From positions 186,001 to 250,000 of the forward strand of contig JABTTW010000003.1 in the NCBI GenBank assembly GCA_015075745.1: 64,000 bases of DNA, in the 5' to 3' direction. This DNA comes from Planctomycetia bacterium. Lineage in GTDB: Bacteria; Planctomycetota; Phycisphaerae; UBA1845; UTPLA1. The translations under genes and the position numbers were made by a program. Under the pieces are notes generated by a model. That model was not told where the DNA came from and did not search any database. It saw only the letters and a list, made by a program, of their open reading frames with translations. How positions within the stretch are numbered: the first letter of the stretch is position 1; each line of letters opens with the position of its first letter. Shown one piece after another: positions 1-64,000 of this stretch.

Positions 1-717
1 ATGCGCATCGTCGTCTCGATTCTGCACCTGATCAGCGAACTGATCGGCGTCTATATCATCTTCTCCAACACGCAGGACGTTCGCGGGTGGAAGTGGCAGC
101 ACATGCTCGTCCTCGTCGGCGTCTATCGCACGGTCGCGGGCGGCATCCGCATCGCCATCGTTCCGAACATGCGCAAGCTTCTGGAGGACATCCGCGAGGG
201 CACGCTCGATTTTGTGCTGCTCAAGCCCGTCAACGCGCAGTTCCTTGTCAGCATTCGCGAGATTGTGATCTATCGGGTGGTCGATGTACTGCTGGGGCTG
301 AGCATTGCCGTATACGGCTGCGTCAAGCTGACCGGACACGTGCCTGTCGCGCAGGCGATCAATTTCGCCGCGACGCTGGCGGCGGGGTTCACGATCGTCT
401 ATGGCGTGTGGCTCATGCTCGGGACGATGTGCTTCTGGTTTGTTCGGGTGCAGAACATTGAGATGGTTTTCTGGAATGTCTTCGAGGCGGGCCGGTTCCC
501 GATCGACATTTATCGCGAGAGCGTCCGCTGGACGCTGACGTACCTCGTCCCGCTCGCCTTTATCACGACGGTTCCCGCCCGGGCTCTGATCTCGGGCGAT
601 ATGACGGCGGCGCCGACCACGGTGGCATGGGGCTTCGCCCTCGCTGCGGTGATGCTGGTGGTGTCGAACCGGTTTTGGAAATTCGGTCTTCGGCATTACA
701 GCGGGGCCTCGGCGTAG
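1..717 (+). CDS. ABC-2 family transporter permease (5' end probably outside window)
   Basis: This is a hydrophobic protein of 238 residues that resembles the DUF990/ABC-2 permease group, the membrane half of an ABC exporter. Several membrane segments are visible, at about residues 1-20, 85-110, 115-150, 180-200 and 205-225. The stretch IREGTLDFVLLKPVN near residue 65 is typical of this group, where it lies in the cytoplasmic loop. Family members usually have about 260 residues and another membrane helix in front, so the ATG at base 1 is probably internal and the true start lies upstream. The ATPase partner is not in the window. Substrate unknown. Confidence 0.75.
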   Translation: MRIVVSILHLISELIGVYIIFSNTQDVRGWKWQHMLVLVGVYRTVAGGIRIAIVPNMRKLLEDIREGTLDFVLLKPVNAQFLVSIREIVIYRVVDVLLGLSIAVYGCVKLTGHVPVAQAINFAATLAAGFTIVYGVWLMLGTMCFWFVRVQNIEMVFWNVFEAGRFPIDIYRESVRWTLTYLVPLAFITTVPARALISGDMTAAPTTVAWGFALAAVMLVVSNRFWKFGLRHYSGASA

Positions 718-760
718 GGCGATTTTTTGCGTGGCGGGCTGGGTTTGGGGGGCACAATCC

Positions 761-863
761 AAGGTGACAATAGGCGAAAAAAGTTTTTGAAGGCGTTTGT
801 AAGCGCTGTGGCGGGCACGTGTTGGGGCGCTTCGCGGAAAAGGTGAAAAAAGGGGCCAAGGGG
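761..863 (+). repeat. Dispersed repeat family A, copy 1
   Basis: Begins AAGGTGACAATAGGCGAAAA, continues through a block ending GTGGCGGGCACGTGTTGGGG and closes with GTGAAAAAAGGGGCCAAGGGG-like sequence. The first block recurs inverted at 55841-55870 and the GTGTTGGGG block recurs at 962-1050, 45857-45960 and inverted at 55685-55770. Function unknown. Confidence 0.7.
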
Positions 864-961
864 AATGCAAAGGCGGTGACACATGGCGATGCGGGGGCCG
901 CAGGTGGCCCGTCGCCAAACGGCAAGCCGCGTCCATGCTCGCGCGGGAAGCGAGGAAGCTA

Positions 962-1050
962 AAGTGACATAAGGTGACACAGCGGATTTTTTTCGGTTGC
1001 AAGTCTTGTGGCGGGCGTGTGTTGGGGTGGCGCGCGTTTTCGGTGAAAAA
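962..1050 (+). repeat. Dispersed repeat family A, copy 2
   Basis: Contains two spaced GGTGACA-type motifs (AAGTGACATAAGGTGACAC), then a T-run, TTGCAAGTCTTGTGGCGG, GTGTGTTGGGG and GGTGAAAAA. By eye it matches the inverted copy at 55685-55770 at roughly nine of ten positions over about 70 bases, which is far above chance. Confidence 0.75.
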
Positions 1051-1391
1051 CTGCGGAAACGGGTTGGCGGGCTGAGACAGCGCTATGGGGAGGCGCCGGA
1101 TTTGTGTGTCGGGCATGTGGCACCGGTTGTTTTACGGATGCAATGGTCCCTCATATGAGGATATTTGCTCCGTGTTCGCGCCTGGGGATGAGGGCACGGG
1201 ATCGCTTGATCGATCATGAGATGGAAATGGCAACCCAATGACGCAAGACATGGGAAGGGATTCCCATTCTAAGTGGGTGCGAGAAAGGAATCTCGCAGCA
1301 GCGGACCCCCGGTAATTGACCGGAGGTTAAATGTTAAAGGGGGGATGTGATTGTGCGAAAGACAGCGCCGACGACGAGGAGGAGGACCACG

Positions 1392-1412
1392 ACGCCACCC
1401 ACAAGGGGTGGC
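1392..1412. other. Perfect hairpin downstream of dxs
   Basis: CGCCACCC (1392-1399), a 5-base loop, and GGGTGGCG (1405-1412) form a perfect 8-bp stem about 100 bases beyond the dxs stop. There is no T-run on either side, so it is not a standard intrinsic terminator; it could stabilise the operon's 3' end. Confidence 0.4.
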
Positions 1413-1514
1413 GCTACAGCATCGTGACGAGGATTGGCGAAACGGAATCAGAGCGCGGATGAGAGAGTCGCGGCGGCCCACGTGCGGCTCGCGGGCGAAT
1501 GCGGTGATGATGGA

Positions 1515-3470
1515 TTACGTCTCGTCGGCGGTGGGGACATATGCCAGGTCGCGGGCGCGTTGGAGGGCGGCGTCGGAGACGCTTGTTTTGGGCGCGCCCA
1601 GCGCTTCGCGGACTGAGGCGGCGATGCCGGCGGCGTCGATGCCGCACTCGGCGAGCTGGCCGATGCGGGGGCCGTGGGCCACGAAGCGGTCGGCGGGCAT
1701 GCCGAGGATGATCACCTTGTCGGCGGCGAGGCCGAGGTCGCCGGCGGTCTCCAGAACGGCGGAACCGAAGCCGCCGCTGACGGAATGATCTTCGACCGTG
1801 AGGACCGGGACGCCGAGGGCCAGGGCCGAACCGACCATCTCCTGATCGACCGGCTTGGCGAAGCGGGCGTTGACGACGCGCGTCTCTATACCGTCGACCG
1901 AGAGCACCTCAGCCGCATCCAAGGCGGCGCGGCAGGTGGAGCCGTATGCCAGGATCACGGCATCGTCGCCTTCGCGCAGGGTGACGGAGCGGCCCAGCTC
2001 GAATGCGGGCGTCTGGCCGTCGGCGAAGAGCGGCTCGGGGATGGTGTCGCGCGGATAGCGGATGGCCGCGGGGGCATCCTGCGACAAGGCAAAGCGAAGG
2101 GCGGACTCGATCTCCGCGGCGTCGGCCGGGGCCATCAGGACCATCTTCGGGAAGACGCGGAGATAGGCGATGTCGGCGAAACCGTGATGGACGGGGCCGT
2201 CACCACCGACGAGGCCTGCGCGATCGAGGGCGAAGATGACCGGGAGCCCCTGCAGGACGACTTCCTGGAAGATCTGATCGAAGGCGCGCTGGAGGAATGT
2301 GGAGTAGATCGCGGTGACGGGACGCATGCCTGCCTTGCACATGCCTGCGGCGATGTCGACGGTGGCGCTTTCGGCGATGCCGCCGTCGAGGTAGCGCTCG
2401 GGAATCTGCTCCTGAAACTTGTTCAGCCCGGTGCCGTCGGGCATGGCCGCGGTGAGGGCAAAGACTCGCGAATCCTCGCGGGCGACCTTGATGAGGGCAT
2501 CGGCGAAGGCGGAGGTATAGCTGACGCCGCCCTTTTGGATCTCGACGCGGCACCCTTCGACCTTGAAGGGCTTGGGGCTGTGGAACTTGGTGGGCTCGGC
2601 GAGGGCCCATTCGGCACCCTTGCCCTTTTGCGTGTGAACGTGGAGCAGGACGGGGTGCTGAACGTCCTTGAGGACACCGAGCAGCTCGATGAGATGCTCC
2701 AAGTCGTGGCCGTCGGTCGGGCCGACGTAGATGAAGCCCAGCTGCTCGAAGATCTGATGCGGAGAGACAGTGGCCTTGAGGCCCTCTTTCAAGTGATCGA
2801 GGGCCTGGAGGGCGGGCTTGCCGATGAGCGGAACGCTGGGCAGGTAGCGCTTCACGCCGCGCTTCAGGTCTTCGTAAACGGTGCTGACGCGGAACTTGGC
2901 GAGGTACTCGGCCATGCCGCCCTGGGTGGGGGCGATGCCCATCGAATTGTCGTTGAGCACGACGAGCAGTTGACGGCGCAGGGTGCCGGCCTGATTGAGC
3001 CCCTCGAAGGCGACGCCGTTGAAGATGCTGGCGTCGCCGACGACCGCGACGACGCGGCGGTCATCGCTCATGAGCGAAGCGCCGCGGGCCATGCCGACGG
3101 CGGTGGCAATGGCGGTGCCGGCGTGGCCGACGTTAAAAAGGTCGTATTCGCTTTCGTCGGTATTTGGAAAGCCGCTGATTCCGCCGGCCTTGCGCAGGGT
3201 GTCGAACCGAGCGTGGCGGCCGGTGAGCAGCTTGTGGACGTAGGCCTGGTGGCCGACATCCCAAAGCAAACGATCGTGCTTGAAGTCGAAGACGTGGTGC
3301 AAGGCCATTGTCAGTTCGACAACGCCGAGGTTGCTGGCGAGGTGACCTCCGTTCTTGCCGACGACCTGGATGATCCGCTCGCGAATCTCGGTCGCCAACT
3401 GGAGAAGCTCGGCCTGCGAAAATGCCCGCAGCGCATCGGGCGAACTCAGTGTGGGTAGGATATTATTCAT
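1515..3470 (-). CDS. dxs: 1-deoxy-D-xylulose-5-phosphate synthase
   Basis: DXS joins pyruvate and glyceraldehyde 3-phosphate to make DXP, the first step of the MEP isoprenoid pathway, using thiamine diphosphate. The protein (651 residues from this start) has the usual N-terminal LPTLSSPDALRAF segment, the HHVFD motif, and a TPP motif starting GDASIFNG (GDG in most homologues) and ending in LNDN. The transketolase-like central and C-terminal domains follow, with AYGSTCRAAL late on. An ATG seven codons upstream (3491) is possible, but family alignments usually start near MNNILPTL. It sits 64 bases after ispA in the order xseA-xseB-ispA-dxs. Confidence 0.96.
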   Translation of the reverse strand: MNNILPTLSSPDALRAFSQAELLQLATEIRERIIQVVGKNGGHLASNLGVVELTMALHHVFDFKHDRLLWDVGHQAYVHKLLTGRHARFDTLRKAGGISGFPNTDESEYDLFNVGHAGTAIATAVGMARGASLMSDDRRVVAVVGDASIFNGVAFEGLNQAGTLRRQLLVVLNDNSMGIAPTQGGMAEYLAKFRVSTVYEDLKRGVKRYLPSVPLIGKPALQALDHLKEGLKATVSPHQIFEQLGFIYVGPTDGHDLEHLIELLGVLKDVQHPVLLHVHTQKGKGAEWALAEPTKFHSPKPFKVEGCRVEIQKGGVSYTSAFADALIKVAREDSRVFALTAAMPDGTGLNKFQEQIPERYLDGGIAESATVDIAAGMCKAGMRPVTAIYSTFLQRAFDQIFQEVVLQGLPVIFALDRAGLVGGDGPVHHGFADIAYLRVFPKMVLMAPADAAEIESALRFALSQDAPAAIRYPRDTIPEPLFADGQTPAFELGRSVTLREGDDAVILAYGSTCRAALDAAEVLSVDGIETRVVNARFAKPVDQEMVGSALALGVPVLTVEDHSVSGGFGSAVLETAGDLGLAADKVIILGMPADRFVAHGPRIGQLAECGIDAAGIAASVREALGAPKTSVSDAALQRARDLAYVPTADET

Positions 3471-3534
3471 TCCCGTCGTTCCATGCTCCATCGTTGCGGA
3501 CGGCCTGTCACTTATCAGGCTGTCCCTCGCTACG

Positions 3535-4431
3535 TCAGCACTCCCTTGCCACTACGTATCGGGCGAGCGCGACCAGCTTTGCGGCGTGCTCGCCAAATGG
3601 TTTCAGTGAATCAATCGCCTTTTGCGTCAGATCATCCGCGAGGCGGCGACTGGCCTCTACTCCTACGACTCGTGGGTAAGTTTGTTTGCCGTTTTGATGG
3701 TCGCGGCGTACCGGCTTGCCCAGGGACTCTACAGCCCCGGTTTCATCGAGCAGATCGTCGGCCGCCTGGAAGGCGAGGCCGAGGTGGCGGCCATATCGGA
3801 CCAGGGCGTCTTGCGTACGGGAATCGGCACGGGCGGCGATGGCGCCCATACGGCAACTCGCCTCGATGAGTCGGGCGGTTTTTGCGGCGTGGATTTGCTC
3901 GACGACTTCGACGGAGGGCGGCTGCTTTTCGCCTTCGATGTCGGCGGCCTCACCGCCGATCATTCCGCGCCAGCCGGTGGCGGCGGAGAGCTCGCGGACC
4001 ATGGCGACGGCCGAGTCGGCGTCGGGGGTGTCGGTGGCGAGGATTTCAAACGCCAGTGCCAGAAGGCCGTCACCGGCGAGGATAGCGGTCGCCTCGCCGA
4101 AGGCCTTATGACTGGAAGGTCGGCCGCGGCGGATGTCGTCGTTGTCCAGAGCGGGAAGGTCGTCGTGGATGAGGCTGAAGGTGTGGACGCACTCGACGGC
4201 GAGGGCCGCGGGCATTGCCGCCGTCGGCGAACCGCCGCAAAGCTCGGCGGACCAGAGGACGAGGGCCGGTCGAAGGCGCTTGCCCCCCGCTTCCAGGCTG
4301 TAGCGCATCGCTTCGAGCAGCCTCAGCGGCGTATTTGCCGGGCCTTCGAGCCATCGACGCATCGCGGCGTCAACCTCGGATGCTGTGGTGCGTAGCGATG
4401 TGATGACGTCGTCAGCGATTGCCGTATCCAT
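3535..4431 (-). CDS. ispA: Farnesyl/geranyl diphosphate synthase (polyprenyl synthetase)
   Basis: Builds C15 (possibly C20) prenyl diphosphates from the C5 units that the MEP pathway supplies. The 298-residue length fits IspA. The first aspartate-rich motif reads DDLPALDNDDIRRGRP, close to the common DDLPCMDDDDLRRG, and the second reads DDLLD. GGKRLRP near the N-terminus is the isopentenyl-diphosphate binding segment. The frame is open to a TTG at 4461, but the ATG at 4431 is the more likely start. Its place between xseB and dxs matches the conserved order in many bacteria. Exact chain length cannot be read with certainty from sequence alone. Confidence 0.93.
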   Translation of the reverse strand: MDTAIADDVITSLRTTASEVDAAMRRWLEGPANTPLRLLEAMRYSLEAGGKRLRPALVLWSAELCGGSPTAAMPAALAVECVHTFSLIHDDLPALDNDDIRRGRPSSHKAFGEATAILAGDGLLALAFEILATDTPDADSAVAMVRELSAATGWRGMIGGEAADIEGEKQPPSVEVVEQIHAAKTARLIEASCRMGAIAARADSRTQDALVRYGRHLGLAFQAADDLLDETGAVESLGKPVRRDHQNGKQTYPRVVGVEASRRLADDLTQKAIDSLKPFGEHAAKLVALARYVVAREC

Positions 4432-4608
4432 GCTCGAACTCAATATCAGCCGCCCGGACAAGGCAAACTCCCGTCACGGCCGAAGAAACCGCGATACATC
4501 CTAGCCGTTTTGCGGCGGTACGCACGAGGGATTCTGACTAAACTGAACTTTCAAAAAAAATGAGCAATTGCCCCCCGGATGGCAACTTACCCCTTATTCG
4601 GCGTCCTG

Positions 4609-4845
4609 CTACCTGGCGTTCGTCGAGCCGGGCACGACTTCGGCGCCATCGGCGCCGGCGGCCTGGAGGTGCTGAATCTTCAACTCGGCGTCTGACAGGA
4701 CTCCCCGGCAGCGACGGATCAGGGCCATGCCTTCTTCGTACTGTTTGATCGACTCTTCGAGGCCGATCTTGCCCTGCTCAATGGCCTGGACGATTGTTTC
4801 CAGCCGCTTCATGGCTTCTTCGAATGTGGGTTCGGCTTTGGACAT
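4609..4845 (-). CDS. xseB: Exodeoxyribonuclease VII small subunit
   Basis: A 78-residue protein with the XseB pattern: FEEAMKRLETIVQAIEQGK followed by LEESIKQYEEGMALIRRC. These two helices form the coiled coil that packs on XseA. The complex degrades single-stranded DNA to oligonucleotides. It starts 19 bases after the xseA stop, so both subunits should be made from one message. The tail after residue 60 is poorly conserved, as usual. Confidence 0.95.
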   Translation of the reverse strand: MSKAEPTFEEAMKRLETIVQAIEQGKIGLEESIKQYEEGMALIRRCRGVLSDAELKIQHLQAAGADGAEVVPGSTNAR

Positions 4846-4864
4846 AGGCTCTCGTGCCGCCGGG

Positions 4865-6490
4865 TTAACTTTCGTCGTCCGACGATTCTACACGACTTCG
4901 GATTTCTCCGCCTGCCGTCTGGGTGACAATCTGCTCGCCGGCGTCGGTGTCGGCGGGGCTTCGGATCAGGCGACCGTCGGCCGATCGGGTGATGGTGTAG
5001 CCGCGTCGCAGGACGGCCTCGGAGCTTGCGGCGAGGATTCGGGCTTCGAGCGCGTCGAGCCCGTGCTGGCAATCCCGCAGGCGAGTTTGCTGGCCGCGAG
5101 TCAGGCGATCGGTCAGATGACCGAGGACGATGGCGCCCTGCTGCACGAGGCGGTTGGGCGATGAGACGCGAAGGCGGGATTCGACGGCGGCGAGTCGGCG
5201 TTCGAGTTTGAGGTTGAAGTGGCCTTGTGCCCAGCGGAGGCGGTGCTCGATTTCGCCGAGCAATTCGCGGCGGCGGCCTAGCTGGACCTCGGGCCGCACC
5301 TTTGCGAGTCTCATTTCGGATTCATGCAGGGCGGCGCTGCATGCGGACAATCGGCGCGAGATCGCCAGGCGCAGGCGGCCGGTGACTTCGTCCAACTGCT
5401 GTTGGCGATGGCCGATGCGGCCGAGCGGATCACGGAACCACTCGCAGCGCTCCAGCATGGACAAGCGCGAAGTCGCAGACTCCACGGCGCGCAGGGCGGC
5501 GCGGGAGAGGCGGTGGGTTTGCGTGTCGAGCCCTGCGATGAGGTCGGTCAATTGTGGGACGACGAGCTCGGCCGCCGCGGTCGGGGTTGCGGCGCGGAGG
5601 TCGGCGACGTAGTCGGCGATGGTGAAGTCGACTTCATGGCCGACGGCGCTGACGATTGGAATCTCGCTGTTGAAGATGGCGCGGGCGACGTGTTCCTCAT
5701 TAAAGGCCCACAGGTCTTCGAGGGAGCCGCCGCCGCGACCGACGATCATGACGTCGATGCCGCCCAACTTCGCGCTGGATCGATTCACGCGGGCGATGGC
5801 GTCGGCGATTTCTTCCTTCGCGCCGTCGCCCTGCACTTTGACGGGGAAGACGTAGATCGACACGCAGGGGTAACGGCGCTCGATGGTTTGCAGGATGTCT
5901 CGGATGGCTGCGCCGGTCGGGCTGGTGATGACGGCGATCCGTCTGGGCACGGCGGGAATCGGGCGCTTGCGGGCCGGGTCGAAGAGACCCTCGCGCTCCA
6001 GTCGCTCCTTGAGCTGGCGAAAGGCGATCTCCAGCGCGCCGACGCCGCGCGGTTCCAAACGGCGGGCGTAAAGTTGATACTGTCCGCGCGGTTCGTAGAC
6101 ATCGACTTCGCCGGTGACGATGACTTCCATGCCGTCTTCGGGCGCGAAGCGCAACCGGGCCGCGTCGGAACGCCACATGACGCAGCGGACTTCGCTGGAT
6201 GCGTCTTTCAAGGTGAAATAGACGTGCCCTCCCGACGGCCGGGACAGGTTGGACAATTCGCCGAGGACGCTGACGCTGCCGGGCAGTGCGGCGATGATGG
6301 CGGCTTTTACCATCCGGTTCAGGTCGCTGACGGTGTAGAGCTTTGGCGCGGGGGCGGGGAGTTGGGACGCGCCATCTTTGGGGGGCGATTTGGGTTCTTC
6401 CGGCGACGGGCCGAAGAGGCTGGGCTCGTCGTCGGGCTTTACCTTGCTTGGGTCGAAGGGCGGCCGGCCGGTTGGCTTTCGCTTGCTCAC
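4865..6490 (-). CDS. xseA: Exodeoxyribonuclease VII large subunit
   Basis: Catalytic subunit of exonuclease VII, 541 residues. Residues 1-50 are a proline-rich, poorly conserved lead. An OB-fold DNA-binding domain follows (about 51-150, beginning YTVSDLNRMVKAA), then the catalytic region with VITSPTGAAIRDI (about 188-200), GRGGGSLEDLWAFNEE (251-266) and SAVGHEVDFTIADYVADLRA (281-300), and a long helical C-terminal half. The start is GTG, placed by an AAGGAG five bases upstream and by a 4-base GTGA overlap with the stop of the GNAT gene before it, which implies translational coupling. Confidence 0.96.
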   Translation of the reverse strand: MSKRKPTGRPPFDPSKVKPDDEPSLFGPSPEEPKSPPKDGASQLPAPAPKLYTVSDLNRMVKAAIIAALPGSVSVLGELSNLSRPSGGHVYFTLKDASSEVRCVMWRSDAARLRFAPEDGMEVIVTGEVDVYEPRGQYQLYARRLEPRGVGALEIAFRQLKERLEREGLFDPARKRPIPAVPRRIAVITSPTGAAIRDILQTIERRYPCVSIYVFPVKVQGDGAKEEIADAIARVNRSSAKLGGIDVMIVGRGGGSLEDLWAFNEEHVARAIFNSEIPIVSAVGHEVDFTIADYVADLRAATPTAAAELVVPQLTDLIAGLDTQTHRLSRAALRAVESATSRLSMLERCEWFRDPLGRIGHRQQQLDEVTGRLRLAISRRLSACSAALHESEMRLAKVRPEVQLGRRRELLGEIEHRLRWAQGHFNLKLERRLAAVESRLRVSSPNRLVQQGAIVLGHLTDRLTRGQQTRLRDCQHGLDALEARILAASSEAVLRRGYTITRSADGRLIRSPADTDAGEQIVTQTAGGEIRSRVESSDDES

Positions 6491-6963
6491 AGCGGCTCCT
6501 TCCAGAATCCGTACTCAAGCGCCTTGTCGGGATCGTCGCAGATGCGCTGCCCCTGCTGAGTGAATCCCAGCTTGAGATAGAGCTTATGGGCGTCGGGCAG
6601 CTTTACGTCGCTCCAGGCGATCATGCGATTGATGCCGGATTGACGGCCGTGGTCCATTGCCGTTTCCAGTAGGCGGCGGCCGAGCCGGCGTCCGCGATAT
6701 TCCGGGAGCAGGTAGAGCCTGTGCAATTCGCACTCGGTCCCGTGAAGCGTCACGCCGACGCAGCCGACGACGCGGTCGGCGTCGAGAGCGATCCAGAACA
6801 TGCCGCCGCCGCGCAGGTAGTAATCCTCGACGGTATAGAGATCGCGGTGATAGCCGTCGGCCTCCCAGGTGAAGCCGTACTCCTGATAGACGCGCTGGAC
6901 GACGTCGATCATCGCGTCACGATCGCTCGCCGAATAGGGCACGATGCGAAGATGTTCGCCCAT
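6487..6963 (-). CDS. GNAT family N-acetyltransferase
   Basis: Transfers an acetyl group from acetyl-CoA; the acceptor is unknown. The core motif A reads RLYLLPEYRGRRLGRRLLE, with the R/Q-x-x-G-x-G/A-type acetyl-CoA loop, and the C-terminal part has AHKLYLKLGF, typical of the family. The frame is open to 7071, but an ATG at 6963 has a GGAGG six bases upstream, which gives 158 residues, starts 19 bases after the preceding gene and avoids a long overlap. It overlaps xseA by four bases. Co-transcription with exonuclease VII genes does not reveal its substrate. Confidence 0.9.
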   Translation of the reverse strand: MGEHLRIVPYSASDRDAMIDVVQRVYQEYGFTWEADGYHRDLYTVEDYYLRGGGMFWIALDADRVVGCVGVTLHGTECELHRLYLLPEYRGRRLGRRLLETAMDHGRQSGINRMIAWSDVKLPDAHKLYLKLGFTQQGQRICDDPDKALEYGFWKEPL

Positions 6964-6982
6964 GCGATCCTCCGCCGCCGGC

Positions 6983-7804
6983 TCAGTCGTCATCGTGGTC
7001 CGCGATGGAGGTTCCGTCGGCGTCGACGCGGATTCGTTCGATGTGTGTCGCCTTTCCCGTGTCGCTGTCAACTTTCACCAGGGCCCCGCACATGCGGACG
7101 TCGTCGGTGGCGACGTCGAAGGGCGCGGGCAGGCCGGTCATCAGGTAGCGCATGATTCTGTCTTTTCGTCTACCGAGGACGCTGTCGTAGGGCCCGCTCA
7201 TGCCGAGGTCGGTGATGTAGGCGGTTCCGCGGTCGAGGATGCGTTCGTCGGCGGTCTGGATGTGGGTGTGGGTGCCGAAGACCATGCTCGCGCGTCCATT
7301 GAGGTACCAGCCCATCGCCACTTTTTCGCTGGTGGCCTCGGCGTGCATGTCGACGATGACGATGTTGACGTCGCGCGGGAGCTTGGCGAAGACGCGATCG
7401 GCGGCGTGAAACGGGCAATCGCAGGGCGGCCGCATGTAGAGTCGTCCCATGATCGAGACGACGGCGACTTTCGGGCCCTTTGCGGTTTGAAAGACCGCGA
7501 TTTCCTTGCCGACGGATTCGGAAGGATAATTCGCGGGGCGCACGGCGCAATCGGAGCGCTCCAGGACGGGCATGATCTCGCCCTTGCGGTAGATGTGGTC
7601 GCCAAGCGTCATGAGGTTGACGCCGTATCGGAGGAATTTGTTGTATAGGAGCTCGGTCAGTCCGGAGCCGGCAGCGGCGTTTTCGACGTTGGCGATGACG
7701 CAATCGATGCCGCGCTCCTTGACGAGTCGCGGGACGGCCTGCGAGACGATGGATCGGCCCGGTTTACCGACGACGTCCCCGATGCAGAGGATCGTGATTT
7801 CCAC
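6983..7804 (-). CDS. ymdB: YmdB-type metallophosphoesterase (2',3'-cyclic nucleotide phosphodiesterase family)
   Basis: A 273-residue protein of the TIGR00282/YmdB group, whose characterised members hydrolyse cyclic nucleotides with a dinuclear metal site. Metal-ligand motifs are in order: GDVVGKPGR (9-17), ENAAAGSGLT (about 41-50), GDHIYRKGE, DMHAEATSEK and GTHTHIQTADE. The start codon is GTG with AGGA just upstream. It appears to be the first gene of the run that continues through GNAT, xseA, xseB, ispA and dxs, all on the minus strand with short gaps. Confidence 0.93.
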   Translation of the reverse strand: MEITILCIGDVVGKPGRSIVSQAVPRLVKERGIDCVIANVENAAAGSGLTELLYNKFLRYGVNLMTLGDHIYRKGEIMPVLERSDCAVRPANYPSESVGKEIAVFQTAKGPKVAVVSIMGRLYMRPPCDCPFHAADRVFAKLPRDVNIVIVDMHAEATSEKVAMGWYLNGRASMVFGTHTHIQTADERILDRGTAYITDLGMSGPYDSVLGRRKDRIMRYLMTGLPAPFDVATDDVRMCGALVKVDSDTGKATHIERIRVDADGTSIADHDDD

Positions 7805-7916
7805 TTTTTCCTACCTTCTAGCCGCCCTCCGGCGGGAATGAGTCTTGCGAATAGTTGCGAAGATAATCGCTTCGGCCGTGTGGTGCAAAACGGGGCGACG
7901 GATTAATCGCGATGGG

Positions 7917-7950
7917 TAAAAAAGAAAGAGACCGCGATCGCTCGCGGCCC
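7917..7950 (-). terminator. Intrinsic terminator after the RRM protein gene
   Basis: Read on the minus strand, GGCCGCG and CGCGGTC pair (7 bp with one G-U) around a 6-base loop, followed by TCTTTCTTTTTT. It lies about 65 bases past the stop at 8014 and separates the RRM gene from the ymdB-dxs run. Confidence 0.8.
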
Positions 7951-8013
7951 CTTCGTTCTTTTGGCAATCGAATCACCCGCGGCCGAAAATCGGCATCGGG
8001 TCATTCTCAATCC

Positions 8014-8364
8014 TTAGTAGCGATCGCGACCGCCGCCGCCGCCGCCGTAGCCGCCGCGACCACCGCCGCCGCCGCCAAAGCCGCGACCACCGCCGCCGCC
8101 GCCACCGCTACGATTCTCCTTCGGGCGAGCTTCATTGACGGTCAAAGCGCGACCGCCATTCTGCTGGCCGTTCAGGGCATCGATGGCCGCCTGGGCCTCG
8201 CTGTCCGAAGCCATTTCCACGAAACCGAAACCCTTGCTCCGGCCAGTCTCGCGATCGGAGATGACCTGGGCGCTGGTGACAGTGCCGTGTGCGGCGAAGA
8301 GCTGCTCAAGCTCCGAACCACTCATTGTGAAAGGAAGATTGCCGACATACAGTTTCTTGCCCAT
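8014..8364 (-). CDS. Glycine-rich RRM RNA-binding protein
   Basis: A 116-residue protein with one RNA recognition motif followed by a glycine/arginine-rich tail. RNP2 is LYVGNL (5-10) and RNP1 is KGFGFVEM (44-51), both with the aromatic residues that stack on RNA bases. The tail from about residue 85 is almost only glycine, arginine, phenylalanine and tyrosine. Such proteins in bacteria are often induced by cold and bind single-stranded RNA. AGGAG lies nine bases before the ATG, a long leader with a hairpin (8436-8453) lies upstream, and a clear terminator follows, so it is a single-gene unit. Confidence 0.95.
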
Positions 8365-8721
8365 TAATCGTAACTCCTAAAAAAACACACAGGGCAATTC
8401 GACCCGATCTTTTGCTTTCAGGGTCGACATGAAAGGGTCGGACCTTTCCGACCAAAAGGTGGGATGGGCGAGCCGGCAATGAGTAGCGGAACCTTGCTGA
8501 GAAATGTCGCGGACCCTATCGCACGTTCGTTGAACCAAACCAACCGTCTAAATAATAATCTCGGCGATTGCAAGAGTAAAGCAGAAAAAGGACTCCGATT
8601 CCCAGGTCGGCCTCTGCCTTCGCGAACGTCGCCAAATGGCTCACTGCACCGCGATTTGCCCCCTTCGGGTTTCGAGGCTGTCCGGCTAACATTGCCGAGC
8701 TGACACCAGAAGGGAGTTCGT
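8365..8721. promoter_or_regulatory. Divergent spacer with leader hairpin of the RRM gene
   Basis: This gap separates the RRM gene (minus) from the TolB-like gene (plus). GGTCGG (8436-8441) pairs with CCGACC (8448-8453) around a 6-base loop and lies about 70 bases upstream of the RRM start codon, inside its likely 5' leader. No confident -35/-10 pair was found. Confidence 0.35.
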
Positions 8722-9777
8722 ATGCAAACCCAGCAGGGTACACGGATTGCGATCATTGTTACCGTTATCTGCGGAGGCTGTGCAAAGCCGGCATTCGTGC
8801 TGAATCCTGACGCAACGCCAGAAGCGAACTGGGCGGAAAGCGAATCCCGCTACCTCTCCAACGTCCGCCAGCTCACTTTCACGGAAATGGGATTGGACCG
8901 TTCCGGCGAGGCGTATTTCAGCCCCGACATGCGGCGCATCATCTTCCAGGCGTATCCCAAAGGCGAGTCGAAATACCAGATGTTCACGCTGGAGCTCGAT
9001 CAGAACGGCCACGCGCTGCCGGGCACGCTCAAGCAAGTCAGCCCCGGCGGCGGCGCGTGCACCTGCGGGTACTTTGCGCCGGACGGCAAGAGCATCATCT
9101 ACGCCTCGAGCTATCTTCATCCCGACATGGAGAACCCAAATAAGTATCACCGCGAAGGCAGCACCTACACATGGGACATGCCCGGCGGGATGGACATATT
9201 GCGCGCTGACGTCGACGGCTCGAACCCGAAGCAAGTCACCGACACGCCGGGATACGACGCCGAGTGCGCCTTCAGCCCTGACGGGAAATTCATCGTCTTT
9301 TCCAGCGACCGCAACGGGAACCCCGACCTATACATCATGCGCGCCGACGGCACGCTTGTGCGCCGACTCACCGACAAACCGGGCTATGACGGCGGGCCGT
9401 TTTTTTCACCCGATGGCCAGCGCGTCATTTTCCGCGCCGATCGGAATCAGGACGATCACCTTCAGCTTTTTGTGATCAACGCCGACGGCACCGGCGAGCG
9501 GCAGCTCACGACGCACAGCGACATCGTCAATTGGGCCCCCTACTGGCTGCCGGACGGCAAGTCGGTTGTCTTCACGACGAGCATTCACGGGCACCGCAAC
9601 TACGAGGTCTATTGGCTGAACATCGAAACGGGCGCGCAGCGACGCATCACTTACAGCCCACGCTTCGACGGGCTGCCGGTGATCAGCCCGGACGGCAGGA
9701 AGATGATGTGGACGAGCCAGCGCGGGCCGGACGGATCGAGCCAGATCTTCATTGCGGATTTTGACTCGCCCCAATAA
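8722..9777 (+). CDS. TolB-like WD40/PD40 beta-propeller protein, probably exported
   Basis: A 351-residue protein built from PD40 repeats of the TolB type. The pattern (A/V)FSPDGKFIVFSSDRNGNPDL repeats with variants at about residues 72-82, 115-125, 185-200, 230-240, 272-285 and 318-330, which would make a six-bladed propeller. The N-terminus has a hydrophobic stretch ending in CGGCAKP, so it may be a lipoprotein, though this is a weak lipobox. GAAGGGAG five bases before the ATG supports the start. No other tol gene is nearby, so it is probably not TolB itself but a related envelope protein. Confidence 0.85.
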   Translation: MQTQQGTRIAIIVTVICGGCAKPAFVLNPDATPEANWAESESRYLSNVRQLTFTEMGLDRSGEAYFSPDMRRIIFQAYPKGESKYQMFTLELDQNGHALPGTLKQVSPGGGACTCGYFAPDGKSIIYASSYLHPDMENPNKYHREGSTYTWDMPGGMDILRADVDGSNPKQVTDTPGYDAECAFSPDGKFIVFSSDRNGNPDLYIMRADGTLVRRLTDKPGYDGGPFFSPDGQRVIFRADRNQDDHLQLFVINADGTGERQLTTHSDIVNWAPYWLPDGKSVVFTTSIHGHRNYEVYWLNIETGAQRRITYSPRFDGLPVISPDGRKMMWTSQRGPDGSSQIFIADFDSPQ

Positions 9778-9788
9778 ACAATCGGCGG

Positions 9789-10607
9789 CTACCCGTGAGC
9801 CTGGGCCCAGCCTTTGGTCGCGAGCAGATATGCGCTGTAGAGCAAAAGTGCCACGAGGGCGTATCGAATGACGCGCACCGGCCAGCGGTGGACCTTCGCC
9901 GCGGTGAAGTATGAGGCGATCATCGCCGACGGCACGAGACACAGCGCCAGCATCAGCGACTCACGGATCGTGAATCCGTGCTCGGTCAGCCGGCTGTTCT
10001 TCGCAATCGCGCCGACGACGCTCGACCACAAGATCGTGCTGGCCGAATTGGCGATGGCGTTGGTCAGGGGAATGCGCAGGGCCACCTGCTGCGCGGGGAC
10101 GGCCACCAGCCCCCCGCCGACGCCGAGCAGGCCGCCGAGCAGGCCGGACGGCAGGCCGACGGCGGCCACGATCAGCGACTTGGACAACTTCGCCGAGTCC
10201 GCCTCCGTCATCTTCTGAAAACGGTGACCCGATCCAAGCCTTATGAGGTTGTAGGCGATCACGTAAGCCAGAAACGCGGCGAACGTAATCTGCAAATACC
10301 CCTGACCGCTGCCGCGAAACATCGGCAGCTCGCTGACGAACACACCCAGCACCGCGCCGACGATCGCGCTGGGAATCATCCATCGAGTAACGGGCCGCAG
10401 CATCGCCCGCACCTGAGTGTGCCGCAGGACCGCCGGCCCGACGACGAAGAAGTTCACGATCATCGCCGCCGCTTGATAGAGATGCTGCTTGTCCGGTCCG
10501 AGCAGCAGGACCAACCCGGGGATCATCACCGCGGAGCCGCCGATACCCAGCAGCCCGCCGCTGGCGCCGCCCGCAAGTCCGATGATCACCAGCCAGAAAT
10601 ACGTCAT
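9789..10607 (-). CDS. TauE/SafE family sulfite exporter-type permease
   Basis: A 272-residue polytopic membrane protein of the TSUP family. Two related halves each carry a glycine-rich signature: GGASGGLLGIGGSAVMIPGL near the start and LLGGLLGVGGGLVAVP near residue 165. About eight membrane segments are visible. Members move sulfur-containing or carboxylate anions; the substrate here cannot be inferred because no sulfur-metabolism gene is adjacent. It converges on the TolB-like gene with an 11-base gap and diverges from the CorC-type pair. Confidence 0.9.
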   Translation of the reverse strand: MTYFWLVIIGLAGGASGGLLGIGGSAVMIPGLVLLLGPDKQHLYQAAAMIVNFFVVGPAVLRHTQVRAMLRPVTRWMIPSAIVGAVLGVFVSELPMFRGSGQGYLQITFAAFLAYVIAYNLIRLGSGHRFQKMTEADSAKLSKSLIVAAVGLPSGLLGGLLGVGGGLVAVPAQQVALRIPLTNAIANSASTILWSSVVGAIAKNSRLTEHGFTIRESLMLALCLVPSAMIASYFTAAKVHRWPVRVIRYALVALLLYSAYLLATKGWAQAHG

Positions 10608-10684
10608 GTGCTGTTCGTCGTTGGCAACAGTGTCTGCACCCGACTTCGACAGTAATCAGCCGTCGCCCTAAAATCAAAGGCTGG

Positions 10685-12037
10685 ATGTCACCTCACCTGA
10701 TCGACAGACTCATCGAGAATCTCCCCGCCTTTGCGCTTATCGGGACGCTGATCATCGCCAGCGCCATGGCCTCGGCGAGCGAGACCGCGCTCTTCGCGCT
10801 GACGCGCAAGCAACTTCAGGATCTGGCGGGGTTCAATACCGTCAGTGCTCGAAAAGTCGCCCAGCTTCGGGCCGATCCGCGCGGGCTTCTGTCCACGCTT
10901 CTGCTGACCAATACAGCGATCAACATGCTGTTGTATTCCGTCCTGGGGGTCACGTCGGTCCGGCTTTCCGGCGGATCGACGGCCGTGGCGACGGTCTTCG
11001 GCATTGGTGGTTTTGTGGTCACCGTGTTCGGGGCGGAAATCCTCCCCAAACAAATCGCACTGATACTCAGCGTCAAGCTCTCGCTGATGATCGCGCCCGC
11101 CATTCGGGGTCTGGTCATTGCAACGTCCCCCCTTCGCTGGCTGCTGGAGAACGTCTTCGTTGAGCCTCTGATTCGGCTGGTCAGCGGCACGACGCTGCCG
11201 GCCTCATCGATCGCCGCGGAAGAATTGCAGGAGCTTGTCAGCATCTGCGAGGACGGCGGGCTGATTGATGATCGAGAAAACAGAATCATTCATCACGTCT
11301 TCGAGCTGGCCGAAACGCGCGTCAGCGCCCTGATGGTGCCACGGGTGGACTTCAGCGCCTTCAATATTGCGCATGATCGCCACGACCTCGAAAAGCTGTT
11401 CAAGACCGCCCGGCTTCTGCGAATGCCCGTCTATGAAGGCACGATCGACAACATCATCGGAACCGTCGCCGCACGTGATACGTTTCTGTATCCGGACAAG
11501 CCGATCCGCGAGATGCTCAAGCCGGTTCAATTCGTACCCGAACAGGCGGGCGCCGAGTCGGTTCTCCAGCACTTTCGGCATACGGGCACGCAGATGGCCA
11601 TCGTGGTGGATGAGTACGGCGGGCTCGCCGGGGTCATCGCCATGGAGGATATCGTCGAGGCCATCGTCGGAAATCTCTCGGCGCCGGGCGAGACGGGCGA
11701 TGAACCGCGCCTCGTTCGATTAGGCCCCAACACGTTCACCGTCGATGCCGCCATGGACATTGACGACTTCCGCCGGGCCTTTGAGCTTCCCATCGAGGAC
11801 ACGCGATTCGAAACGGTGGGCGGCCTCATCGTCGAGTCATTCGGCAGGCTGCCGGAACCCGGCGACGAAGTGACGATCGGCCATGTGGTCTTGCGCGTCA
11901 TGGTCATGCGGAAGCGGCGCGTATTTCGGGCCATGGTGACACTTCTCAAACCGACCGGGGAAAACGCCGACCTGTCGCTGCTGCTCGCCGCCGACGCCAA
12001 ATCGACGGCCGATCGTCGGGAAGGAGGCGCCGCATGA
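10685..12037 (+). CDS. CNNM/CorC-type transporter protein with CBS pair and CorC_HlyC domain
   Basis: A 450-residue protein with the full hemolysin-C/CorC layout: an N-terminal membrane domain (CNNM, about 10-190; ASETALFAL and GAEILPKQIAL), two CBS domains (about 215-335; VPRVDFSAFNIAH and MAIVVDEYGGLAGVIAMEDI), and a C-terminal CorC_HlyC domain (about 350-430; TVDAAMDIDDFRRAF, FETVGGLIVE). Members are linked to magnesium or cobalt handling and efflux. The stop overlaps the next, related gene by ATGA, so the two are probably translated together and may form a heteromer. Confidence 0.92.
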   Translation: MSPHLIDRLIENLPAFALIGTLIIASAMASASETALFALTRKQLQDLAGFNTVSARKVAQLRADPRGLLSTLLLTNTAINMLLYSVLGVTSVRLSGGSTAVATVFGIGGFVVTVFGAEILPKQIALILSVKLSLMIAPAIRGLVIATSPLRWLLENVFVEPLIRLVSGTTLPASSIAAEELQELVSICEDGGLIDDRENRIIHHVFELAETRVSALMVPRVDFSAFNIAHDRHDLEKLFKTARLLRMPVYEGTIDNIIGTVAARDTFLYPDKPIREMLKPVQFVPEQAGAESVLQHFRHTGTQMAIVVDEYGGLAGVIAMEDIVEAIVGNLSAPGETGDEPRLVRLGPNTFTVDAAMDIDDFRRAFELPIEDTRFETVGGLIVESFGRLPEPGDEVTIGHVVLRVMVMRKRRVFRAMVTLLKPTGENADLSLLLAADAKSTADRREGGAA

Positions 12038-13062
12038 TCCTGGCCGAGTTGAGCCCAATGGAAGCCACGGTCGGATTTGCGTTCTGCGCCCTCTGCGTGA
12101 TTTTCTCCGGCCTTTATAGCGGCGCCGAGACCGGGCTTTATTGTGTCAGCCGGCTGCGGCTGTCCGTCGCGGCATACCGAAAGAACAAGCGAGCGATGCT
12201 CTTGCAGGATCTCCTGCACCATCGGCCTGATTCCCTTGCCACCGTGCTGATCGGCACCAACATTGCGAACTATCTGGCCCCGCTCTCCCTGGCCTTTCTC
12301 ATTTTGAAAAGCGCCTCCCCGAATCTCACCGAACGCCAGGCCGCCGGAAGCGCCGAGTTCTACACGACCGTCATCCTCACGCCGATGATCTTTATTTTTG
12401 GGGAAATCGTCCCCAAGAATCTATTCCAGCGACATGCCGATCGCTTCATGCCTCACATTGCCCCGATGCTTGTCTTTTCGCGAAGGCTCTTCCGGCTCGC
12501 CGGTTTGATCGGGCTTCAAAGATGGATCGGCACGCTTTTCCTCAAGCACAGCGCGTCGCCCGGCACCGGCACGTTTCTCGGGTCCAGGGCCCAGATGTAT
12601 CAGCTTCTTCACGAGGGCGCGGCCGAGGGGAATCTGACGCGAACTCAGATCGACATGCTGGAAAGCGCCCACAAGCTGCGCGGGATTCCGGTCACGGCGG
12701 TCATGGTTCCGCTTTCCCGGATCGTCATGTTGCGAAGTGATATGGCCATGAAGGACATTCGCGGGGTGATACAGTCATCGCGGCATTCGCGACTGCCCGT
12801 CTATTCGGGTGAGCGCAAGCAAATCATCGGGGTGGCCCACCTGCTCGATTTGATCTACATGGGTGAAAACGATCGGCTCGATCGGGTCATCCGAGAGATC
12901 CCTCGCGTCACCGCCCAGACGACGGTTCTCGACACGCTCGCTGTTCTACAACTGAAGCGCCGGCGGATCGCCGCGATCGAGGACGCCGCGGGCCATTGCC
13001 TCGGGATCGTCACCGTCAAGGATCTGGCGGAGGAACTGATCGGAGAGATCACCGCGTGGTGA
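12034..13062 (+). CDS. CNNM/CorC-type protein lacking the C-terminal CorC_HlyC domain
   Basis: A 342-residue paralogue of the gene before it. The CNNM membrane domain is present (SGLYSGAETGLYCVSRLRL near 30; FIFGEIVPKNLFQRH near 125), as is a CBS pair (VPLSRIVML near 230; RHSRLPVYSG near 255). The protein then ends, so the CorC_HlyC domain found in its partner is missing. It is coupled to the upstream gene by a 4-base overlap. Same pairs of long and short CorC-like proteins are known in other bacteria, which suggests a two-subunit membrane complex. Confidence 0.9.
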   Translation: MILAELSPMEATVGFAFCALCVIFSGLYSGAETGLYCVSRLRLSVAAYRKNKRAMLLQDLLHHRPDSLATVLIGTNIANYLAPLSLAFLILKSASPNLTERQAAGSAEFYTTVILTPMIFIFGEIVPKNLFQRHADRFMPHIAPMLVFSRRLFRLAGLIGLQRWIGTLFLKHSASPGTGTFLGSRAQMYQLLHEGAAEGNLTRTQIDMLESAHKLRGIPVTAVMVPLSRIVMLRSDMAMKDIRGVIQSSRHSRLPVYSGERKQIIGVAHLLDLIYMGENDRLDRVIREIPRVTAQTTVLDTLAVLQLKRRRIAAIEDAAGHCLGIVTVKDLAEELIGEITAW

Positions 13063-13116
13063 GTCTGTTCGCGTTTTCGGCGCCGTTTCGCGGTGCGGAG
13101 AGCGGATCAGGCCCGC

Positions 13117-14166
13117 CTATTTTGTCAGGGCCTTGGCGCTTTCCAGATAGCCGAGCACCTTCTTCATTGATTCCTTCGAGGATTCGTCGGCCAGGGCCAC
13201 CGCCTCGCGCTGGGTGGCAATCGCCGCGTCGAGCATCCCGAGCTGGCACTGGACCTCGGCCAACGCCGTGAGGATGTCCACGTCGCGTCGCTTGGTCAGC
13301 TCCACGGCGCGCGATGCGCTGCGATACATGAGGCCCGCGTTGCGATCGGCGATGGGCTTCTGCAATTCGAACTCCACCAGATCGACCAGTGAATCCGGAT
13401 GGTCCTGCATGGCCGCTTCGATTTTCTGGTCCCAGGCGGCTACCTGGTCCTGCATCTCGTACTCCGCCATCAACTGGCGGCGAATCAGGTAGGGTTGAAG
13501 TTCCTGCGGCTTGAGCGCGATCATCTCGTCGAGCGTCTTGAAGATCTTCTCCTTGTCGCCGTCGGTGTAGGCGGACTTCAACGTGTCCATCAGCTCTTCG
13601 TACTTCTCGGTGGTGGCGGCGGCCTTCTTGGCTACTTCGACGTTGTAGGTGCCGGCGAGGACCCCTTCGACCGCGTCATCCATCGCCGGATCGAGCGGGT
13701 TACCGGTCCAGATCACGATGCCCTTGCGATCCACGATGAAAGCGTGGGGAATCGACTCGATGTCGGCCATGTAGGTCGAGTTGGTCGCCATATCATCGTC
13801 CGATGCGACGTGGTAGGGCATCTCCAGCTTCTTGTTGGAGGCGTTCTTCTTCAGGAACTTTTCGATGGTCTCCGGTTCCTCGTTGCTCACGCTGATGATG
13901 ACCAGGCCGTCCTTGCCGTGCTTGCGATGCAGCTCGCCCAGATGAGGAATGCTCTTGAGGCAGGGCGGGCACCATGTGGCCCAGAACTCCACGAGAAAGA
14001 CGTGCTTCTCGCCGCCCTTTTCATTCGGCAGCGCGGGCGGAGCGGACGTCATCCACTTGCCCGCCTTTACCGCCGGGGCCTTGTCGCCGATCTTCAACCC
14101 CGCCTGCGCGGGAATCGTGACCGCCAATACCGCCACAACACACGCGCCCATCAGAAACCTGGTCAT
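13117..14166 (-). CDS. Exported TlpA/ResA-like thioredoxin-fold protein with helical C-terminal repeat region
   Basis: A 349-residue protein with a Sec signal peptide (cleavage likely after IPAQA, residue 22). A thioredoxin-like domain follows, with the redox motif WCPPC (65-69) in the context VEFWATWCPPCLKSIPHL and the cis-proline loop SIPHAFIVDRKG near 140. Residues 180-349 are helical and TPR-like, with no clear known domain. It should reduce or isomerise disulfides outside the cytoplasm. It is divergent from the bpt-like gene with about 110 bases between starts. Confidence 0.9.
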   Translation of the reverse strand: MTRFLMGACVVAVLAVTIPAQAGLKIGDKAPAVKAGKWMTSAPPALPNEKGGEKHVFLVEFWATWCPPCLKSIPHLGELHRKHGKDGLVIISVSNEEPETIEKFLKKNASNKKLEMPYHVASDDDMATNSTYMADIESIPHAFIVDRKGIVIWTGNPLDPAMDDAVEGVLAGTYNVEVAKKAAATTEKYEELMDTLKSAYTDGDKEKIFKTLDEMIALKPQELQPYLIRRQLMAEYEMQDQVAAWDQKIEAAMQDHPDSLVDLVEFELQKPIADRNAGLMYRSASRAVELTKRRDVDILTALAEVQCQLGMLDAAIATQREAVALADESSKESMKKVLGYLESAKALTK

Positions 14167-14274
14167 GCTGGACTCCCAATCGCAAGGGCGACCTGCGCCG
14201 CCGAGGGCAAATCAGCCCTTTATAGTAATTCCGGCCCCTGCCGGCGCCACGCGGCGCGGCGGAAGTCCGCTGCA

Positions 14275-15021
14275 ATGGTTATTCTATCTGTCATGGACCC
14301 GCACGCCATGAGGGCTGTCCCACTGACCCAGCTACCCCTGCGACGCGGCCCGGTCCATGCCTGTCCCTACCTGCCGGGACGAACGGCCGTCAATGAGTAT
14401 ACGTTCGCGCCCCTGCTTCCGCCTCAAGACTATCTGGCCCTGATGGATCGCGGTTTTCGAAGGAGCGGGGAGTTCGTCTATCGTCCGGTCTGTGACGGAT
14501 GCCGCGAATGCGTTCCAATTCGCGTTCCCGTGGCGAGATTCACGCCGAGCCGGTCGCAGCGTCGCGTTCTACGGCGTAATACCGACGTCCGGGTCGCATG
14601 GGGGACGCCGGAGCCCTCGACCGCGAAGTACGAGCTGTTTGTCCGTTACCTCCGTCATCAGCACGACGGGAGCATGAGCGAAGAGCGCGAGGACTTCGAG
14701 GATTTCCTTTATAAGTCCCCCACGCAATCGCTGGAGATGACCTACACGGTGCTCGACAGGATCATCGCGGTCGGCATCCTCGACCTCTGTCCGACCGCCA
14801 TCTCCTCCGTCTATTTCTATTTCGATCCTGACGAGTCGTGGCGAAGCCCGGGCGTCTTCGGGGGTTTGTGCGAGATCGAGGAATGCCGGCGTCGCGCTCT
14901 GCCCTACTGGTATCTGGGGTTTTACGTCAATGACTGCGCGCGGATGAACTACAAGGCCGCGTTCCGGCCTCATCAACTGCTCGACTCTTCCATGCAATGG
15001 GTCGATCGATGTTCGGCGTAA
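14275..15021 (+). CDS. bpt: Aspartate/glutamate leucyltransferase or arginyl-tRNA-protein transferase (Bpt/ATE family)
   Basis: Adds an amino acid from a charged tRNA to the N-terminus of proteins, marking them for ClpAP-type degradation. The ATE N-terminal domain is complete, with CPYLPGR (about 29-35) and then the cluster YRPVCDGCRECVPIRVPV and FTPSRSQRRVLRRN. The C-terminal half has VGILDLCP, SVYFYFDPD and LPYWYLGFYV, as in Bpt. This start gives 248 residues; ATGs at 14293 and 14308 are alternatives and would remove only non-conserved residues. Whether leucine or arginine is transferred is not certain, though bacterial members of this length are mostly Bpt. Confidence 0.93.
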   Translation: MVILSVMDPHAMRAVPLTQLPLRRGPVHACPYLPGRTAVNEYTFAPLLPPQDYLALMDRGFRRSGEFVYRPVCDGCRECVPIRVPVARFTPSRSQRRVLRRNTDVRVAWGTPEPSTAKYELFVRYLRHQHDGSMSEEREDFEDFLYKSPTQSLEMTYTVLDRIIAVGILDLCPTAISSVYFYFDPDESWRSPGVFGGLCEIEECRRRALPYWYLGFYVNDCARMNYKAAFRPHQLLDSSMQWVDRCSA

Positions 15022-15396
15022 GGCTGCACGCCGCAACCTGCCTCCAAAAATAACTCATCTGTAAAACGGCCGGACCGATAGTTCCTGTGCCGGGGACCGG
15101 CCAGCATGTTGACGACCCCATCCCGCAAGGATTGCGGGAAGCGTGCTTCGCAATTCAGGCTGCGAGGGCCTGGCGGAAAGCACCAACGGGCCGTCTGCGT
15201 GCCGCAATCATTATTAGGCGTATGGGGCCGCTTGGGGGGGCGGCCTCGTGCGTCATTTATCTCCGGCTTCTTTCCGCTCTCACTTCATCTCATGCCGACC
15301 CTGCCCTGCACCGATAAGTCAGTGCGTGGGACCCGCTCGCCATCAGCCCACGCGTACTCGCCATGCGAGAAACGCCTCGCCGATCAGGTGAACATC
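15022..15396. other. Spacer before the HDOD gene with a perfect hairpin
   Basis: TCCCGCAA (15121-15128), loop GGA, TTGCGGGA (15132-15139) is a perfect 8-bp stem about 100 bases beyond the bpt stop. No T-run follows. The open frame upstream of 15397 has no conserved content, so the rest looks like leader sequence of the HDOD gene. Confidence 0.4.
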
Positions 15397-16341
15397 ATGC
15401 TGCAAGTCGAGACACTCGAAGCGATCAAGCGGTCCGCCTCTATTCCGTCGATGCCGATGGTGGCGACGCGTTGCTATGAAATGACGCAGGATCCGCACTG
15501 CGACCTGAACAAGCTGGTCGAGCTCCTGGGCACCGACCCGGGGATCGCCGCGGTTGTCCTGCGGCTCTCCAACTCGTCGCTGTTCGGGTTGACCCGTCAG
15601 GTCTCTTCGCTGCACCAGGCGATGACGCTGCTGGGCATCAAGCGCGTTCGCGAACTGGTGCTCACGCGCTACCTGGTTCAGAAGACTCAGGAGATGACCA
15701 CCGACCTCATCGACATCAACTACTACTGGCGGCGGTCGCTGGCCACGGCGATCCTGTCGGGCAAGTTTGCGGATGTCCTGTCGCCTACGCAGCGGGATGA
15801 GGCCTTTATCTGCGGATTGCTGGCCGATCTGGGCGTTATCGTGATGGCGCGGTGCATGCCGCAGGTTTACGCCCCCATCGTCGCGAACTACCGGCCGCAC
15901 GGCACCGAGGACTGGATTCACGCCGAGTACAACGTCATGGGCGTTTCACACGGCGAAATCACGGCCCTCATCCTCGAACAGTGGAACCTGCCGGCCAGCG
16001 TGGTTGAAGGCGCGCGCTATCATCATGCCAGTCATGGCGACCTGCCCGCCAACTCGGCCGGCGCGAGGCTGGCCAGGATCATCGGCGCGGGCAGCATCAT
16101 CGCCAAGACGCTGTGCGAGACGATGGACCCCGAGGTGGCCCTCAAGTCCTGCATCGAAGGCATGGAGCGCGTCAATCTCGATGTGTCGGTGCTGGCCAAG
16201 GCGCTCGACGGCCTGGAGCAGCAGATCGAGGACATGGCCAATCTGCTTCAGGTCGAAGTACTGTCCAGCCGGATCTTCTCTGTCATCAGCAAACTACTGA
16301 CGCAGACGATCGACGCCGGTACGCCTGTGTCCGTCGGCTAG
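15397..16341 (+). CDS. HDOD-domain signalling protein
   Basis: A 314-residue protein whose residues about 10-215 form an HDOD domain, a relative of the HD phosphohydrolase fold without its metal ligands. Typical pieces are LNKLVELLGTDPGIAAVVLRL, LHQAMTLLGIKRVRELVL, DEAFICGLLADLGVIVMA and VSHGEITALILEQWNLP. HDOD proteins take part in regulatory cascades such as motility and cell-cycle control. The start was chosen at ATG 15397 because AGGTGA lies just upstream and the homology begins there. The stop codon TAG is formed by the TA target duplication and the first base of the IS element that follows. Confidence 0.9.
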   Translation: MLQVETLEAIKRSASIPSMPMVATRCYEMTQDPHCDLNKLVELLGTDPGIAAVVLRLSNSSLFGLTRQVSSLHQAMTLLGIKRVRELVLTRYLVQKTQEMTTDLIDINYYWRRSLATAILSGKFADVLSPTQRDEAFICGLLADLGVIVMARCMPQVYAPIVANYRPHGTEDWIHAEYNVMGVSHGEITALILEQWNLPASVVEGARYHHASHGDLPANSAGARLARIIGAGSIIAKTLCETMDPEVALKSCIEGMERVNLDVSVLAKALDGLEQQIEDMANLLQVEVLSSRIFSVISKLLTQTIDAGTPVSVG

Positions 16342-17579
16342 TGCTCCGTCATCGTTAGCTTTGCGGGTTATTTTTGGAAAGGGTCGATGTTCATGATTGG
16401 ATGGCCGTGGATGGCCTGTTGATCATGGAGGATCGGCGATGAAACGGTATGTGGTTCGGCTGGAGGCGGTGGAGCGGCGGCGATTAAAGGAGTTGGTTTC
16501 GACGGGCAGGGCGGCGGCCTACAAAATTCGGCACGCGAACATTCTGCTTCAGGCGGATGAATCGAAGTCACGACCGGGCTGGCCCGATACGCGGATCGCA
16601 GAAGGCCTGGCGGTGTCGGTTCGGAGCATCGAGTACCTGCGGAAGCGGTTTGTAGAGGAAGGATTGAGGCCTGTTTGGCACCGAAGAAACGGCCCTTCCC
16701 GCCGGTGGCGCCAAAGTTCGACGGCCGCAAGGAGGCCAAACTTGTGGCCGTGGCCTGCTCGCAGCCGCCGAAGGGATACGAACGTTGGTCGCTCCGGCTG
16801 CTGGCCGACCGGGTGGTGGAATTGAAGATCGTGGACGCGGTGTCCCATGAGACGATCCGGCGTGTTCTTCAAAAACGAGTTGAAACCGTGGCAGAAGAAG
16901 ATGTGGTGCATTCCGCCGGACCAGGATGCGGCGTTCGTCTGTGCGATGGAAAATGTTCTGAGGTTTATCACCGGCCCTATGATCCGAAACGCCCGGTGGT
17001 CTGTTTCGATGAGAAGTCCAAGCAACTGGTCTCGGAGGTACGTCGGCCGATGGCGGCGAAGCGGGGTCAGGCGGCGCGGTATGACTATGAATACGAGCGC
17101 AATGGGACGGCGAATTTGTTTGTCTTCGTGGAGCCGCTCAAAGGTTGGCGGCAGGTGACGGTGACGTCGCGGCGTTGCAAAACCGACTTTGCCGGCCAGA
17201 TGCGGGCGCTGGTGGACCTCCACTACCGCCGTGCGGAGAAGATCACCGTGGTGATGGACAATCTCAACACCCACACCGTGTCGAGCCTTTATGCCGCCTT
17301 CCCTCCAGCCGAGGCAAGACGGCTGATGGACAAGCTGGACGTGGTGCATACGCCCAAGCATGGATCGTGGTTGAATATGGCGGAGATCGAGTTCAGCGTG
17401 ATGGAAAAGCAGGCTCTCAACGGCCGCGTCCCCGATGAAAAGGCCCTAACAAAGCAAGTGAAGGCATGGGAATCAAATCGGAACCATCGATCCAAACGAA
17501 TCAACTGGCAGTTCACCACCGATGATGCCCGCGTGAAGCTCCATCGGCTTTACCCGCAAATTGAAACATGACGGAGTAC
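16341..17579 (+). mobile_element. IS630-family element 1, decayed
   Basis: The left end reads GTGCTCCGTCAT and the right end, inverted, GTACTCCGTCAT; both are followed after a few bases by TTTGCGGGT. The element is flanked by TA on each side (16339-16340 and 17580-17581), the known IS630/Tc1-mariner target. Length 1239 bp. The transposase inside is frame-disrupted. Removing the element plus one TA restores a TAA stop for the HDOD gene at the same codon. Confidence 0.9.
16439..17571 (+). pseudogene. IS630 transposase, broken by three frame changes
   Basis: Transposase of the DDE superfamily. The N-terminal helix-turn-helix part reads in one frame (from ATG 16439, GGAGG seven bases upstream) to about 16665; APKKRPFPPVAPKFDG and later text continue in the frame one base back. 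The segment NELKPWQKKMWCIPPDQDAAF (about 16872-16955) lies in the first frame again, and EVYHRPYDPKRPVVCFDEKS returns to the second. Each switch can be explained by loss of one or two bases in a short run (ATTGAGG, CAAAAAC, CTGAGG). The catalytic region VVMDNLNTHT and WLNMAEIEFSV remain. It is unlikely to make active protein. Confidence 0.85.
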
Positions 17580-17977
17580 TAAAGCGGCTTGCGCATCTGC
17601 GTAGCGTCCGGCGCCTCTGCCGGACGTGAATCGCAAGGAACATTTCCTGATATACAACGCTGCATCAACGCGCAATCTGCCATAGAGGACCAAACGCCGT
17701 TGGCGTAATACTCGAAGACGACGTTTCCTGAATATGGCAAGAGGTAAACAAGCAAGCCCGCAGGGACTTCCATTCTGTTATATCCTTGTGAAACTCCGGC
17801 TTGGATTCGGAATAGTTGCGTCAACGAAATCGCAGATATGAAGAAGTAGGCCGCATCGGGTGTTGATGCCCGTGGCGCGCAGTCATTCTCGAACCGTCGA
17901 TCATCATACTTGTGCTTGTTGCATGACGGACGCTCATTCGCCGGACAGCAAGGTCTTGCACCTGAAACCGGCATCAT
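17579..17977 (-). CDS. Hypothetical protein coupled to proA
   Basis: A 132-residue frame with no family I recognise. Its ATG at 17977 overlaps the proA stop as ATGA, the usual sign of translational coupling, which is the main reason to take it seriously. Cysteines are frequent (8 in 132) and the middle (VPAGLLVYLLPYSGNVVFEYY) is hydrophobic. GC content is lower than in its neighbours. Its stop codon falls on the TA at the right border of IS630 element 1. It could instead be spurious sequence between proA and the HDOD gene. Confidence 0.4.
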   Translation of the reverse strand: MMPVSGARPCCPANERPSCNKHKYDDRRFENDCAPRASTPDAAYFFISAISLTQLFRIQAGVSQGYNRMEVPAGLLVYLLPYSGNVVFEYYANGVWSSMADCALMQRCISGNVPCDSRPAEAPDATQMRKPL

Positions 17978-19221
17978 CGGCTGTGCCAATCCCCCTGCAC
18001 CACGTAGCGCTGCGTGGTCAGTTCCTCGAGTCCCATCGGGCCATATGCGTGGATCTTGCTCGTGCTGATGCCGATCTCCGCGCCGAGGCCGAGTTGAAAT
18101 CCGTCGTTAAACCGCGTCGAGGCGTTCACCAGCACGCAGGATGAATGCACCTCGTCAACGAAGCGCTTCTGATGCGCTGCGTTGTTCGAGAGAATCGCCT
18201 CGGTGTGATTCGACCCGTAGCGACGGATGTGCTCGATGGCCGCGGCGATGTCCGGCACGACGCGGCACGCAACAATCAAATCAAGGTATTCATGTCCCCA
18301 GTCCCCGTCGGTCGCCGCCGCGGCCGTCGGCGCGAGTCTCTGCACCGTTTCATCGCCGCGCAGCTCGACGCCGTCGGCGGCCAGTCGCCGGGCAAGCTGC
18401 GGAACAAAGTCGGCGGCGATCTTCTCGTGAACGAGCAGGGCCTCCACCGCATTGCACGTCGCCGGACCGCTGGTCTTGGCCGTCGCACAGATGTTCACGG
18501 CTCTCTCCAGGTCCGCCGACTCATCGACGAAGATGTGACAGACGCCGTGGAAATGCTGCACCATCGGGATGCGCGAGTGTTCGTGCACGAACCGGATCAG
18601 CTCCGTCCCGCCGCGCGGAATGACCAGGTCGATGTACTGATCGAGCCGCAGCAAGGCCTTGATCTCCTCCCGATCCGAGGTCGTCAGAAGTGTCACCGAA
18701 TCGGCACTCACGTCATGCTTCGCAAGCGACTGCGTCGCCAGATTCGCCAGTATCCGATTCGAGTTTGCCGCCTCGCGGCCGCCCTTGAGGATGCAGGCGT
18801 TGCCGCTCTTGAAGCACAGGGCAAATGCGTCGATCGTCACGTTCGGCCGGGCCTCGTAGATCATCATGATCACGCCGATCGGGCATCGAACCTTGCGCAC
18901 GCGAAGGCCGCTCGGCACCGCCGCGTCGCGCGTGACCTGGCCGACTGGGTCAGGTAGCGCGGCGACCTGTCTCAGGCCTTCGGCCAACTGCTGGATGCCC
19001 GCGTCGGTCAATGTCAGCCGGCGAATCTTGGCGTCGCCCAGTCCCGCCTCGCGCGCCGCACCCAGATCGAGGGCGTTGGCCTCCTTGATCGCAGCGGCAT
19101 TAGTCTCGATGAGACCCGCCATTGTCGTGAGGCAGACGTTCTTCGTCGCCGTGGAAAGACCGGCAAGAGCCGCGGCCGCCGACCGGGCGCGCTGGGCGAG
19201 CTTTTCGATGTCTCTCTCCAT
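17974..19221 (-). CDS. proA: Gamma-glutamyl phosphate reductase
   Basis: Second enzyme of proline synthesis: reduces gamma-glutamyl phosphate to glutamate semialdehyde with NADPH. 415 residues, the usual length. The aldehyde-dehydrogenase-like catalytic cysteine lies in AKTSGPATCNAVEALLVHE; most homologues have QRPGVCNA, so the residues before the cysteine differ. GVIMMIYEARPNVTIDAFAL, KGGREAANSN and DLVIPRGGTELI are well conserved, and the end has GLGAEIGISTSKIHAYGPMGLEELT. It starts nine bases after proB, so ProB and ProA, which act in succession on an unstable intermediate, are made together. Confidence 0.96.
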   Translation of the reverse strand: MERDIEKLAQRARSAAAALAGLSTATKNVCLTTMAGLIETNAAAIKEANALDLGAAREAGLGDAKIRRLTLTDAGIQQLAEGLRQVAALPDPVGQVTRDAAVPSGLRVRKVRCPIGVIMMIYEARPNVTIDAFALCFKSGNACILKGGREAANSNRILANLATQSLAKHDVSADSVTLLTTSDREEIKALLRLDQYIDLVIPRGGTELIRFVHEHSRIPMVQHFHGVCHIFVDESADLERAVNICATAKTSGPATCNAVEALLVHEKIAADFVPQLARRLAADGVELRGDETVQRLAPTAAAATDGDWGHEYLDLIVACRVVPDIAAAIEHIRRYGSNHTEAILSNNAAHQKRFVDEVHSSCVLVNASTRFNDGFQLGLGAEIGISTSKIHAYGPMGLEELTTQRYVVQGDWHSR

Positions 19222-19230
19222 GAGCGGTCC

Positions 19231-20355
19231 CTATTCCCTGAAGATCACCAGGTCGTCGCGGTTGATGATCTCTTTGATGTACTCATAACCAAGGATGTCC
19301 TTGACCTCCGCGTGCTTGCGCCCCTGAATCCGGCGCACTTCATGTGACGAGTACGACACAAGGCCGACGGCGAAGACGTGCCCTTCCTCATCACGGAGGT
19401 CCACCCGCGCCCCCATGGAGAAATCTCCCTCGACATGGCGGACTCCCGATGGCAGAAGGCTCGCGCCGCGCTCGATCACTGCCGCCTTGGCCCCGGCGTC
19501 GAGCGTCAACGATCCCAGGGAGCGAGAACGCATGGCGATCCACTGCTTGCGCGCGTTGAGCTTTCGCTCGCGCGGGACGAATACTGTTCCCAGCGGCTCG
19601 CCCTGCAGCAGCCGCGGCAAAATACCGGGCTCCAGACCGTGTGCGACAATCGTCGGCACGCCCCAGTGGCTGGCGAGATGTGCCGCGGAAACTTTCGCGT
19701 GCATCCCCCCGACGCCGGTTGTGCTCGTGTCATGGCCGATGTGCTCGTCAACCGCCGAGCCGACATCCACCTGCGGGATCACGTCGCCGTTGCCGCCGTT
19801 CGCATGAAGGCCCTTGGCAATGCTCAGGATGACCAGCAGCTCAGCGGACACGAGGCCGGTCACGAGCGCGGACAAATGGTCGTTGTCGCCGACCTTGTTC
19901 TCGTCGTCGGAAAGGGCGTCGTTTTCGTTGATGATCGGGACGATTCCGCCATCGACAAGCTTCTGAATCGTGTGCCGCGCGGAAAGAAAGCGGCGGCGGT
20001 TTTCAATATCTTCGGCGGTCATCAAGAGCTGCGCGACGTGAATGCGATGCCGCTTAAACGCCTTCGCCATGACGCCCATGAGCCGATGCTGTCCGACCGA
20101 CGCCGCAGCCTGTCGCTCAACGACGTCCTCCGGCGGCGAGGCCAAGCCCATCGGGGCATATCCCGCGGCGACGGCCCCCGAAACGACCATGATCACTTCG
20201 TAGCCCTGATGGCGCAGGACCATCACATCATGGGCGATGTCGGCGATCACCTTGGGGCGAAGTCGCCCTTTGCCGGCGATGACGGCGCTGCCGACCTTGA
20301 CGACGACGCGTCGAATTTTTCCAAGCTGACGTCTCCCACTTACGGGCGATTCCAT
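19231..20355 (-). CDS. proB: Glutamate 5-kinase with PUA domain
   Basis: First enzyme of proline synthesis: phosphorylates glutamate with ATP. 374 residues from ATG 20355, five bases after the argH stop; the longer frame to 20469 overlaps argH and lacks homology. The kinase domain has VVVKVGSAVI, VVSGAVAAGYAPMGL, QLLMTAEDIENRRRF, IINENDALSDDE and GTGGMHAK-like VGGMHAKVSAA. Residues about 285-365 form the PUA domain (GDFSMGARVDLRDEEGHVFA). In studied ProB proteins proline inhibits the kinase domain. Confidence 0.95.
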   Translation of the reverse strand: MESPVSGRRQLGKIRRVVVKVGSAVIAGKGRLRPKVIADIAHDVMVLRHQGYEVIMVVSGAVAAGYAPMGLASPPEDVVERQAAASVGQHRLMGVMAKAFKRHRIHVAQLLMTAEDIENRRRFLSARHTIQKLVDGGIVPIINENDALSDDENKVGDNDHLSALVTGLVSAELLVILSIAKGLHANGGNGDVIPQVDVGSAVDEHIGHDTSTTGVGGMHAKVSAAHLASHWGVPTIVAHGLEPGILPRLLQGEPLGTVFVPRERKLNARKQWIAMRSRSLGSLTLDAGAKAAVIERGASLLPSGVRHVEGDFSMGARVDLRDEEGHVFAVGLVSYSSHEVRRIQGRKHAEVKDILGYEYIKEIINRDDLVIFRE

Positions 20356-20360
20356 GATGA

Positions 20361-21671
20361 TCAACTCTTGAGCCCTCTGACTTCCCCCAATATCTCCCCA
20401 GCCATCCTTCGCGTCTCGGCCGGCGACGCGCCGCCGATCGTCTGGTACAAGTCGGCCCGATCCGCCCACACGTCGGCGTCGGCGTTGCCGGCAGCGGACT
20501 TCAACTCTTCCGCCACGCCGTGATGGGCCTCTCGAAGCGGTATTCCCTCGGCAACCTTTGCTTCCATGCGCAAGGTCGCCCCAATCCCTCCCTGTTTGCA
20601 GGATGCTGCCAGGCGCTCGGCACTAAATTGCATCCCCCGGCAGAAGGCGATCGTCATCTCCATCAGCATCGCCAGCCTCGCTGCCGCCTGATGCACGATC
20701 GGCTTGAGACACTGCAGGTCTCTATTGTAACCACTGGGCAGCCCCTTCAGCGTCAAAATGGCCTGGGAATGGGCCGCCTGCACCATGCAGGCCTCGCCGC
20801 GCAAAAGCTCCATCGCGTCGGGATTCGATTTGTTCGGCATCATCGAGGAGCCTGTGGCGAATTCCTTCGGATACACCGTCCAGCCAAGCGGCGTCTGAGA
20901 AAACATGATGATGTCCGTCGCCAACGCCTGAAGATGAAGAGCCGTCTGCGCCGCCACCGCCAGCCATTCCACAATCTCATCGCGGCACGACGTCGATTCC
21001 AGCGCATTACGGGACGGCCGGACAAACCCCAGTTCCTTCGCCTGAATGTGGCGGTCGATCGGAATCGACGAGCCGGCCACCGCCCCACTCCCCAGCGGGC
21101 AGAATTCCGCCCACTCGCTGACCAGAAAGCCCGCATGTCGCCGAATGCGGTCCATCGAAGCGGCGTACCGCAAGGCCCAAAAGCCGACGTTCCCGGGCGC
21201 GGCGAATTGCGCGTGGGTCTGCAACGGAAATATCATCTCGCTCCACTCGACGGCTCGCTCACACATCGCCTCGACCAGCAAACGCGAATCCGACGCGAGC
21301 CGCTTACCTGCGTCGATGACGAACATCTTCAGCAGGGTCGCCACCTGATCGTTGCGCGACCGGGCCGTGTGAATCTTTCGCCCGGCATCCCCTGCCTGGG
21401 CAGTGAGCTGCTGCTCAACCCAAGTATGCAGATCCTCCGCGTCGGAGTCGGGACACGGAGCATGGTCGAACTTTCGCTCGATGTCCGTAAGCGCCGAGTC
21501 GATGGCCGCCTGCTCGCGCTGCGAAAGGATTCCAGCGACGGTTAGTGCAACGGCATGGGCACGCTGGAGTCTCAATTCATACGGCAACAGAAACCAGTCC
21601 GCTTCGAGGCAGCGGTTGATCGATGCAAAGGTAGGATGAAGAGTCTGCTCCTGTTTCCAAAGCGCTGCCAT
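20361..21671 (-). CDS. argH: Argininosuccinate lyase
   Basis: Last enzyme of arginine synthesis: splits argininosuccinate into arginine and fumarate. 436 residues. The fumarase-superfamily signature reads GSSMMPNKSNPDAMELLRGE, and HTARSRNDQVAT and GVAEELKSA-type sequences are also present; the catalytic serine is in the SSMMPNKSN loop. ATG 21671 is chosen because GGAGG lies six bases upstream; the ATG at 21677 directly abuts it. The first 95 bases overlap the 3' end of argG in another frame, an unusually long overlap. Confidence 0.94.
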   Translation of the reverse strand: MAALWKQEQTLHPTFASINRCLEADWFLLPYELRLQRAHAVALTVAGILSQREQAAIDSALTDIERKFDHAPCPDSDAEDLHTWVEQQLTAQAGDAGRKIHTARSRNDQVATLLKMFVIDAGKRLASDSRLLVEAMCERAVEWSEMIFPLQTHAQFAAPGNVGFWALRYAASMDRIRRHAGFLVSEWAEFCPLGSGAVAGSSIPIDRHIQAKELGFVRPSRNALESTSCRDEIVEWLAVAAQTALHLQALATDIIMFSQTPLGWTVYPKEFATGSSMMPNKSNPDAMELLRGEACMVQAAHSQAILTLKGLPSGYNRDLQCLKPIVHQAAARLAMLMEMTIAFCRGMQFSAERLAASCKQGGIGATLRMEAKVAEGIPLREAHHGVAEELKSAAGNADADVWADRADLYQTIGGASPAETRRMAGEILGEVRGLKS

Positions 21672-22878
21672 CGGCATCCTCCACGCATCGCGGGCCCACC
21701 TGCGACAGCCAGCTCAGCTTGACAAAGCCCGCCGCATCCTGATGGGAAAAGTCGCTTTGCTCGAACGTCGCCAGGTCCTTGCGAAAAATCGCTGCGGGTG
21801 CGTCGATCTTCGAAACATGAGTCGTCGGCGTGAGCTGAACCGTGACCTCGCCCGTCAGATGGGCCATCACCGCGCCAGCCGAAGCCTGGAGCAGCGCGCG
21901 CTGATCCGAGAAGTACTCTCCCCGATACATCATCGTACCAAACTGACGGCCCAGTTCGCAGTAAGCGTCGTAGGTCGGCTTGTTCAGCGTGCATCGAGCC
22001 AGGGCGTCGACCGCGACATGCAGCAGCTTCGCCGCGGGGTTGATGTATAGCCCGCGCGATTTGATGCCGGTGAAGCGGTTCTCAATGACCATGTCCCACG
22101 CCCAGGCAGCGCTGCGGTACGTACGATTCAGCCGGGCCACAATCTGCGGCAGGCTGACCGGCAGACCATCAATGCTGACGGGAACTCCCCGGTCGAATCC
22201 GACGCGAACCTGCTGCGGGGCCGTTTCGGCAGAGGGGCCGCCCGAGAACCTGCCGCTCACGGCGCGAAGCACCTTGTTCACATCAACGAGTGCGGCGGGA
22301 TCCTCAAGCTCGCTTCCCTCGACGCTCAGGTGCCAAAGGTTCTCATCGAGGCTGTAGTCCTTGGTGACCGAGAAGTCATCCTTCACGCCGTGCGCGTGAA
22401 GGTAGGCGATCATGTCCGCGCGTCCGGAAAGTTCCCAGCACTTCCACGGCGCCAGGATCGGGCACTCCGGCGCAAGGGAGTGATAGGCATATTCAAAGCG
22501 GATCTGATCGTTGCCTTTTCCCGTAGCGCCGTGAACCAGCGTCGCCTCGCCGAGGGCCTTGGCCAGTCGCACTTGCTCCAGGGCGATGAACGGACGGGCC
22601 AGCGCCGTGCCAAGGCGATAGTTGCCTTCGTAAGTGGCGCCAAGTCCAATGGCCAGCGGAATGACGGACTCGAACATGGCCGGCTTCGCATCGCGAATGA
22701 TCGCCGACTTCGCACCGTGACGAAGCGCCTTCTCGCAAAGCGCCTCCATGTCTTCCTGTTGACCCACGTCGACGAGCACCGCGTGAACGTCGTAGCCGCG
22801 TTCGCGAAGCCATATGACGATCGTGGTCGTATCCAGCCCGCCTGAGTAAGCCAGGACGCACTTCTTGCTATCGCTCAT
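21577..22878 (-). CDS. argG: Argininosuccinate synthase
   Basis: Joins citrulline and aspartate with ATP to make argininosuccinate. The ATP-pyrophosphatase loop VLAYSGGLDTT is at residues 8-18, followed by GQQEDMEALCEKALRHGA, THGATGKGNDQIRFE-type HGATGKGND and PILAPW. From ATG 22878 the protein has 433 residues; normal ArgG of this group ends near FVKL at about residue 395. The extra 35 or so residues (WLSQVGPRCVEDADGS...) run into argH and look unconserved. ATG 22878 has GGAG about seven bases upstream and overlaps the argR end by 11 bases. Confidence 0.94.
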   Translation of the reverse strand: MSDSKKCVLAYSGGLDTTTIVIWLRERGYDVHAVLVDVGQQEDMEALCEKALRHGAKSAIIRDAKPAMFESVIPLAIGLGATYEGNYRLGTALARPFIALEQVRLAKALGEATLVHGATGKGNDQIRFEYAYHSLAPECPILAPWKCWELSGRADMIAYLHAHGVKDDFSVTKDYSLDENLWHLSVEGSELEDPAALVDVNKVLRAVSGRFSGGPSAETAPQQVRVGFDRGVPVSIDGLPVSLPQIVARLNRTYRSAAWAWDMVIENRFTGIKSRGLYINPAAKLLHVAVDALARCTLNKPTYDAYCELGRQFGTMMYRGEYFSDQRALLQASAGAVMAHLTGEVTVQLTPTTHVSKIDAPAAIFRKDLATFEQSDFSHQDAAGFVKLSWLSQVGPRCVEDADGSALETGADSSSYLCIDQPLPRSGLVSVAV

Positions 22879-23320
22879 GCTTGTCTCCAAACCATTGTTC
22901 CAGTCGCCGCAGTGCGACGACCTGAGTTCGCCGCGTCTTGGTTGCCACGAAAATCGCATCGTCCCCGGCAATCGTTGCCAGTATCACAGGCTCCGCGTGC
23001 TGATCGATCAGCGACGCCACGCCCTGGGCCTGACCCGTCGCCGTCCGAATGACGATCAAATTCGGACCGCAAATCGTGAAGCCCAGCACCACACCGGACA
23101 GATCAACGAGATCAGGCCCCGAGTCGGCCTCGGCCTGCTGGAAGACGTAACTTCCACCGGCCTTGCGAATGCCCATCTCCAGGAGGTCGCGACTCAGCGT
23201 CGATTGGTTCACCACAATGCCGCGCGCCCGCAGGGCCTTGCGCAGGTCTGCCTGCGTGCCGACACCCAACTCCCGAACGATTCCGCGAATCGCCTCCCAT
23301 CGTTCGTGTTTCGCATCCAT
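22868..23320 (-). CDS. argR: Arginine repressor ArgR
   Basis: Arginine-dependent repressor and first gene of the operon. 150 residues. The winged helix-turn-helix (about 8-68) contains TQADLRKALRARGIVVNQST and LSRDLLEMGIRK. The C-terminal hexamer and arginine-binding domain has RTATGQAQGVASLID and VILATIAGDDAIFV, where the GDD pair normally contacts arginine. The arrangement argR-argG-argH-proB-proA implies that arginine regulates its own final steps and possibly proline synthesis. The start codon is only 8 bases from a good -10 box. Confidence 0.96.
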   Translation of the reverse strand: MDAKHERWEAIRGIVRELGVGTQADLRKALRARGIVVNQSTLSRDLLEMGIRKAGGSYVFQQAEADSGPDLVDLSGVVLGFTICGPNLIVIRTATGQAQGVASLIDQHAEPVILATIAGDDAIFVATKTRRTQVVALRRLEQWFGDKHER

Positions 23321-23357
23321 CAGGATTCATAATAGCATACTATGCACACATATGCAA
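23321..23357 (-). promoter_or_regulatory. Promoter of the argR operon, nearly leaderless, with palindrome in spacer
   Basis: On the minus strand, TTGCAT (23352-23357) and TATTAT (23329-23334) are exactly 17 bases apart, fitting a sigma-70-type promoter. Only 8 bases separate the -10 box from the argR ATG, so the message should begin at or within a few bases of the start codon. The spacer holds the perfect palindrome GCATACTATGC (23335-23345), a candidate operator, possibly for ArgR itself. Confidence 0.65.
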
Positions 23358-23470
23358 CATATATTCAGGGATGGGATCCGAACGCATGAAACGACCGGCT
23401 CGGCGGCGTCGCGGCAGGCAAATCCCGTGCCGCGAACTTGATTCTCCCGACCGCAAATCGGATATTCGTG

Positions 23471-23476
23471 TATAAT
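23471..23476 (+). promoter_or_regulatory. Possible -10 box for rpoN
   Basis: TATAAT, the perfect -10 hexamer, lies about 95 bases upstream of the rpoN ATG. No matching -35 sits at 16-18 bases spacing; a TG directly before it may compensate. Low to moderate support. Confidence 0.4.
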
Positions 23477-23569
23477 CTTGTTGAGCCGACGAGCCCTTCG
23501 GCCGAAAAGTCCATCGTCCGGGTCTGCGTCTAAACCGCTACCGGAAAGGCGCTTAGAGAGCTCTTCTTG

Positions 23570-25117
23570 ATGTCTCAATATCTCTCCATGATACCCTCGC
23601 AGCAAATGCGACTGGAACAGCGGCTCAGTCCGCAGCTTGTTCAGTCCATGGAGATTCTGCAGCTTCCACTCCTCGCGCTGGAGGCTCGCGTGCGCGAAGA
23701 AATGGAAATGAACCCCGTTCTGGAAGAACCGGAAACGGAACCCACCTCCCCGACGGAAGACGTTCGCGAGGAGCCCCCCACGTCCGAGAAAAGCCAGGCC
23801 GAGGCCGAAAGCTTTGAGCGACTAGATCAACTTGGCCGGGAATACGAATTCGACCCCGGCGACCTCCCGTATAGCCGAGGCGCAGGCAACGGCGATGGCG
23901 AGCGCAACGCCAAAATGGATGCCATGGCCAACACCGCCTCGCGCGGCGAAGGCCTTCGCGAACTGATGGTCCGCCAATGGGCCCTGATCGATTGCGATCC
24001 CGCCACTCGCACGGCAGGCGAAGCCATCATCGACTGGATGGACGAGGACGGCTATCTCCGACGCGAAGTCGAGCATCACGCCCCCGGCGACAACGGCGAC
24101 GGCGTCGAGACGACTCCCCTCATCATTCGCAGGACCGACGAGGAGCGGCGGCGGTTGCTTGAGGAGATCGCCCTGTCGCGTACGCCTCCACTGGAGATTG
24201 ACGCCATGGAGTCCGCGCTCTGCGTCGTCCAGACATTGGAGCCGATCGGCGTGGCCTCAAGGGATCTGACCGAGTGCCTGCTGATTCAGCTCGCCGCCAA
24301 GAATGAAACAGATCCCTTTTACGCCGAACTGGTCAGCAATCACCTCAGCGATCTCGGAAAAAACCAGTATCCTCAGGTCGCCAAGGCCACCGGCCGCTCC
24401 ATCGAAGACATCAAGGCGGCCCTGCTGGTCATCGGAAAGTTGAATCACCATCCCGGCCTGCTCGTTCAGCCGAATGACGTCCCGCGAATCTCGCCGGACA
24501 TTCTCATCGACTACTCCGATGACGGGGACGGCTACACGGTTCGCCTCGCGCGCGGCAATACTCAGCGCCTGCGAATCTCCGCTCAGTATCGAGAGATGCT
24601 CCAGGACAAGATGCTCGACAAAGAGACCCGCGCCTTCATCAAACAGCGCGTCGAGTCCGCCGGCGTCCTGATCGACGCCATCCAATACCGCCGCGACCGG
24701 CTGCTGGAAATCGCCAAGGTCCTGGTGGACCGACAGCGCGAGTTCTTCGACTTCGGGCCGCAGTTCATGAAGGTCCTGCGCATGCGCGACCTCGCCGAGG
24801 AGTTCGGCTGCGACCCCTCCACCATCAGCCGCACCGTGGACGGTAAATACGTCCAGACGCCGCGCGGCCTCTTCCCGGTTCGACAGTTCTTCTCCGGCGG
24901 GACCACCGACTCGACCGGCGAGACCGTCAGTTGGAACAGCATCAAAGCCAAGGTCAAGGAAATCATCGACGGCGAGGACAAATCCAACCCGCTCACCGAC
25001 GACGAGATCATGAAACTCGTCAACGCACAGACCACCGTACCGATCGCCCGTCGAACCGTCGCCAAATACCGCTCCCAGCTCGGCATTCCCTCGCAGCGCG
25101 AGCGCAAGGCCTACTGA
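23570..25117 (+). CDS. rpoN: RNA polymerase sigma-54 factor
   Basis: Alternative sigma factor that needs AAA+ activators. 515 residues. Region I is glutamine- and leucine-rich (QQMRLEQRLSPQLVQSMEIL, 10-30). Region II is acidic (about 50-130). The core-binding and DNA-binding parts follow, with LEPIGVASRDLTECLLIQL and LAEEFGCDPSTISRTVDGKY. The RpoN box ARRTVAKYR (493-501) is the family's hallmark and contacts the -24 element. The frame opens with TTG at 23567 but ATG 23570 is the natural start. It stands divergent from argR. No activator or target promoter was identified in the window. Confidence 0.97.
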   Translation: MSQYLSMIPSQQMRLEQRLSPQLVQSMEILQLPLLALEARVREEMEMNPVLEEPETEPTSPTEDVREEPPTSEKSQAEAESFERLDQLGREYEFDPGDLPYSRGAGNGDGERNAKMDAMANTASRGEGLRELMVRQWALIDCDPATRTAGEAIIDWMDEDGYLRREVEHHAPGDNGDGVETTPLIIRRTDEERRRLLEEIALSRTPPLEIDAMESALCVVQTLEPIGVASRDLTECLLIQLAAKNETDPFYAELVSNHLSDLGKNQYPQVAKATGRSIEDIKAALLVIGKLNHHPGLLVQPNDVPRISPDILIDYSDDGDGYTVRLARGNTQRLRISAQYREMLQDKMLDKETRAFIKQRVESAGVLIDAIQYRRDRLLEIAKVLVDRQREFFDFGPQFMKVLRMRDLAEEFGCDPSTISRTVDGKYVQTPRGLFPVRQFFSGGTTDSTGETVSWNSIKAKVKEIIDGEDKSNPLTDDEIMKLVNAQTTVPIARRTVAKYRSQLGIPSQRERKAY

Positions 25118-25244
25118 TACTCCTTACGTTCCATCAATCGGCTGCTCGCCGGCTCCCCTGCCCACACATTGAAGCAATTCTGGTACCATGCCTGCGATCA
25201 GTGAATGAGTGCGTCAGCTCGGAAACGGGAGTGAACCGACCAAC

Positions 25245-25736
25245 ATGCTCATCGGAATCATGTCGGACAGCCACGGCGACGCCGCCGCCACCGCCCGGGC
25301 GATCAAGACCTTGACCGATCGCGGAGCCGAGTACTTCATTCACTGCGGCGATATCTGCGGTGACAACGTCCTCGCCGAGTTGGCCGGCCGCCCCTGCACC
25401 TTCGTCTGGGGAAACTGCGACGACCCCACGCCACTGGTGAAAAAATATGTCCAATCGCTTGGCCTTCCCTGGCCCCAGCAGCCCGTGCGCATCGAGCTGG
25501 CGGGTAAGACCATCGCCGTCTATCACGGTCACGAGAGAGGCTTCGCCGTCGCCACGGAAATAGACCACGACTTTGACTACCTTTTCCATGGTCACACGCA
25601 CAAGCGCGCCGACCGCCGCGTCGGAGAATGTCGAATCATCAACCCCGGCGCGCTCTATCGGGCGAACCCAAGAACGTGCGCACTACTGAACCTGGTCACA
25701 GATAAATTGGATTTCTTGAAACTTGACGAGGCTTGA
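25245..25736 (+). CDS. YfcE/MJ0936-type metallophosphodiesterase
   Basis: A 163-residue calcineurin-like phosphoesterase. Metal-site motifs in order: MSDSHGD (6-12), HCGDICGD (about 34-41), WGNCDD, YHGHE and FHGHTHKRADRR, with INPGALYRANPRT at the end, which is typical for the YfcE group. Characterised members hydrolyse phosphodiesters in vitro; the physiological substrate is mostly unknown. ATG 25245 is the start because homology begins at MLIGIMSDSHG; the longer frame to 25209 adds nothing conserved. Confidence 0.92.
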   Translation: MLIGIMSDSHGDAAATARAIKTLTDRGAEYFIHCGDICGDNVLAELAGRPCTFVWGNCDDPTPLVKKYVQSLGLPWPQQPVRIELAGKTIAVYHGHERGFAVATEIDHDFDYLFHGHTHKRADRRVGECRIINPGALYRANPRTCALLNLVTDKLDFLKLDEA

Positions 25737-25808
25737 TGACATCAGCGGGCTCGTACACCGAGTCGTCACCCGCCAACGGATTGAAGGCCTTCACACGGGA
25801 GCAATGAC

Positions 25809-26132
25809 ATGAGCGTTCAAAACATTCGGATTTCCGCCCTGATCCTGACAACCGCCGGCCTCGGCCTGTTCGCATATGGCTGCGAAAAGTCCGCCCCCGC
25901 CAATGCTGACGCATCGACCATTGAGGCCCGGCTGGCGAAGGCGGATGCGGTCGATGGAAAGACCGACAAGGTCGTCACCAAGTGCGCCGGCTGCGCCCTC
26001 GGCATGGACGGCAAGGCCGAACACTCACTCACGGCGCACGGCTACACCCTGCACCTGTGCTCAGAACATTGCAAGGAAGACTTCGGCAAGGATGTCGACA
26101 AGTCCCTCATGGCCATGGAACTGCCTGAATAA
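25809..26132 (+). CDS. Putative lipoprotein with YHS/TRASH-like cysteine-rich segment
   Basis: A 107-residue protein with a hydrophobic N-terminus ending AYGC (Cys25), a likely lipid attachment site. The second half has CAGCALGMDGKAEHSL and LHLCSEHCKEDFGKD, two cysteine pairs in the spacing seen in small metal-binding YHS/TRASH-type domains. It may bind a soft metal such as copper or zinc at the cell surface. GGAG lies seven bases before the ATG. No metal transporter is adjacent. Confidence 0.75.
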   Translation: MSVQNIRISALILTTAGLGLFAYGCEKSAPANADASTIEARLAKADAVDGKTDKVVTKCAGCALGMDGKAEHSLTAHGYTLHLCSEHCKEDFGKDVDKSLMAMELPE

Positions 26133-26177
26133 GCAGCGCCAACCCGGCAAGCGGATCGACTCAGCCGCCGGCGACCC

Positions 26178-27512
26178 TCAGCGCACCGATACGGCCGTCT
26201 TCTTGCCGTCGCTGACGTCGAAGGCCTTAAGGACCTTGCGATCCCGCACGTAAAGGGTGCCGTCCACGAGCGTGGGGACGGTCCATGCGATCTTGGTGCA
26301 GGCCTCGCACTTCGAGAGGATCTTCATCTTCTTCGGACTGACCCTCGCCAGATTCAGTCGCCCGTCCTCATCGAGGACGATCAGCTTCTTGTCGCCATAG
26401 ACACACGTGGCCTTGGTGATGCCGCGCTTCTTGAAGCCGAACTCGCCCGTATGAATATTCACGGACGCGAAGAAGGCCGGGCCGAAGTCGCCGCTGGAGC
26501 CGTACACATAGTCGCCAATCACCACCGCGTTACCGTGGTGAATCTTCATCTTCGCGTTGTACCACAACTCCTCCGCCGACCATTTGCCGTCCTTCTTGCT
26601 GATCTTCATTCCCCGGGCCCCGTTCCCGTAGGCCGACGAGACGAAGAGGATGTTGTCCTTGCACCAGACCGGCGTGCAGATGTTCGCGTCCCACTGCGTC
26701 TTGTGTGGGGCATTCCAAATGAGCGAGCCGTCGGCGGGATTAAGTCCGCTCGCGCCGCTGTCGGCGAAAATCACGACATGTTGCTCCCCGTCAATATCAA
26801 TGAGGAGCGGCGAAGCATGGGTGCCGTTGGAATCCTGATTCTTCCAGACGAGCGTGCCGTCGGACTGCTTCAGGGCGATAACGCCCCTGCCTTCGCCGCC
26901 GACCGGCAGAATAATCGTATCCTTATATGCCAACGGGCTGGCACTATAGCCGAAGGCCAGGGTGCCGGCCTCGTATTCCTTGCGGAGGTCCTTCGACCAG
27001 ATCAATTCGCCGGTGTTCTTGTCGAGACAGTTGAGCATGCACATGCACCCGACGGCGAACAGTCGGTCGCCAACGATGAGCGGCGTGGAATGCGGCCCGA
27101 GGCCGAAGTCCATCTGCATGTCCTTTTCCCAGTTGGCGTCGTAGGTGTACTCCCAGCGCGTCTTGCCGGTCGCGGCGTCGAGCGCGATGATCGCTTCCTT
27201 GCCTTCCAGGTCCCACTTCTTCTCCTCAAGCTGCTTTCGCTTCGTCGTCATGGCGTAAAGCAACTTGCCATCAGATGAAACGGCGGAGTATCCATCCCCG
27301 AGCTCGATCTCCCAGAGCTTCTGCGGACCGTCCTTGGGCCACTTCTTGGCCAGATTGTCGCAGTCAACCTTAAAGTCGCGGCTGGGGCCGCCCCATTGCA
27401 TCCAGTCGCCCTCACCGCGAGCCTCGCCGCTGCTTCCCATCAACGCAGAGGCAGCAACAATAAAGGTGAGCCGAGAAACGCAAACAAAACCACCATGGGC
27501 CATCTTGAACAT
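26178..27512 (-). CDS. Exported PQQ-type beta-propeller protein
   Basis: A 444-residue protein with a signal peptide and repeated propeller strands of the PQQ/quinoprotein type: IIALDAATGKTRWEYTYD, LNCLDKNTGELIWSKDL, VIALKQSDGTLVWKN, LNPADGSLIWNAPH and ASVNIHTGEFGF. Residues near WMQWGGPSRDF are typical of this secreted group, which is abundant in planctomycetes. Family members often bind no PQQ and have no known activity. ATG 27512 is preferred because GGAG lies eight bases upstream; GTG 27521 is possible. The C-terminus has a CEAC pair of unknown role. Confidence 0.88.
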   Translation of the reverse strand: MFKMAHGGFVCVSRLTFIVAASALMGSSGEARGEGDWMQWGGPSRDFKVDCDNLAKKWPKDGPQKLWEIELGDGYSAVSSDGKLLYAMTTKRKQLEEKKWDLEGKEAIIALDAATGKTRWEYTYDANWEKDMQMDFGLGPHSTPLIVGDRLFAVGCMCMLNCLDKNTGELIWSKDLRKEYEAGTLAFGYSASPLAYKDTIILPVGGEGRGVIALKQSDGTLVWKNQDSNGTHASPLLIDIDGEQHVVIFADSGASGLNPADGSLIWNAPHKTQWDANICTPVWCKDNILFVSSAYGNGARGMKISKKDGKWSAEELWYNAKMKIHHGNAVVIGDYVYGSSGDFGPAFFASVNIHTGEFGFKKRGITKATCVYGDKKLIVLDEDGRLNLARVSPKKMKILSKCEACTKIAWTVPTLVDGTLYVRDRKVLKAFDVSDGKKTAVSVR

Positions 27513-27636
27513 ATCAATCACTCCGATTCCAGGCTCACCAACCGAACGACAGGCAGCGTCGCCTCAATGAAAGCCATCGCGACGAATCCGGGCCACCGCA
27601 CCAAACTCGTCCGCTCGGCCATCAGCCCGAGTCTGA

Positions 27637-28758
27637 TTACTCGCCGTCGCTGTCATCATCATCTTCGTCGTCGTCCTCCTCATCTTCGGCCTCTTCTTCC
27701 GCCTGGGCCTTCTTGCGAGCGGCGATCTTCTGTGCCGCCTCTTCCTTCTGCTTGTTTCTGTCAGCCTCCGAGATCATCCGCGTGTTGGACTTGACGGCGA
27801 TGCTGATCTTCATCGTGCCTTCCCCACCACCCACCTCCGATAGCGACATCCTGATATCCGACTTGCTATCGGTCTCATTGCTGACGATCACGCCCAGCTC
27901 GATGTCATATATCGCCTTCCCTTTGCCGGAGCCCTTAACCTTTGTGCCGCTACCCTTCTTTTCCCCCTTCGCGTCGTCGGCCTTCTTATCCACGTCGCCG
28001 CCCTCGCTTGATTCGTCAATTGTGTAGCTGATGAAGGCGACCTTTCGTCCATTTTCCGTGCCGATGCGATCGAGCTTATAGGTGACATTTTCCACGACAG
28101 TGCCCGTCCGGGGGCGTTCCTGTTTGGAAGTGGCCGACCATGTATCTCCCACGGCGACTTCCTTGCCGGGGTAAATCATGAGCGGATCCTCGGCATACTG
28201 GCGGCGTCCCACCTTGTCCGTGAACTCACTCTTCATCTCCGTCCAGAACATGTTCATGGTCGCCTTGGCATCGATCTTTTTGGCGATCTCATCCATGCCG
28301 GAAAAGTTCAGCACCTTTCCATCGCGCCCCACTTCATACTTGATGGACTCACCAACCATGGGCCCGAAGATGGTTGCCAACAGCGGCGCGGCCTCCTCGT
28401 TCTCAGCATCGTCGGAATCGAACTCAAGAGTGCCGCCCATCATGGGCATGTCGAAGATCTGCACCGCGCGCTCGAAGGTAGCTGTGACCTCCTTCTTGCC
28501 CATCGCCCCATCCTTCACCTGCTCGCGACGGCAAAGCACGGTGTCGAATTGCATTTTCATCGACTCGCCCTTCGGAACGTTGGGTATGCCGCTCATGACA
28601 CGTGTCGCATGAATCTTCGATTCAAAAAGATAGGACGACCCGGCCTCAAACTTGCGCTTGATGACGACCGACTCCGCCATGGCGGTACTGACGGTCAGGG
28701 CCGCAAGTAATCCGAGAAGACTGACTCGACGAAATCTGAAATCTCTGACACGAAGCAT
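27637..28758 (-). CDS. Secreted DUF6263-like protein with acidic tail
   Basis: A 373-residue protein with a Sec signal (cleavage after STAMA, about residue 28). The body resembles the DUF6263 group of secreted proteins found in planctomycetes and relatives: FEAGSSYLFESKIHATRVM near 37, PGKEVAVGDTWSAT near 197 and YDIELGVIVSNETDS near 285. A lysine/glycine-rich linker lies at about 250-275 and the last 40 residues are alternating lysine-alanine helix and then nearly all Glu and Asp. No enzymatic motif. GGAG is seven bases before the ATG. Confidence 0.8.
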   Translation of the reverse strand: MLRVRDFRFRRVSLLGLLAALTVSTAMAESVVIKRKFEAGSSYLFESKIHATRVMSGIPNVPKGESMKMQFDTVLCRREQVKDGAMGKKEVTATFERAVQIFDMPMMGGTLEFDSDDAENEEAAPLLATIFGPMVGESIKYEVGRDGKVLNFSGMDEIAKKIDAKATMNMFWTEMKSEFTDKVGRRQYAEDPLMIYPGKEVAVGDTWSATSKQERPRTGTVVENVTYKLDRIGTENGRKVAFISYTIDESSEGGDVDKKADDAKGEKKGSGTKVKGSGKGKAIYDIELGVIVSNETDSKSDIRMSLSEVGGGEGTMKISIAVKSNTRMISEADRNKQKEEAAQKIAARKKAQAEEEAEDEEDDDEDDDDSDGE

Positions 28759-28986
28759 AAGAATTCTCCATTGACTGAATTTACTGATTGCGCGGCAAAA
28801 ACGCCGTCCGGCCGTGATTCTGCGACTATTGTTCTGTTAAATGGCTCGCGGCACAAGTGCGCGGAGGCCCACGCTTCTCCCGCGATCTCTCTGGCATCAT
28901 TCAAAACGGGATTCAGCCGAAACGCTCACTCCCCAATCACGCCGACATGGGGCAACCAGGAGACCCGCATATCCACCCGGAACCGA

Positions 28987-30354
28987 TCATTCACCGCACA
29001 GATCCTCGGCAATCGCGCTGAGAAACTCTCCTGCCCCCGCGCGACTCACCGGTCCGACGATGTACGTGGCCATCAAGTGAAGGCAGCCGCGATACTGGTT
29101 TACCTGTAACGTCACACCGGGCGGAGAAAGCGCCGAGTTGAGCGTATAGACCAGGCTGGTCGGCTGTCCGCAAAAGGTCTCCAGATCGGCGATGACCGGA
29201 CCGAGAAACCCAAATCCGAAAGTGGCCGGCTGCTTCTCTGCCTGGTCGCGAATGTGACGCTCCAGCAGTTTCTCGCGCGGAGCAAGCCACGACATCATCT
29301 GCAAATTGCCAAGCTCGATGGAACGCCGAATCTGGTCCCGCATCGAATCGTGCAGCAGCTTCGAAGCCCGGTCGCGGTCTTCAAGCGCCTGCCGCCGAAT
29401 CTCCAACTGAATGAACGACATGAAGTTTCGAAAGATCGGATCCGCTCGCCCCGGTGCGCGAAGGTTGAGCGGCACGTCCGTTCTGAAGATCGATCCCGGC
29501 TTCTGCGGATGCCGTGATAGTCGGGCCACGACCCGAAAGGCACTGGCCAGAATGAGCGGCGTCAGATTGACGAATCCGCATATCGCCCTGGCCCGTCGCT
29601 CAACCTGACGCGTCTGCTCCGCAGAAAGCGCATGCACCTCGATGCCGTACGGCTCACAACCCCACGCCATTTGATCCGGCGGCGTCATGATGATCGGCTT
29701 GCCGGGCAGTCGAATATTCTGCCGGATAACGGACAGCGCCGCCTTGATTCGCCTGTTTCGCGGGTATCGAAAAAGGTGCTCGGACATCTCATCTCTCGGA
29801 CGAGCGTCAATCGATTCTGCGGGCCCCGCGCCTTCCGATGCAACTGCCTCATGGCAACGGCTCAACTCCCTCAGGACGAACTCCGGCGCCTTGCCATCCA
29901 TCAAAACGTGGCTGAAGTGAAGGATGAACACGTCGCGACCACCCGGCTGACGCAGCAGATGAAACGAAATCGGCGCATCCCGGTCCAGGTCCATCGGAGT
30001 CACAAACAACTTTTCCCCATAGGCCCGGGCCTCGGCGGGGTCATCAGTAGGGAGTGCGGCCCGTTGCAGTCGAGGCACGCGTTGAGGATCAAAGCGCCAC
30101 CTGGGAACCCCGTTGTTCGAGCCCTCCTCAAGGCGGCCGGTGATAACGGGAAATGACGCCGCCAAACGCCCGATGGCCTCGCCCAGTCGCTCGGCGTCGA
30201 TCCTCCCGGCGAGCCAAACGTGGCTCTGGCACTGAAAGCCGCCGTGCCCGACGCCGCGCATGGCTCGATGGGCGATCAGCATGAGCCGATCCGCCGAGTT
30301 AAGCGGCTGACTCCCGGAGTGCGTTAGGTTTGGATCAATGTCAGCAACCGGCAC
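28987..30354 (-). CDS. Stand-alone condensation-fold acyltransferase-like protein
   Basis: A 455-residue protein with the CoA-dependent acyltransferase/condensation fold, as in NRPS condensation domains and wax-ester or PapA-type acyltransferases. The catalytic motif HxxxDG is present as HVLMDG (His149, Asp153, Gly154). Later parts include RTDVPLNLR and LVYTLNSALSPPGVTLQVN. No adenylation or carrier domain is near, so it probably acts on a free acyl-CoA, acyl carrier or alcohol. The frame starts at GTG 30354 without a good ribosome-binding site; an internal start near residue 25 is possible. It diverges from nifJ. Confidence 0.78.
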   Translation of the reverse strand: MPVADIDPNLTHSGSQPLNSADRLMLIAHRAMRGVGHGGFQCQSHVWLAGRIDAERLGEAIGRLAASFPVITGRLEEGSNNGVPRWRFDPQRVPRLQRAALPTDDPAEARAYGEKLFVTPMDLDRDAPISFHLLRQPGGRDVFILHFSHVLMDGKAPEFVLRELSRCHEAVASEGAGPAESIDARPRDEMSEHLFRYPRNRRIKAALSVIRQNIRLPGKPIIMTPPDQMAWGCEPYGIEVHALSAEQTRQVERRARAICGFVNLTPLILASAFRVVARLSRHPQKPGSIFRTDVPLNLRAPGRADPIFRNFMSFIQLEIRRQALEDRDRASKLLHDSMRDQIRRSIELGNLQMMSWLAPREKLLERHIRDQAEKQPATFGFGFLGPVIADLETFCGQPTSLVYTLNSALSPPGVTLQVNQYRGCLHLMATYIVGPVSRAGAGEFLSAIAEDLCGE

Positions 30355-30760
30355 GGATTGAGACCCTGGAAGCCATTGGGCGCCATCCAGCCGCCGCCCG
30401 ATTTATCTCCGAGACCAGACCACGGGCCATCGGCACCCTGGGGTTTAGTAAACCCCTGGGACTCTGTCAATTAGCGCCATCCCGCCCCCGCCGCGAATCC
30501 GAAAAGTACGGGATAGATGCGGAAAAATGCCCTAAAACGCAACCCGATCATCGCGAATTGCTCGCAAAGTCGACGACCGGCCTCTGGAACGCTCGTTGCT
30601 ACATGACTTCGCGGCAGTCGTGCCGGTAATTGGAATTTGTCATTCAGGTCCAGCCATCGGAGTCTCCGTGTCGCCGGGCCGGTCTGAGTTTCGGCCTGCA
30701 TCGGCATTTGCAGCGTTTCAGCAGGCGCCACCTGGCCCAGACCTCGGAGGACCATTCGCG
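30355..30760. promoter_or_regulatory. Divergent control region of the acyltransferase gene and nifJ, with 17-base palindrome
   Basis: GGGGTTTA (30440-30447), G, TAAACCCC (30449-30456) is a perfect 8-1-8 palindrome, flanked by partly complementary CCC/GGG. It lies between two divergent genes and is a candidate operator, or a short hairpin in either leader. No confident promoter hexamers were found. Confidence 0.45.
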
Positions 30761-33700
30761 ATGGAAACACCACAAACTGTGACCCTGGACGGAAACGAGG
30801 CAGTCGCCTCCGTCGCGCATCGCATTAACGAAGTCATCGCCATCTATCCCATCACCCCGTCCTCCCCCATGGGCGAGTTCGCCGACGAATGGGCAACCAG
30901 GGGCGTTAAGAACATCTGGGGCGTCGTCCCTTCGATCACCGCAATGCAATCCGAAGGCGGCGCCGCGGGCGCGATTCACGGGGCACTGCAGGCCGGCGCC
31001 CTGGCGACAACCTTCACCGCCTCGCAGGGCCTCCTGCTCATGATCCCCAACATGTACAAGATCGCCGGCGAGTTGACCGGCTTCTGCATGCACGTCGCCG
31101 CCCGGACTCTCGCCACCCACGCCCTGTCCATCTTCGGCGACCACTCCGACATCATGGCCTGCCGCCAGACCGGCTTCGCCATGTTGGGCGCGGCCTCGGT
31201 TCAGGAAGCCCACGACATGGCGTGCATCGCCACCGCCGCGTCGCTGGAGAGCCGCATTTCCTTCCTCCACTTCTTCGACGGCTTCCGCACCTCGCACGAG
31301 GTCGCCAAGATCGACCTGCTCAGCGATGACGACCTGAGAGCCATGATCCGCGACGAGTTCGTAAAGGCCCATCGCGATCGAGCGCTCACGCCGGATCGCC
31401 CGGTCATTCGGGGTACGGCCCAGAATCCTGACACTTTCTTCCAGGCCCGCGAGGCGTGCAACTCCTATTACGACGCCTGCCCGGCCATCGTCCAGACAAC
31501 CATGGATCGCTTTGCCGAGCTCACCGGCCGCACCTACCGGTTATTCGACTACTTCGGCCACCCCGAGGCCGAGCGCGTCATCGTCATGATGGGCAGCGGC
31601 GCGGAGGCCTGTCGTGAGCTGGTTGAGGAGCGCGTCAAGTCCGGCGACAAGATCGGCCTCGTCGTCGTCAGGCTCTATCGCCCCTTCCCGCTCGCGGCAT
31701 TTCTCGACTGCCTGCCGAAGACCACCCAATCGATCGCTGTTCTCGACCGCACCAAGGAGCCGGGCGCACTCGGCGAGCCGCTGCTCTTGGACGTGATCAC
31801 GGCATTTCACGAAGCGCAAGCGCAAGGCCAACTGCCCATGCCCGCCATGCCGCGGATCATCGGCGGGCGATATGGCCTGTCGAGCAAGGAATTCACCCCG
31901 GCATGTGTCCAGGCCGTTTACGACGAGTTGGCGAGTTCAAACCCCAGGCGGCGTTTCACCGTCGGCATCGTCGACGACGTGACCCATCTGTCACTTGACG
32001 TTGACCCCGAGATGGACATCGAGCCGGACGACGTATTCCGCGCCGTGTTCTTCGGGCTCGGCGCAGACGGTACGGTCGGCGCCAACAAGAACTCCATCAA
32101 GATCATCGGCGAAGAGACCCCAAACTATGCCCAGGGCTACTTCGTCTACGACTCCAAGAAATCCGGCGCCATCACCATCTCCCACCTGCGTTTCGGACCG
32201 CGGCCGATCCGCTCGACTTATCTCATCAAGCGCGCCCAGTTCGTCGCCTGTCACCAGTTCAACTTCCTCGATCAATACGACGTCTTGGAATACGCCCGCC
32301 CCGGTGCCGTGTTCCTTCTCAATGCCCCAGTCGACAAGGACGCAGTCTGGTCGCGCCTCCCCGCAGAAGTCCAGCAGACCATTCTCGAAAAGAAGCTCAA
32401 AATGTTCGTCATCGATGCGAACAGCGTCGCCCAGGCCACCGGCATGGGCACCCGCATCAACACTATCATGCAGGTCTGCTTCTTCGGCATATCCGGCGTG
32501 TTGCCCCCCGATGAGGCCATCGCTCACATCAAGACGTCGATCAAGAAAACTTACGGCAAAAAGGGCGACGAAGTCGTCCGCAGAAACTGGGAGGCCGTCG
32601 ACGAAACACTCAAGCACCTTCACGAAGTCCCTATTCCAGGCTCCGTGACGGTTTCTCGAAGCAGGCCCGCCACCGTGGCTGCGCAGGCCCCGGACTTCGT
32701 CAAACGCGTCACCGCCATGATGATGAAGGGCAAGGGCGATCTCCTTCCCGTCAGTGCGTTTCCGATCGACGGAACCTGGCCGACCGCCACCTGCCAATGG
32801 GAAAAGCGAAACATCGCCCTCGAGATTCCCGTCTGGGACGAGAAGCTCTGCATTCAATGCAACAAGTGCGCCATGGTCTGCCCTCACGCGGCCATTCGCG
32901 CCAAAGTCTACGAACCCGAGCACCTCGCAAACGCCCCCGACACGTTCAAGAGCACCGACTGGAAGACAAAGGACTTCGCAGGCGCCAAGTTCACGATCCA
33001 GGTCGCTCCCGAAGATTGCACCGGCTGCAAGGTATGCGTGTCCGTCTGCCCGGCAAAGGACAAGTCGAATCCTCGCCACAAGGCGATCGACATGCACCCG
33101 CAGGCCCCGCTCAGGGAGCCCGAGCGCGAGAACTACGACTTCTTCCTGAAACTCCCCAATCCCGACCGCACACGAATCGAGCGCCTCGACGTCAAAGGCT
33201 CTCAGTTGCTCCTTCCCCTCTTTGAATACTCCGGCGCCTGCGCCGGCTGCGGTGAGACGCCCTACGTCAAGCTGCTCACCCAGCTCTTCGGCGATCGCCT
33301 GCTCATCGCCAATGCCACCGGCTGTTCATCCATCTACGGCGGAAACCTGCCCTCGACGCCATATACCGTCAACGAAGATGGCCGCGGCCCGGCCTGGTCG
33401 AACTCACTCTTCGAGGACAATGCCGAATTCGGTTTCGGCTTCCGCCTCGCCGTTGATGCCCATCGCGGCTTTGCCCGCCATTTGCTGATATCCCTGGCGG
33501 GCTCGCTGGGAGATGAACTGGTCAACTCGATCCTCAACGCCGAGCAGGACGACGACGCATCCATTCTCGCTCAGCGACAGCGTGTGGCCGTGCTTCAAGA
33601 GAAGCTCGCAACGATTGATCGTCCGGAGGCCAGGCTGCTTCAGTCCCTCGCGGATTATCTCGTAAGAAAAAGCGTCTGGTGCGTCGGCGGCGACGGCTGG

Positions 33701-34390
33701 GCATACGACATCGGATATGGCGGGCTCGATCACATTCTCTCGACCGACAAAGACATCAACGTCCTCGTGCTGGATACGGAGGTCTATTCCAACACGGGTG
33801 GCCAGCAGTCCAAGGCGACTCCGATCGGCGCGGCGGCCAAGTTCGCATCAGCCGGCAAGTCCACCAACAAGAAAGACCTGGGGCTCATGGCCATGGCCTA
33901 CGGGCACGTCTACGTCGCCAGCATCGCCTTTGGCGCCAAGGACAATCACACCGTTCAGGCCTTTCGCGAAGCCGAGGACTACCACGGCCCCTCACTCATC
34001 ATCGCTTACAGCCACTGCATTGCTCACGGTTATGACATGCAGTACGGAGCCGACCAGCAAAAACGCGCCGTCGATTCCGGCATCTGGCCGCTCTATCGAT
34101 ACGACCCGCGACGAGCCGCCGCCGGCGAAGCGCCGCTGATCGTCGATGCCCCGGCCGGCAAAATCCCGGTCAACGAATACATGAGAAACGAAACCCGATT
34201 CCGCATGGTCGAGAAAATCGATCCGGTGCGCTTCAAGTGGCTCGCTGCCGAAGCGCAGAAAGCCGCCCAGCGACGAATCGCCGTCTATCAGCACATGGCC
34301 GGCCTTCGGGTTCCCGGTTCCGGCAATGGCGACGGGCAATCGCAATCCGCCCCGGCCGCGCCTCAAGAACCGGCGGTGGCCGATGTGTGA
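30761..34390 (+). CDS. nifJ: Pyruvate:ferredoxin (flavodoxin) oxidoreductase
   Basis: Single-chain PFOR, 1209 residues. It oxidises pyruvate or a related 2-oxo acid with CoA to the acyl-CoA, CO2 and reduced ferredoxin. Domains in order: N-terminal pyrimidine-binding part (VTLDGNEAVASVAHRINEV, YPITPSSPMGE), gamma domain (about 420-640), two 4Fe-4S motifs CIQCNKCAMVCPHAA (about 696) and CTGCKVCVSVCPAKD (about 752), and the TPP domain with CAGCGETPYVKLL (about 826), GDGWAYDIGYGGLDH and DTEVYSNTGGQQSKATP. GGAGG ten bases before ATG 30761 fixes the start; the upstream open frame is not conserved. Confidence 0.97.
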   Translation: METPQTVTLDGNEAVASVAHRINEVIAIYPITPSSPMGEFADEWATRGVKNIWGVVPSITAMQSEGGAAGAIHGALQAGALATTFTASQGLLLMIPNMYKIAGELTGFCMHVAARTLATHALSIFGDHSDIMACRQTGFAMLGAASVQEAHDMACIATAASLESRISFLHFFDGFRTSHEVAKIDLLSDDDLRAMIRDEFVKAHRDRALTPDRPVIRGTAQNPDTFFQAREACNSYYDACPAIVQTTMDRFAELTGRTYRLFDYFGHPEAERVIVMMGSGAEACRELVEERVKSGDKIGLVVVRLYRPFPLAAFLDCLPKTTQSIAVLDRTKEPGALGEPLLLDVITAFHEAQAQGQLPMPAMPRIIGGRYGLSSKEFTPACVQAVYDELASSNPRRRFTVGIVDDVTHLSLDVDPEMDIEPDDVFRAVFFGLGADGTVGANKNSIKIIGEETPNYAQGYFVYDSKKSGAITISHLRFGPRPIRSTYLIKRAQFVACHQFNFLDQYDVLEYARPGAVFLLNAPVDKDAVWSRLPAEVQQTILEKKLKMFVIDANSVAQATGMGTRINTIMQVCFFGISGVLPPDEAIAHIKTSIKKTYGKKGDEVVRRNWEAVDETLKHLHEVPIPGSVTVSRSRPATVAAQAPDFVKRVTAMMMKGKGDLLPVSAFPIDGTWPTATCQWEKRNIALEIPVWDEKLCIQCNKCAMVCPHAAIRAKVYEPEHLANAPDTFKSTDWKTKDFAGAKFTIQVAPEDCTGCKVCVSVCPAKDKSNPRHKAIDMHPQAPLREPERENYDFFLKLPNPDRTRIERLDVKGSQLLLPLFEYSGACAGCGETPYVKLLTQLFGDRLLIANATGCSSIYGGNLPSTPYTVNEDGRGPAWSNSLFEDNAEFGFGFRLAVDAHRGFARHLLISLAGSLGDELVNSILNAEQDDDASILAQRQRVAVLQEKLATIDRPEARLLQSLADYLVRKSVWCVGGDGWAYDIGYGGLDHILSTDKDINVLVLDTEVYSNTGGQQSKATPIGAAAKFASAGKSTNKKDLGLMAMAYGHVYVASIAFGAKDNHTVQAFREAEDYHGPSLIIAYSHCIAHGYDMQYGADQQKRAVDSGIWPLYRYDPRRAAAGEAPLIVDAPAGKIPVNEYMRNETRFRMVEKIDPVRFKWLAAEAQKAAQRRIAVYQHMAGLRVPGSGNGDGQSQSAPAAPQEPAVADV

Positions 34391-34451
34391 GACAGTCACC
34401 ATAGGGAGTTAGTTCCATGCAACCTACCCACTGCTGCCTGGAGTTATGGAT

Positions 34452-35444
34452 ATGAACCTCGAAACCCAGTACCTCGGATTCACCCTGCCTCACCCGCTGG
34501 TGCTCGGGGCAGGCCCTCTGTCCGATACCCTGGACGGAATTCGTCAGGCTGAAGATGCGGGCGTGGCGGCGGTCGTCCTGCGATCTCTCTTTGAAGAGCA
34601 GATTTCGGCCGAGTCCATGGCCACCCATCGATCGGTCGACTATCACGCCAACTCGTTCGGCGAAGCCCTGTCGTTCCTGCCCTCGCCCGAGGACTACATG
34701 CTCGGTCCCGCGGAATACATCGAGCACGTTCAGCGCGCCCGCCATGCCGTGCAGATCCCGGTCATCGCATCGCTCAATGGCAGCACGCTCGGCCGATGGC
34801 TGGAGTACGCCCAGTTAATCGAGCAGGCCGGCGCCAGTGCCCTCGAACTGAATGTATTTCAAATCCCAACGTCCCCGGATGAATCCGCCGTCGCCATTGA
34901 AGAACGAACGGCACAGGTGGTCCTGGAAGTCCGACGCATCACGAAGATCCCCCTGGCCATCAAACTGTCCCCATTCTACACAGCCCCCGCTCACTTTGCG
35001 GCGCGACTCGAAGAAGTCGGTGCCAGCGGGTTCGTCCTCTTCAACCGATTCTTCGAGCCCGACATCTCACTCGAAGATCTGGAATACACTTCGCACCTGC
35101 ACCTTTCTCACGCCTCCGAACTGCTGCTGCGCTTGCGCTGGCTCGCCATCCTTTCCGGCCATGTAGGAGGCTCCCTCGCCGTGACCGGTGGCGCCCATTC
35201 CGGCATCGACGCGGTCAAGGCCATCATGAGCGGCGCCAACGCCGTGCAGATCGTCTCCGCTGTCCTGAAGCACGGCATCGGCCACATCGGGCACATGCTC
35301 CAGGAGATCAAAACATGGATGGAAGTGCATGAATACGAGTCGATCCAGCAAATGTGCGGAAGCATGAATCTGCTTCGCTGTCCGGACCCGTCATCCCTGT
35401 TACGTGGAAATTACATCCACATGCTCCAGACCTGGCAGCCGTGA
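34452..35444 (+). CDS. Dihydroorotate dehydrogenase-like flavoprotein
   Basis: A 330-residue TIM-barrel FMN protein of the DHOD superfamily: LETQYLGFTLPHPLVLGAGP at the start, VIASLNGST, ALELNVFQIP, LAIKLSPFY and the phosphate-loop region TGGAHSGIDAVKAIMSGA. This subgroup is often found next to nifJ and probably is not the pyrimidine enzyme; a role linked to ferredoxin electron flow has been supposed but is unproven. GGAG lies eight bases before ATG 34452; the ATG at 34446 is only two bases from it. It follows nifJ by about 60 bases. Confidence 0.88.
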   Translation: MNLETQYLGFTLPHPLVLGAGPLSDTLDGIRQAEDAGVAAVVLRSLFEEQISAESMATHRSVDYHANSFGEALSFLPSPEDYMLGPAEYIEHVQRARHAVQIPVIASLNGSTLGRWLEYAQLIEQAGASALELNVFQIPTSPDESAVAIEERTAQVVLEVRRITKIPLAIKLSPFYTAPAHFAARLEEVGASGFVLFNRFFEPDISLEDLEYTSHLHLSHASELLLRLRWLAILSGHVGGSLAVTGGAHSGIDAVKAIMSGANAVQIVSAVLKHGIGHIGHMLQEIKTWMEVHEYESIQQMCGSMNLLRCPDPSSLLRGNYIHMLQTWQP

Positions 35445-35604
35445 AGCGGGGTTTATCCCCCCATAGTGCCAGATGGGTACGCGTAGACGGCGGCCATTTG
35501 CTCTCCGGCTACATATGATCTTTTGACATTTAGAGCGGATTGCGCGTTCCTCTAGCGCCATAGTGCACTAGGGGTTAGGCTCATTGCCAAAGGAGTACTT
35601 TGGC

Positions 35605-35976
35605 ATGGAAGCCTATTCGATGGATTTGCGCAGGCGGGTGCTGGCAGCGTGCGATGCCGGGCACGGGACTACTCCGGTTGCAAAGTCGTTCGATGTGTCG
35701 CCAGCCTGGGTTCGACGACTCAAGCAGCGGCGTCGCGAGTTGGGGACGATCGCGCCGCTTCCGCATCGCACGGGACCGATCCCCCGACTAAATGAATCTC
35801 GGAAAAAGCGACTCCGCAAGCTGGTGGAGGCGCAACCTGATGCGACGTTGGCGGAACTCCGCGACCGGCTGGGCCTGAAGATCACCCTGGGACATCTCTG
35901 CCGCTCGCTCCGCAAGATGAAGCTGTCGCTAAAAAAAAGTCGCTCTTCGCGGATGAGCAGAACCGCCCGGATGTGA
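35605..35976 (+). CDS. IS630 transposase, first frame (helix-turn-helix part)
   Basis: 123 residues, with the DNA-binding helix-turn-helix regions: YSMDLRRRVLAACDAGHGTT, VAKSFDVSPAWVRRLKQRR and ATLAELRDRLGLKITLGHLC. The last residues after LSLKK are read from the wrong frame if ribosomes do not shift. The overlapping end with the next frame and the run of eight A at 35931-35938 fit the programmed -1 frameshift known in several IS630 members. Confidence 0.9.
   Translation: MEAYSMDLRRRVLAACDAGHGTTPVAKSFDVSPAWVRRLKQRRRELGTIAPLPHRTGPIPRLNESRKKRLRKLVEAQPDATLAELRDRLGLKITLGHLCRSLRKMKLSLKKSRSSRMSRTARM
35931..35938 (+). promoter_or_regulatory. A8 slippery site for -1 frameshifting
   Basis: Eight A in a row at the point where the reading frame must change from frame 1 to frame 3. 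After a one-base backward shift the sequence reads KKKSLFADEQNRPDVRIQRE, which joins the two transposase parts with normal IS630 spacing. Confidence 0.75.
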
Positions 35977-36554
35977 GAATTCAGCGTGAACACTGGCGTC
36001 GGCAATTAGGAGGCCTCGATCCCGATCGCCTTGTATTCATTGACGAAAGTTCAGCGAAGACCAATCTGACGCGCCTGCGCGGCCGAGCGCTGCGCGGTCA
36101 GCGGGTCAAAGCCCACGCCCCTTATGGACGATGGCAAACCACGACCATGCTCTGCGGATTGCGCCTTCGCGGCGCCATTGCCCCGATGATCTTGTCCGGT
36201 GCCATCGACAGCGCCTCATTCACCGAATACGTCCGCCAGGTTCTGGCTCCGGCCCTGCAGCCCGGCGACATTGTGGTCATGGACAATCTGGCATCTCATC
36301 AGGCCGTCGGTGCACACGAAGCCATCGCTGCCGTCGGCGCGCACGTGGCATTCCTGCCCCCGTACTCGCCCGACTTCAACCCGATCGAGATGATGTGGTC
36401 AAAGGCCAAACAGATTCTGCGCACCGCGGCCGCCAGAAACTTTGAGGAACTATGCACCGGAATGGCAAAGGCCATCGCCGCGATCAGCCCCTCAGATGCA
36501 TTGGGCTACTTCACGCACTGCGGAGTCGCTACAGAAAAGCGCAAAACGCTCTAG
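35973..36554 (+). CDS. IS630 transposase, second frame (DDE catalytic part)
   Basis: 193 residues with the DDE catalytic core: VFIDESSAKTNLTRLRGRA (first Asp), GDIVVMDNLASHQ (second Asp) and LPPYSPDFNPIEMMWSKAK (catalytic Glu), the usual IS630 signature. The open frame's ATG at 35973 overlaps the first frame as ATGA, but the fusion by -1 frameshift is the more likely route to active transposase. The stop codon TAG is supplied by the target TA plus the next host base, so it depends on where the element inserted. Confidence 0.92.
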   Translation: MRIQREHWRRQLGGLDPDRLVFIDESSAKTNLTRLRGRALRGQRVKAHAPYGRWQTTTMLCGLRLRGAIAPMILSGAIDSASFTEYVRQVLAPALQPGDIVVMDNLASHQAVGAHEAIAAVGAHVAFLPPYSPDFNPIEMMWSKAKQILRTAAARNFEELCTGMAKAIAAISPSDALGYFTHCGVATEKRKTL

Positions 36555-36621
36555 GCCCCTTGGGAACCACCTTATCGCGTCAGGCACGAGATTTGCTGTC
36601 CCCATCCTGCGGAGGTACGTC

Positions 36622-37332
36622 ATGGCCGGTTCAGTACATCATCAGTCTCCCGGTATCGACCGGATTGTCGAACGCCAAATGCGAAACTGGGAGCTTGCCC
36701 AGACTCGGCGGGGCGTTGTGCCACTATCGGGCGATCGACAGGTCGCCGACTTCATCGCCATCTCTCGCGCGGTCGGCCTGCCCGGTCGCGAGGTGGCCAC
36801 GCTCCTCAGCCTGAAGCTCGGTTGGCCCTTGTTCGACCGGGAAATCCTCCAGGCCATGGCGGGCAACGACGATTGCCGCCGTCAGCTCTACGAGTCCATG
36901 GATGAACGGGACCTCAACTGGCTGGAAAGCCTCATAGAAGGCATGAGCGGCGGACGCGGCGTTCTGGACGACTATTTCAACAGGCTTTCAGAGACGATTC
37001 TCTCGCTGGCGAGAAAGGGACACGCAATCTTCCTCGGACGGGCAGCGGACTTGATTCTACCGCAGCAAGTCGGCCTGCGTGTCAGAATACAAGCCGGAAG
37101 AGATTTCTGCGTCACCTCGTATGCAAAATCAAAGCAGGTCTCTCTTGAACGCGCGGCCCGAATAATCGAGGAAATCGAGCATGAGCGGGCCCGGTTCATC
37201 CGGCATCACTTCGGCAAGGAAGTTAACGATCCGGCTCGCTGCGACATCTTCCTGAACATGGAGCGCTTCACCGTTCAGCAGGCCGCCGACCTGATTCTGT
37301 CGGCCCTGCGCGTCAAGGGGACAATCAGTTAA
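36622..37332 (+). CDS. Cytidylate-kinase-like family protein
   Basis: A 236-residue protein like the AAA/cytidylate-kinase-like family PF13189. The segment IAISRAVGLPGREVATLLSL followed by WPLFDREILQAMA matches the N-terminus of the family, but the P-loop position reads GLPGREVA with no GKS/GKT lysine, as in other members. HAIFLGRAAD and LRVRIQAGRDF follow. Function is unknown; a kinase role is doubtful. GGAGG seven bases before ATG 36622 fixes the start. Before IS630 element 2 inserted, it probably followed the DHOD-like gene directly. Confidence 0.85.
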   Translation: MAGSVHHQSPGIDRIVERQMRNWELAQTRRGVVPLSGDRQVADFIAISRAVGLPGREVATLLSLKLGWPLFDREILQAMAGNDDCRRQLYESMDERDLNWLESLIEGMSGGRGVLDDYFNRLSETILSLARKGHAIFLGRAADLILPQQVGLRVRIQAGRDFCVTSYAKSKQVSLERAARIIEEIEHERARFIRHHFGKEVNDPARCDIFLNMERFTVQQAADLILSALRVKGTIS

Positions 37333-37395
37333 AGCCGCGCCCCGTTCGACGCCCTCGCTCTTGCTTGTGTCGGTGCGCGGCCGAGAAGGTATCCC

Positions 37396-38085
37396 ATGCA
37401 TCGCGGAAAAGTCAACTACATCGTGGATTTACTGACCCTCGCCGTTATCCTCGCGATGACAGCCACGGGCCTCATCCTGCGCTTCGCCCTTCCACCGGGC
37501 AGCAGAGGTCGCGTACTGTGGGACTGGACGCGACATGATTGGGGGGACCTGCACTTCTGGCTCGCCGCCGGACTCTTTGCCATCATCGTCCTTCATATCG
37601 CACTCCACTGGGCATGGGTCTGCGGACTCACGCAGAGACTGCTCAGTTCCAATCCGTCGAGCCGTCCCACCTCCGCCGTCAAACGAAATCTGGTGGGCCT
37701 TGCCTTTCTTGGCGGTATCGCCGTGGTGCTCGCCGGTTTGACATGGTGGGCATCACAGATGGTGAGTGATGGCCCTTTGACCCGTGGAGGCCAAAATGGA
37801 CAACGGGATTCTGTCGCCCGCGCCGTTGAAGACCACAAACCGGCCGCCGGACAACGCACCCCTGATTTGCAAATTCGGGGTTCCATGACGCTTGGACAAC
37901 TCGCGGAATCCGCGAAAATTCCGGTTGAGTTGCTGCGTGATCGGCTGGGGCTTCCGTCGTCGGTCGCGGCCGACACCCGTCTGGGACATCTTCGCCACGA
38001 GTACGGGGTCCGAATGTCGGACGTCCGCCAAGCTGCCTATGCCCCGCTGGCCAGTGCAAATGACGAAGAGGAACGGTCCCCATGA
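37396..38085 (+). CDS. DUF4405/cytochrome b-like membrane protein
   Basis: A 229-residue protein with membrane segments at about 8-30, 52-78 and 94-116. HDWGDLHFWLAAGLFAII and VLHIALHWAWV place several histidines near the helices, as in DUF4405 proteins and haem-binding cytochrome b relatives. The C-terminal soluble part, RGSMTLGQLAESAKIPVELL to MSDVR, resembles a small helical module found with such redox membrane proteins. It may pass electrons between the quinone pool and ferredoxin-type carriers, which is inference. Its stop overlaps the next gene by four bases. Confidence 0.75.
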   Translation: MHRGKVNYIVDLLTLAVILAMTATGLILRFALPPGSRGRVLWDWTRHDWGDLHFWLAAGLFAIIVLHIALHWAWVCGLTQRLLSSNPSSRPTSAVKRNLVGLAFLGGIAVVLAGLTWWASQMVSDGPLTRGGQNGQRDSVARAVEDHKPAAGQRTPDLQIRGSMTLGQLAESAKIPVELLRDRLGLPSSVAADTRLGHLRHEYGVRMSDVRQAAYAPLASANDEEERSP

Positions 38086-39416
38086 TGAAAGAAGAATTCG
38101 GACATACGAATGAACCCGACGCCAAGTCCTATCCGCTCGAATCCGATCGCGCCGTCCGCACGCGGCTGATTCACGGCATTGGCCGCTCGCGAAAGTGGGA
38201 TTACGACCACCACGTGGTTCCCCCGATGACCTCCAGTGCAACCTTTCGCCTCGATTCGGCGAGCCGCGGCGCCCAGGGCTTCGTCGAGTTCGGCCACCTC
38301 TCCCCCGACAGCAAAGAGCGCGGCCCCATTTACATCTACGACCGCCTCGATGAGCCCACGCGCGGCATGCTGGAGGAAAATCTCGCCGTCGCCGAGCGAG
38401 CCGAGTGCGCCGTCTGTTTCGCAACGGGTATGGCCGCCATCAGCGCGGCCCTCGGCATCCTCGCTCCCGCCGGCGCCCACATCCTCAGCCATCGAACGAT
38501 CTACGGATGCACCTATTCCCTGATGACCAACTGGCTCCCGCGAATCAACGTCGAAACGTCCTTTGCAGACTTCGTCGATCCTCAGTCCATCGCCAATAAC
38601 ATTCGCGAAAACACCCGCATCCTCTATTTTGAAACGCCGGTCAATCCCGATATGCAGCTCATCGACATCGCCGCGGCACGGCGGACCCTCGACGAAATCA
38701 ACCGCCATCGCCCCGCCGAACATCGTGTCTGGATGGTGGTCGACAACACCTTCGCCAGCCCATTCTGCCAAAGGCCCGTGACCCTCGGCGCCGACGTCGT
38801 CGTCGAGTCGCTCACCAAGGCCATTGGTGGTTTCGGCACCGACTTGGGCGGCGTCGTTGCCGGGCCCAAGTCTTTGCACGATTCGCTCGTCATGTACCGC
38901 AAGGACTTCGGCGCCTCGCTGTCGCCTAAGAGCGCCTGGCCTCCCCTTGTGTACGGCCTGCCCTCACTGGCTGCCCGCATGGCAAATTACCAGAAGACGG
39001 CGCATCACATCGCCCGCTTCCTGGAGAATCATCCGAAGGTCGAATACGTCAGATACCCCGGACTGGCAAACTTCCCGCAGTTCGAACTCGCCAAGAAACA
39101 GATGGTCGACGAGGGAGGCCACTTCGCCCCCGGCTCGATGATCTACTTCGTCCTTCGCCGGAAATCTGACAATGACAATCCCGGCGAGCGACTCATCGAC
39201 TGGATCGCCGCCAATTCCTACTGCATCACCCTGGCTGTTTCACTGGGTCAGATCAAGACGCTCATCGAGTGCCCATACAGCATGACCCACGCCGCCCTGC
39301 CGCCGCAGCGCAAGGCAGAACACGGTCTCGTACCCGGCGGAGTGCGCCTAAGCGTGGGCCTCGAGGATTGGCACGATCTGATGTCGGAGCTTTCCGAAGC
39401 GCTCGACCACATTTGA
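38082..39416 (+). CDS. Cys/Met metabolism PLP-dependent enzyme (cystathionine or methionine gamma-lyase type)
   Basis: A 444-residue member of the Cys/Met metabolism PLP family. The cofactor lysine is in VVESLTKAIGGFGTDLGG, the phosphate-binding segment is CFATGMAAISAALG, and ILYFETPVNPDMQL and VWMVVDNTFASPFCQRPV are typical. RLSVGLEDWHDLMSEL closes the protein. It may be a lyase (cystathionine or methionine gamma-lyase) or a sulfhydrylase; sequence alone does not decide. A 2-oxobutyrate product could feed the PFOR upstream. ATG 38082 overlaps the upstream stop. Confidence 0.88.
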   Translation: MMKEEFGHTNEPDAKSYPLESDRAVRTRLIHGIGRSRKWDYDHHVVPPMTSSATFRLDSASRGAQGFVEFGHLSPDSKERGPIYIYDRLDEPTRGMLEENLAVAERAECAVCFATGMAAISAALGILAPAGAHILSHRTIYGCTYSLMTNWLPRINVETSFADFVDPQSIANNIRENTRILYFETPVNPDMQLIDIAAARRTLDEINRHRPAEHRVWMVVDNTFASPFCQRPVTLGADVVVESLTKAIGGFGTDLGGVVAGPKSLHDSLVMYRKDFGASLSPKSAWPPLVYGLPSLAARMANYQKTAHHIARFLENHPKVEYVRYPGLANFPQFELAKKQMVDEGGHFAPGSMIYFVLRRKSDNDNPGERLIDWIAANSYCITLAVSLGQIKTLIECPYSMTHAALPPQRKAEHGLVPGGVRLSVGLEDWHDLMSELSEALDHI

Positions 39417-39648
39417 AGCCGGCGCGACGTTGCGGGATTTGATGCGGCGGGTCATTCCCTGGCGCAGCGGTTTCGCCCCATAGGGTGGCATGGGCCTCCG
39501 GCCCGTGCGTATTGTCTAATCATGTGTGAACAAGAGTGAACCGTTCGCACGAAACGCGCCCAAATCTCAAAGATGGTTCAAGACCGCTGGACGCAAGTCA
39601 CCGGAGCGGAACGACTGATCAGTATGAATGCGTCGACGACTCGGGAGC
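39417..39648. other. Convergent spacer with a family C hairpin
   Basis: Separates the PLP enzyme from the S46 peptidase. It holds GCATGGGCC (39488-39496), TCC, GGCCCGTGC (39500-39508), a 9-bp stem preceded by TAGGGTG, a motif shared with 47881-47912. Nothing else was recognised. Confidence 0.5.
39488..39508 (+). repeat. Hairpin repeat family C, copy 1
   Basis: A 9-bp stem (one G-U pair) with a 3-base loop, preceded by AGGGTG. The shared lead GGGTGGCATGG also opens copy 2 at 47880-47912, where the stem is equally complementary but differs in sequence and loop. Confidence 0.5.
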
Positions 39649-41724
39649 TTATTTCCCGAGAATCTCGCTCACCAGCGAATCCGCCTCGTATACCTTCTGA
39701 AGCGCCTCAATAATCGCCCGGCTGTGAACGCCGACCGCCCGGGCGCGCTTCTGATCAAACTGGAAATCCCACACCAGTCCGTAGATGTTCCCGTCAAACA
39801 CGATGCCGACAATCTCCGCGTTCTTGTTGAAGATCGGGCTGCCGCTGTTGCCGCCGATGATGTCGTTCGTGCAGACGAAGTTAAACGGCACCGACAGGTC
39901 GAGCGCATCCTTCTTCTCCACCCATCGGGGCGGAAGATCGTACGGCGGCTGGTTCTCCTTTTGCGCCGCCAGTTTGAAAAGCCCGCGCAGGGTCGTCATC
40001 GCCGGGACTGTTCGGCCCGGCTCCTCATAGCCCATCACCGTGCCCAGCGCCAGACGAAGCGTGAACGTGGCGTCCGGATACACCTTGTCGCCGTGCATAT
40101 CGAAAAGCGCCTGGGCGATCTTGGCATAGGCCCCCGTCTCCGTGCTCTCGTAGCCGTCCTCGTAACGCTTGCGCGTCTTGCGAATGATCGGGTCCATCTC
40201 GCGAGCCAGCTTGATCATCGTGTCATCGCTCTCCGAAATCGCCTTCGCCCCGCCCTCATAAAGTCGCTTGCGATACCCCACGTCCTTCAGCTTGCTCCCG
40301 GCCAACAGCGCCGCCGCGCGACCCTGGGCATCAATCCCCCCCAGTGCCGTCTTGACGGCCGGGTGCTCTCCACCCAGCACCCGGGCAAGCCGGATCATGC
40401 CGTCCGCAAATCGAAACTGCTCCAGCGCCGCGTAAATCGGCGCCTCGGAAAACAGATCGAGCTCCAGCGATGGCAGATTCGCATCGCGATATTCTTCCAG
40501 TCGTTCGCCGTCCGGCTTGCCGCGCTCTTCGGCGCTTTGCACCAGCTTCAGCGCGATCGAAAAGTGCCGGCAAAGCGAGGCCCGGCGATTGGCCAGCAGA
40601 AAATACTCCGGGTAATAGCTGCGAAGTTCGTCCAGCGCCTTCGCCAGATCGGTATGCGCGCTGCCGTAACTCTTCTGGCGCGCCGGGCTCTCATGGATGA
40701 ACTTACTCAGCGCCGCCTGCGCTGCCTCTTTCATGCTCATGAGTTGTTGGTCGATCAAACCTTCGAAAATGCCGTTGTATGCCTTGCGCCCGTTCTGGAT
40801 GCCGAAGAGATCGTCACGCCCGATCCGATTGTTCTCCGGGCTCCGGCCGCAAAACTGATTCAGCGCGACTTCCCGCTCGTTATAGGCATTTAGGATCAGC
40901 GGAACGTGAACGTCGCGCAGAAACCTCAGATGCTCGACGGTGTAAAGTCGCTGCGTCCGCCCCGGATGACCGGCGATGAGAGTGAGTTCGCCCTCCTTGG
41001 GACCCACGGGGCTCCACTTGAGATAGTCCGGCGTCTCCGCAGGCTTCCCATTTTCATAAGCACGAAGAAAACTGACGTCGAGGTTGTATCGAGGGTATTC
41101 AAAGTTCTCCAGATCGCCGCCGAAGAAAGCGATCCCCGACTCCGGCGCAAAGACCAGCCGGACATCGGTGTAGCGCTTGTAGAGATACAGATCAAAACGA
41201 GCTCCGTGGTAAAGCTCAACGACCTCCGGTGTCAGCCCCGTGCGATCCTTCGCCTCCTTCTCAATCTCGGCCTTCGCCTTCTTGCGAAGCGCCTGGGCTT
41301 CCGTCGCCGAAGTCGTCGGCGTAACGGCCGCGTTGACCTTGTCCGTCACCGACTCGATCGACATCAACACGTCCAGCTCTGCGTGAGGAATCTTGAGCTC
41401 CGCGTCGCGCGTCGCGGCATAGAAGCCGTTCTTGATGTAATCGTGCGACTCGTCGCTCAGGTCGGAGATGTAATCCGACGCGACGTGATGATTCGTCATC
41501 AGGAGACCGTCCCGCGAGACAAACGACGCCGAGCCGCCCGCCCCGACGCGCACGCACGATCGCCGCACGTGATCCACCCACGCCTCGCTCGGCTCGAAGG
41601 TGTAAGTCTCCTTCAACTGCTCGCGCGGCAGGTGATTCAGCGGCCACATTCCCTCGTCCGCGAGGCTCGCCATCGTGAGTGACAAGACAATTCCTCCCAC
41701 CGCAATCAGTGTATTCGTCTTCAT
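39649..41724 (-). CDS. S46 family dipeptidyl peptidase, exported
   Basis: A 691-residue serine peptidase of the DPP7/DPP11 family, which releases dipeptides from peptide N-termini outside the cytoplasm. The signal peptide ends near SLADE (about residue 22). The catalytic triad is visible: His80 in LMTNHHVASDY, Asp in FFGGDLENFEYPRYNLD, and Ser in IIGGNSGSPIFNKNAEI near residue 640. ADEGMWPLNHLP at the mature N-terminus is highly conserved in the family. Ser/Asp residues that set substrate preference were not assigned. It is a single-gene unit that converges on the PLP enzyme gene. Confidence 0.95.
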   Translation of the reverse strand: MKTNTLIAVGGIVLSLTMASLADEGMWPLNHLPREQLKETYTFEPSEAWVDHVRRSCVRVGAGGSASFVSRDGLLMTNHHVASDYISDLSDESHDYIKNGFYAATRDAELKIPHAELDVLMSIESVTDKVNAAVTPTTSATEAQALRKKAKAEIEKEAKDRTGLTPEVVELYHGARFDLYLYKRYTDVRLVFAPESGIAFFGGDLENFEYPRYNLDVSFLRAYENGKPAETPDYLKWSPVGPKEGELTLIAGHPGRTQRLYTVEHLRFLRDVHVPLILNAYNEREVALNQFCGRSPENNRIGRDDLFGIQNGRKAYNGIFEGLIDQQLMSMKEAAQAALSKFIHESPARQKSYGSAHTDLAKALDELRSYYPEYFLLANRRASLCRHFSIALKLVQSAEERGKPDGERLEEYRDANLPSLELDLFSEAPIYAALEQFRFADGMIRLARVLGGEHPAVKTALGGIDAQGRAAALLAGSKLKDVGYRKRLYEGGAKAISESDDTMIKLAREMDPIIRKTRKRYEDGYESTETGAYAKIAQALFDMHGDKVYPDATFTLRLALGTVMGYEEPGRTVPAMTTLRGLFKLAAQKENQPPYDLPPRWVEKKDALDLSVPFNFVCTNDIIGGNSGSPIFNKNAEIVGIVFDGNIYGLVWDFQFDQKRARAVGVHSRAIIEALQKVYEADSLVSEILGK

Positions 41725-41858
41725 GCCTTCGCCTCGTGATTGTGTCGTGACCGGGGCTGCCCCCGACGATCATTCATTCCAATTCGGGCAGTATAACGGG
41801 GAGCGATGTCCGATGCATAAGCGCGGCATCATCGGCCTTCCCCCCAAAGACCGGACGC

Positions 41859-43040
41859 CTATCGATCCGCGTGCGCCACCGCGGCCGGCCGATTCAAAAC
41901 CGTCAGAATTGAGAACTCCGGCGGACATAGGAAGCGGATACGCGGCGCCTGACCGCGCTCGTGCCCAACGCCCCTGCTCACATAAATCTGGTTGCCGGAC
42001 ATCTCGTGCAGCCCACCCGCTGCAACTTCCCGCGGAACATCACTCAATGTGATGAGCGGCCCCACAAACGGAAAACAAACCTGCCCGCCATGCGTATGTC
42101 CGGCCACAATCAGATCGATCCGCGAATCCTGGCTGAGTTCAAACGCAACATCCGGGCGATGAGCCAATAGAATGCGCAAATCGTCCGAGCCAGGCGCCGT
42201 CTCCAATTCCGCAATGACCCGCCTCGACCCCTCGTCGGCATAATTGAGTCTGATCCCACCGAGCGTGACATTCCGATCGCCCACCCGAAGGCGCACAATC
42301 TGGTCCGTCAGCGGCCGGACGCGCGTGCCATCCAGCGCCCGCCGAACCTGATCCTCCCTCCACCAGTCGACGTCCCCCATCACAAAGAAAACGCCGCCCG
42401 GCGCGTCAAGCGGCGTCAGCATCTCCCTGATCGCGGACATCTGCCCTTCAAACTCATCCCGAGATCCCTGAAATAAATCCCCGGCTATGAGAATGAGGTC
42501 GGGGCGATGAAGCATCAGCCGGGAAACAGCCGCCCGTTCATATTCACCGACGTGATCGGTCTGAATGTCCGCAAGGACGCCGATGTCGATCGGCGAATCT
42601 CCCCCGCGTGCGTCCGACACAAGAATGTCGCGTTGCAATTCCTCCAACCGATACGGCTCGATAAGACTGGAGAAAACCGCGATAGGCGCCGCCGACAAAG
42701 CCAGGAGACAAATGATCCGAAGCGTCCGCGAGATTCGGAATCCCGCGTTTTTCCCGACCGACGCGAGAATCAGAATTACCGCCGCCGTACCCGGAACGAC
42801 AATCGCAAGGTCCAGGTACAGCAGATTCAGCATCCCGAAGGCGTTCACCCCGAGCAGCCGGGAACACGGAATCTTGATCACGAACACGATCCCCAGAATC
42901 AAACCCATCGCAATCGCATGTCTCATGCCATATGGCGAACGTTCAACTCGATGATCCCGCCGCAATGCGACACCCAATACCGAACAGACGATCAAGACGT
43001 CGATCAGCACTGAGCCGAATTGAATGATTGAAAATGGCAT
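41859..43040 (-). CDS. Membrane-anchored metallophosphoesterase (YkuE/LpxG-like)
   Basis: A 393-residue protein with four membrane segments (about 5-25, 40-62, 68-92 and 104-125) followed by a calcineurin-like phosphoesterase domain. Metal motifs: LADIQTDH (about 154-161), IAGDLFQG, MGDVDWW where the usual motif is GNHD, LAHRPD and AGHTHGGQVCFP. The altered third motif keeps an aspartate but lacks the histidine. Relatives such as YkuE and LpxG/LpxH-type enzymes act on phospholipids or UDP-diacylglucosamine; the substrate here is unknown. Confidence 0.88.
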   Translation of the reverse strand: MPFSIIQFGSVLIDVLIVCSVLGVALRRDHRVERSPYGMRHAIAMGLILGIVFVIKIPCSRLLGVNAFGMLNLLYLDLAIVVPGTAAVILILASVGKNAGFRISRTLRIICLLALSAAPIAVFSSLIEPYRLEELQRDILVSDARGGDSPIDIGVLADIQTDHVGEYERAAVSRLMLHRPDLILIAGDLFQGSRDEFEGQMSAIREMLTPLDAPGGVFFVMGDVDWWREDQVRRALDGTRVRPLTDQIVRLRVGDRNVTLGGIRLNYADEGSRRVIAELETAPGSDDLRILLAHRPDVAFELSQDSRIDLIVAGHTHGGQVCFPFVGPLITLSDVPREVAAGGLHEMSGNQIYVSRGVGHERGQAPRIRFLCPPEFSILTVLNRPAAVAHADR

Positions 43041-43289
43041 CGATGGCTCCGCAACCCGACCTTCATGGTGTCTACGCTGGGACTATCGGCAGGTTCTCCA
43101 GCGGGTCAACCCGACGCCGCTGACAACCCCCGCCGCGCTTCGGCAAGTCCTGCGCATCTGCCTACAAATACGTCATCTTCCGGCAGCCAAACTCGCAAAG
43201 CGGCCTCAACGATTGAATAGATCAGCCCGCACCGCACTGTCCACCGATATTCCTGTTAACCGCCGTCGTTTTCGTCGTCACGCGGCGTG

Positions 43290-43302
43290 CGTCACAGTGA
43301 CG
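43290..43302. promoter_or_regulatory. Palindrome upstream of the radical SAM gene
   Basis: CGTCAC, A, GTGACG is a perfect 6-1-6 inverted repeat 34 bases before the start codon, in a roughly 295-base divergent spacer (43041-43335). It could be a regulator site; no promoter hexamers were recognised. Confidence 0.3.
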
Positions 43303-43335
43303 TCGTAGCGCTGCCGGAGGCTGTTGTAACCGCCG

Positions 43336-44496
43336 ATGTCCAAACGCGTGTTCCGTGAATTAACCACGCCCTTCCTGCGCGACAAGCTTCTCGATCTCAA
43401 GCTGCGCTTCGGCGAAGAGTCCGGCCAGTTCCAGGCCCTTTCTCGTCAATACGCTCGCACGGAACAAGAAGACATCGGCACCTCCGAAGCCAACCTGCGC
43501 CACTACGAAGCCGAGGTCGACATCGGCTCCCACGCGCACCCCATCCCCGGCATCGAACGTCTCTATCGCCGAACGCTCGTCATCGAACCCACCCTGGCCT
43601 GCGCGGCTCACTGTCGCTACTGCATCCGCGCCAACTATCCTCGACACAACCTGTCCGAATCCGAGCTGACCGAAATCGCCCGCTACTGCGGCAGCCCGTC
43701 GCAGCGCGATGATCTTCGCGAGGTCCTCATCACCGGCGGCGATGTTCTGCTCGTCCCGGATCGCGTGGACTATCTCCTTCGCGCCCTCATCGAACACGCG
43801 CCGAACATCAGGATCGCCCGCGTCGCCACGCGCATTCCGACTCAGGACCCGCGCCGCATCGACGATCGCGTATTGAACATCTTCCGCAATAAATCCTCGC
43901 TCCGCCTGGAGCTCGCCACGCAGATCAATCACGCCGTCGAGTTCTGCCCGGAGGTCGCCGACGCCTTTCGAAAAATCACGGCCGAAGGCGTACGCGTCTA
44001 TGCCCAAAACGTCCTGCTTCGCGGCGTCAATGACAACCTCGAAAGCCTGATCGACCTCTACGATGTCCTGCGAAATGAAGGCATCGAGTCTCACTACCTC
44101 TTCCACTGCGTCCCGCTCCAGGGAATGGCCCATCTGCGAACCAGTCTCGACGAGGCCGTCGTCCTCGCACGCGGCCTGGGCAGCAGCGGTCGAATCTCCG
44201 GCCGCGCCAAGCCATTGGTCGCCGCGATGACCGACATCGGGAAGATCGTCCTCTACGACGGCGTCATCATCGCTCGTCGCGCCGGACGTATTCTCCTCCG
44301 CAGCGAGTGCACCCTGGCCCAGCGACGACAATGGAACCCGAACTGGAGGATGCCCGACACCGCTGAGTGTGATGCCGACCGAAAGCTTATGGTCTGGTAC
44401 TTGGACGGCGGAGCGCACCTCCCGGAAGCGGACGATTTCCCCGCGGAAAAGAGCCTTGCCGACCGAGGCTCCCTGGCCCTTCCCGTCTTCCAGTGA
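43336..44496 (+). CDS. KamA/EpmB-like radical SAM aminomutase-family protein
   Basis: A 386-residue radical SAM protein. The 4Fe-4S motif is CAAHCRYC (Cys89, Cys93, Cys96) in the context CAAHCRYCIRANYPRHNLSE, closer to EpmB (CAVNCRYCFRRHF) than to catabolic lysine 2,3-aminomutase. REVLITGGDVLL, LRLELATQINH and VRVYAQNVLLRGVND follow the KamA pattern. SGRAKPLVAAMTDIGKIVLYDG may hold the PLP lysine. EpmB shifts the amino group of a lysine used to modify EF-P; no epmA or efp gene is in the window, so the substrate is open. Confidence 0.85.
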   Translation: MSKRVFRELTTPFLRDKLLDLKLRFGEESGQFQALSRQYARTEQEDIGTSEANLRHYEAEVDIGSHAHPIPGIERLYRRTLVIEPTLACAAHCRYCIRANYPRHNLSESELTEIARYCGSPSQRDDLREVLITGGDVLLVPDRVDYLLRALIEHAPNIRIARVATRIPTQDPRRIDDRVLNIFRNKSSLRLELATQINHAVEFCPEVADAFRKITAEGVRVYAQNVLLRGVNDNLESLIDLYDVLRNEGIESHYLFHCVPLQGMAHLRTSLDEAVVLARGLGSSGRISGRAKPLVAAMTDIGKIVLYDGVIIARRAGRILLRSECTLAQRRQWNPNWRMPDTAECDADRKLMVWYLDGGAHLPEADDFPAEKSLADRGSLALPVFQ

Positions 44497-44631
44497 CCCT
44501 GATCGCGCAACAACGAATCCGAACCGAGCTATTCAAGCCGCATGGATCGCAGATTCCCTCCCATTTCACTCTCGGCAGTCCGATATTATCCATATTGTGC
44601 AAGCCTGATTCAGGAAGTTTGGAGCCCCCCC

Positions 44632-45720
44632 ATGTTCAGGGCTGACGGATCACACCGAATTTGCCGCCTCCCGATTCTGGCAGCCGGATTGTTCGGTCTC
44701 TTGGCTCAATCGTCTCAGGCCCAGCAGTATTCCTCGCATCCCGAGAATGACCCCTGGCGAACGTCCGCCCCCGATCCGTCGCGCCGCGTTACTTCCGAGC
44801 CATTGGCGTTGCATGAATCGCCCGAAGACGAGCAGCCGACAGGCCCCAGAGTTTTTGTCGACGAATCAAAATCCTCCAACTCTGCCGCCGAGCCGGAGCC
44901 CCTGCTGTGGAAGGGCTTCCTCTATGGAAATCCGAACTTTCGAGATAAGCCGCGACCGGTGGGCTCGCCGCTGTACTTTGAAGACCCGTTCATCAATTCC
45001 GACGTTCGCTTCGTCTATTTCTATAACAAGTTCCCGAAGGGCTCGGCGCTCAAGGGCGGCGATCTGAATGTCTACCTCCTCCAGCTTCGGTTGGCTCTGA
45101 CGGAGCGCCTGCAGTTCATGGTCACCGGCGATGGCTACTCGCACCTGGAGAGTCCCATCCTTGAAGACGACAGCGGCTGGAATGACCTCGCCCTCGGCCT
45201 CAAGTATGCCCTTTACGCCGATCCCGAGAATGACTTTCTTCTCTCCACCGGGCTCAGGTGGCGGCTGTCGAACGGCCACGCCGGAACGCTAAATGGCAAC
45301 GTGGACGAATTGACGCCCTTCATCACCGCCTACAAAGGCTGGGGCAAGTGGCACTTCATCGCCGACGTGGCCGGCCGCATCGCCATGGACGAGCACCAGG
45401 GCAATTATCTACTCAGTTACAACCTGAGCACGAGTTACGAACTACTCGAAAACGTCTTCTTCCCGCTGATCGAGTTCCACGGGGTCCACTACCTGAGCAA
45501 CGGCGACCGCCTGCCCTTCGACATCGGCGGTCTGGACTACGCCAACATCGGCTCGAGCAAGGTCGCCGGCCACGCCGCCTTCTGGGGCGGCATCGGCGCG
45601 CGCTGGAACATCGTCGAGCACGTCTCCTGGGGCGCCGTGTGGGAATTCCCCATGCAGTCCACGTCGAACAACGACATCTTCGAACACCGGGTCACGACGA
45701 ATCTGATCTTCACCTTCTAG
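44632..45720 (+). CDS. Secreted outer-membrane-type beta-barrel protein
   Basis: A 362-residue protein with a Sec signal (LPILAAGLFGLLAQSSQAQQ, cleavage after QAQ or SQA). After a polar linker (about 30-95), the rest has alternating hydrophobic strands (FVYFYNKFP, LNVYLLQLRLALTERLQFMV, LTPFITAYKGWGKWHFIADV) and ends in phenylalanine, TTNLIFTF, as barrels inserted by BamA often do. I do not recognise a named family. GGAG seven bases before ATG 44632 supports the start; the frame upstream to 44542 is not needed. Confidence 0.75.
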   Translation: MFRADGSHRICRLPILAAGLFGLLAQSSQAQQYSSHPENDPWRTSAPDPSRRVTSEPLALHESPEDEQPTGPRVFVDESKSSNSAAEPEPLLWKGFLYGNPNFRDKPRPVGSPLYFEDPFINSDVRFVYFYNKFPKGSALKGGDLNVYLLQLRLALTERLQFMVTGDGYSHLESPILEDDSGWNDLALGLKYALYADPENDFLLSTGLRWRLSNGHAGTLNGNVDELTPFITAYKGWGKWHFIADVAGRIAMDEHQGNYLLSYNLSTSYELLENVFFPLIEFHGVHYLSNGDRLPFDIGGLDYANIGSSKVAGHAAFWGGIGARWNIVEHVSWGAVWEFPMQSTSNNDIFEHRVTTNLIFTF

Positions 45721-46487
45721 ATAGACCTCCTCTGAAAAAACTTTCGCAGCCCGACGCGAAAATGTGCCCCGACCCGCAAGAAGGGCCCCGGTCTTCAGCC
45801 CGGGCGGTTCGGCATCGACCAGTTGCTCCGGATTTCGACCGACACGCATCAAAACCCAAGGTGACATAAGGTGACACAAACCTCGCGGGGATTGTGCCAA
45901 CGCTTGTGCCGGGCATGTGTTGGGGCAATTCGAAAATCCGGCGGTTTTTGGGTGAAAACGGCCTGACACCGGGAGGAGCTAAGGGTTTAAGGGACGAAGG
46001 GGGCGAGGGCTTGGAAGTGGACATCGCGCGCTCCCTCGCGAGGCATAAGGGGATTGAACTCCATTCGTGAATGCTTGCTCCGTGTGCGCGCCTTGGGTGG
46101 GAGCTTGAATTGTTTGATTCATCGTGAGACATGATTGGCGTGAAGTGTTGGACGAGGCTGATCGCACGATTGCACTGAGCATGGGAGAGGCCTTCAAAAA
46201 GTGGCATGTCCGCAATGCCGCCAGTAGCATGTCCCGGATACCCCCAGCCAATTTCGAGCGGTACCGATAACTTTGAAAATCGGATGAACGTTGTTCATAA
46301 CCCGGAGGGTCAGGCGGTATGATGGTGGAATGTCGCGCATCGGCGTAGACGGCCAAAGGCCACCTGGGAAATCTCGGAGAAAAAAACAGTGGCCTTACAG
46401 GGGCGCCCGTTGCCATCGATGATGGTCAAGAATGACCGCCCGTATCGGGAACACCTGACGGATCGGACGCCAGCACAGGAGAACCGC
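45721..46487. other. Repeat-bearing non-coding region before the DUF11 gene
   Basis: Roughly 770 bases without a convincing gene. It contains family A repeat copy 3 (45857-45960), purine-rich AAGGG tracts near 45980-46010, a tail (46075-46135) like that at 1165-1223, and GGCATGTCCGCAATGCC, a small hairpin, at 46203-46219. Open frames are low in conserved features. Confidence 0.55.
45857..45960 (+). repeat. Dispersed repeat family A, copy 3
   Basis: AAGGTGACATAAGGTGACAC is followed by a GC-rich insert, CGCTTGTGCCGGGCATGTGT, TGGGG and GGTGAAAACG. Order and spacing of blocks match copies 2 and 4; the middle is more diverged. Confidence 0.7.
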
Positions 46488-47765
46488 ATGCAGCGCATTG
46501 ACGCCTCACATTTGTTCGAGAGACCTTTTTCAGTCCTGCGGGGCCCATCCTGTGCGGCGGCCATTGCGGTCTTCGTATTGTCGGCAGCATCAGGCGTTCG
46601 GGCGCAGTCCGCCGACATCTTCCCGAGTCAGACCATCGATCCGGCCGACGTGGTCTGCGGCGATACCGTCCAGTATACGCTGACGGCCACAAACAACGGT
46701 CCGGACAATGCGTCCACAGTCGTCATGACGAACGATCTGCCGGATTGTGTCGCCTTCGCTGGTTTTGTCAGCATTACTCAGGGCAGCGCGAGTCAAGGCG
46801 CCGGCGTCATCACGACGAACTTCGGCACGATCAACACGGGGGCCAGCGCCAGCCTGGTCTTCAACGTGACCGTTTCGGTCGGCTGCACGCCGTCGTATGA
46901 GAATGTCGTCAGCGCCACCACCACCACGAATGACCCCAACCCGGGTAACAACGTCTCCACACTTGGCACGCTGGTCGGGTGCGGCGATCTGACGGTGGAA
47001 AAAATTGGCCCCGCGGACGGCGTCTGCGGCGACAGCGTCATTTATCTGCTCATCGTTCGGCAGGCCGGGCCGGGGGCCGCCGGCGAGGTTATGCTGGTCG
47101 ATGACCTGCCTGACTGTCTCACGGAGGTCTCGTGCTTCTCCAGCCAGGGAACCTGTACGGTCGGCGCGGGGAATGTCGTAACGGTCGAGCTGGGAACAAT
47201 CGACGCAGATGCATCGGCGATCGTGGGCATCAGCGCAACGCTTGGTGCAGCGTGTGCGCCGTCAATCAACAATTCCGCAGAGGTCAGCACGCCGGCGCCG
47301 GAGCCGAACCCGGCCAACAACACATCCGCGCCCGTGACCACCAACGTGATCTGCGAGATCGGCGCCTGCTGCCGGCCGGATGCGCCGTGCGACCTGCGCA
47401 CTCAGACTGACTGCGAGACACTCGGCGGGACCTTTCAGGGCGTGCTGACGGACTGCGCGGATTTCGACAGCGACAACGACGGAATCTGTGACGCGTTCGA
47501 CAACTGTCCCAACGCATCCAACGCAGACCAGGCGGATACCGACGCCGACGGAGTCGGCGATGTGTGCGACGGCTGCCCGAACGACCCGGGCAAAAGCGCG
47601 CCCGGCGTCTGCGGCTGCGGTGTCGTCGACAGCAACAACATGGGCGACCCGTGCGGCGGAGCGGCAGCACAACCCCTTCCGTGCGGCGCTTGCGGCGTGG
47701 GAATTCAACCGGCTATGATGTTGATGTTGCCGATCCTTCTTCGCCGAAGGCGTCGATGCAATTGA
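46488..47765 (+). CDS. DUF11/thrombospondin type 3 surface protein with arginine-rich C-terminal anchor
   Basis: A 425-residue secreted protein. The signal peptide ends near SGVRAQ (about 36). Two DUF11-type domains follow (about 40-165 and 170-290), each with CGDTVQYTLTATNNGPDNAS-like or CGDSVIYLLIVRQAGPGAAG segments and closing in NPGNNVS or NPANNTS. A cysteine-rich stretch leads into thrombospondin type 3 calcium repeats (FDSDNDGICDAFDNCPNAS, DTDADGVGDVC). The C-terminus PCGACGVGIQPAMMLMLPIL then RRRRRCN looks like a cysteine-plus-helix-plus-arginine sorting tail. AGGAG seven bases upstream supports ATG 46488. Confidence 0.85.
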   Translation: MQRIDASHLFERPFSVLRGPSCAAAIAVFVLSAASGVRAQSADIFPSQTIDPADVVCGDTVQYTLTATNNGPDNASTVVMTNDLPDCVAFAGFVSITQGSASQGAGVITTNFGTINTGASASLVFNVTVSVGCTPSYENVVSATTTTNDPNPGNNVSTLGTLVGCGDLTVEKIGPADGVCGDSVIYLLIVRQAGPGAAGEVMLVDDLPDCLTEVSCFSSQGTCTVGAGNVVTVELGTIDADASAIVGISATLGAACAPSINNSAEVSTPAPEPNPANNTSAPVTTNVICEIGACCRPDAPCDLRTQTDCETLGGTFQGVLTDCADFDSDNDGICDAFDNCPNASNADQADTDADGVGDVCDGCPNDPGKSAPGVCGCGVVDSNNMGDPCGGAAAQPLPCGACGVGIQPAMMLMLPILLRRRRRCN

Positions 47766-47879
47766 GTTGAGCCCGTAATCGAGGCGGGTTGCCGGGCTGG
47801 TCGATTCTCCGCTCAGGCGAAAGCTCGCCCATGCGCGGGATATGCTACGGAAAGGCACGGCGCATGGTCGAGGGTCACC

Positions 47880-47912
47880 GGGTGGCATGGCCGCGACTTT
47901 AGGCGGCCATGC
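47880..47912 (+). repeat. Hairpin repeat family C, copy 2
   Basis: GGGTG followed by a perfect 10-bp stem, GCATGGCCGC (47885-47894) and GCGGCCATGC (47903-47912), with an 8-base loop GACTTTAG. Shares its lead with copy 1 at 39483-39508. The 3' arm contains the ATG used as the start of the next frame. Confidence 0.55.
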
Positions 47913-48448
47913 TCGTGAACGAGCACGTCGTGAATAACGCGAATTGCAGCCCGAGAAGCGAAGAGACCCCCCGACTCCTGGGCCCAAGATTACTTGCCCG
48001 CCTAAGCTGGCTTCAAGTGGCCGCTGTCATTCTTCTCTGGGCAGCCAGCTCGCAGAGATACTTGGCAATCTGTGTCGGGCAATTAACGATTCTTGCTTTC
48101 AACGGTTTGCTTTCGGTCGACATCTGGGCATCAAGTGCCGTCAATCCTTATCCAAGAGGGGTTTATTGTTCGCAAGAAGCACTCGGCCTTGAGCTCGCCA
48201 TTCAAAACACGCTAGACGTTGGGATCTCTGTGTCGAAGAGCTTAAACCAAAATTCCGTGACGATTCCAACATTATGTATGGGAGCTATTGGTATCGTTGG
48301 AGTCGTCCTTGCAAAGGTATGGGCGAATCGGCGTTTGCCCCAAGCGCGATGTCGGCGGTGCAGCTACGATTTGCGAGGAAATACGTCTGGCATTTGTCCA
48401 GAGTGTGGCACCGCGATTCCAACATCGCGATTGTGGACTAAGCGATAA
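47909..48448 (+). CDS. Membrane protein with planctomycete-type zinc ribbon
   Basis: A 179-residue protein with membrane segments at about 30-65 and 118-136 and a C-terminal zinc ribbon CRRCSYDLRGNTSGICPECG (about 147-166). The motif CxxCxYDLxGNxSGxCPECG is very common in planctomycete membrane proteins of unknown function. The first ATG lies in a hairpin repeat, so the real start may be a little later, such as the GTG codons in VNEHVVN. Codon use is less GC-rich than in flanking genes. Confidence 0.7.
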   Translation: MLVNEHVVNNANCSPRSEETPRLLGPRLLARLSWLQVAAVILLWAASSQRYLAICVGQLTILAFNGLLSVDIWASSAVNPYPRGVYCSQEALGLELAIQNTLDVGISVSKSLNQNSVTIPTLCMGAIGIVGVVLAKVWANRRLPQARCRRCSYDLRGNTSGICPECGTAIPTSRLWTKR

Positions 48449-48450
48449 TC

Positions 48451-48765
48451 ATGCCAACAGAGTTCGAGACTTATTCCGCCGAATTGGCAATAATTCGCCG
48501 TGATCGACGCCGCAGTTTCTTGCTCCTTTTCGTGACTCCGCTCGCGGCCTTCTTGACTGAAATCGCTTCCGGCCTGAGCCGAACGAATCTTCAGTGGGTC
48601 ATGGCGGTGCTCTTGCTCGCTGGCTTCGGCGGGGCCTTCGCTTATGGCGTCAAGTTTTCGTGGAGCAGGTGTCCACGTTGCCGCAATCAATTCTTTATGA
48701 AGGGAATTCTCCGGTCCAACGGATTCGCCCGTAAGTGCGTGCACTGCGGCCTGCCACTCTCATAG
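48451..48765 (+). CDS. Small membrane protein with zinc ribbon
   Basis: A 104-residue protein with two membrane helices (about 23-41 and 47-66) and a C-terminal four-cysteine ribbon: CPRCRNQFF and then CVHCGLPLS. The layout mirrors the gene just upstream and starts two bases after its stop, so they probably form one unit. Function unknown. Confidence 0.65.
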   Translation: MPTEFETYSAELAIIRRDRRRSFLLLFVTPLAAFLTEIASGLSRTNLQWVMAVLLLAGFGGAFAYGVKFSWSRCPRCRNQFFMKGILRSNGFARKCVHCGLPLS

Positions 48766-48780
48766 GGGGAATTAGGGATA

Positions 48781-48948
48781 TTCTACTCTTCCTGGGTCGC
48801 TACCTTCAGCTTCCAGGCCCGCCCCATCTACGAGCAAAACGGTTACCGCGTCTTCGGCGTTCTGCCCGATTACCCCACCGGGCACGATCGCTATTTCCTG
48901 TCCAAAGCCCTGACCCCGTCCCGAGGCGCGGATCAGGCGGCACCATGA
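48781..48948 (+). pseudogene. 3' remnant of a GNAT acetyltransferase gene
   Basis: Translated from 48781 the sequence reads VATFSFQARPIYEQNGYRVF and then GVLPDYPTGHDRYFLSKAL before a stop. This closely matches the C-terminal end of a common GNAT acetyltransferase group (SFQARPFYEKLGY...DYPxGHxRYFLxKxL). There is no start and no acetyl-CoA loop upstream, because the zinc-ribbon gene ends only 15 bases before. It is a leftover of a deleted or replaced gene. Confidence 0.8.
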
Positions 48949-49021
48949 CGTGCAACCGACGATCGCTTTGTGCTAGAATCGGCTTGGTTGTCCGTCCACG
49001 AAATGCTCCCGGAGTGAAACT

Positions 49022-50362
49022 GTGCGTAAACTTTCATACCTCCCCCTGGTCGCCGTGTGTCTCGCGGCGTCGTTCTTCAATGTCGCTGCCGCCATCGGCG
49101 CGACCGTCACCTTCCGCGTCACGGTCCCGGCATGGACTCCGGAGAGCGACACGGTCTATATCGCCGGGAACTTTCAGGGGTGGAATCCCGGTGGCCCGGC
49201 TCATGCGCTGACCGAGCTTCCCGACGGGCGATGGGAGATCACGCTCAGCCTGCCGGACAGCGTGCAGATTCAATACAAGTTCACGCGCGGAAGCTGGGGG
49301 ACCGTCGAGAAAGGACCCAACGGCGAGGAGATCGCCAATCGCACGCATACGCCGCTGGGCGTGCAGACGCTCAACCTCGTCGTCGCGAACTGGGCCGATC
49401 CGCAACCCACGATCGTCGGGCATGTGGAGTCGTTTACGTACGCCCCGTTCCTCGCTGGCCGGCGCTGCTGGGTCTATCTGCCGCCGGGCTACTTCGAGAG
49501 CACGAAGTCTTACCCCGTGCTGTACATGCACGACGGGCAGAACCTCTTCGATCAGAACACCAGCTTCGCCGGCGAATGGAAAGTGGACGAGACCTGCGAG
49601 ATGCTCATCGGCAACGGCGAGATCGAGCCGATCATCGTCGTCGGCATCGAGAACAACGCCGCAAGGTGCACCGAATATACGCCGTGGCCCGCCATTCCCG
49701 CTGGCAACCCCTGCGCGGGCGGCGGCGCCAATACCTATCTTCACGCGATACGCGACGTGCTCATCCCCGAGGTGAACAATCGCTACCGCACGCGCACCGG
49801 GCCGGCGAACACTTACATGGCGGGCTCGTCGCTGGGAGGACTGGTCACAGTGTATGCGGGTTACGCGTACGGCAACGTGTGGGGACGCATCGCGGGCGTG
49901 TCACCCTCCTATTGGTGGGCGAATCAGGCGATGCTCAACTATGCCGCGGCCAACCCGCCGCCGGCGACGCTGACCCACTTCTATCAGGACATGGGCACGT
50001 CTGAATCCGGCATCAGCAATCTTCGAGCGATGCGAGACATCGCGATCGGACAGGGATTTGTCTTGGGCGACGACCTGCTTTCCATCGAGGCCTCGGGCCA
50101 CTCGCATAACGAGTTCTATTGGGCACTTCGACTGCCCGACACGCTGCGCTTCCTCATCAATGCGCCGACGTCTCCGGGCGACATGAACTGCGACGGCGAT
50201 GTCGACGTGGATAACGACCTGCCGCTCTTCGTGGATGCCCTGCTGGACCCGATCAGCTACGTCCCGCCCATCGGCTGCGGCATCGATCAGGCGGATCTCA
50301 ACGATGACCAGAGCTACGACGGGCTGGACATCGCGGGGTTCGTCGGCGCCGCGATTCCTTAA
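49022..50362 (+). CDS. Secreted CBM20-like/esterase/dockerin-like protein
   Basis: A 446-residue exported enzyme. GTG start with GGAG seven bases upstream. Signal peptide to about residue 26. Residues 27-110 look like a starch-binding CBM20/E-set domain (VYIAGNFQGWNPGG, IQYKFTRGSWGTVEKG). Residues 130-375 are an esterase-D type alpha/beta hydrolase: RRCWVYLPPGYFES, YMHDGQNLFDQ, nucleophile in AGSSLGGLVTVYAG (Ser near 268), and SGHSHNEFYWALRLP with the catalytic His. The C-terminus has two calcium-loop repeats (GDMNCDGDVDVDNDLPLFVD and ADLNDDQSYDGLDIAGFVGA) as in planctomycete dockerin-like tails. Likely acts on esterified glycans. Confidence 0.88.
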   Translation: MRKLSYLPLVAVCLAASFFNVAAAIGATVTFRVTVPAWTPESDTVYIAGNFQGWNPGGPAHALTELPDGRWEITLSLPDSVQIQYKFTRGSWGTVEKGPNGEEIANRTHTPLGVQTLNLVVANWADPQPTIVGHVESFTYAPFLAGRRCWVYLPPGYFESTKSYPVLYMHDGQNLFDQNTSFAGEWKVDETCEMLIGNGEIEPIIVVGIENNAARCTEYTPWPAIPAGNPCAGGGANTYLHAIRDVLIPEVNNRYRTRTGPANTYMAGSSLGGLVTVYAGYAYGNVWGRIAGVSPSYWWANQAMLNYAAANPPPATLTHFYQDMGTSESGISNLRAMRDIAIGQGFVLGDDLLSIEASGHSHNEFYWALRLPDTLRFLINAPTSPGDMNCDGDVDVDNDLPLFVDALLDPISYVPPIGCGIDQADLNDDQSYDGLDIAGFVGAAIP

Positions 50363-50383
50363 GCGGAATGCGGGACGGCATGA

Positions 50384-51688
50384 TTATGGCCCGCCGCCGG
50401 TCATCGCGAGGTTGGGGACCAGCGTCTGAAAGTAGAGCAGGCTCCACGCGATGCAACCGATCGTGAACCAGCCGCGCCAGCCGCCGCGCGAATACGGCGC
50501 GATGATCGCCAGCCAGATCGGCAGAAAATCCAGGGCAAATCGGTTCCACCCCGGCTGGATAAAGCCGGTCCCGTGGTAACAAAGCAGTCCCACCATCACC
50601 GGCAGCGTGCCCAGCGCCAGCAACCGCCGCCGCGCATCGCGATACCACTTCCTCGCGTCGATCAAAAAGAGCAGCAGCAGCGGCGTCGTCAGCCAGATGC
50701 TCACGCCGTGCTGATGCGGGGCGACGATGTGAACGCGCGTCGTCGAGACCTCGTCAATCCTCGGCGGGGCCAAGTGCATGTAATAGAAGTTGTCGGGCAA
50801 GAAGTGCGGCGAGAAGACGCCATGCTCCCTGCACCGCTCGGCCAGCTCCTCCGAATCGCGATTGACGTAGATATGGCGATAGCCGAAGTCCAGCGGGCTG
50901 CCGAACTTCAACTGATTGAGCGTCAGCAGCGGCGCGGCGATGACGGCGAGGCCGATGAGGCACATCGCGATTCGGCGCTGCTTTGCCGCGACAATGAGCA
51001 GCGGCAGCGCATAGAGACAGGTCATCTGCCGAGTCCACACGGAGATCGCTAAACCGAGTAGCGCGGGCCAGATGCGCTGTTTGCCGAGAAGATCGGCGGC
51101 GAAGATCAGCAGGCCGACCTGCGATGCGACGTGGTTCATCTGGGCCAGTTGGCCGCAGCCCGCGTCGGCGAGCTCGGGCAACAGCGCCGTTCCGCCCATC
51201 CAGCCAACGGTGAGCAGCGCGGCCCACGCGGGGTCGCCGGTCTGTTTTAGAAAGACGAGAAATCCGACGATCGGCACCGGCCAGAAGAAGAGCAGCACCA
51301 TCGGTGTCTGCAGCCAGACGTCGGCGCCGTCGAGCATGAGGCGGTGAAGCGGCGAGAGGATGACCGTGAGGAAGCCGACCAGCGGCGGAAAGACGTTGAA
51401 CACCTTCCCGTCGTAATAGGCCGTATCGTGCATGCGCGTGTGCGAAGGGTCGGCGCCCTGGTTCGGCAGGTCGAGCCGCCCATCAAGCCAGGCGACACCT
51501 TCGAGCACGCCGGCGTTTTCATCGGCGCGAACGTTCCACTGCGACAGGCGAATCTTGGGGCCCATCACCAGTTGGATCGCCACGAGCATGAGCACGAAAC
51601 AGGCGATCGTCCGCCACCGCGACGCGCGATCGCCGTTTGCGATGGGCGGCGAGGCCGGGTCGGTCGGTGATGAGTGTGCGTGCGTCAT
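50384..51688 (-). CDS. Polytopic membrane protein, paralogue 1
   Basis: A 434-residue protein with about ten membrane segments. Acidic and aromatic residues in the first outer loop (RADENAGVLEGVAWLDGRLD, YYDGKVFNVFPPLVGFL) and LCYHGTGFIQPGWNRFALDF near the C-terminus are shared with the next gene. The layout recalls GT-C type glycosyltransferases (mannosyltransferase-like), which have such an acidic first loop, but I cannot assign a family with certainty. Confidence 0.7.
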   Translation of the reverse strand: MTHAHSSPTDPASPPIANGDRASRWRTIACFVLMLVAIQLVMGPKIRLSQWNVRADENAGVLEGVAWLDGRLDLPNQGADPSHTRMHDTAYYDGKVFNVFPPLVGFLTVILSPLHRLMLDGADVWLQTPMVLLFFWPVPIVGFLVFLKQTGDPAWAALLTVGWMGGTALLPELADAGCGQLAQMNHVASQVGLLIFAADLLGKQRIWPALLGLAISVWTRQMTCLYALPLLIVAAKQRRIAMCLIGLAVIAAPLLTLNQLKFGSPLDFGYRHIYVNRDSEELAERCREHGVFSPHFLPDNFYYMHLAPPRIDEVSTTRVHIVAPHQHGVSIWLTTPLLLLFLIDARKWYRDARRRLLALGTLPVMVGLLCYHGTGFIQPGWNRFALDFLPIWLAIIAPYSRGGWRGWFTIGCIAWSLLYFQTLVPNLAMTGGGP

Positions 51689-51716
51689 GGAGCCTTGCCG
51701 GTGCGACGACGAAATT

Positions 51717-52973
51717 TCAGGCGGCGTACATGCCGGTGACGATGTTAAAGTAAAGCGCCGACCACGCCATCGCCGCGATTGTCACGCCCTTGCGACGCGC
51801 GCCCTCCTCGCATCGGCTCGCGATCACCACCAGCCACGCCGGGATGAAATCGAGCGCGAATCGGTAATAGCCGGGCTGGATGTAGCCGGTGCCGTGAAAC
51901 ATGAGCAGGCCCGCAATGATCGGCAGCGTCGAGAGCACGATCGCCCGCTGCGAGGGGATCGCCCACCACCGCCGGGCATCAATCAAGATGAACACCAGCA
52001 GGGGCATGGTCATCCAGATGCTCGCCCCGTGCGGACTGACGTCGGGCCGCAGGCCGAAGCCGCCGAGCTGCCACGAGGGAGTTTCGCAGTTCATGTACCA
52101 CGCGTTGCGCGGGAGGAATTCGGTGCTGAACAGGGCGCGCTGTCCGGCACGGGCCAGTTCATCGACGCGACCTTCGTAGAGATACTTGTAGCCGCTGTCG
52201 AGCGGCGTGCCGAACTTGGCCCAGCTCAGCCCCATCGGCAAGGCCAGCGAGACTGCGACGGCGAGGGCCAGGCCAATGTAGCGTCCCCTGCCGGAGGCGG
52301 ACGGGTGCCGCCGGTATGACATCGCCAGGCCCAGCGCATAAAAAATCGCCAACGGGCGCGACCACGCCGCGATGACCAGCCCGACCCATGCCGGCCATTG
52401 CCGCCTGCCCGCGATCATCGAACCGGCGATCAGCATGATGCCGGTTTGCGAGAGCAGATGATTGATCTGGCTGATCCCGCCATTTCGGGCCGAGACGAGG
52501 CACGGGAGAATCGGCGTGCCGACGATCCAGAAGAAGGTGAAGCACGCCGCCCACGCAGCGCGCGCCCCCGCCTTCCTGAAGGCCCAGTAGCCGGCGAAGG
52601 GCAGCGGCAGTGCCACCAGCATGACATACCACGGCGTGTAGATCTGGCCCGCCGCCGTGCCGAGCGACTTACCCAGCCCAAGCGCCGCATAGGACAGAAG
52701 CGTGAAGAGCGGCGGGAAGACGTTGTAGATGCGCCCCTCGAAGAGCGCCGTATCGTGCAGGCGGGTCGGCAGCGTAAGTCGGCCATCGTGCCAGGCGACG
52801 GCCTCGGCCACGGCGGAGTTGGAGTCTGCCGCAGCGGTCCATCGCGATAACTCAACAAGCGGCGAGCCGACGAGATGCAAAGCGACGAGCAGGAGCAGAA
52901 AGCAGCCCACGACCGCAGCGGTGGATTCGCGGGAGGCCGATCCACCACCGGAAAGCTCGGGAGTCTCGGGCAT
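51717..52973 (-). CDS. Polytopic membrane protein, paralogue 2
   Basis: A 418-residue relative of the preceding protein: SNSAVAEAVAWHDGRLTLP, GRIYNVFPPLFTLLSYAAL, YRFALDFIPAWLVVIASR. About ten membrane segments. The two genes are 28 bases apart, read in the same direction, and clearly arose by tandem duplication. Possible role in glycan or lipid-linked sugar transfer; not proven. Confidence 0.7.
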   Translation of the reverse strand: MPETPELSGGGSASRESTAAVVGCFLLLLVALHLVGSPLVELSRWTAAADSNSAVAEAVAWHDGRLTLPTRLHDTALFEGRIYNVFPPLFTLLSYAALGLGKSLGTAAGQIYTPWYVMLVALPLPFAGYWAFRKAGARAAWAACFTFFWIVGTPILPCLVSARNGGISQINHLLSQTGIMLIAGSMIAGRRQWPAWVGLVIAAWSRPLAIFYALGLAMSYRRHPSASGRGRYIGLALAVAVSLALPMGLSWAKFGTPLDSGYKYLYEGRVDELARAGQRALFSTEFLPRNAWYMNCETPSWQLGGFGLRPDVSPHGASIWMTMPLLVFILIDARRWWAIPSQRAIVLSTLPIIAGLLMFHGTGYIQPGYYRFALDFIPAWLVVIASRCEEGARRKGVTIAAMAWSALYFNIVTGMYAA

Positions 52974-53002
52974 AAGGTCGCTTCCGAAAAATCAGATGCG
53001 AA

Positions 53003-53635
53003 TCAGGCGTCCTGCATTTCCTTGACGTCCGACGTCTTCGGCAGGTCGTCCGGGTCGGCCGCCTTCGCGGGAGGCTTCGAGAAAAGCTCGCTCCGCGGGA
53101 AGGCGATCTGGTCGTTCTTCGCATCCTTTAAGAGCTTGGCGACCTGCTCCGGCTTGACGCACTTATGCAGCTTTTCGTTGATGAGCAGACAGGGCCCATG
53201 ATCGCAGGCCGCGAGACACTCTTCCGTGAGCAAACTGTAAGTACCGTCGGGCGTTGTGTGATGTTCCTCGATGCCCAGCTCGTCCTTGACCGCCTGAAGG
53301 ACCGCATCGCTGCCGAGCAGATTGCAACTGAGGCTGCGACAGGCGACGACGACCTTTACGCCCTTGGGATGATCCCAGAAGTGCGTGTAGAAACTCATCG
53401 TGTCCATGACCTGGCTCGGCGGGATCTCCAGCACCTCGGCGATTTCCTTCATCGCCTGATAGCCGACGTGGCCGAGCGTCTCCTGCACGATGTGCAGCGC
53501 CGGAAGAAGGGCTGCCCGCTTGGTCTCGTATCGCGGGAAGAAACCGCGAATCTTCTCGCGGACCGCCTCGCTCAGAACGGGCGGGGCTTTCTCATCTATG
53601 ACCGGTATCGTTCGATCGATTGCCTGCCAAGCCAT
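53003..53635 (-). CDS. nuoE: NADH-quinone oxidoreductase subunit E-like 2Fe-2S protein
   Basis: A 210-residue thioredoxin-like ferredoxin of the NuoE group. The four cluster ligands are in place: Cys99 and Cys104 (CRSLSC), Cys140 and Cys144 (CLAAC). The N-terminal helical part (ALLPALHIVQETLGHVGYQA, IPPSQVMDTMSFYTHF) is normal. About 40 extra residues after position 170 are proline- and lysine-rich. NuoF and NuoG are not in the window, so the partner may be complex I or an NAD-dependent hydrogenase or formate dehydrogenase elsewhere. Start chosen at ATG 53635 with AGGAG upstream. Confidence 0.9.
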   Translation of the reverse strand: MAWQAIDRTIPVIDEKAPPVLSEAVREKIRGFFPRYETKRAALLPALHIVQETLGHVGYQAMKEIAEVLEIPPSQVMDTMSFYTHFWDHPKGVKVVVACRSLSCNLLGSDAVLQAVKDELGIEEHHTTPDGTYSLLTEECLAACDHGPCLLINEKLHKCVKPEQVAKLLKDAKNDQIAFPRSELFSKPPAKAADPDDLPKTSDVKEMQDA

Positions 53636-54042
53636 GCTCGGTGTGCTCCTGGTTAATAGAGGAGGCCATGATAGACCGATACCCGCGCGATTGCCAACGG
53701 CCGCACCGACGACCGCGATGCCCAACGGCTACGCCGACGACGGGTCCTTTCGCCCGGCAGGGCGCACGATGGTTGCCAGTGATTTCAATCACTGGACCCA
53801 TGCGTCCCCAAACGAATCCCCGTCCGGAGGACGGACGAACGCATCCCGCTTCATACTTGACCCCCGGTCAATGTGCGCGGGTAGATGTTTGAAAAATCAA
53901 AGATGGCTGGCCAGGTGCAAGGTGCTTACTCGATTGAATCCAACTGAAGACACTGGGACGCCAGTAGAACCTTTTCTCGGTGAAATCCGTGTATTCGACC
54001 TTTATATGCGGAATTCGTAGGTTCAATTGGGAGCGCAGCCCA
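53636..54042. other. Spacer with family B repeat copy 1
   Basis: Holds the 88-base repeat at 53751-53838 and then about 200 bases of lower GC content with no recognisable gene. Confidence 0.5.
53751..53838 (+). repeat. Palindromic repeat family B, copy 1
   Basis: 88 bases, matching 55325-55412 at about 83 positions, same orientation. It starts CGCCCGGCAGGGCG, contains the hairpin CCAGTGATT-TC-AATCACTGG (53776-53795) and ends in GTCCGGAGGACGGACGA, which also folds. The two copies flank the HAF-repeat gene. Confidence 0.85.
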
Positions 54043-55227
54043 TTAGAGTCGGGGCGGGCGTGAACGACGGCGTGGGCGGAGCATTGCAATTGCTGCGAGA
54101 GTTAGGAAGGCGGTGGCTGGCTCGGGGATGACGGCGCGGAAGGCCTCTTGTTCGCCTTGGGGGTTGATGCCTACTCCTACGATGGTGTTGCCGTCGGAGG
54201 AAATGGCAAAGGCATCCGTGAGCAGCCAGCCGGTGAGATTTAGGCCAAAGTCACTAACCAGCCACTCTCTCAAGTTCCGGAGTCCGTTTGCCCCATCCCA
54301 GATTACGGCTTTTTGTGGTCCTGATCCTTGGCTTGCTCCGACGATGCGGGTCCCAACATCGCTAACCTCTCTTGCAATACTTGCGAAATCTCCAGGCAGG
54401 ATTCCGAGGTCTTGGTACCCGAAGCCATCACGCCAAACAAAGGCTTGGTCTTCGCCGGTCGGCTTCCGAGAAAACCCAACAATCTTAGAACCGTCAGCCG
54501 AGAGGTCTTCAACGAATGCTGCATTGGACCCATTGGAAGGCAGCCCCAAAGACACAGCGCCTGTAGCGTTTGTCCACCGAAACGGGCGACGAAGGCTCCC
54601 AGAATGCCCTGCAATCACCTCACCATCTGCGGATAAATCGATAGCCTGAGAACGGGAAATGCCAAGCCCCATCATCCCACCTTGCGCGGTCCACCTGAAT
54701 GCTTCACTGTTCGGTAGGTCAGAGACACTAAATCCAACAACGACGGAACCATCGGCAGAAACGTTTGTTGCGCTGCTGAAATAGTTACCACCGGGAAGAT
54801 CCCCCAAGCTCACAAGGCCCGTGGACTCTGTCCAACGAAACGCCTCAGCATTTCCATTTGAAAGCGTAGAGGTTCCACGCCCTACCACAACAGAGCCGTC
54901 TGCTGAAGTCGCGATTGCCGAACTGTCAAAACCGCCGCCATCAAAATCACCAAGCGTGACTAGACCGGTATCCTCCGTCCAACGAAACGCGATGAATTGG
55001 CCGTTGCCGGTGTTGTTTTGGCAGCGGCCGACGACGGTGGAGCCGTTGGAGGAGACGCCGAAGGCGACGGTGGGAAAGCGGCAGGTCGAGGTTGTGCCGA
55101 GGCCCATGAAGCTCGGTGTCGTAGCGGCCGAGGCGATGCCAGCCGTTGACGCGAGCGCCACCAGCGCCGTCGTCACACAAAACAGGTCCCTTCGGATTCT
55201 CGAAGGTGCTCCATTCAACTCTTTCAC
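54043..55227 (-). CDS. HAF-repeat protein with PEP-CTERM sorting signal
   Basis: A 394-residue exported protein. GTG 55227 has AGGGG six bases upstream and is preferred over the ATG at 55293. Signal peptide LFCVTTALVALASTAGIASA. The body is made of HAF-type repeats of about 45-50 residues: EAFRWTESTGLVSLGDLPGG and NVSADGSVVVGFS are the clearest units, with variants about seven times. The C-terminus IPEPATAFLTLAAIAML followed by RPRRR is a PEP-CTERM signal recognised by exosortase. The central part is visibly less GC-rich than its surroundings, suggesting another origin. No exosortase gene is in the window. Confidence 0.9.
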   Translation of the reverse strand: MKELNGAPSRIRRDLFCVTTALVALASTAGIASAATTPSFMGLGTTSTCRFPTVAFGVSSNGSTVVGRCQNNTGNGQFIAFRWTEDTGLVTLGDFDGGGFDSSAIATSADGSVVVGRGTSTLSNGNAEAFRWTESTGLVSLGDLPGGNYFSSATNVSADGSVVVGFSVSDLPNSEAFRWTAQGGMMGLGISRSQAIDLSADGEVIAGHSGSLRRPFRWTNATGAVSLGLPSNGSNAAFVEDLSADGSKIVGFSRKPTGEDQAFVWRDGFGYQDLGILPGDFASIAREVSDVGTRIVGASQGSGPQKAVIWDGANGLRNLREWLVSDFGLNLTGWLLTDAFAISSDGNTIVGVGINPQGEQEAFRAVIPEPATAFLTLAAIAMLRPRRRSRPPRL

Positions 55228-55324
55228 GGTGATCCCCTCGTACGGGCGGCCCGGCGGCACTCCTGCCCCCTCGCCCCCCATTATACCGCCCACCGGCCGT
55301 CGTCTTCAACCGACGCCAAGCCCT

Positions 55325-55412
55325 CGCCCGGCAGGGCGTACGATGGTTGCCAGTGATTTCAATCACTGGACCAATAAGCCCCCAAACGAATCCCCGTCCG
55401 GAGGACGGACGA
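55325..55412 (+). repeat. Palindromic repeat family B, copy 2
   Basis: Direct copy of 53751-53838, with the hairpin at 55350-55369. It lies just upstream of the HAF gene's start, where copy 1 lies just past its stop. Confidence 0.85.
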
Positions 55413-55483
55413 CCTTGGATGACCAGCCCGCGTCCGCCCTTGCGGGCGGTGAAGAAAAAGAAGAGGAGTTGGATGCCCGCTAC

Positions 55484-55527
55484 CCAGTGGCTCGAAGCCA
55501 CTGGCAACCATCGTTGGCCCTGCGGGC
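55484..55527 (-). repeat. Palindromic repeat family B, copy 3 (inverted, changed stem)
   Basis: Read on the minus strand, GCAGGGCCAACGATGGTTGC is followed by CCAGTGGCT-TCG-AGCCACTGG. The flank matches copies 1 and 2, while two stem pairs changed on both sides (A-T to G-C and T-A to C-G), so base pairing is kept. Confidence 0.7.
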
Positions 55528-55684
55528 CGGGGTTGCAGTCGGCTCAGTCGCTCTCGAATGAAATCAAACGGCGCGCACGGCGAGCAAGTGTAGACATGCG
55601 GGAGGCGATACCGGCATGCTCGGCACGCAGATAACAAATCCACGAAATGCAGATTCCGATTCTCACGCGCACTTTCCAAAAAAC

Positions 55685-55770
55685 CACCTAAAAGTCGCAC
55701 CACCCCAACACATGACCGCCACAAGAGTTGCAACCGAAAAAAATCGCGTGTGTCACCGTATGTCACCTTC
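55685..55770 (-). repeat. Dispersed repeat family A, copy 4
   Basis: On the minus strand: AAGGTGACATACGGTGACAC, a T-run, CGGTTGCAACTCTTGTGGCG and GTCATGTGTTGGGGTGG. Nearly the same as copy 2 at 962-1050. Confidence 0.75.
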
Positions 55771-55818
55771 GACTTTGCAGGACTTGCGCGCGATCAGCGC
55801 GCTGGTCTTCACCCTGGA

Positions 55819-55846
55819 CCCCTCTGCCCCTCGATCCCTCGGCCCC
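55819..55846. repeat. 8-bp period C-tract/G-tract repeat, block 1
   Basis: CCCC or TCCC recurs every eight bases (55819, 55827, 55835, 55843). Four G-tracts on the minus strand. Confidence 0.7.
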
Positions 55847-55890
55847 TTTTTTTTCGCCTATTGTCACCTTCGATTTTGCAAGAGTTGCGC
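55841..55890 (-). repeat. Dispersed repeat family A, copy 5 (partial)
   Basis: On the minus strand: GCAACTCTTGCAAAATCG then AAGGTGACAATAGGCGAAAA, matching the start of copy 1, and leading straight into GGGGCCGAGGG-type tandem repeats. Confidence 0.6.
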
Positions 55891-55911
55891 GCGTGCAATG
55901 CTCTCGTCATT

Positions 55912-55955
55912 ACCCTCGGCCCCTTGGCCCCTTGGCCCCTCCGCCCCTCGGCCCC
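55912..55955. repeat. 8-bp period C-tract/G-tract repeat, block 2
   Basis: CCCC at 55920, 55928, 55936, 55944 and 55952, each separated by four bases (TTGG, TTGG, TCCG, TCGG). The minus strand thus has five GGGG tracts with 4-base loops, a fit to a G-quadruplex. It lies about 110 bases before the nitroreductase start. Confidence 0.75.
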
Positions 55956-56063
55956 TTCTCATGGCCTTCGCCATCCCGGTTTCGGCGGCCCCATCAGCGT
56001 GCTATCATGCCCCTCTTCCCGCCCCGATGGCGGGAAAACTCTCAACCCACGGAGGTCCATCGC

Positions 56064-56714
56064 GTGCAACCGGCAACCCCCCAGGCTCTCGTTCAGCAGC
56101 TCAGTTGGCGATACGCCGTCAAGCGATTCGACCCGACGAAAAAGATTCCCGCCGACACCTGGGCGGCCCTGGAAAAGGCCCTCGTCCTCACACCGTCGTC
56201 CTTCGGCCTCCAGCCGTGGCGGTTTGTCGTCGTGGTCGATCAGGCTACCCGGGAGAAGCTCGTGCCCCTGAGTTGGAAGCAGACCCAGCCCGCCGACTGC
56301 TCGCACTTTGTCGTGTTCGCGGCGCGCGAAACGATGACCGAGGCGGATATCGATCGTCTGTTGGAGCGCACGGCCGAGCTGCGCGGCGTCGGCGTCGAGA
56401 CGCTCGCCGGCTATCGCAAGGTGATGATCGGCACACTGGTGACCCCGGCCGCGAACTTCAACGTCAAGCACTGGGCCGCCTTGCAGACCTACATCGCCCT
56501 CGGCAACTTCATGACCGCCGCGGCTATGATCGGCGTGGACACCTGCCCCATGGAGGGCATCGAGCCGGCGAAATACGACGAGCTGCTGGGACTGCCGAAG
56601 GAGGGCTACTCCACCATCGTGGCCTGCGCCGCCGGCTACCGCGCAGCCGACGACAAGTACGCAAAGCAGCCGAAAGTCCGCTTCCGCGACGAGGAGGTCA
56701 TCCGCCGCATATGA
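56064..56714 (+). CDS. Nitroreductase-family NAD(P)H oxidoreductase
   Basis: A 216-residue FMN-dependent oxidoreductase of the NfsB-like nitroreductase family. WRYAVKRFDPTKKIPADTW at the start binds FMN phosphate; LVLTPSSFGLQPWRFVVV, ANFNVKHWAALQTYIALGNF and the MEGIEPAKYDELLGLPKEGY segment are typical. Substrates may be nitroaromatics, quinones or dihydropteridine. GTG 56064 is the start: GGAGG eight bases upstream, and homology begins there. It converges on murD. Confidence 0.92.
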   Translation: MQPATPQALVQQLSWRYAVKRFDPTKKIPADTWAALEKALVLTPSSFGLQPWRFVVVVDQATREKLVPLSWKQTQPADCSHFVVFAARETMTEADIDRLLERTAELRGVGVETLAGYRKVMIGTLVTPAANFNVKHWAALQTYIALGNFMTAAAMIGVDTCPMEGIEPAKYDELLGLPKEGYSTIVACAAGYRAADDKYAKQPKVRFRDEEVIRRI

Positions 56715-56755
56715 ACCGGCAGACTCGCCGAAGCCCCCTCAACGATGTGCGACGA

Positions 56756-58144
56756 TTACTGTCCAGCCAGCCGGCGAAACTGCTCGCCACGGTCCTCATA
56801 GTTCTTGAACCAGTCGTAGCTGGCGCAGCCGGGTGACAGCAGGATGACATCTCCGCCGCGGGCATGGCTTCGGGCCAGCACAAGCGCCGATGGAAAGTCG
56901 GACGCGCGCTCGACGACAGCGCCGGCTCCGGCGGATTTGCATCGCTCGATTTCGTCGGCCAGCCGGGGGCCGGTCTGCCCGATGCAGATGGCGGCCTTCG
57001 CGCGATGGGCCACGGCGCGGGCCAGTTCATCGAAGGGACTTCCCTTGTCCGAGCCGCCGACCACGAGAATGACCGGGGATTCAAACGCCGCAAGTGAAGT
57101 CATGGCCGCCTCAGGGGTCGTGGCCTTGGAGTCGTTGTAGTATTTGATCCCCGCGAATTCGCCGACAAACTCCAAGCGATGCGGGAGTCCGCCGAACTCG
57201 GAAAGGGCCTGGCACGATATATCGTCGCTGACACCAAGCAGCCGCGCGACGGAGACCGCGGCGGCCGCGTTCATCAGATTGTGCAGGCCGGGCACAGTCA
57301 ACTTCGCGGCGAGTTCATGCAGTTCGCCATGCGAGTCGGCGGAACGAGAGAATCGCATCGCCCGCAGTTCTCGATTCACCCCGTACCAACGCAGATTCTC
57401 CCGAGTTCGCCACTGGCCGGGAAACGCCGACAGGTCTTCGTCCAGCGGCATGAGCAGATGGTCGGACGGTTTCTGATGGCGGAAGATATTAGACTTCGCC
57501 TCCGCATACTCAGCCATGGTGCCGTGCCGATCGAGGTGATTGTCGCGAAGATTGGTGATGACGGCGATGTGCGGGCTGCGACGAATCCCAACGGCGTCCT
57601 CCAACTGAAAGCTGGAGAGCTCGAGCACGACGACGTCATTCGCGGCGATGTTCGGCAGGTCATCGAGCAGCGACTTTCCGATGTTTCCCCCGAGCCATAC
57701 TTTCCCGTTGCCCCAGTCGGAGGAGCGAGCCGCCGAGTCGAGGATCGTGCCGATCATGGCCGTGGTCGTGCTCTTGCCGACGGTGCCGGTGATTCCCACG
57801 AGCGTGCCGCGACAACGCTCGAGGAACAGGTTCATCTCGCTCGTCCACGGAATGCCGCGGTCGATCGCCGACTGAAAGAAGGCTGACTTTTTCTTGTCGA
57901 CGGCCGGACTGACGACGAGCAGGTCGCAGTGGTCCAGGTCAGCCAGGTCGTGGCCGCCGAGGCGGCGCGTGAATTCGAGACCGTCGAGCAACTGGAGGCT
58001 TTCGGCGAGCTTGTCTTCAGAGGCCATGTCGGTCACGAGCACTTTCGCGCCCTGCTCGCAGAGCCAGCGCGTGACGCCGATGCCGCCGCCGAATCGGCCC
58101 AGCCCCATGACGATCGCACGCTTGCCGTGAAACTCGCCGGACAT
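56756..58144 (-). CDS. murD: UDP-N-acetylmuramoylalanine-D-glutamate ligase
   Basis: Adds D-glutamate to UDP-MurNAc-L-Ala in peptidoglycan synthesis. 462 residues. The N-terminal nucleotide-binding domain has MGLGRFGGGIGVTRWLCEQG and VVSPAVDKK; the ATP loop is GITGTVGKSTTT (about 116-127; GTNGKTT in most homologues); LELSSFQLE, ITNLRDNHLDRHG and YNDSKATTPEA follow, and LLSPGCASYDWFKNYEDRG closes the third domain. The GTVGKST loop variant keeps the catalytic lysine. It follows purD by 44 bases on the same strand. Confidence 0.95.
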   Translation of the reverse strand: MSGEFHGKRAIVMGLGRFGGGIGVTRWLCEQGAKVLVTDMASEDKLAESLQLLDGLEFTRRLGGHDLADLDHCDLLVVSPAVDKKKSAFFQSAIDRGIPWTSEMNLFLERCRGTLVGITGTVGKSTTTAMIGTILDSAARSSDWGNGKVWLGGNIGKSLLDDLPNIAANDVVVLELSSFQLEDAVGIRRSPHIAVITNLRDNHLDRHGTMAEYAEAKSNIFRHQKPSDHLLMPLDEDLSAFPGQWRTRENLRWYGVNRELRAMRFSRSADSHGELHELAAKLTVPGLHNLMNAAAAVSVARLLGVSDDISCQALSEFGGLPHRLEFVGEFAGIKYYNDSKATTPEAAMTSLAAFESPVILVVGGSDKGSPFDELARAVAHRAKAAICIGQTGPRLADEIERCKSAGAGAVVERASDFPSALVLARSHARGGDVILLSPGCASYDWFKNYEDRGEQFRRLAGQ

Positions 58145-58188
58145 CCGCGACTCCCTTCGCGCTACTTTCTAACCCACTACTCGTGAAC

Positions 58189-59538
58189 TCATCTGCTGGA
58201 CGCCTGCATGGCGATGTCACCCCGAAAGTGAGCACCCTTGAATTGAATCAGATTGGTCGCGGCATACGCCTTTGCCCGTGCGAGGTTGATTGTGTCGCCC
58301 AATGCCGTCACACCGAGGACACGGCCTCCGGATGTCACGACCTCGCCCTCCAAGTGTGTCGTCCCGCTGTGAAAGACCTGCACATCAGAGAGCGCCGCAG
58401 CTTCCTTGATCCCGGAAATGGCATCGCCTTTTTCATAGGTGCCGGGATATCCACCCGCCGCCATCACCACGCACACGGCGGCACGACGATTCCAACGGAG
58501 CTCGATCTGATCGAGCCGGCCATCCACGGTCGCCTCGATGGCCTCCAATAGATCGCTCTCCAACCGCATCAAGATGGGCTGGGTTTCAGGGTCACCCAGT
58601 CGGCAGTTGAACTCCAGCACCTTGGGGCCGCCGGCGGTCATGATGATGCCGGCGTAGAGTACGCCGCGGTATTCGATGTCGTTTCGTCGCATGGCATCGA
58701 CAATCGGCACCATGATGTCGCGCTCGATGAGGGACAAGTCCGACTCCGTCAGGTGGGTGGAGGGACTGAACGCGCCCATGCCGCCGGTGTTGGGGCCGGT
58801 GTCGCTCTCGCCGAGACGCTTATGATCCGAAGCGGATTCGAGCATGTAGATGTTGCTGCCGTCGACGAGGGCCAACACGCTGACTTCCGGCCCTTTTAGC
58901 AATTCCTCGATGACGATCCGATCGCCGGCCTCGCCCAACTCGCGGCGCACCATCAGCCGGTCGAGCGTCTCCATGGCTTCCTTGGGATCATGATGAACAA
59001 AAACGCCTTTGCCCTTGGCCAGGCCGCTCGCCTTGACGACGATGCCTTCGTCTCGCGTCTCGACGTAGGTACGGGCCATGTCGATGCCGCGCTGGAACCA
59101 ATCGCCGATGGGTTCGTCGGAGCTTTTTCCGGCCTGGCGGGCCTGAGCGAGTTCCTGTGAGGTCGGGCCGAAAATGCGCGCCTCGGCGGTGGGGATGCCT
59201 GACTCGCGCATGAGTTGTTTCGCGAAGGACTTGTCGCCTTCGAGTCTCGCCGCACTCGCTGTGGGGCCGAAGATGCGAAGCCCTGCCGCCTGGAATTTGT
59301 CGACGATGCCCGCGCAAAGCGGCTCCTCCGGTCCAACGATGGTCAGGTCGATAGAATTCTTCCTGGCAAAGGCGAGAAGGCCGGCAATATCGTCGGCGGG
59401 AATGGGCACATTTGTCGCCAGCGATTCGGTCCCCGCGTTGCCGGGTGCGCAGAAGAGCTGTGGTCGCCGTGGCGACTTCGAGAGTTTCCAACAGAGGGCG
59501 TGCTCACGACCCCCACCGCCGACGACAAGCAATTTCAT
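58189..59538 (-). CDS. purD: Phosphoribosylamine-glycine ligase
   Basis: Second step of purine synthesis: joins glycine to phosphoribosylamine with ATP. 449 residues from ATG 59538, where the family start MKLLVVGGGGREHAL lies. ATP-grasp parts: IVGPEEPLCAGIVD, KASGLAKGKGVFV, VIEELLKGPEVSVLALVDG, DTGPNTGGMGAFSP and VLEFNCRLGDPETQ. An insertion near residue 135 (QARQAGKSSDEPIGDWF) is longer than usual. The frame extends to 59613 but without conserved sequence. Confidence 0.96.
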   Translation of the reverse strand: MKLLVVGGGGREHALCWKLSKSPRRPQLFCAPGNAGTESLATNVPIPADDIAGLLAFARKNSIDLTIVGPEEPLCAGIVDKFQAAGLRIFGPTASAARLEGDKSFAKQLMRESGIPTAEARIFGPTSQELAQARQAGKSSDEPIGDWFQRGIDMARTYVETRDEGIVVKASGLAKGKGVFVHHDPKEAMETLDRLMVRRELGEAGDRIVIEELLKGPEVSVLALVDGSNIYMLESASDHKRLGESDTGPNTGGMGAFSPSTHLTESDLSLIERDIMVPIVDAMRRNDIEYRGVLYAGIIMTAGGPKVLEFNCRLGDPETQPILMRLESDLLEAIEATVDGRLDQIELRWNRRAAVCVVMAAGGYPGTYEKGDAISGIKEAAALSDVQVFHSGTTHLEGEVVTSGGRVLGVTALGDTINLARAKAYAATNLIQFKGAHFRGDIAMQASSR

Positions 59539-59695
59539 ATCGATTCGCCTACAGTCATGGCCACAACCTCCGCTCCGTCCTCTTTTCGCCTTGCAAACTC
59601 GATGACGAGACAAACGAACCAGCGCCGCGTTAAGGCGTCGTCATCTGCGCCCAGTATGCATGACTTGAGAGCCCTACGCCAGCGGCCCGTCGGGC

Positions 59696-59724
59696 TTGAC
59701 CTTGGCCGACGTAACCCCTATAAA
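59696..59724 (+). promoter_or_regulatory. Promoter of the tRNA gene
   Basis: TTGACC (59696-59701) and TATAAA (59719-59724) are exactly 17 bases apart, and the tRNA begins 24 bases further on, a good sigma-70-type arrangement. Confidence 0.75.
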
Positions 59725-59747
59725 AATGGTGCGTTAGGAACCCCCAC

Positions 59748-59820
59748 AGCGGCGTAGCTCAGTTGGTAGAGCAAGGGATTCATAAGCCCTGGGTCGCCGG
59801 TTCAAGTCCGGCCGCCGCTA
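59748..59820 (+). tRNA. tRNA-Met (CAU)
   Basis: 73 bases fold as a tRNA: acceptor AGCGGCG/CGCCGCT, D arm GCTCAGTTGGTAGAGC, anticodon loop TTCATAA, variable loop GGGTC, T arm GCCGG-TTCAAGT-CCGGC. The 3' CCA is not encoded. Base 1 pairs with 72, so it is not the initiator. An elongator tRNA-Met is most likely; a lysidine-modified tRNA-Ile with CAU anticodon is not excluded. One mismatch (A31-G39) closes the anticodon stem. Confidence 0.93.
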
Positions 59821-59866
59821 GTCTTCTCAATCGGGCAAATTCCAAGACATGGTCATGGGTGAGGAT

Positions 59867-61018
59867 TTACGCCCGGGCCACGAGGACGGGGGCAAACTCG
59901 ACATTTGGCATCCCCATGCGCCTGAGCCAGCGAAAGTGCGAGGCCACGCCGGCGCGAAAAGTCCTGTTTGACTTATAGGTCAGCCCGAACTCAGCGCACA
60001 GCTCCTCGACAACCTTAGCCAGCGCCGGATAGTGGATGTGGCATATCTGAGGAAAGAGGTGGTGCTCGATCTGATAATTCAGCCCGCCGACGAGCCATGC
60101 GAGCGGCCGATTGCGCGGCGCAAAATCCACGGTCGTCGCGATCTGGTGCACGGCCCAATTGGACTCGATTCGCCCGGTGTCGGGACACGGCTGTGGAAAG
60201 GCGGCTTCCTCGACGCAGTGTGCCATCTGAAAGACGACGCTCAGGGTCACGCCCTGCACCCATGAGGCAATGCCGTAGATCGCCAGAACGCACCACCACG
60301 GATGCAGCAGCATGGGCACACCGAACGCAAGTGAGAAGAAGAGGGTCTTGCCTCCGAGGAAGGTCACCAGGTCCCAATTGCGCGGCCTTGGAAAGCGGTA
60401 GCTGCCGATTCGCCCGACGATGACGTCGCGGAAATCATCATAAAGGTGCCACTTGACCGGCAAAAACCCATAGAGCGCCCAGAGATAAAAGTGCTGCACG
60501 CGGTGCAGCTTCAATCGCCTCTGGTGAGGTGACAAACGCCCGAGCAGGCCGACGTCGATGTCATCGTCGTGTCCCGCGACGTTTGTGTAGCTGTGGTGAA
60601 TCGTGTTGTGCTTTCGCGCCCAGACGTATGAACTGCCGCCCAGCATGTCCAATGTCATGGACGCCAGTTTGTTGATCCATCGGTGCTCCGAATAGGCGCC
60701 GTGATTGCCGTCGTGCTGAATACTGAAGCCGACCGCGGCGACGGCCAGTCCCAGGGACACCGCCAAGGGAACGGCGAGCCACCACGTGAAATGGGCAAAG
60801 AGCAGCAGGCCGAACGACAGCGCGAGCCAGGCAAGGATCGCAGCCGTCTTCAGGTACATTCGCGGACAGTCTCGTCGGTTGAGCCCTGTCTTTTCGAAGT
60901 AGCGGTCGACGCGTCGCTTCAATTCTGGTTGAAACTCGCTACGCGGGCCGAACTTCAGAGGGCTATGCGCAATCCTGGAAGGATGTAATCCAATCTGCGC
61001 GTCGCAATCATCAGACAT
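59867..61018 (-). CDS. Membrane fatty-acid desaturase
   Basis: A 383-residue acyl-lipid or acyl-CoA desaturase with the three histidine boxes that bind the di-iron centre: HDGNH (102-106), HNTIHH (137-142) and QIEHH (about 316-320, in NYQIEHHLFP). The Q in place of H in the third box is typical of front-end (delta-5/delta-6-like) desaturases; the N-terminal cytochrome b5 domain of eukaryotic relatives is missing. Four membrane helices in two pairs (about 57-100 and 215-260). It introduces a cis double bond into membrane fatty acids. Electron donor not present nearby. Confidence 0.93.
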   Translation of the reverse strand: MSDDCDAQIGLHPSRIAHSPLKFGPRSEFQPELKRRVDRYFEKTGLNRRDCPRMYLKTAAILAWLALSFGLLLFAHFTWWLAVPLAVSLGLAVAAVGFSIQHDGNHGAYSEHRWINKLASMTLDMLGGSSYVWARKHNTIHHSYTNVAGHDDDIDVGLLGRLSPHQRRLKLHRVQHFYLWALYGFLPVKWHLYDDFRDVIVGRIGSYRFPRPRNWDLVTFLGGKTLFFSLAFGVPMLLHPWWCVLAIYGIASWVQGVTLSVVFQMAHCVEEAAFPQPCPDTGRIESNWAVHQIATTVDFAPRNRPLAWLVGGLNYQIEHHLFPQICHIHYPALAKVVEELCAEFGLTYKSNRTFRAGVASHFRWLRRMGMPNVEFAPVLVARA

Positions 61019-61504
61019 GTTTCATCCATTCCCCAGGCGAGCGGCTGCGCGATCGGCCATGAAAATCTCAGTTTCCCGACGGCGTCGCGTCACTTATGCG
61101 ATTCCGAGGAGCCGGCCAACGATGCTCGGGCCGGGGATTGTAGCCGAGAAGCATCAATCGCATAGGGTGGAATCGAACCAAGAAGAGAAACCCCCATAAT
61201 TTGGACCTGGAACGTGTCTTTTTAGTTATTGAAAGGCAAGTTGGTACTCGGCGAAATGTTTCACTCAAAGTGAGACCTTTCAATTCCCTCGGGGCCAGAT
61301 ATCCCTAGGCGCTGTGCGGCCGAACCGATTGGTAATGGACGCGCCATCGCCCAAAGGGGGTCTTCACCTCATTGAGTACTTAGAAGGTATTGACATTCAG
61401 CAGCTCATATTTCTGCGCACGCATTTACGTTAGAATGATCTTCGGTCGAGGCAGGCGGCTTGCTCCTGCCGGAAACTTGGCTATTTCCGCACCGATGTCG
61501 TGGC
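61019..61504. other. Divergent spacer with nested hairpin
   Basis: Lies between the desaturase and the SGNH-TPR gene. A nested structure at 61228-61284 is described separately. A weak TTG start at 61460 extends the next gene's frame. Nothing else was recognised. Confidence 0.45.
61228..61284. other. Nested stem-loop, possible structured RNA
   Basis: ATTGAAAGG (61228-61236) pairs perfectly with CCTTTCAAT (61276-61284), and inside it TTTCACT (61259-61265) pairs with AGTGAGA (61269-61275) around a CAA loop with one G-U pair. The outer 9-bp stem has an internal asymmetric bulge of about 22 bases. Confidence 0.4.
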
Positions 61505-63598
61505 ATGGCTCCATCGCCCGCAATCCCCGAATCCTCGCCCGCGCCGGCCCGGCGGCTTCCCATCTGGAAAAAGGCGGGCCTCGGTCTCACTGTGCTTGCG
61601 ATCTTTCTCGCCTTGCTCGAGGGCGTCCTCGCCCTTTGTGGTTTCACGCCTGACGCCGCCGATCGCGATCCCTTCGTCGGCTTCAGCGCCACCAGCCCGC
61701 ACTTCATCCCTGTCGCTGATCCATTGGGCCATCGGTTCATTGAGACCGCCCCCGCTCGCCTCAAGCACTTCAATATCCAGCGCTTTCCCGCCGACAAACC
61801 CGCAAACGCCTTCCGGATCATCTCCCTGGGCGGCTCGACCACCTACGGTCGTCCGTTCTTCGACGATTCATCTTTCTCCGGCTGGCTCAGATCGATTCTT
61901 GCCGCCGCGAGCTCTTCGACAGTTTATGAAGTGATCAATGCCGGCGGCATCAGCTATGGCAGCTACCGCGTCGCCAATGTCATGAGCGAATTGTGCGTCT
62001 ATTCTCCCGATCTTTTTATCATCTACGTCGGCCACAACGAGTTCCTCGAACGGCGAACGTACTCCGACATTCTCAACGTTCCGCCGATTCTCAGAGACCT
62101 TGCAGCCGCTCTCCGTAGAACCCACATCGGCGCCGCCGCGGACCAGCTCGTCGCCCGGCTCAAACCGGCTTCCGGGGCCCAGAACGTGCTTGCCGACGAT
62201 GTCGAAGGCATCCCCATCAATGTGGTTGGTCCTTCGGCCTATCACCGCGACGACGCGAACGCCGCTGGCGTCCTCGCCCACTTCCAATTCACCTTGAACC
62301 GTTTCGTCGATATGGCTGAATCAGTTTCTGCTCGGATCGTTTTCGTGGTTCCAGCGTCCAACCTTCGCGACTTCGCCCCCTTCAAGAGCGAAAACGATCC
62401 CCGCATTTCGCCGGAGAATTTGGCCCGCTGGAAGGACGCTTACGCGCGAGGCGTCACCGCGATGCGGCTCGGCAATTATGACGAGGCGCTAGAACTACTT
62501 CGCAACGCCGAGTCGCTCGACCCACGCCACGCCGACACCCTCTTTCAGCTTGCCCGGACTCTCACAAAAAAGGGGCTCTACGCAGAGGCGCTGGCTCGCT
62601 ACGTCGCCGCCCGCGACGAAGACATCTGTCCCCTCCGCGCCTCCTCCAAGATCCAGCAGATCGTCCGCACCGTCGCCGCCGAGCGAAGTGTTCCACTCGT
62701 TGACTTTGACAATCTCCTCCGCGAGTCGTCACCACACGGTCTTCCAGGGGCCGATTTCTTCGTCGATCACGTCCACCCCAACCTGAAGGCCAATCGCCTT
62801 CTCGCCATCGAAATCGCCCGCGTACTCACCGAGGAATCAATCGTCGCTCTGCCCGTCGATTGGCGCACGTCTGTCCTTCCCCGGGCCGAGCAGTCCGTCA
62901 ACGCCGCCATCGATCCCAGGCGTCATGCCGGTGAGCTGCGGACCCTTTCCCGGATGCTCGACTGGCTCGGCCGGCCTGATCAAGCGATCGCCCGCGCCAT
63001 GGAGGCCATCGATCTCGATCCGTCCAGCGCTGAGACCCTGGCCTGGCTCGGGGAGCTGCAGTGCCGTCGGGGTGACGCTTACACTGCCGCCGATTCGCTT
63101 CGCCGGGCCGTCGCTATCAACCCGGACTCGGATGTCTTCCACTGTCAGTTGGCCGCCGCCCTTTCTCTTGCCGGCCGCGATGACGATGCGAAGGTGCACC
63201 TCGCAAAGAGCCTCGCGCTGAACCCAACGAACGCCGACGCCCACGCCGCCCTGGGAATGCTCCTGGCCCGCCGCGACGATCCTGACGCCGCAACCGTCCA
63301 CCTCGAGAAGGCCCTCGCCCTTCGCCCCGCCGACCCCCTATTCCACGAACAATTCGCCCTCCTCCTCGAATCCCGGGGCCGCCTCGATGAGGCTCTCTCG
63401 CATTTTCGCGAGGCCGTCCGCATTAATCCTGGCCAGCTCGGCGCGCGCCGCGGGCTCGCTCGAATCCATGAAATCAAGGGTGAGTTTGGAGATGCGATCC
63501 GCGAACTCGAGCGGGTCCATGAACTCGACCCGTTCGCGGAAGATGTGAGTGAGAAACTAGGCGTGCTTAAAGAACTAAGGGGAGGCCATTCAGACTAA
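61505..63598 (+). CDS. Membrane-anchored SGNH-hydrolase-like protein with TPR repeats
   Basis: A 697-residue protein. One membrane helix (about 24-45), then an SGNH-like domain: block I SLGGSTTYG with Ser111, YVGHNEFLERR (block III-like), and VDHVHPN (block V with Asp and His). TPR repeats occur in the insert RGVTAMRLGNYDEALELLRN (about 320-385) and in the C-terminal third, with LGRPDQAIARAMEAIDLDPS, RGDAYTAADSLRRAVAINPD and RGRLDEALSHFREAVRINPG. Such fusions are frequent in planctomycetes; the substrate is unknown. ATG 61505 is the first ATG but has no clear ribosome-binding site. Confidence 0.8.
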   Translation: MAPSPAIPESSPAPARRLPIWKKAGLGLTVLAIFLALLEGVLALCGFTPDAADRDPFVGFSATSPHFIPVADPLGHRFIETAPARLKHFNIQRFPADKPANAFRIISLGGSTTYGRPFFDDSSFSGWLRSILAAASSSTVYEVINAGGISYGSYRVANVMSELCVYSPDLFIIYVGHNEFLERRTYSDILNVPPILRDLAAALRRTHIGAAADQLVARLKPASGAQNVLADDVEGIPINVVGPSAYHRDDANAAGVLAHFQFTLNRFVDMAESVSARIVFVVPASNLRDFAPFKSENDPRISPENLARWKDAYARGVTAMRLGNYDEALELLRNAESLDPRHADTLFQLARTLTKKGLYAEALARYVAARDEDICPLRASSKIQQIVRTVAAERSVPLVDFDNLLRESSPHGLPGADFFVDHVHPNLKANRLLAIEIARVLTEESIVALPVDWRTSVLPRAEQSVNAAIDPRRHAGELRTLSRMLDWLGRPDQAIARAMEAIDLDPSSAETLAWLGELQCRRGDAYTAADSLRRAVAINPDSDVFHCQLAAALSLAGRDDDAKVHLAKSLALNPTNADAHAALGMLLARRDDPDAATVHLEKALALRPADPLFHEQFALLLESRGRLDEALSHFREAVRINPGQLGARRGLARIHEIKGEFGDAIRELERVHELDPFAEDVSEKLGVLKELRGGHSD

Positions 63599-63703
63599 TG
63601 TCCGGCCTATCCGATTGAAAGAGAGCATCAAAGGCATCATCCTGAAGTGACGAGCGCGTCGGACCTCACCCGGCGACTTAGGACGATCCAGCTTCGTGAG
63701 TAT
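63599..63703. other. Short spacer after the SGNH-TPR gene
   Basis: No gene or structure recognised between the stop at 63598 and the stop of the minus-strand fragment. Confidence 0.5.
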
Positions 63704-63982
63704 TCAAGGCGTCGCCAGTAGTAGCGCTTCGATAAAGGCCGTCAGATCGACGAGCCCGATTGTCTTGTCGCCGTCGAAGCCACCGCGGCGGATCAGGTCA
63801 GCGCGATGTTTGGGGATGCAATGAGCCATGCGGTGCAGACATCGGTGCTTCCGCGAACCAGACGCCCGACCGCCCTCGGATTGGCGTGAGCCGCCGTTCC
63901 GGCCAAGCACGCCGGATCGAGCTATCCGCATGAAGGGCCACATGGCGGCCGTTCGCAGATGACCCGGGTGAGAAAGGCGCAT
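63704..63982 (-). CDS. Possible 3' part of a dockerin-like protein
   Basis: The last 25 residues, GGFDGDKTIGLVDLTAFIEA and LLLATP, look like one calcium-loop repeat of a planctomycete dockerin-like tail (DGDKTIGLVD). The 60 residues before are arginine-rich and unconserved, so either the upstream reading frame is wrong or the gene is broken. It runs close to the window's end and may be part of a longer, damaged gene. Low confidence. Confidence 0.3.
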   Translation of the reverse strand: MRLSHPGHLRTAAMWPFMRIARSGVLGRNGGSRQSEGGRASGSRKHRCLHRMAHCIPKHRADLIRRGGFDGDKTIGLVDLTAFIEALLLATP

Positions 63983-64000
63983 GAATCATTCCAGAAGTCC

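Follow-up and report, generated by a model that had tools for sequence, protein, structure and literature searches.

MITEs are non-autonomous elements with precise ends, and BOX elements and neisserial NIME arrays are mosaic intergenic repeats. Attachment sites of the IntDOT/Tn916 type combine direct-repeat arm-type sites with a core in which conserved arms surround a variable overlap of 5-7 bp, the coupling sequence. REPINs, inverted doublets with a hairpin fold, are mobilised by REP-associated tyrosine transposases (PMC3116915, PMC8266576). Here we describe a family of repeat islands that is partly like each of these systems. The islands were analysed from a 64,000-nucleotide stretch (hereafter the window; G000:C3:186001-250000) of G000, a 5.01 Mb Phycisphaerae genome in four contigs. 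With a probability of about 0.55, we interpret them as a discrete gene-less mobile element with two unlike ends that has been spread within one Phycisphaerae genus by a trans-acting enzyme.

Results

The original prediction had singled out five copies of a GGTGACA repeat with a common block order in the window, and all five were recovered in place with their blocks in that order. It also described a tail common to two sites (1165-1223 and 46075-46135), which is real and corresponds to an exact second motif that we call END (1161-1181 and 46071-46091, both on the + strand); the third site has END as well (55571-55591, − strand). Three features had been missed: the tail marks the element's real second end, the copies often stand in facing pairs, and the family is restricted to one genus, with species-specific bodies. 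Because END closes each group of copies, the window contains three islands rather than five separate elements. Island 1 (761-1181, + strand) consists of a variant unit starting at 761, a REP-like module (~909-930), a standard unit starting at 961 and one END (ATATTTGCTCCGTGTTCGCGC, 1161-1181, + strand); the outer end of its END-proximal unit is AAAGTGACATAAGGTGACACA (961-981, + strand), with two GTGACA words 10 bp apart. Island 2 (45858-46091, + strand) is one standard unit with its END and runs from the outer end AAGGTGACATAAGGTGACACA (45858-45878, + strand) to ATGCTTGCTCCGTGTGCGCGC (46071-46091, + strand). Island 3 (55571-55870, − strand) comprises a variant unit starting at 55870, a standard unit starting at 55769 and the END ACACTTGCTCGCCGTGCGCGC (55571-55591, − strand), and it faces island 2 over 9.5 kb. 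Among the five copies, the second, third and fourth begin with AAGGTGACATAAGGTGACACA or a one-base variant of it, whereas the variant start AAGGTGACAATAGGCGAAAAA opens the first copy (position 761 onwards) and the inner inverted one (up to ~55870). Elsewhere in the window we noted its sole tRNA gene, a tRNA-Met at 59748-59820, and coding repeats at 47460-47630, in the TSP_3-like region of a DUF11 protein, which have dozens of matches in the sister genomes.

The dispersed family with a fixed block order turned out to be real and genome-wide, G000 carrying over 100 copies of a short intergenic element with two exact, unlike ends. According to the pattern searches from which our copy numbers derive, GGTGACATAAGGTGACACA is present in 123-144 copies in the 5.0 Mb of G000 (reversed pattern, 0), GGTGACAYANGGTGACA has 144 matches with ≤2 mismatches versus 0 for the reversed pattern, and END, ATNCTTGCTCNNYGNNCGCGC, has 108 matches with ≤1 mismatch versus 1. 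GGTGACATAAGGTGACACA is the commonest repeat in 519 kb sampled from G000, a 16-mer of the GGTGACA family ranking first among words of that length. We worked out the anatomy on 80 loci retrieved with the GGTGACA pattern, another 20 retrieved with END and 20 stretches each 20 kb long. Most loci had been retrieved with the motif under study; genes were called with our own codon model, on genomes that are partly metagenome-derived. A unit starts with AAGGTGACA, the full outer end AAGGTGACATAAGGTGACACA (variants ..ATATAGTGACACA and AAGGTGACAATAGGCGAAAAAAG) being made of two GGTGACA words 10 bp apart, and continues through TTGCAA-TCTTGTGGCGGGCATGTGTTGGGG, GTGAAAA and optional modules to END. When units were anchored on the middle block, a GGTGACA start was found with ≤2 mismatches on 131 of 133 distinct units (exact on 98); 20 of the loci behind these units had been fetched by END alone and most by the start motif. 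Optional modules include CGTCGAAA repeats, GGGGCCGAGG repeats, a 100-bp module and some REP-like palindromes, and most of them are rarely seen farther than 700 bp from an island; sequence that close makes up 15% of what was examined. Each island contains one to five units, all on one strand and stacked in tandem ahead of what is typically a single END, and the element is ~200-600 bp long with no genes of its own. In their ordered blocks, variable number of modules and tandem stacking in spacers, the islands are like BOX elements and NIME arrays; they differ in that each array is closed by one END, with its invariant arms and hypervariable core, and in that neighbouring arrays face each other.

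An intergenic location had been claimed for all copies, and each of the 42 islands in long stretches indeed falls in predicted intergenic DNA, with one also overlapping a predicted gene start. Convergent spacers are enriched for islands, which have no fixed orientation to neighbouring genes. The idea that they are 3′-UTR or terminator elements linked to a particular gene strand was rejected, as the bias is mild (26/42 arrays share the strand of their upstream gene). The view that no described element has this layout was borne out by searches that returned no match in Rfam and none to plasmids, phages or viral contigs; on these results, the exact ends and the intergenic location, a decayed IS end or a relic of a coding gene was rejected. 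We also considered that the islands might specify a structured non-coding RNA, for instance one read outwards from END, the direction in which END precedes the head-cluster genes described below. This is very improbable, as 133 units gave no consensus fold on either strand, and a window copy folds as RNA no better than shuffles (z 0.71 and −0.35). The separate family of the sister species G001 gives a weak RNA-fold signal, on the opposite strand. With neither a conserved, covarying structure nor an Rfam match, assignment to a structured RNA family was rejected.

Comparison of copies revealed that what lies between the two ends is copied as a block. Copies that are 83-90% identical sit in unrelated flanks; for the most similar ones (84-90% over ~200-420 bp), the flanks are mostly at chance identity. 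For nearly all of 177 pairs, END is exactly where similarity halts, and on the outer side it stops within ~20 bp of AAGG. The divergence profile across the element is a step function. Copies at L016, L033, L035 and L038 belong to larger segmental duplications that extend past END. Discrete copies in unrelated flanks are typical of MITEs and IS ends, and like MITEs the element is non-autonomous and has precise ends. Unlike TIR-type MITEs, it has no terminal inverted repeats: the outer end AAGGTGACATAAGG and the inner end CTTGCTCNNYGNNCGCGC differ, and only one of them has a variable core. As a further point of this comparison, no target-site duplication was visible by eye in 77 flank pairs.

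END has the layout ATNCTTGCTC-NNYGNN-CGCGC, in which the arms CTTGCTC and CGCGC are invariant and the six-base core is hypervariable. Among copies with bodies at least 85% alike, core divergence reaches 0.21-0.47 in one grouping and 0.23-0.55 position by position, compared with 0.126 for the body, 0-0.01 for the END arms and ~0.5 just beyond END. The fast core recurs in the independent family of G001, in which three core positions differ at 0.46-0.66 for a body divergence of 0.079, two others being low. Correlating the END core with its flanks gave only weak neighbouring-base effects. Since a neutral spacer cannot outpace its surroundings severalfold, either homogenisation keeps the bodies alike or each round of copying brings a new core. 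The hypervariable core hints at a recombination junction and, because it goes with the flank and not with the body, strand exchange may take place within END; the fast core could alternatively be explained by gene conversion acting on the bodies. Conserved arms around a short variable overlap are also the hallmark of tyrosine-recombinase attachment sites, and the arm-like repeats of the element together with the END core recall the IntDOT/Tn916 type. The element differs from these sites in that the core arms are not mutual inverted repeats, no integrase was found attached and ~110 copies are present.

We observed a contrasting distribution of the two ends among relatives. Pattern searches found the outer motif neither in two other genomes of the genus nor elsewhere in the taxonomic family, whereas END is present in both of these genomes (29 and 9 matches with ≤1 mismatch) and drops to control level outside the genus. 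These sister species, G001 and G002, carry other bodies on the same END, at sites largely different from those of G000: G001 has its own family of ~290 bp terminating in END, and G002 a third family. Short reading frames in the G001 body are probably not genes, being open by composition and broken in some copies. Many single-locus copies share the grammar only (an A-tract, words at 10-bp spacing, ~100 bp, END), and repeat words are phased at 10 bp in all three species. One orthologous spacer measures 2.6 kb in G001, where it is occupied by a gene and by an array whose END points towards that gene, and ~50 bp in G000 and G002; this is the only clean filled/empty site, and its insert contains more than the element. 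A G002 array lies between rluB and pyrD, where the orthologous spacer of G000 has no array, and a gene order common to G001 and G002 is interrupted in G000 at the L176 island. Seven genes beside sister arrays also adjoin arrays in G000, which is above our chance expectation, and some sites may therefore be old. A body-less END was also seen in all three species between the genes of a conserved divergent pair with no family match (L141:2525, L119:1019, L195:1500).

All three species have a Mu-like head cluster of seven genes, and the reverse complement of END, GCGCGCACGNNGAGCAAG, lies 59-67 bp upstream of its terminase gene as a single-copy, body-less motif. The cluster, which encodes terminase, Portal_Mu, a Mu-like protease, a minor capsid protein, gpT, Gp36 and Gp37, occupies L180:13728-19700 and L181:1-1109 in G000 (G000:C1, ~2408.7-2416.1 kb), and others were found at L237, L238, L239, L240 and L264. 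Related forms of END precede the head cluster in other genera (L238, L240, L242, L264), and an END-like motif occurs again before the protease in several clusters. A search across the order with CGNRACGNNGAGCAAG says nothing on this point, since this pattern excludes the genus's own form GCGCGCACG. Seven-gene clusters stand alone in five loci flanked by differing host genes. Of 65 good genomes in the order, 62 carry Portal_Mu, mostly in single copy, and none of 14 controls does. A phage structural cluster that is vertically conserved and has no replication genes fits a gene-transfer agent (GTA); no tail genes were found in the head cluster. Its obvious reading is a domesticated head module or a gene-transfer-agent candidate, and a limited literature search returned no planctomycete report of such a module or GTA. 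END was rejected as a general host promoter given that its matches with ≤1 mismatch are almost all islands.

The sharing of END with the head cluster bears on the alternative that the islands are fixed regulatory or boundary sites. The GGTGACA repeats and END would then bind host proteins and the bodies would be homogenised by gene conversion; END would serve the islands and the Mu-like head cluster alike as operator or promoter, and selection would keep the islands in place, for example as boundaries around accessory genes. Motifs that stay nearly invariant while bodies drift would agree with such a role, as would the conservation of END upstream of terminase in the three species and, in related form, in other genera, yet exact copying into unrelated flanks would not. 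Likewise, 10-bp phasing in three species and some shared orthologous neighbours are set against large differences in copy number, turnover of sites between species and the lack of a fixed orientation to genes. On balance we consider fixed sites doubtful and favour the gene-less mobile element.

Neighbouring ENDs most often face each other. In a list of END pattern matches to which a few ENDs read from fetched loci were added, neighbours within 5 kb are facing in 12 cases, in the same direction in 3 and back-to-back in none, and those within 15 kb comprise 17 facing and 2 back-to-back pairs (permutation p = 5e-5). Facing pairs often bracket accessory genes: they enclose genes for IS200-like TnpA, PLD and HNH nucleases, AlkD-like proteins and surface proteins, and at L176:9745-11654 two DNA_alkylation (AlkD-like) genes and a DUF1801 gene lie between two facing islands. 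When the cargo of three pairs was compared with the sister genomes, L162 and L169 gave no DNA match, and part of the L176 cargo matched elsewhere in G001 only. Islands 2 and 3 of the window were rejected as a cassette because the genes that they enclose are core genes conserved in the genus, which indicates that a facing pair need not delimit a cassette. The closest relative of a facing island is not its mate; the two are thus not fresh inverted copies, which dismisses a composite transposon formed by recent inverted duplication.

No transposase other than the IS200-like TnpA recurs near the islands. G000 has 12 Y1_Tnp genes compared with 5 and 3 in the sisters; most of the best-scoring ones are located 150-270 bp beyond an END, and three lie between two facing ENDs. 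This excess and proximity are what could be expected if the islands were REP-like elements mobilised by the IS200-like TnpA (RAYT) beside several of them. Like REP/REPIN sequences (PMC3116915, PMC8266576), the islands are short, intergenic, clustered and high in copy number, contain the genome's most abundant word and have a TnpA nearby. Unlike them, they have two different ends, lack a palindrome, show no inverted doublet in their consensus and fold as DNA no better than chance (z −1.05), whereas the TnpA unit folds strongly (z −4.85). This unit also has its own hairpin ends, GCCCCAACGGGGC ... GGCGCCCCTACGGGGC, and exists away from islands (L161), and two unrelated TnpA subfamilies are involved. 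Mobilisation of the islands as REP-like elements is consequently quite improbable, and TnpA/RAYT is probably not the mobiliser because its own ends differ. The IS200-like TnpA element (150 aa) was observed at L040:945-1690, L084, L150 and L161:14648-15097, often inserted just beyond END, and shorter derivatives with its ends GCCCCAACGGGGC/GGCGCCCCTACGGGGC at L165:12841 and L168:8808.

Discussion

Our analysis suggests that the islands are likely a mobile, gene-less and precisely bounded element, and that movement by a site-specific recombinase acting at END is possible. This interpretation is consistent with an outer motif confined to G000 and an END common to all three genomes, with the copying of the intervening sequence but not of the flanks, and with the turnover of occupied sites between species. 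On the contrary, no transposase or recombinase gene is tied to the family, END is also a conserved body-less motif, which a transposon end need not be, some copies are plain segmental duplications, and the facing pair of the window encloses core genes. In the mechanism that we propose, the GGTGACA words would be protein-binding sites and END the site joined to the target. Strand exchange would occur within END by a tyrosine-recombinase-like or other site-specific reaction, and a putative enzyme supplied in trans would move the non-autonomous element.

A bolder version, which we hold to be unlikely, is that the islands represent a new class of attachment-site-like mobile DNA, in which GGTGACA arm sites and an END core would be joined by a recombinase to varied targets. 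Facing pairs would capture and turn over accessory genes, and END would be shared, and possibly co-controlled, with a Mu-like head module that has been domesticated and may represent a GTA. If our interpretation is right, the islands provide a type of gene-less mobile element that has neither inverted repeats nor hairpins, and the hypervariable core between invariant arms becomes a measurable sign of the mode of DNA joining. The element would also mark the entry points of accessory genes in the genomes of an uncultivated lineage, and would link elements of this kind to a motif that controls a phage-head cluster carried by nearly all good genomes of the order. As a separate observation on this cluster, G000 has a second, more divergent Portal_Mu gene at G000:C2:625083-626150.
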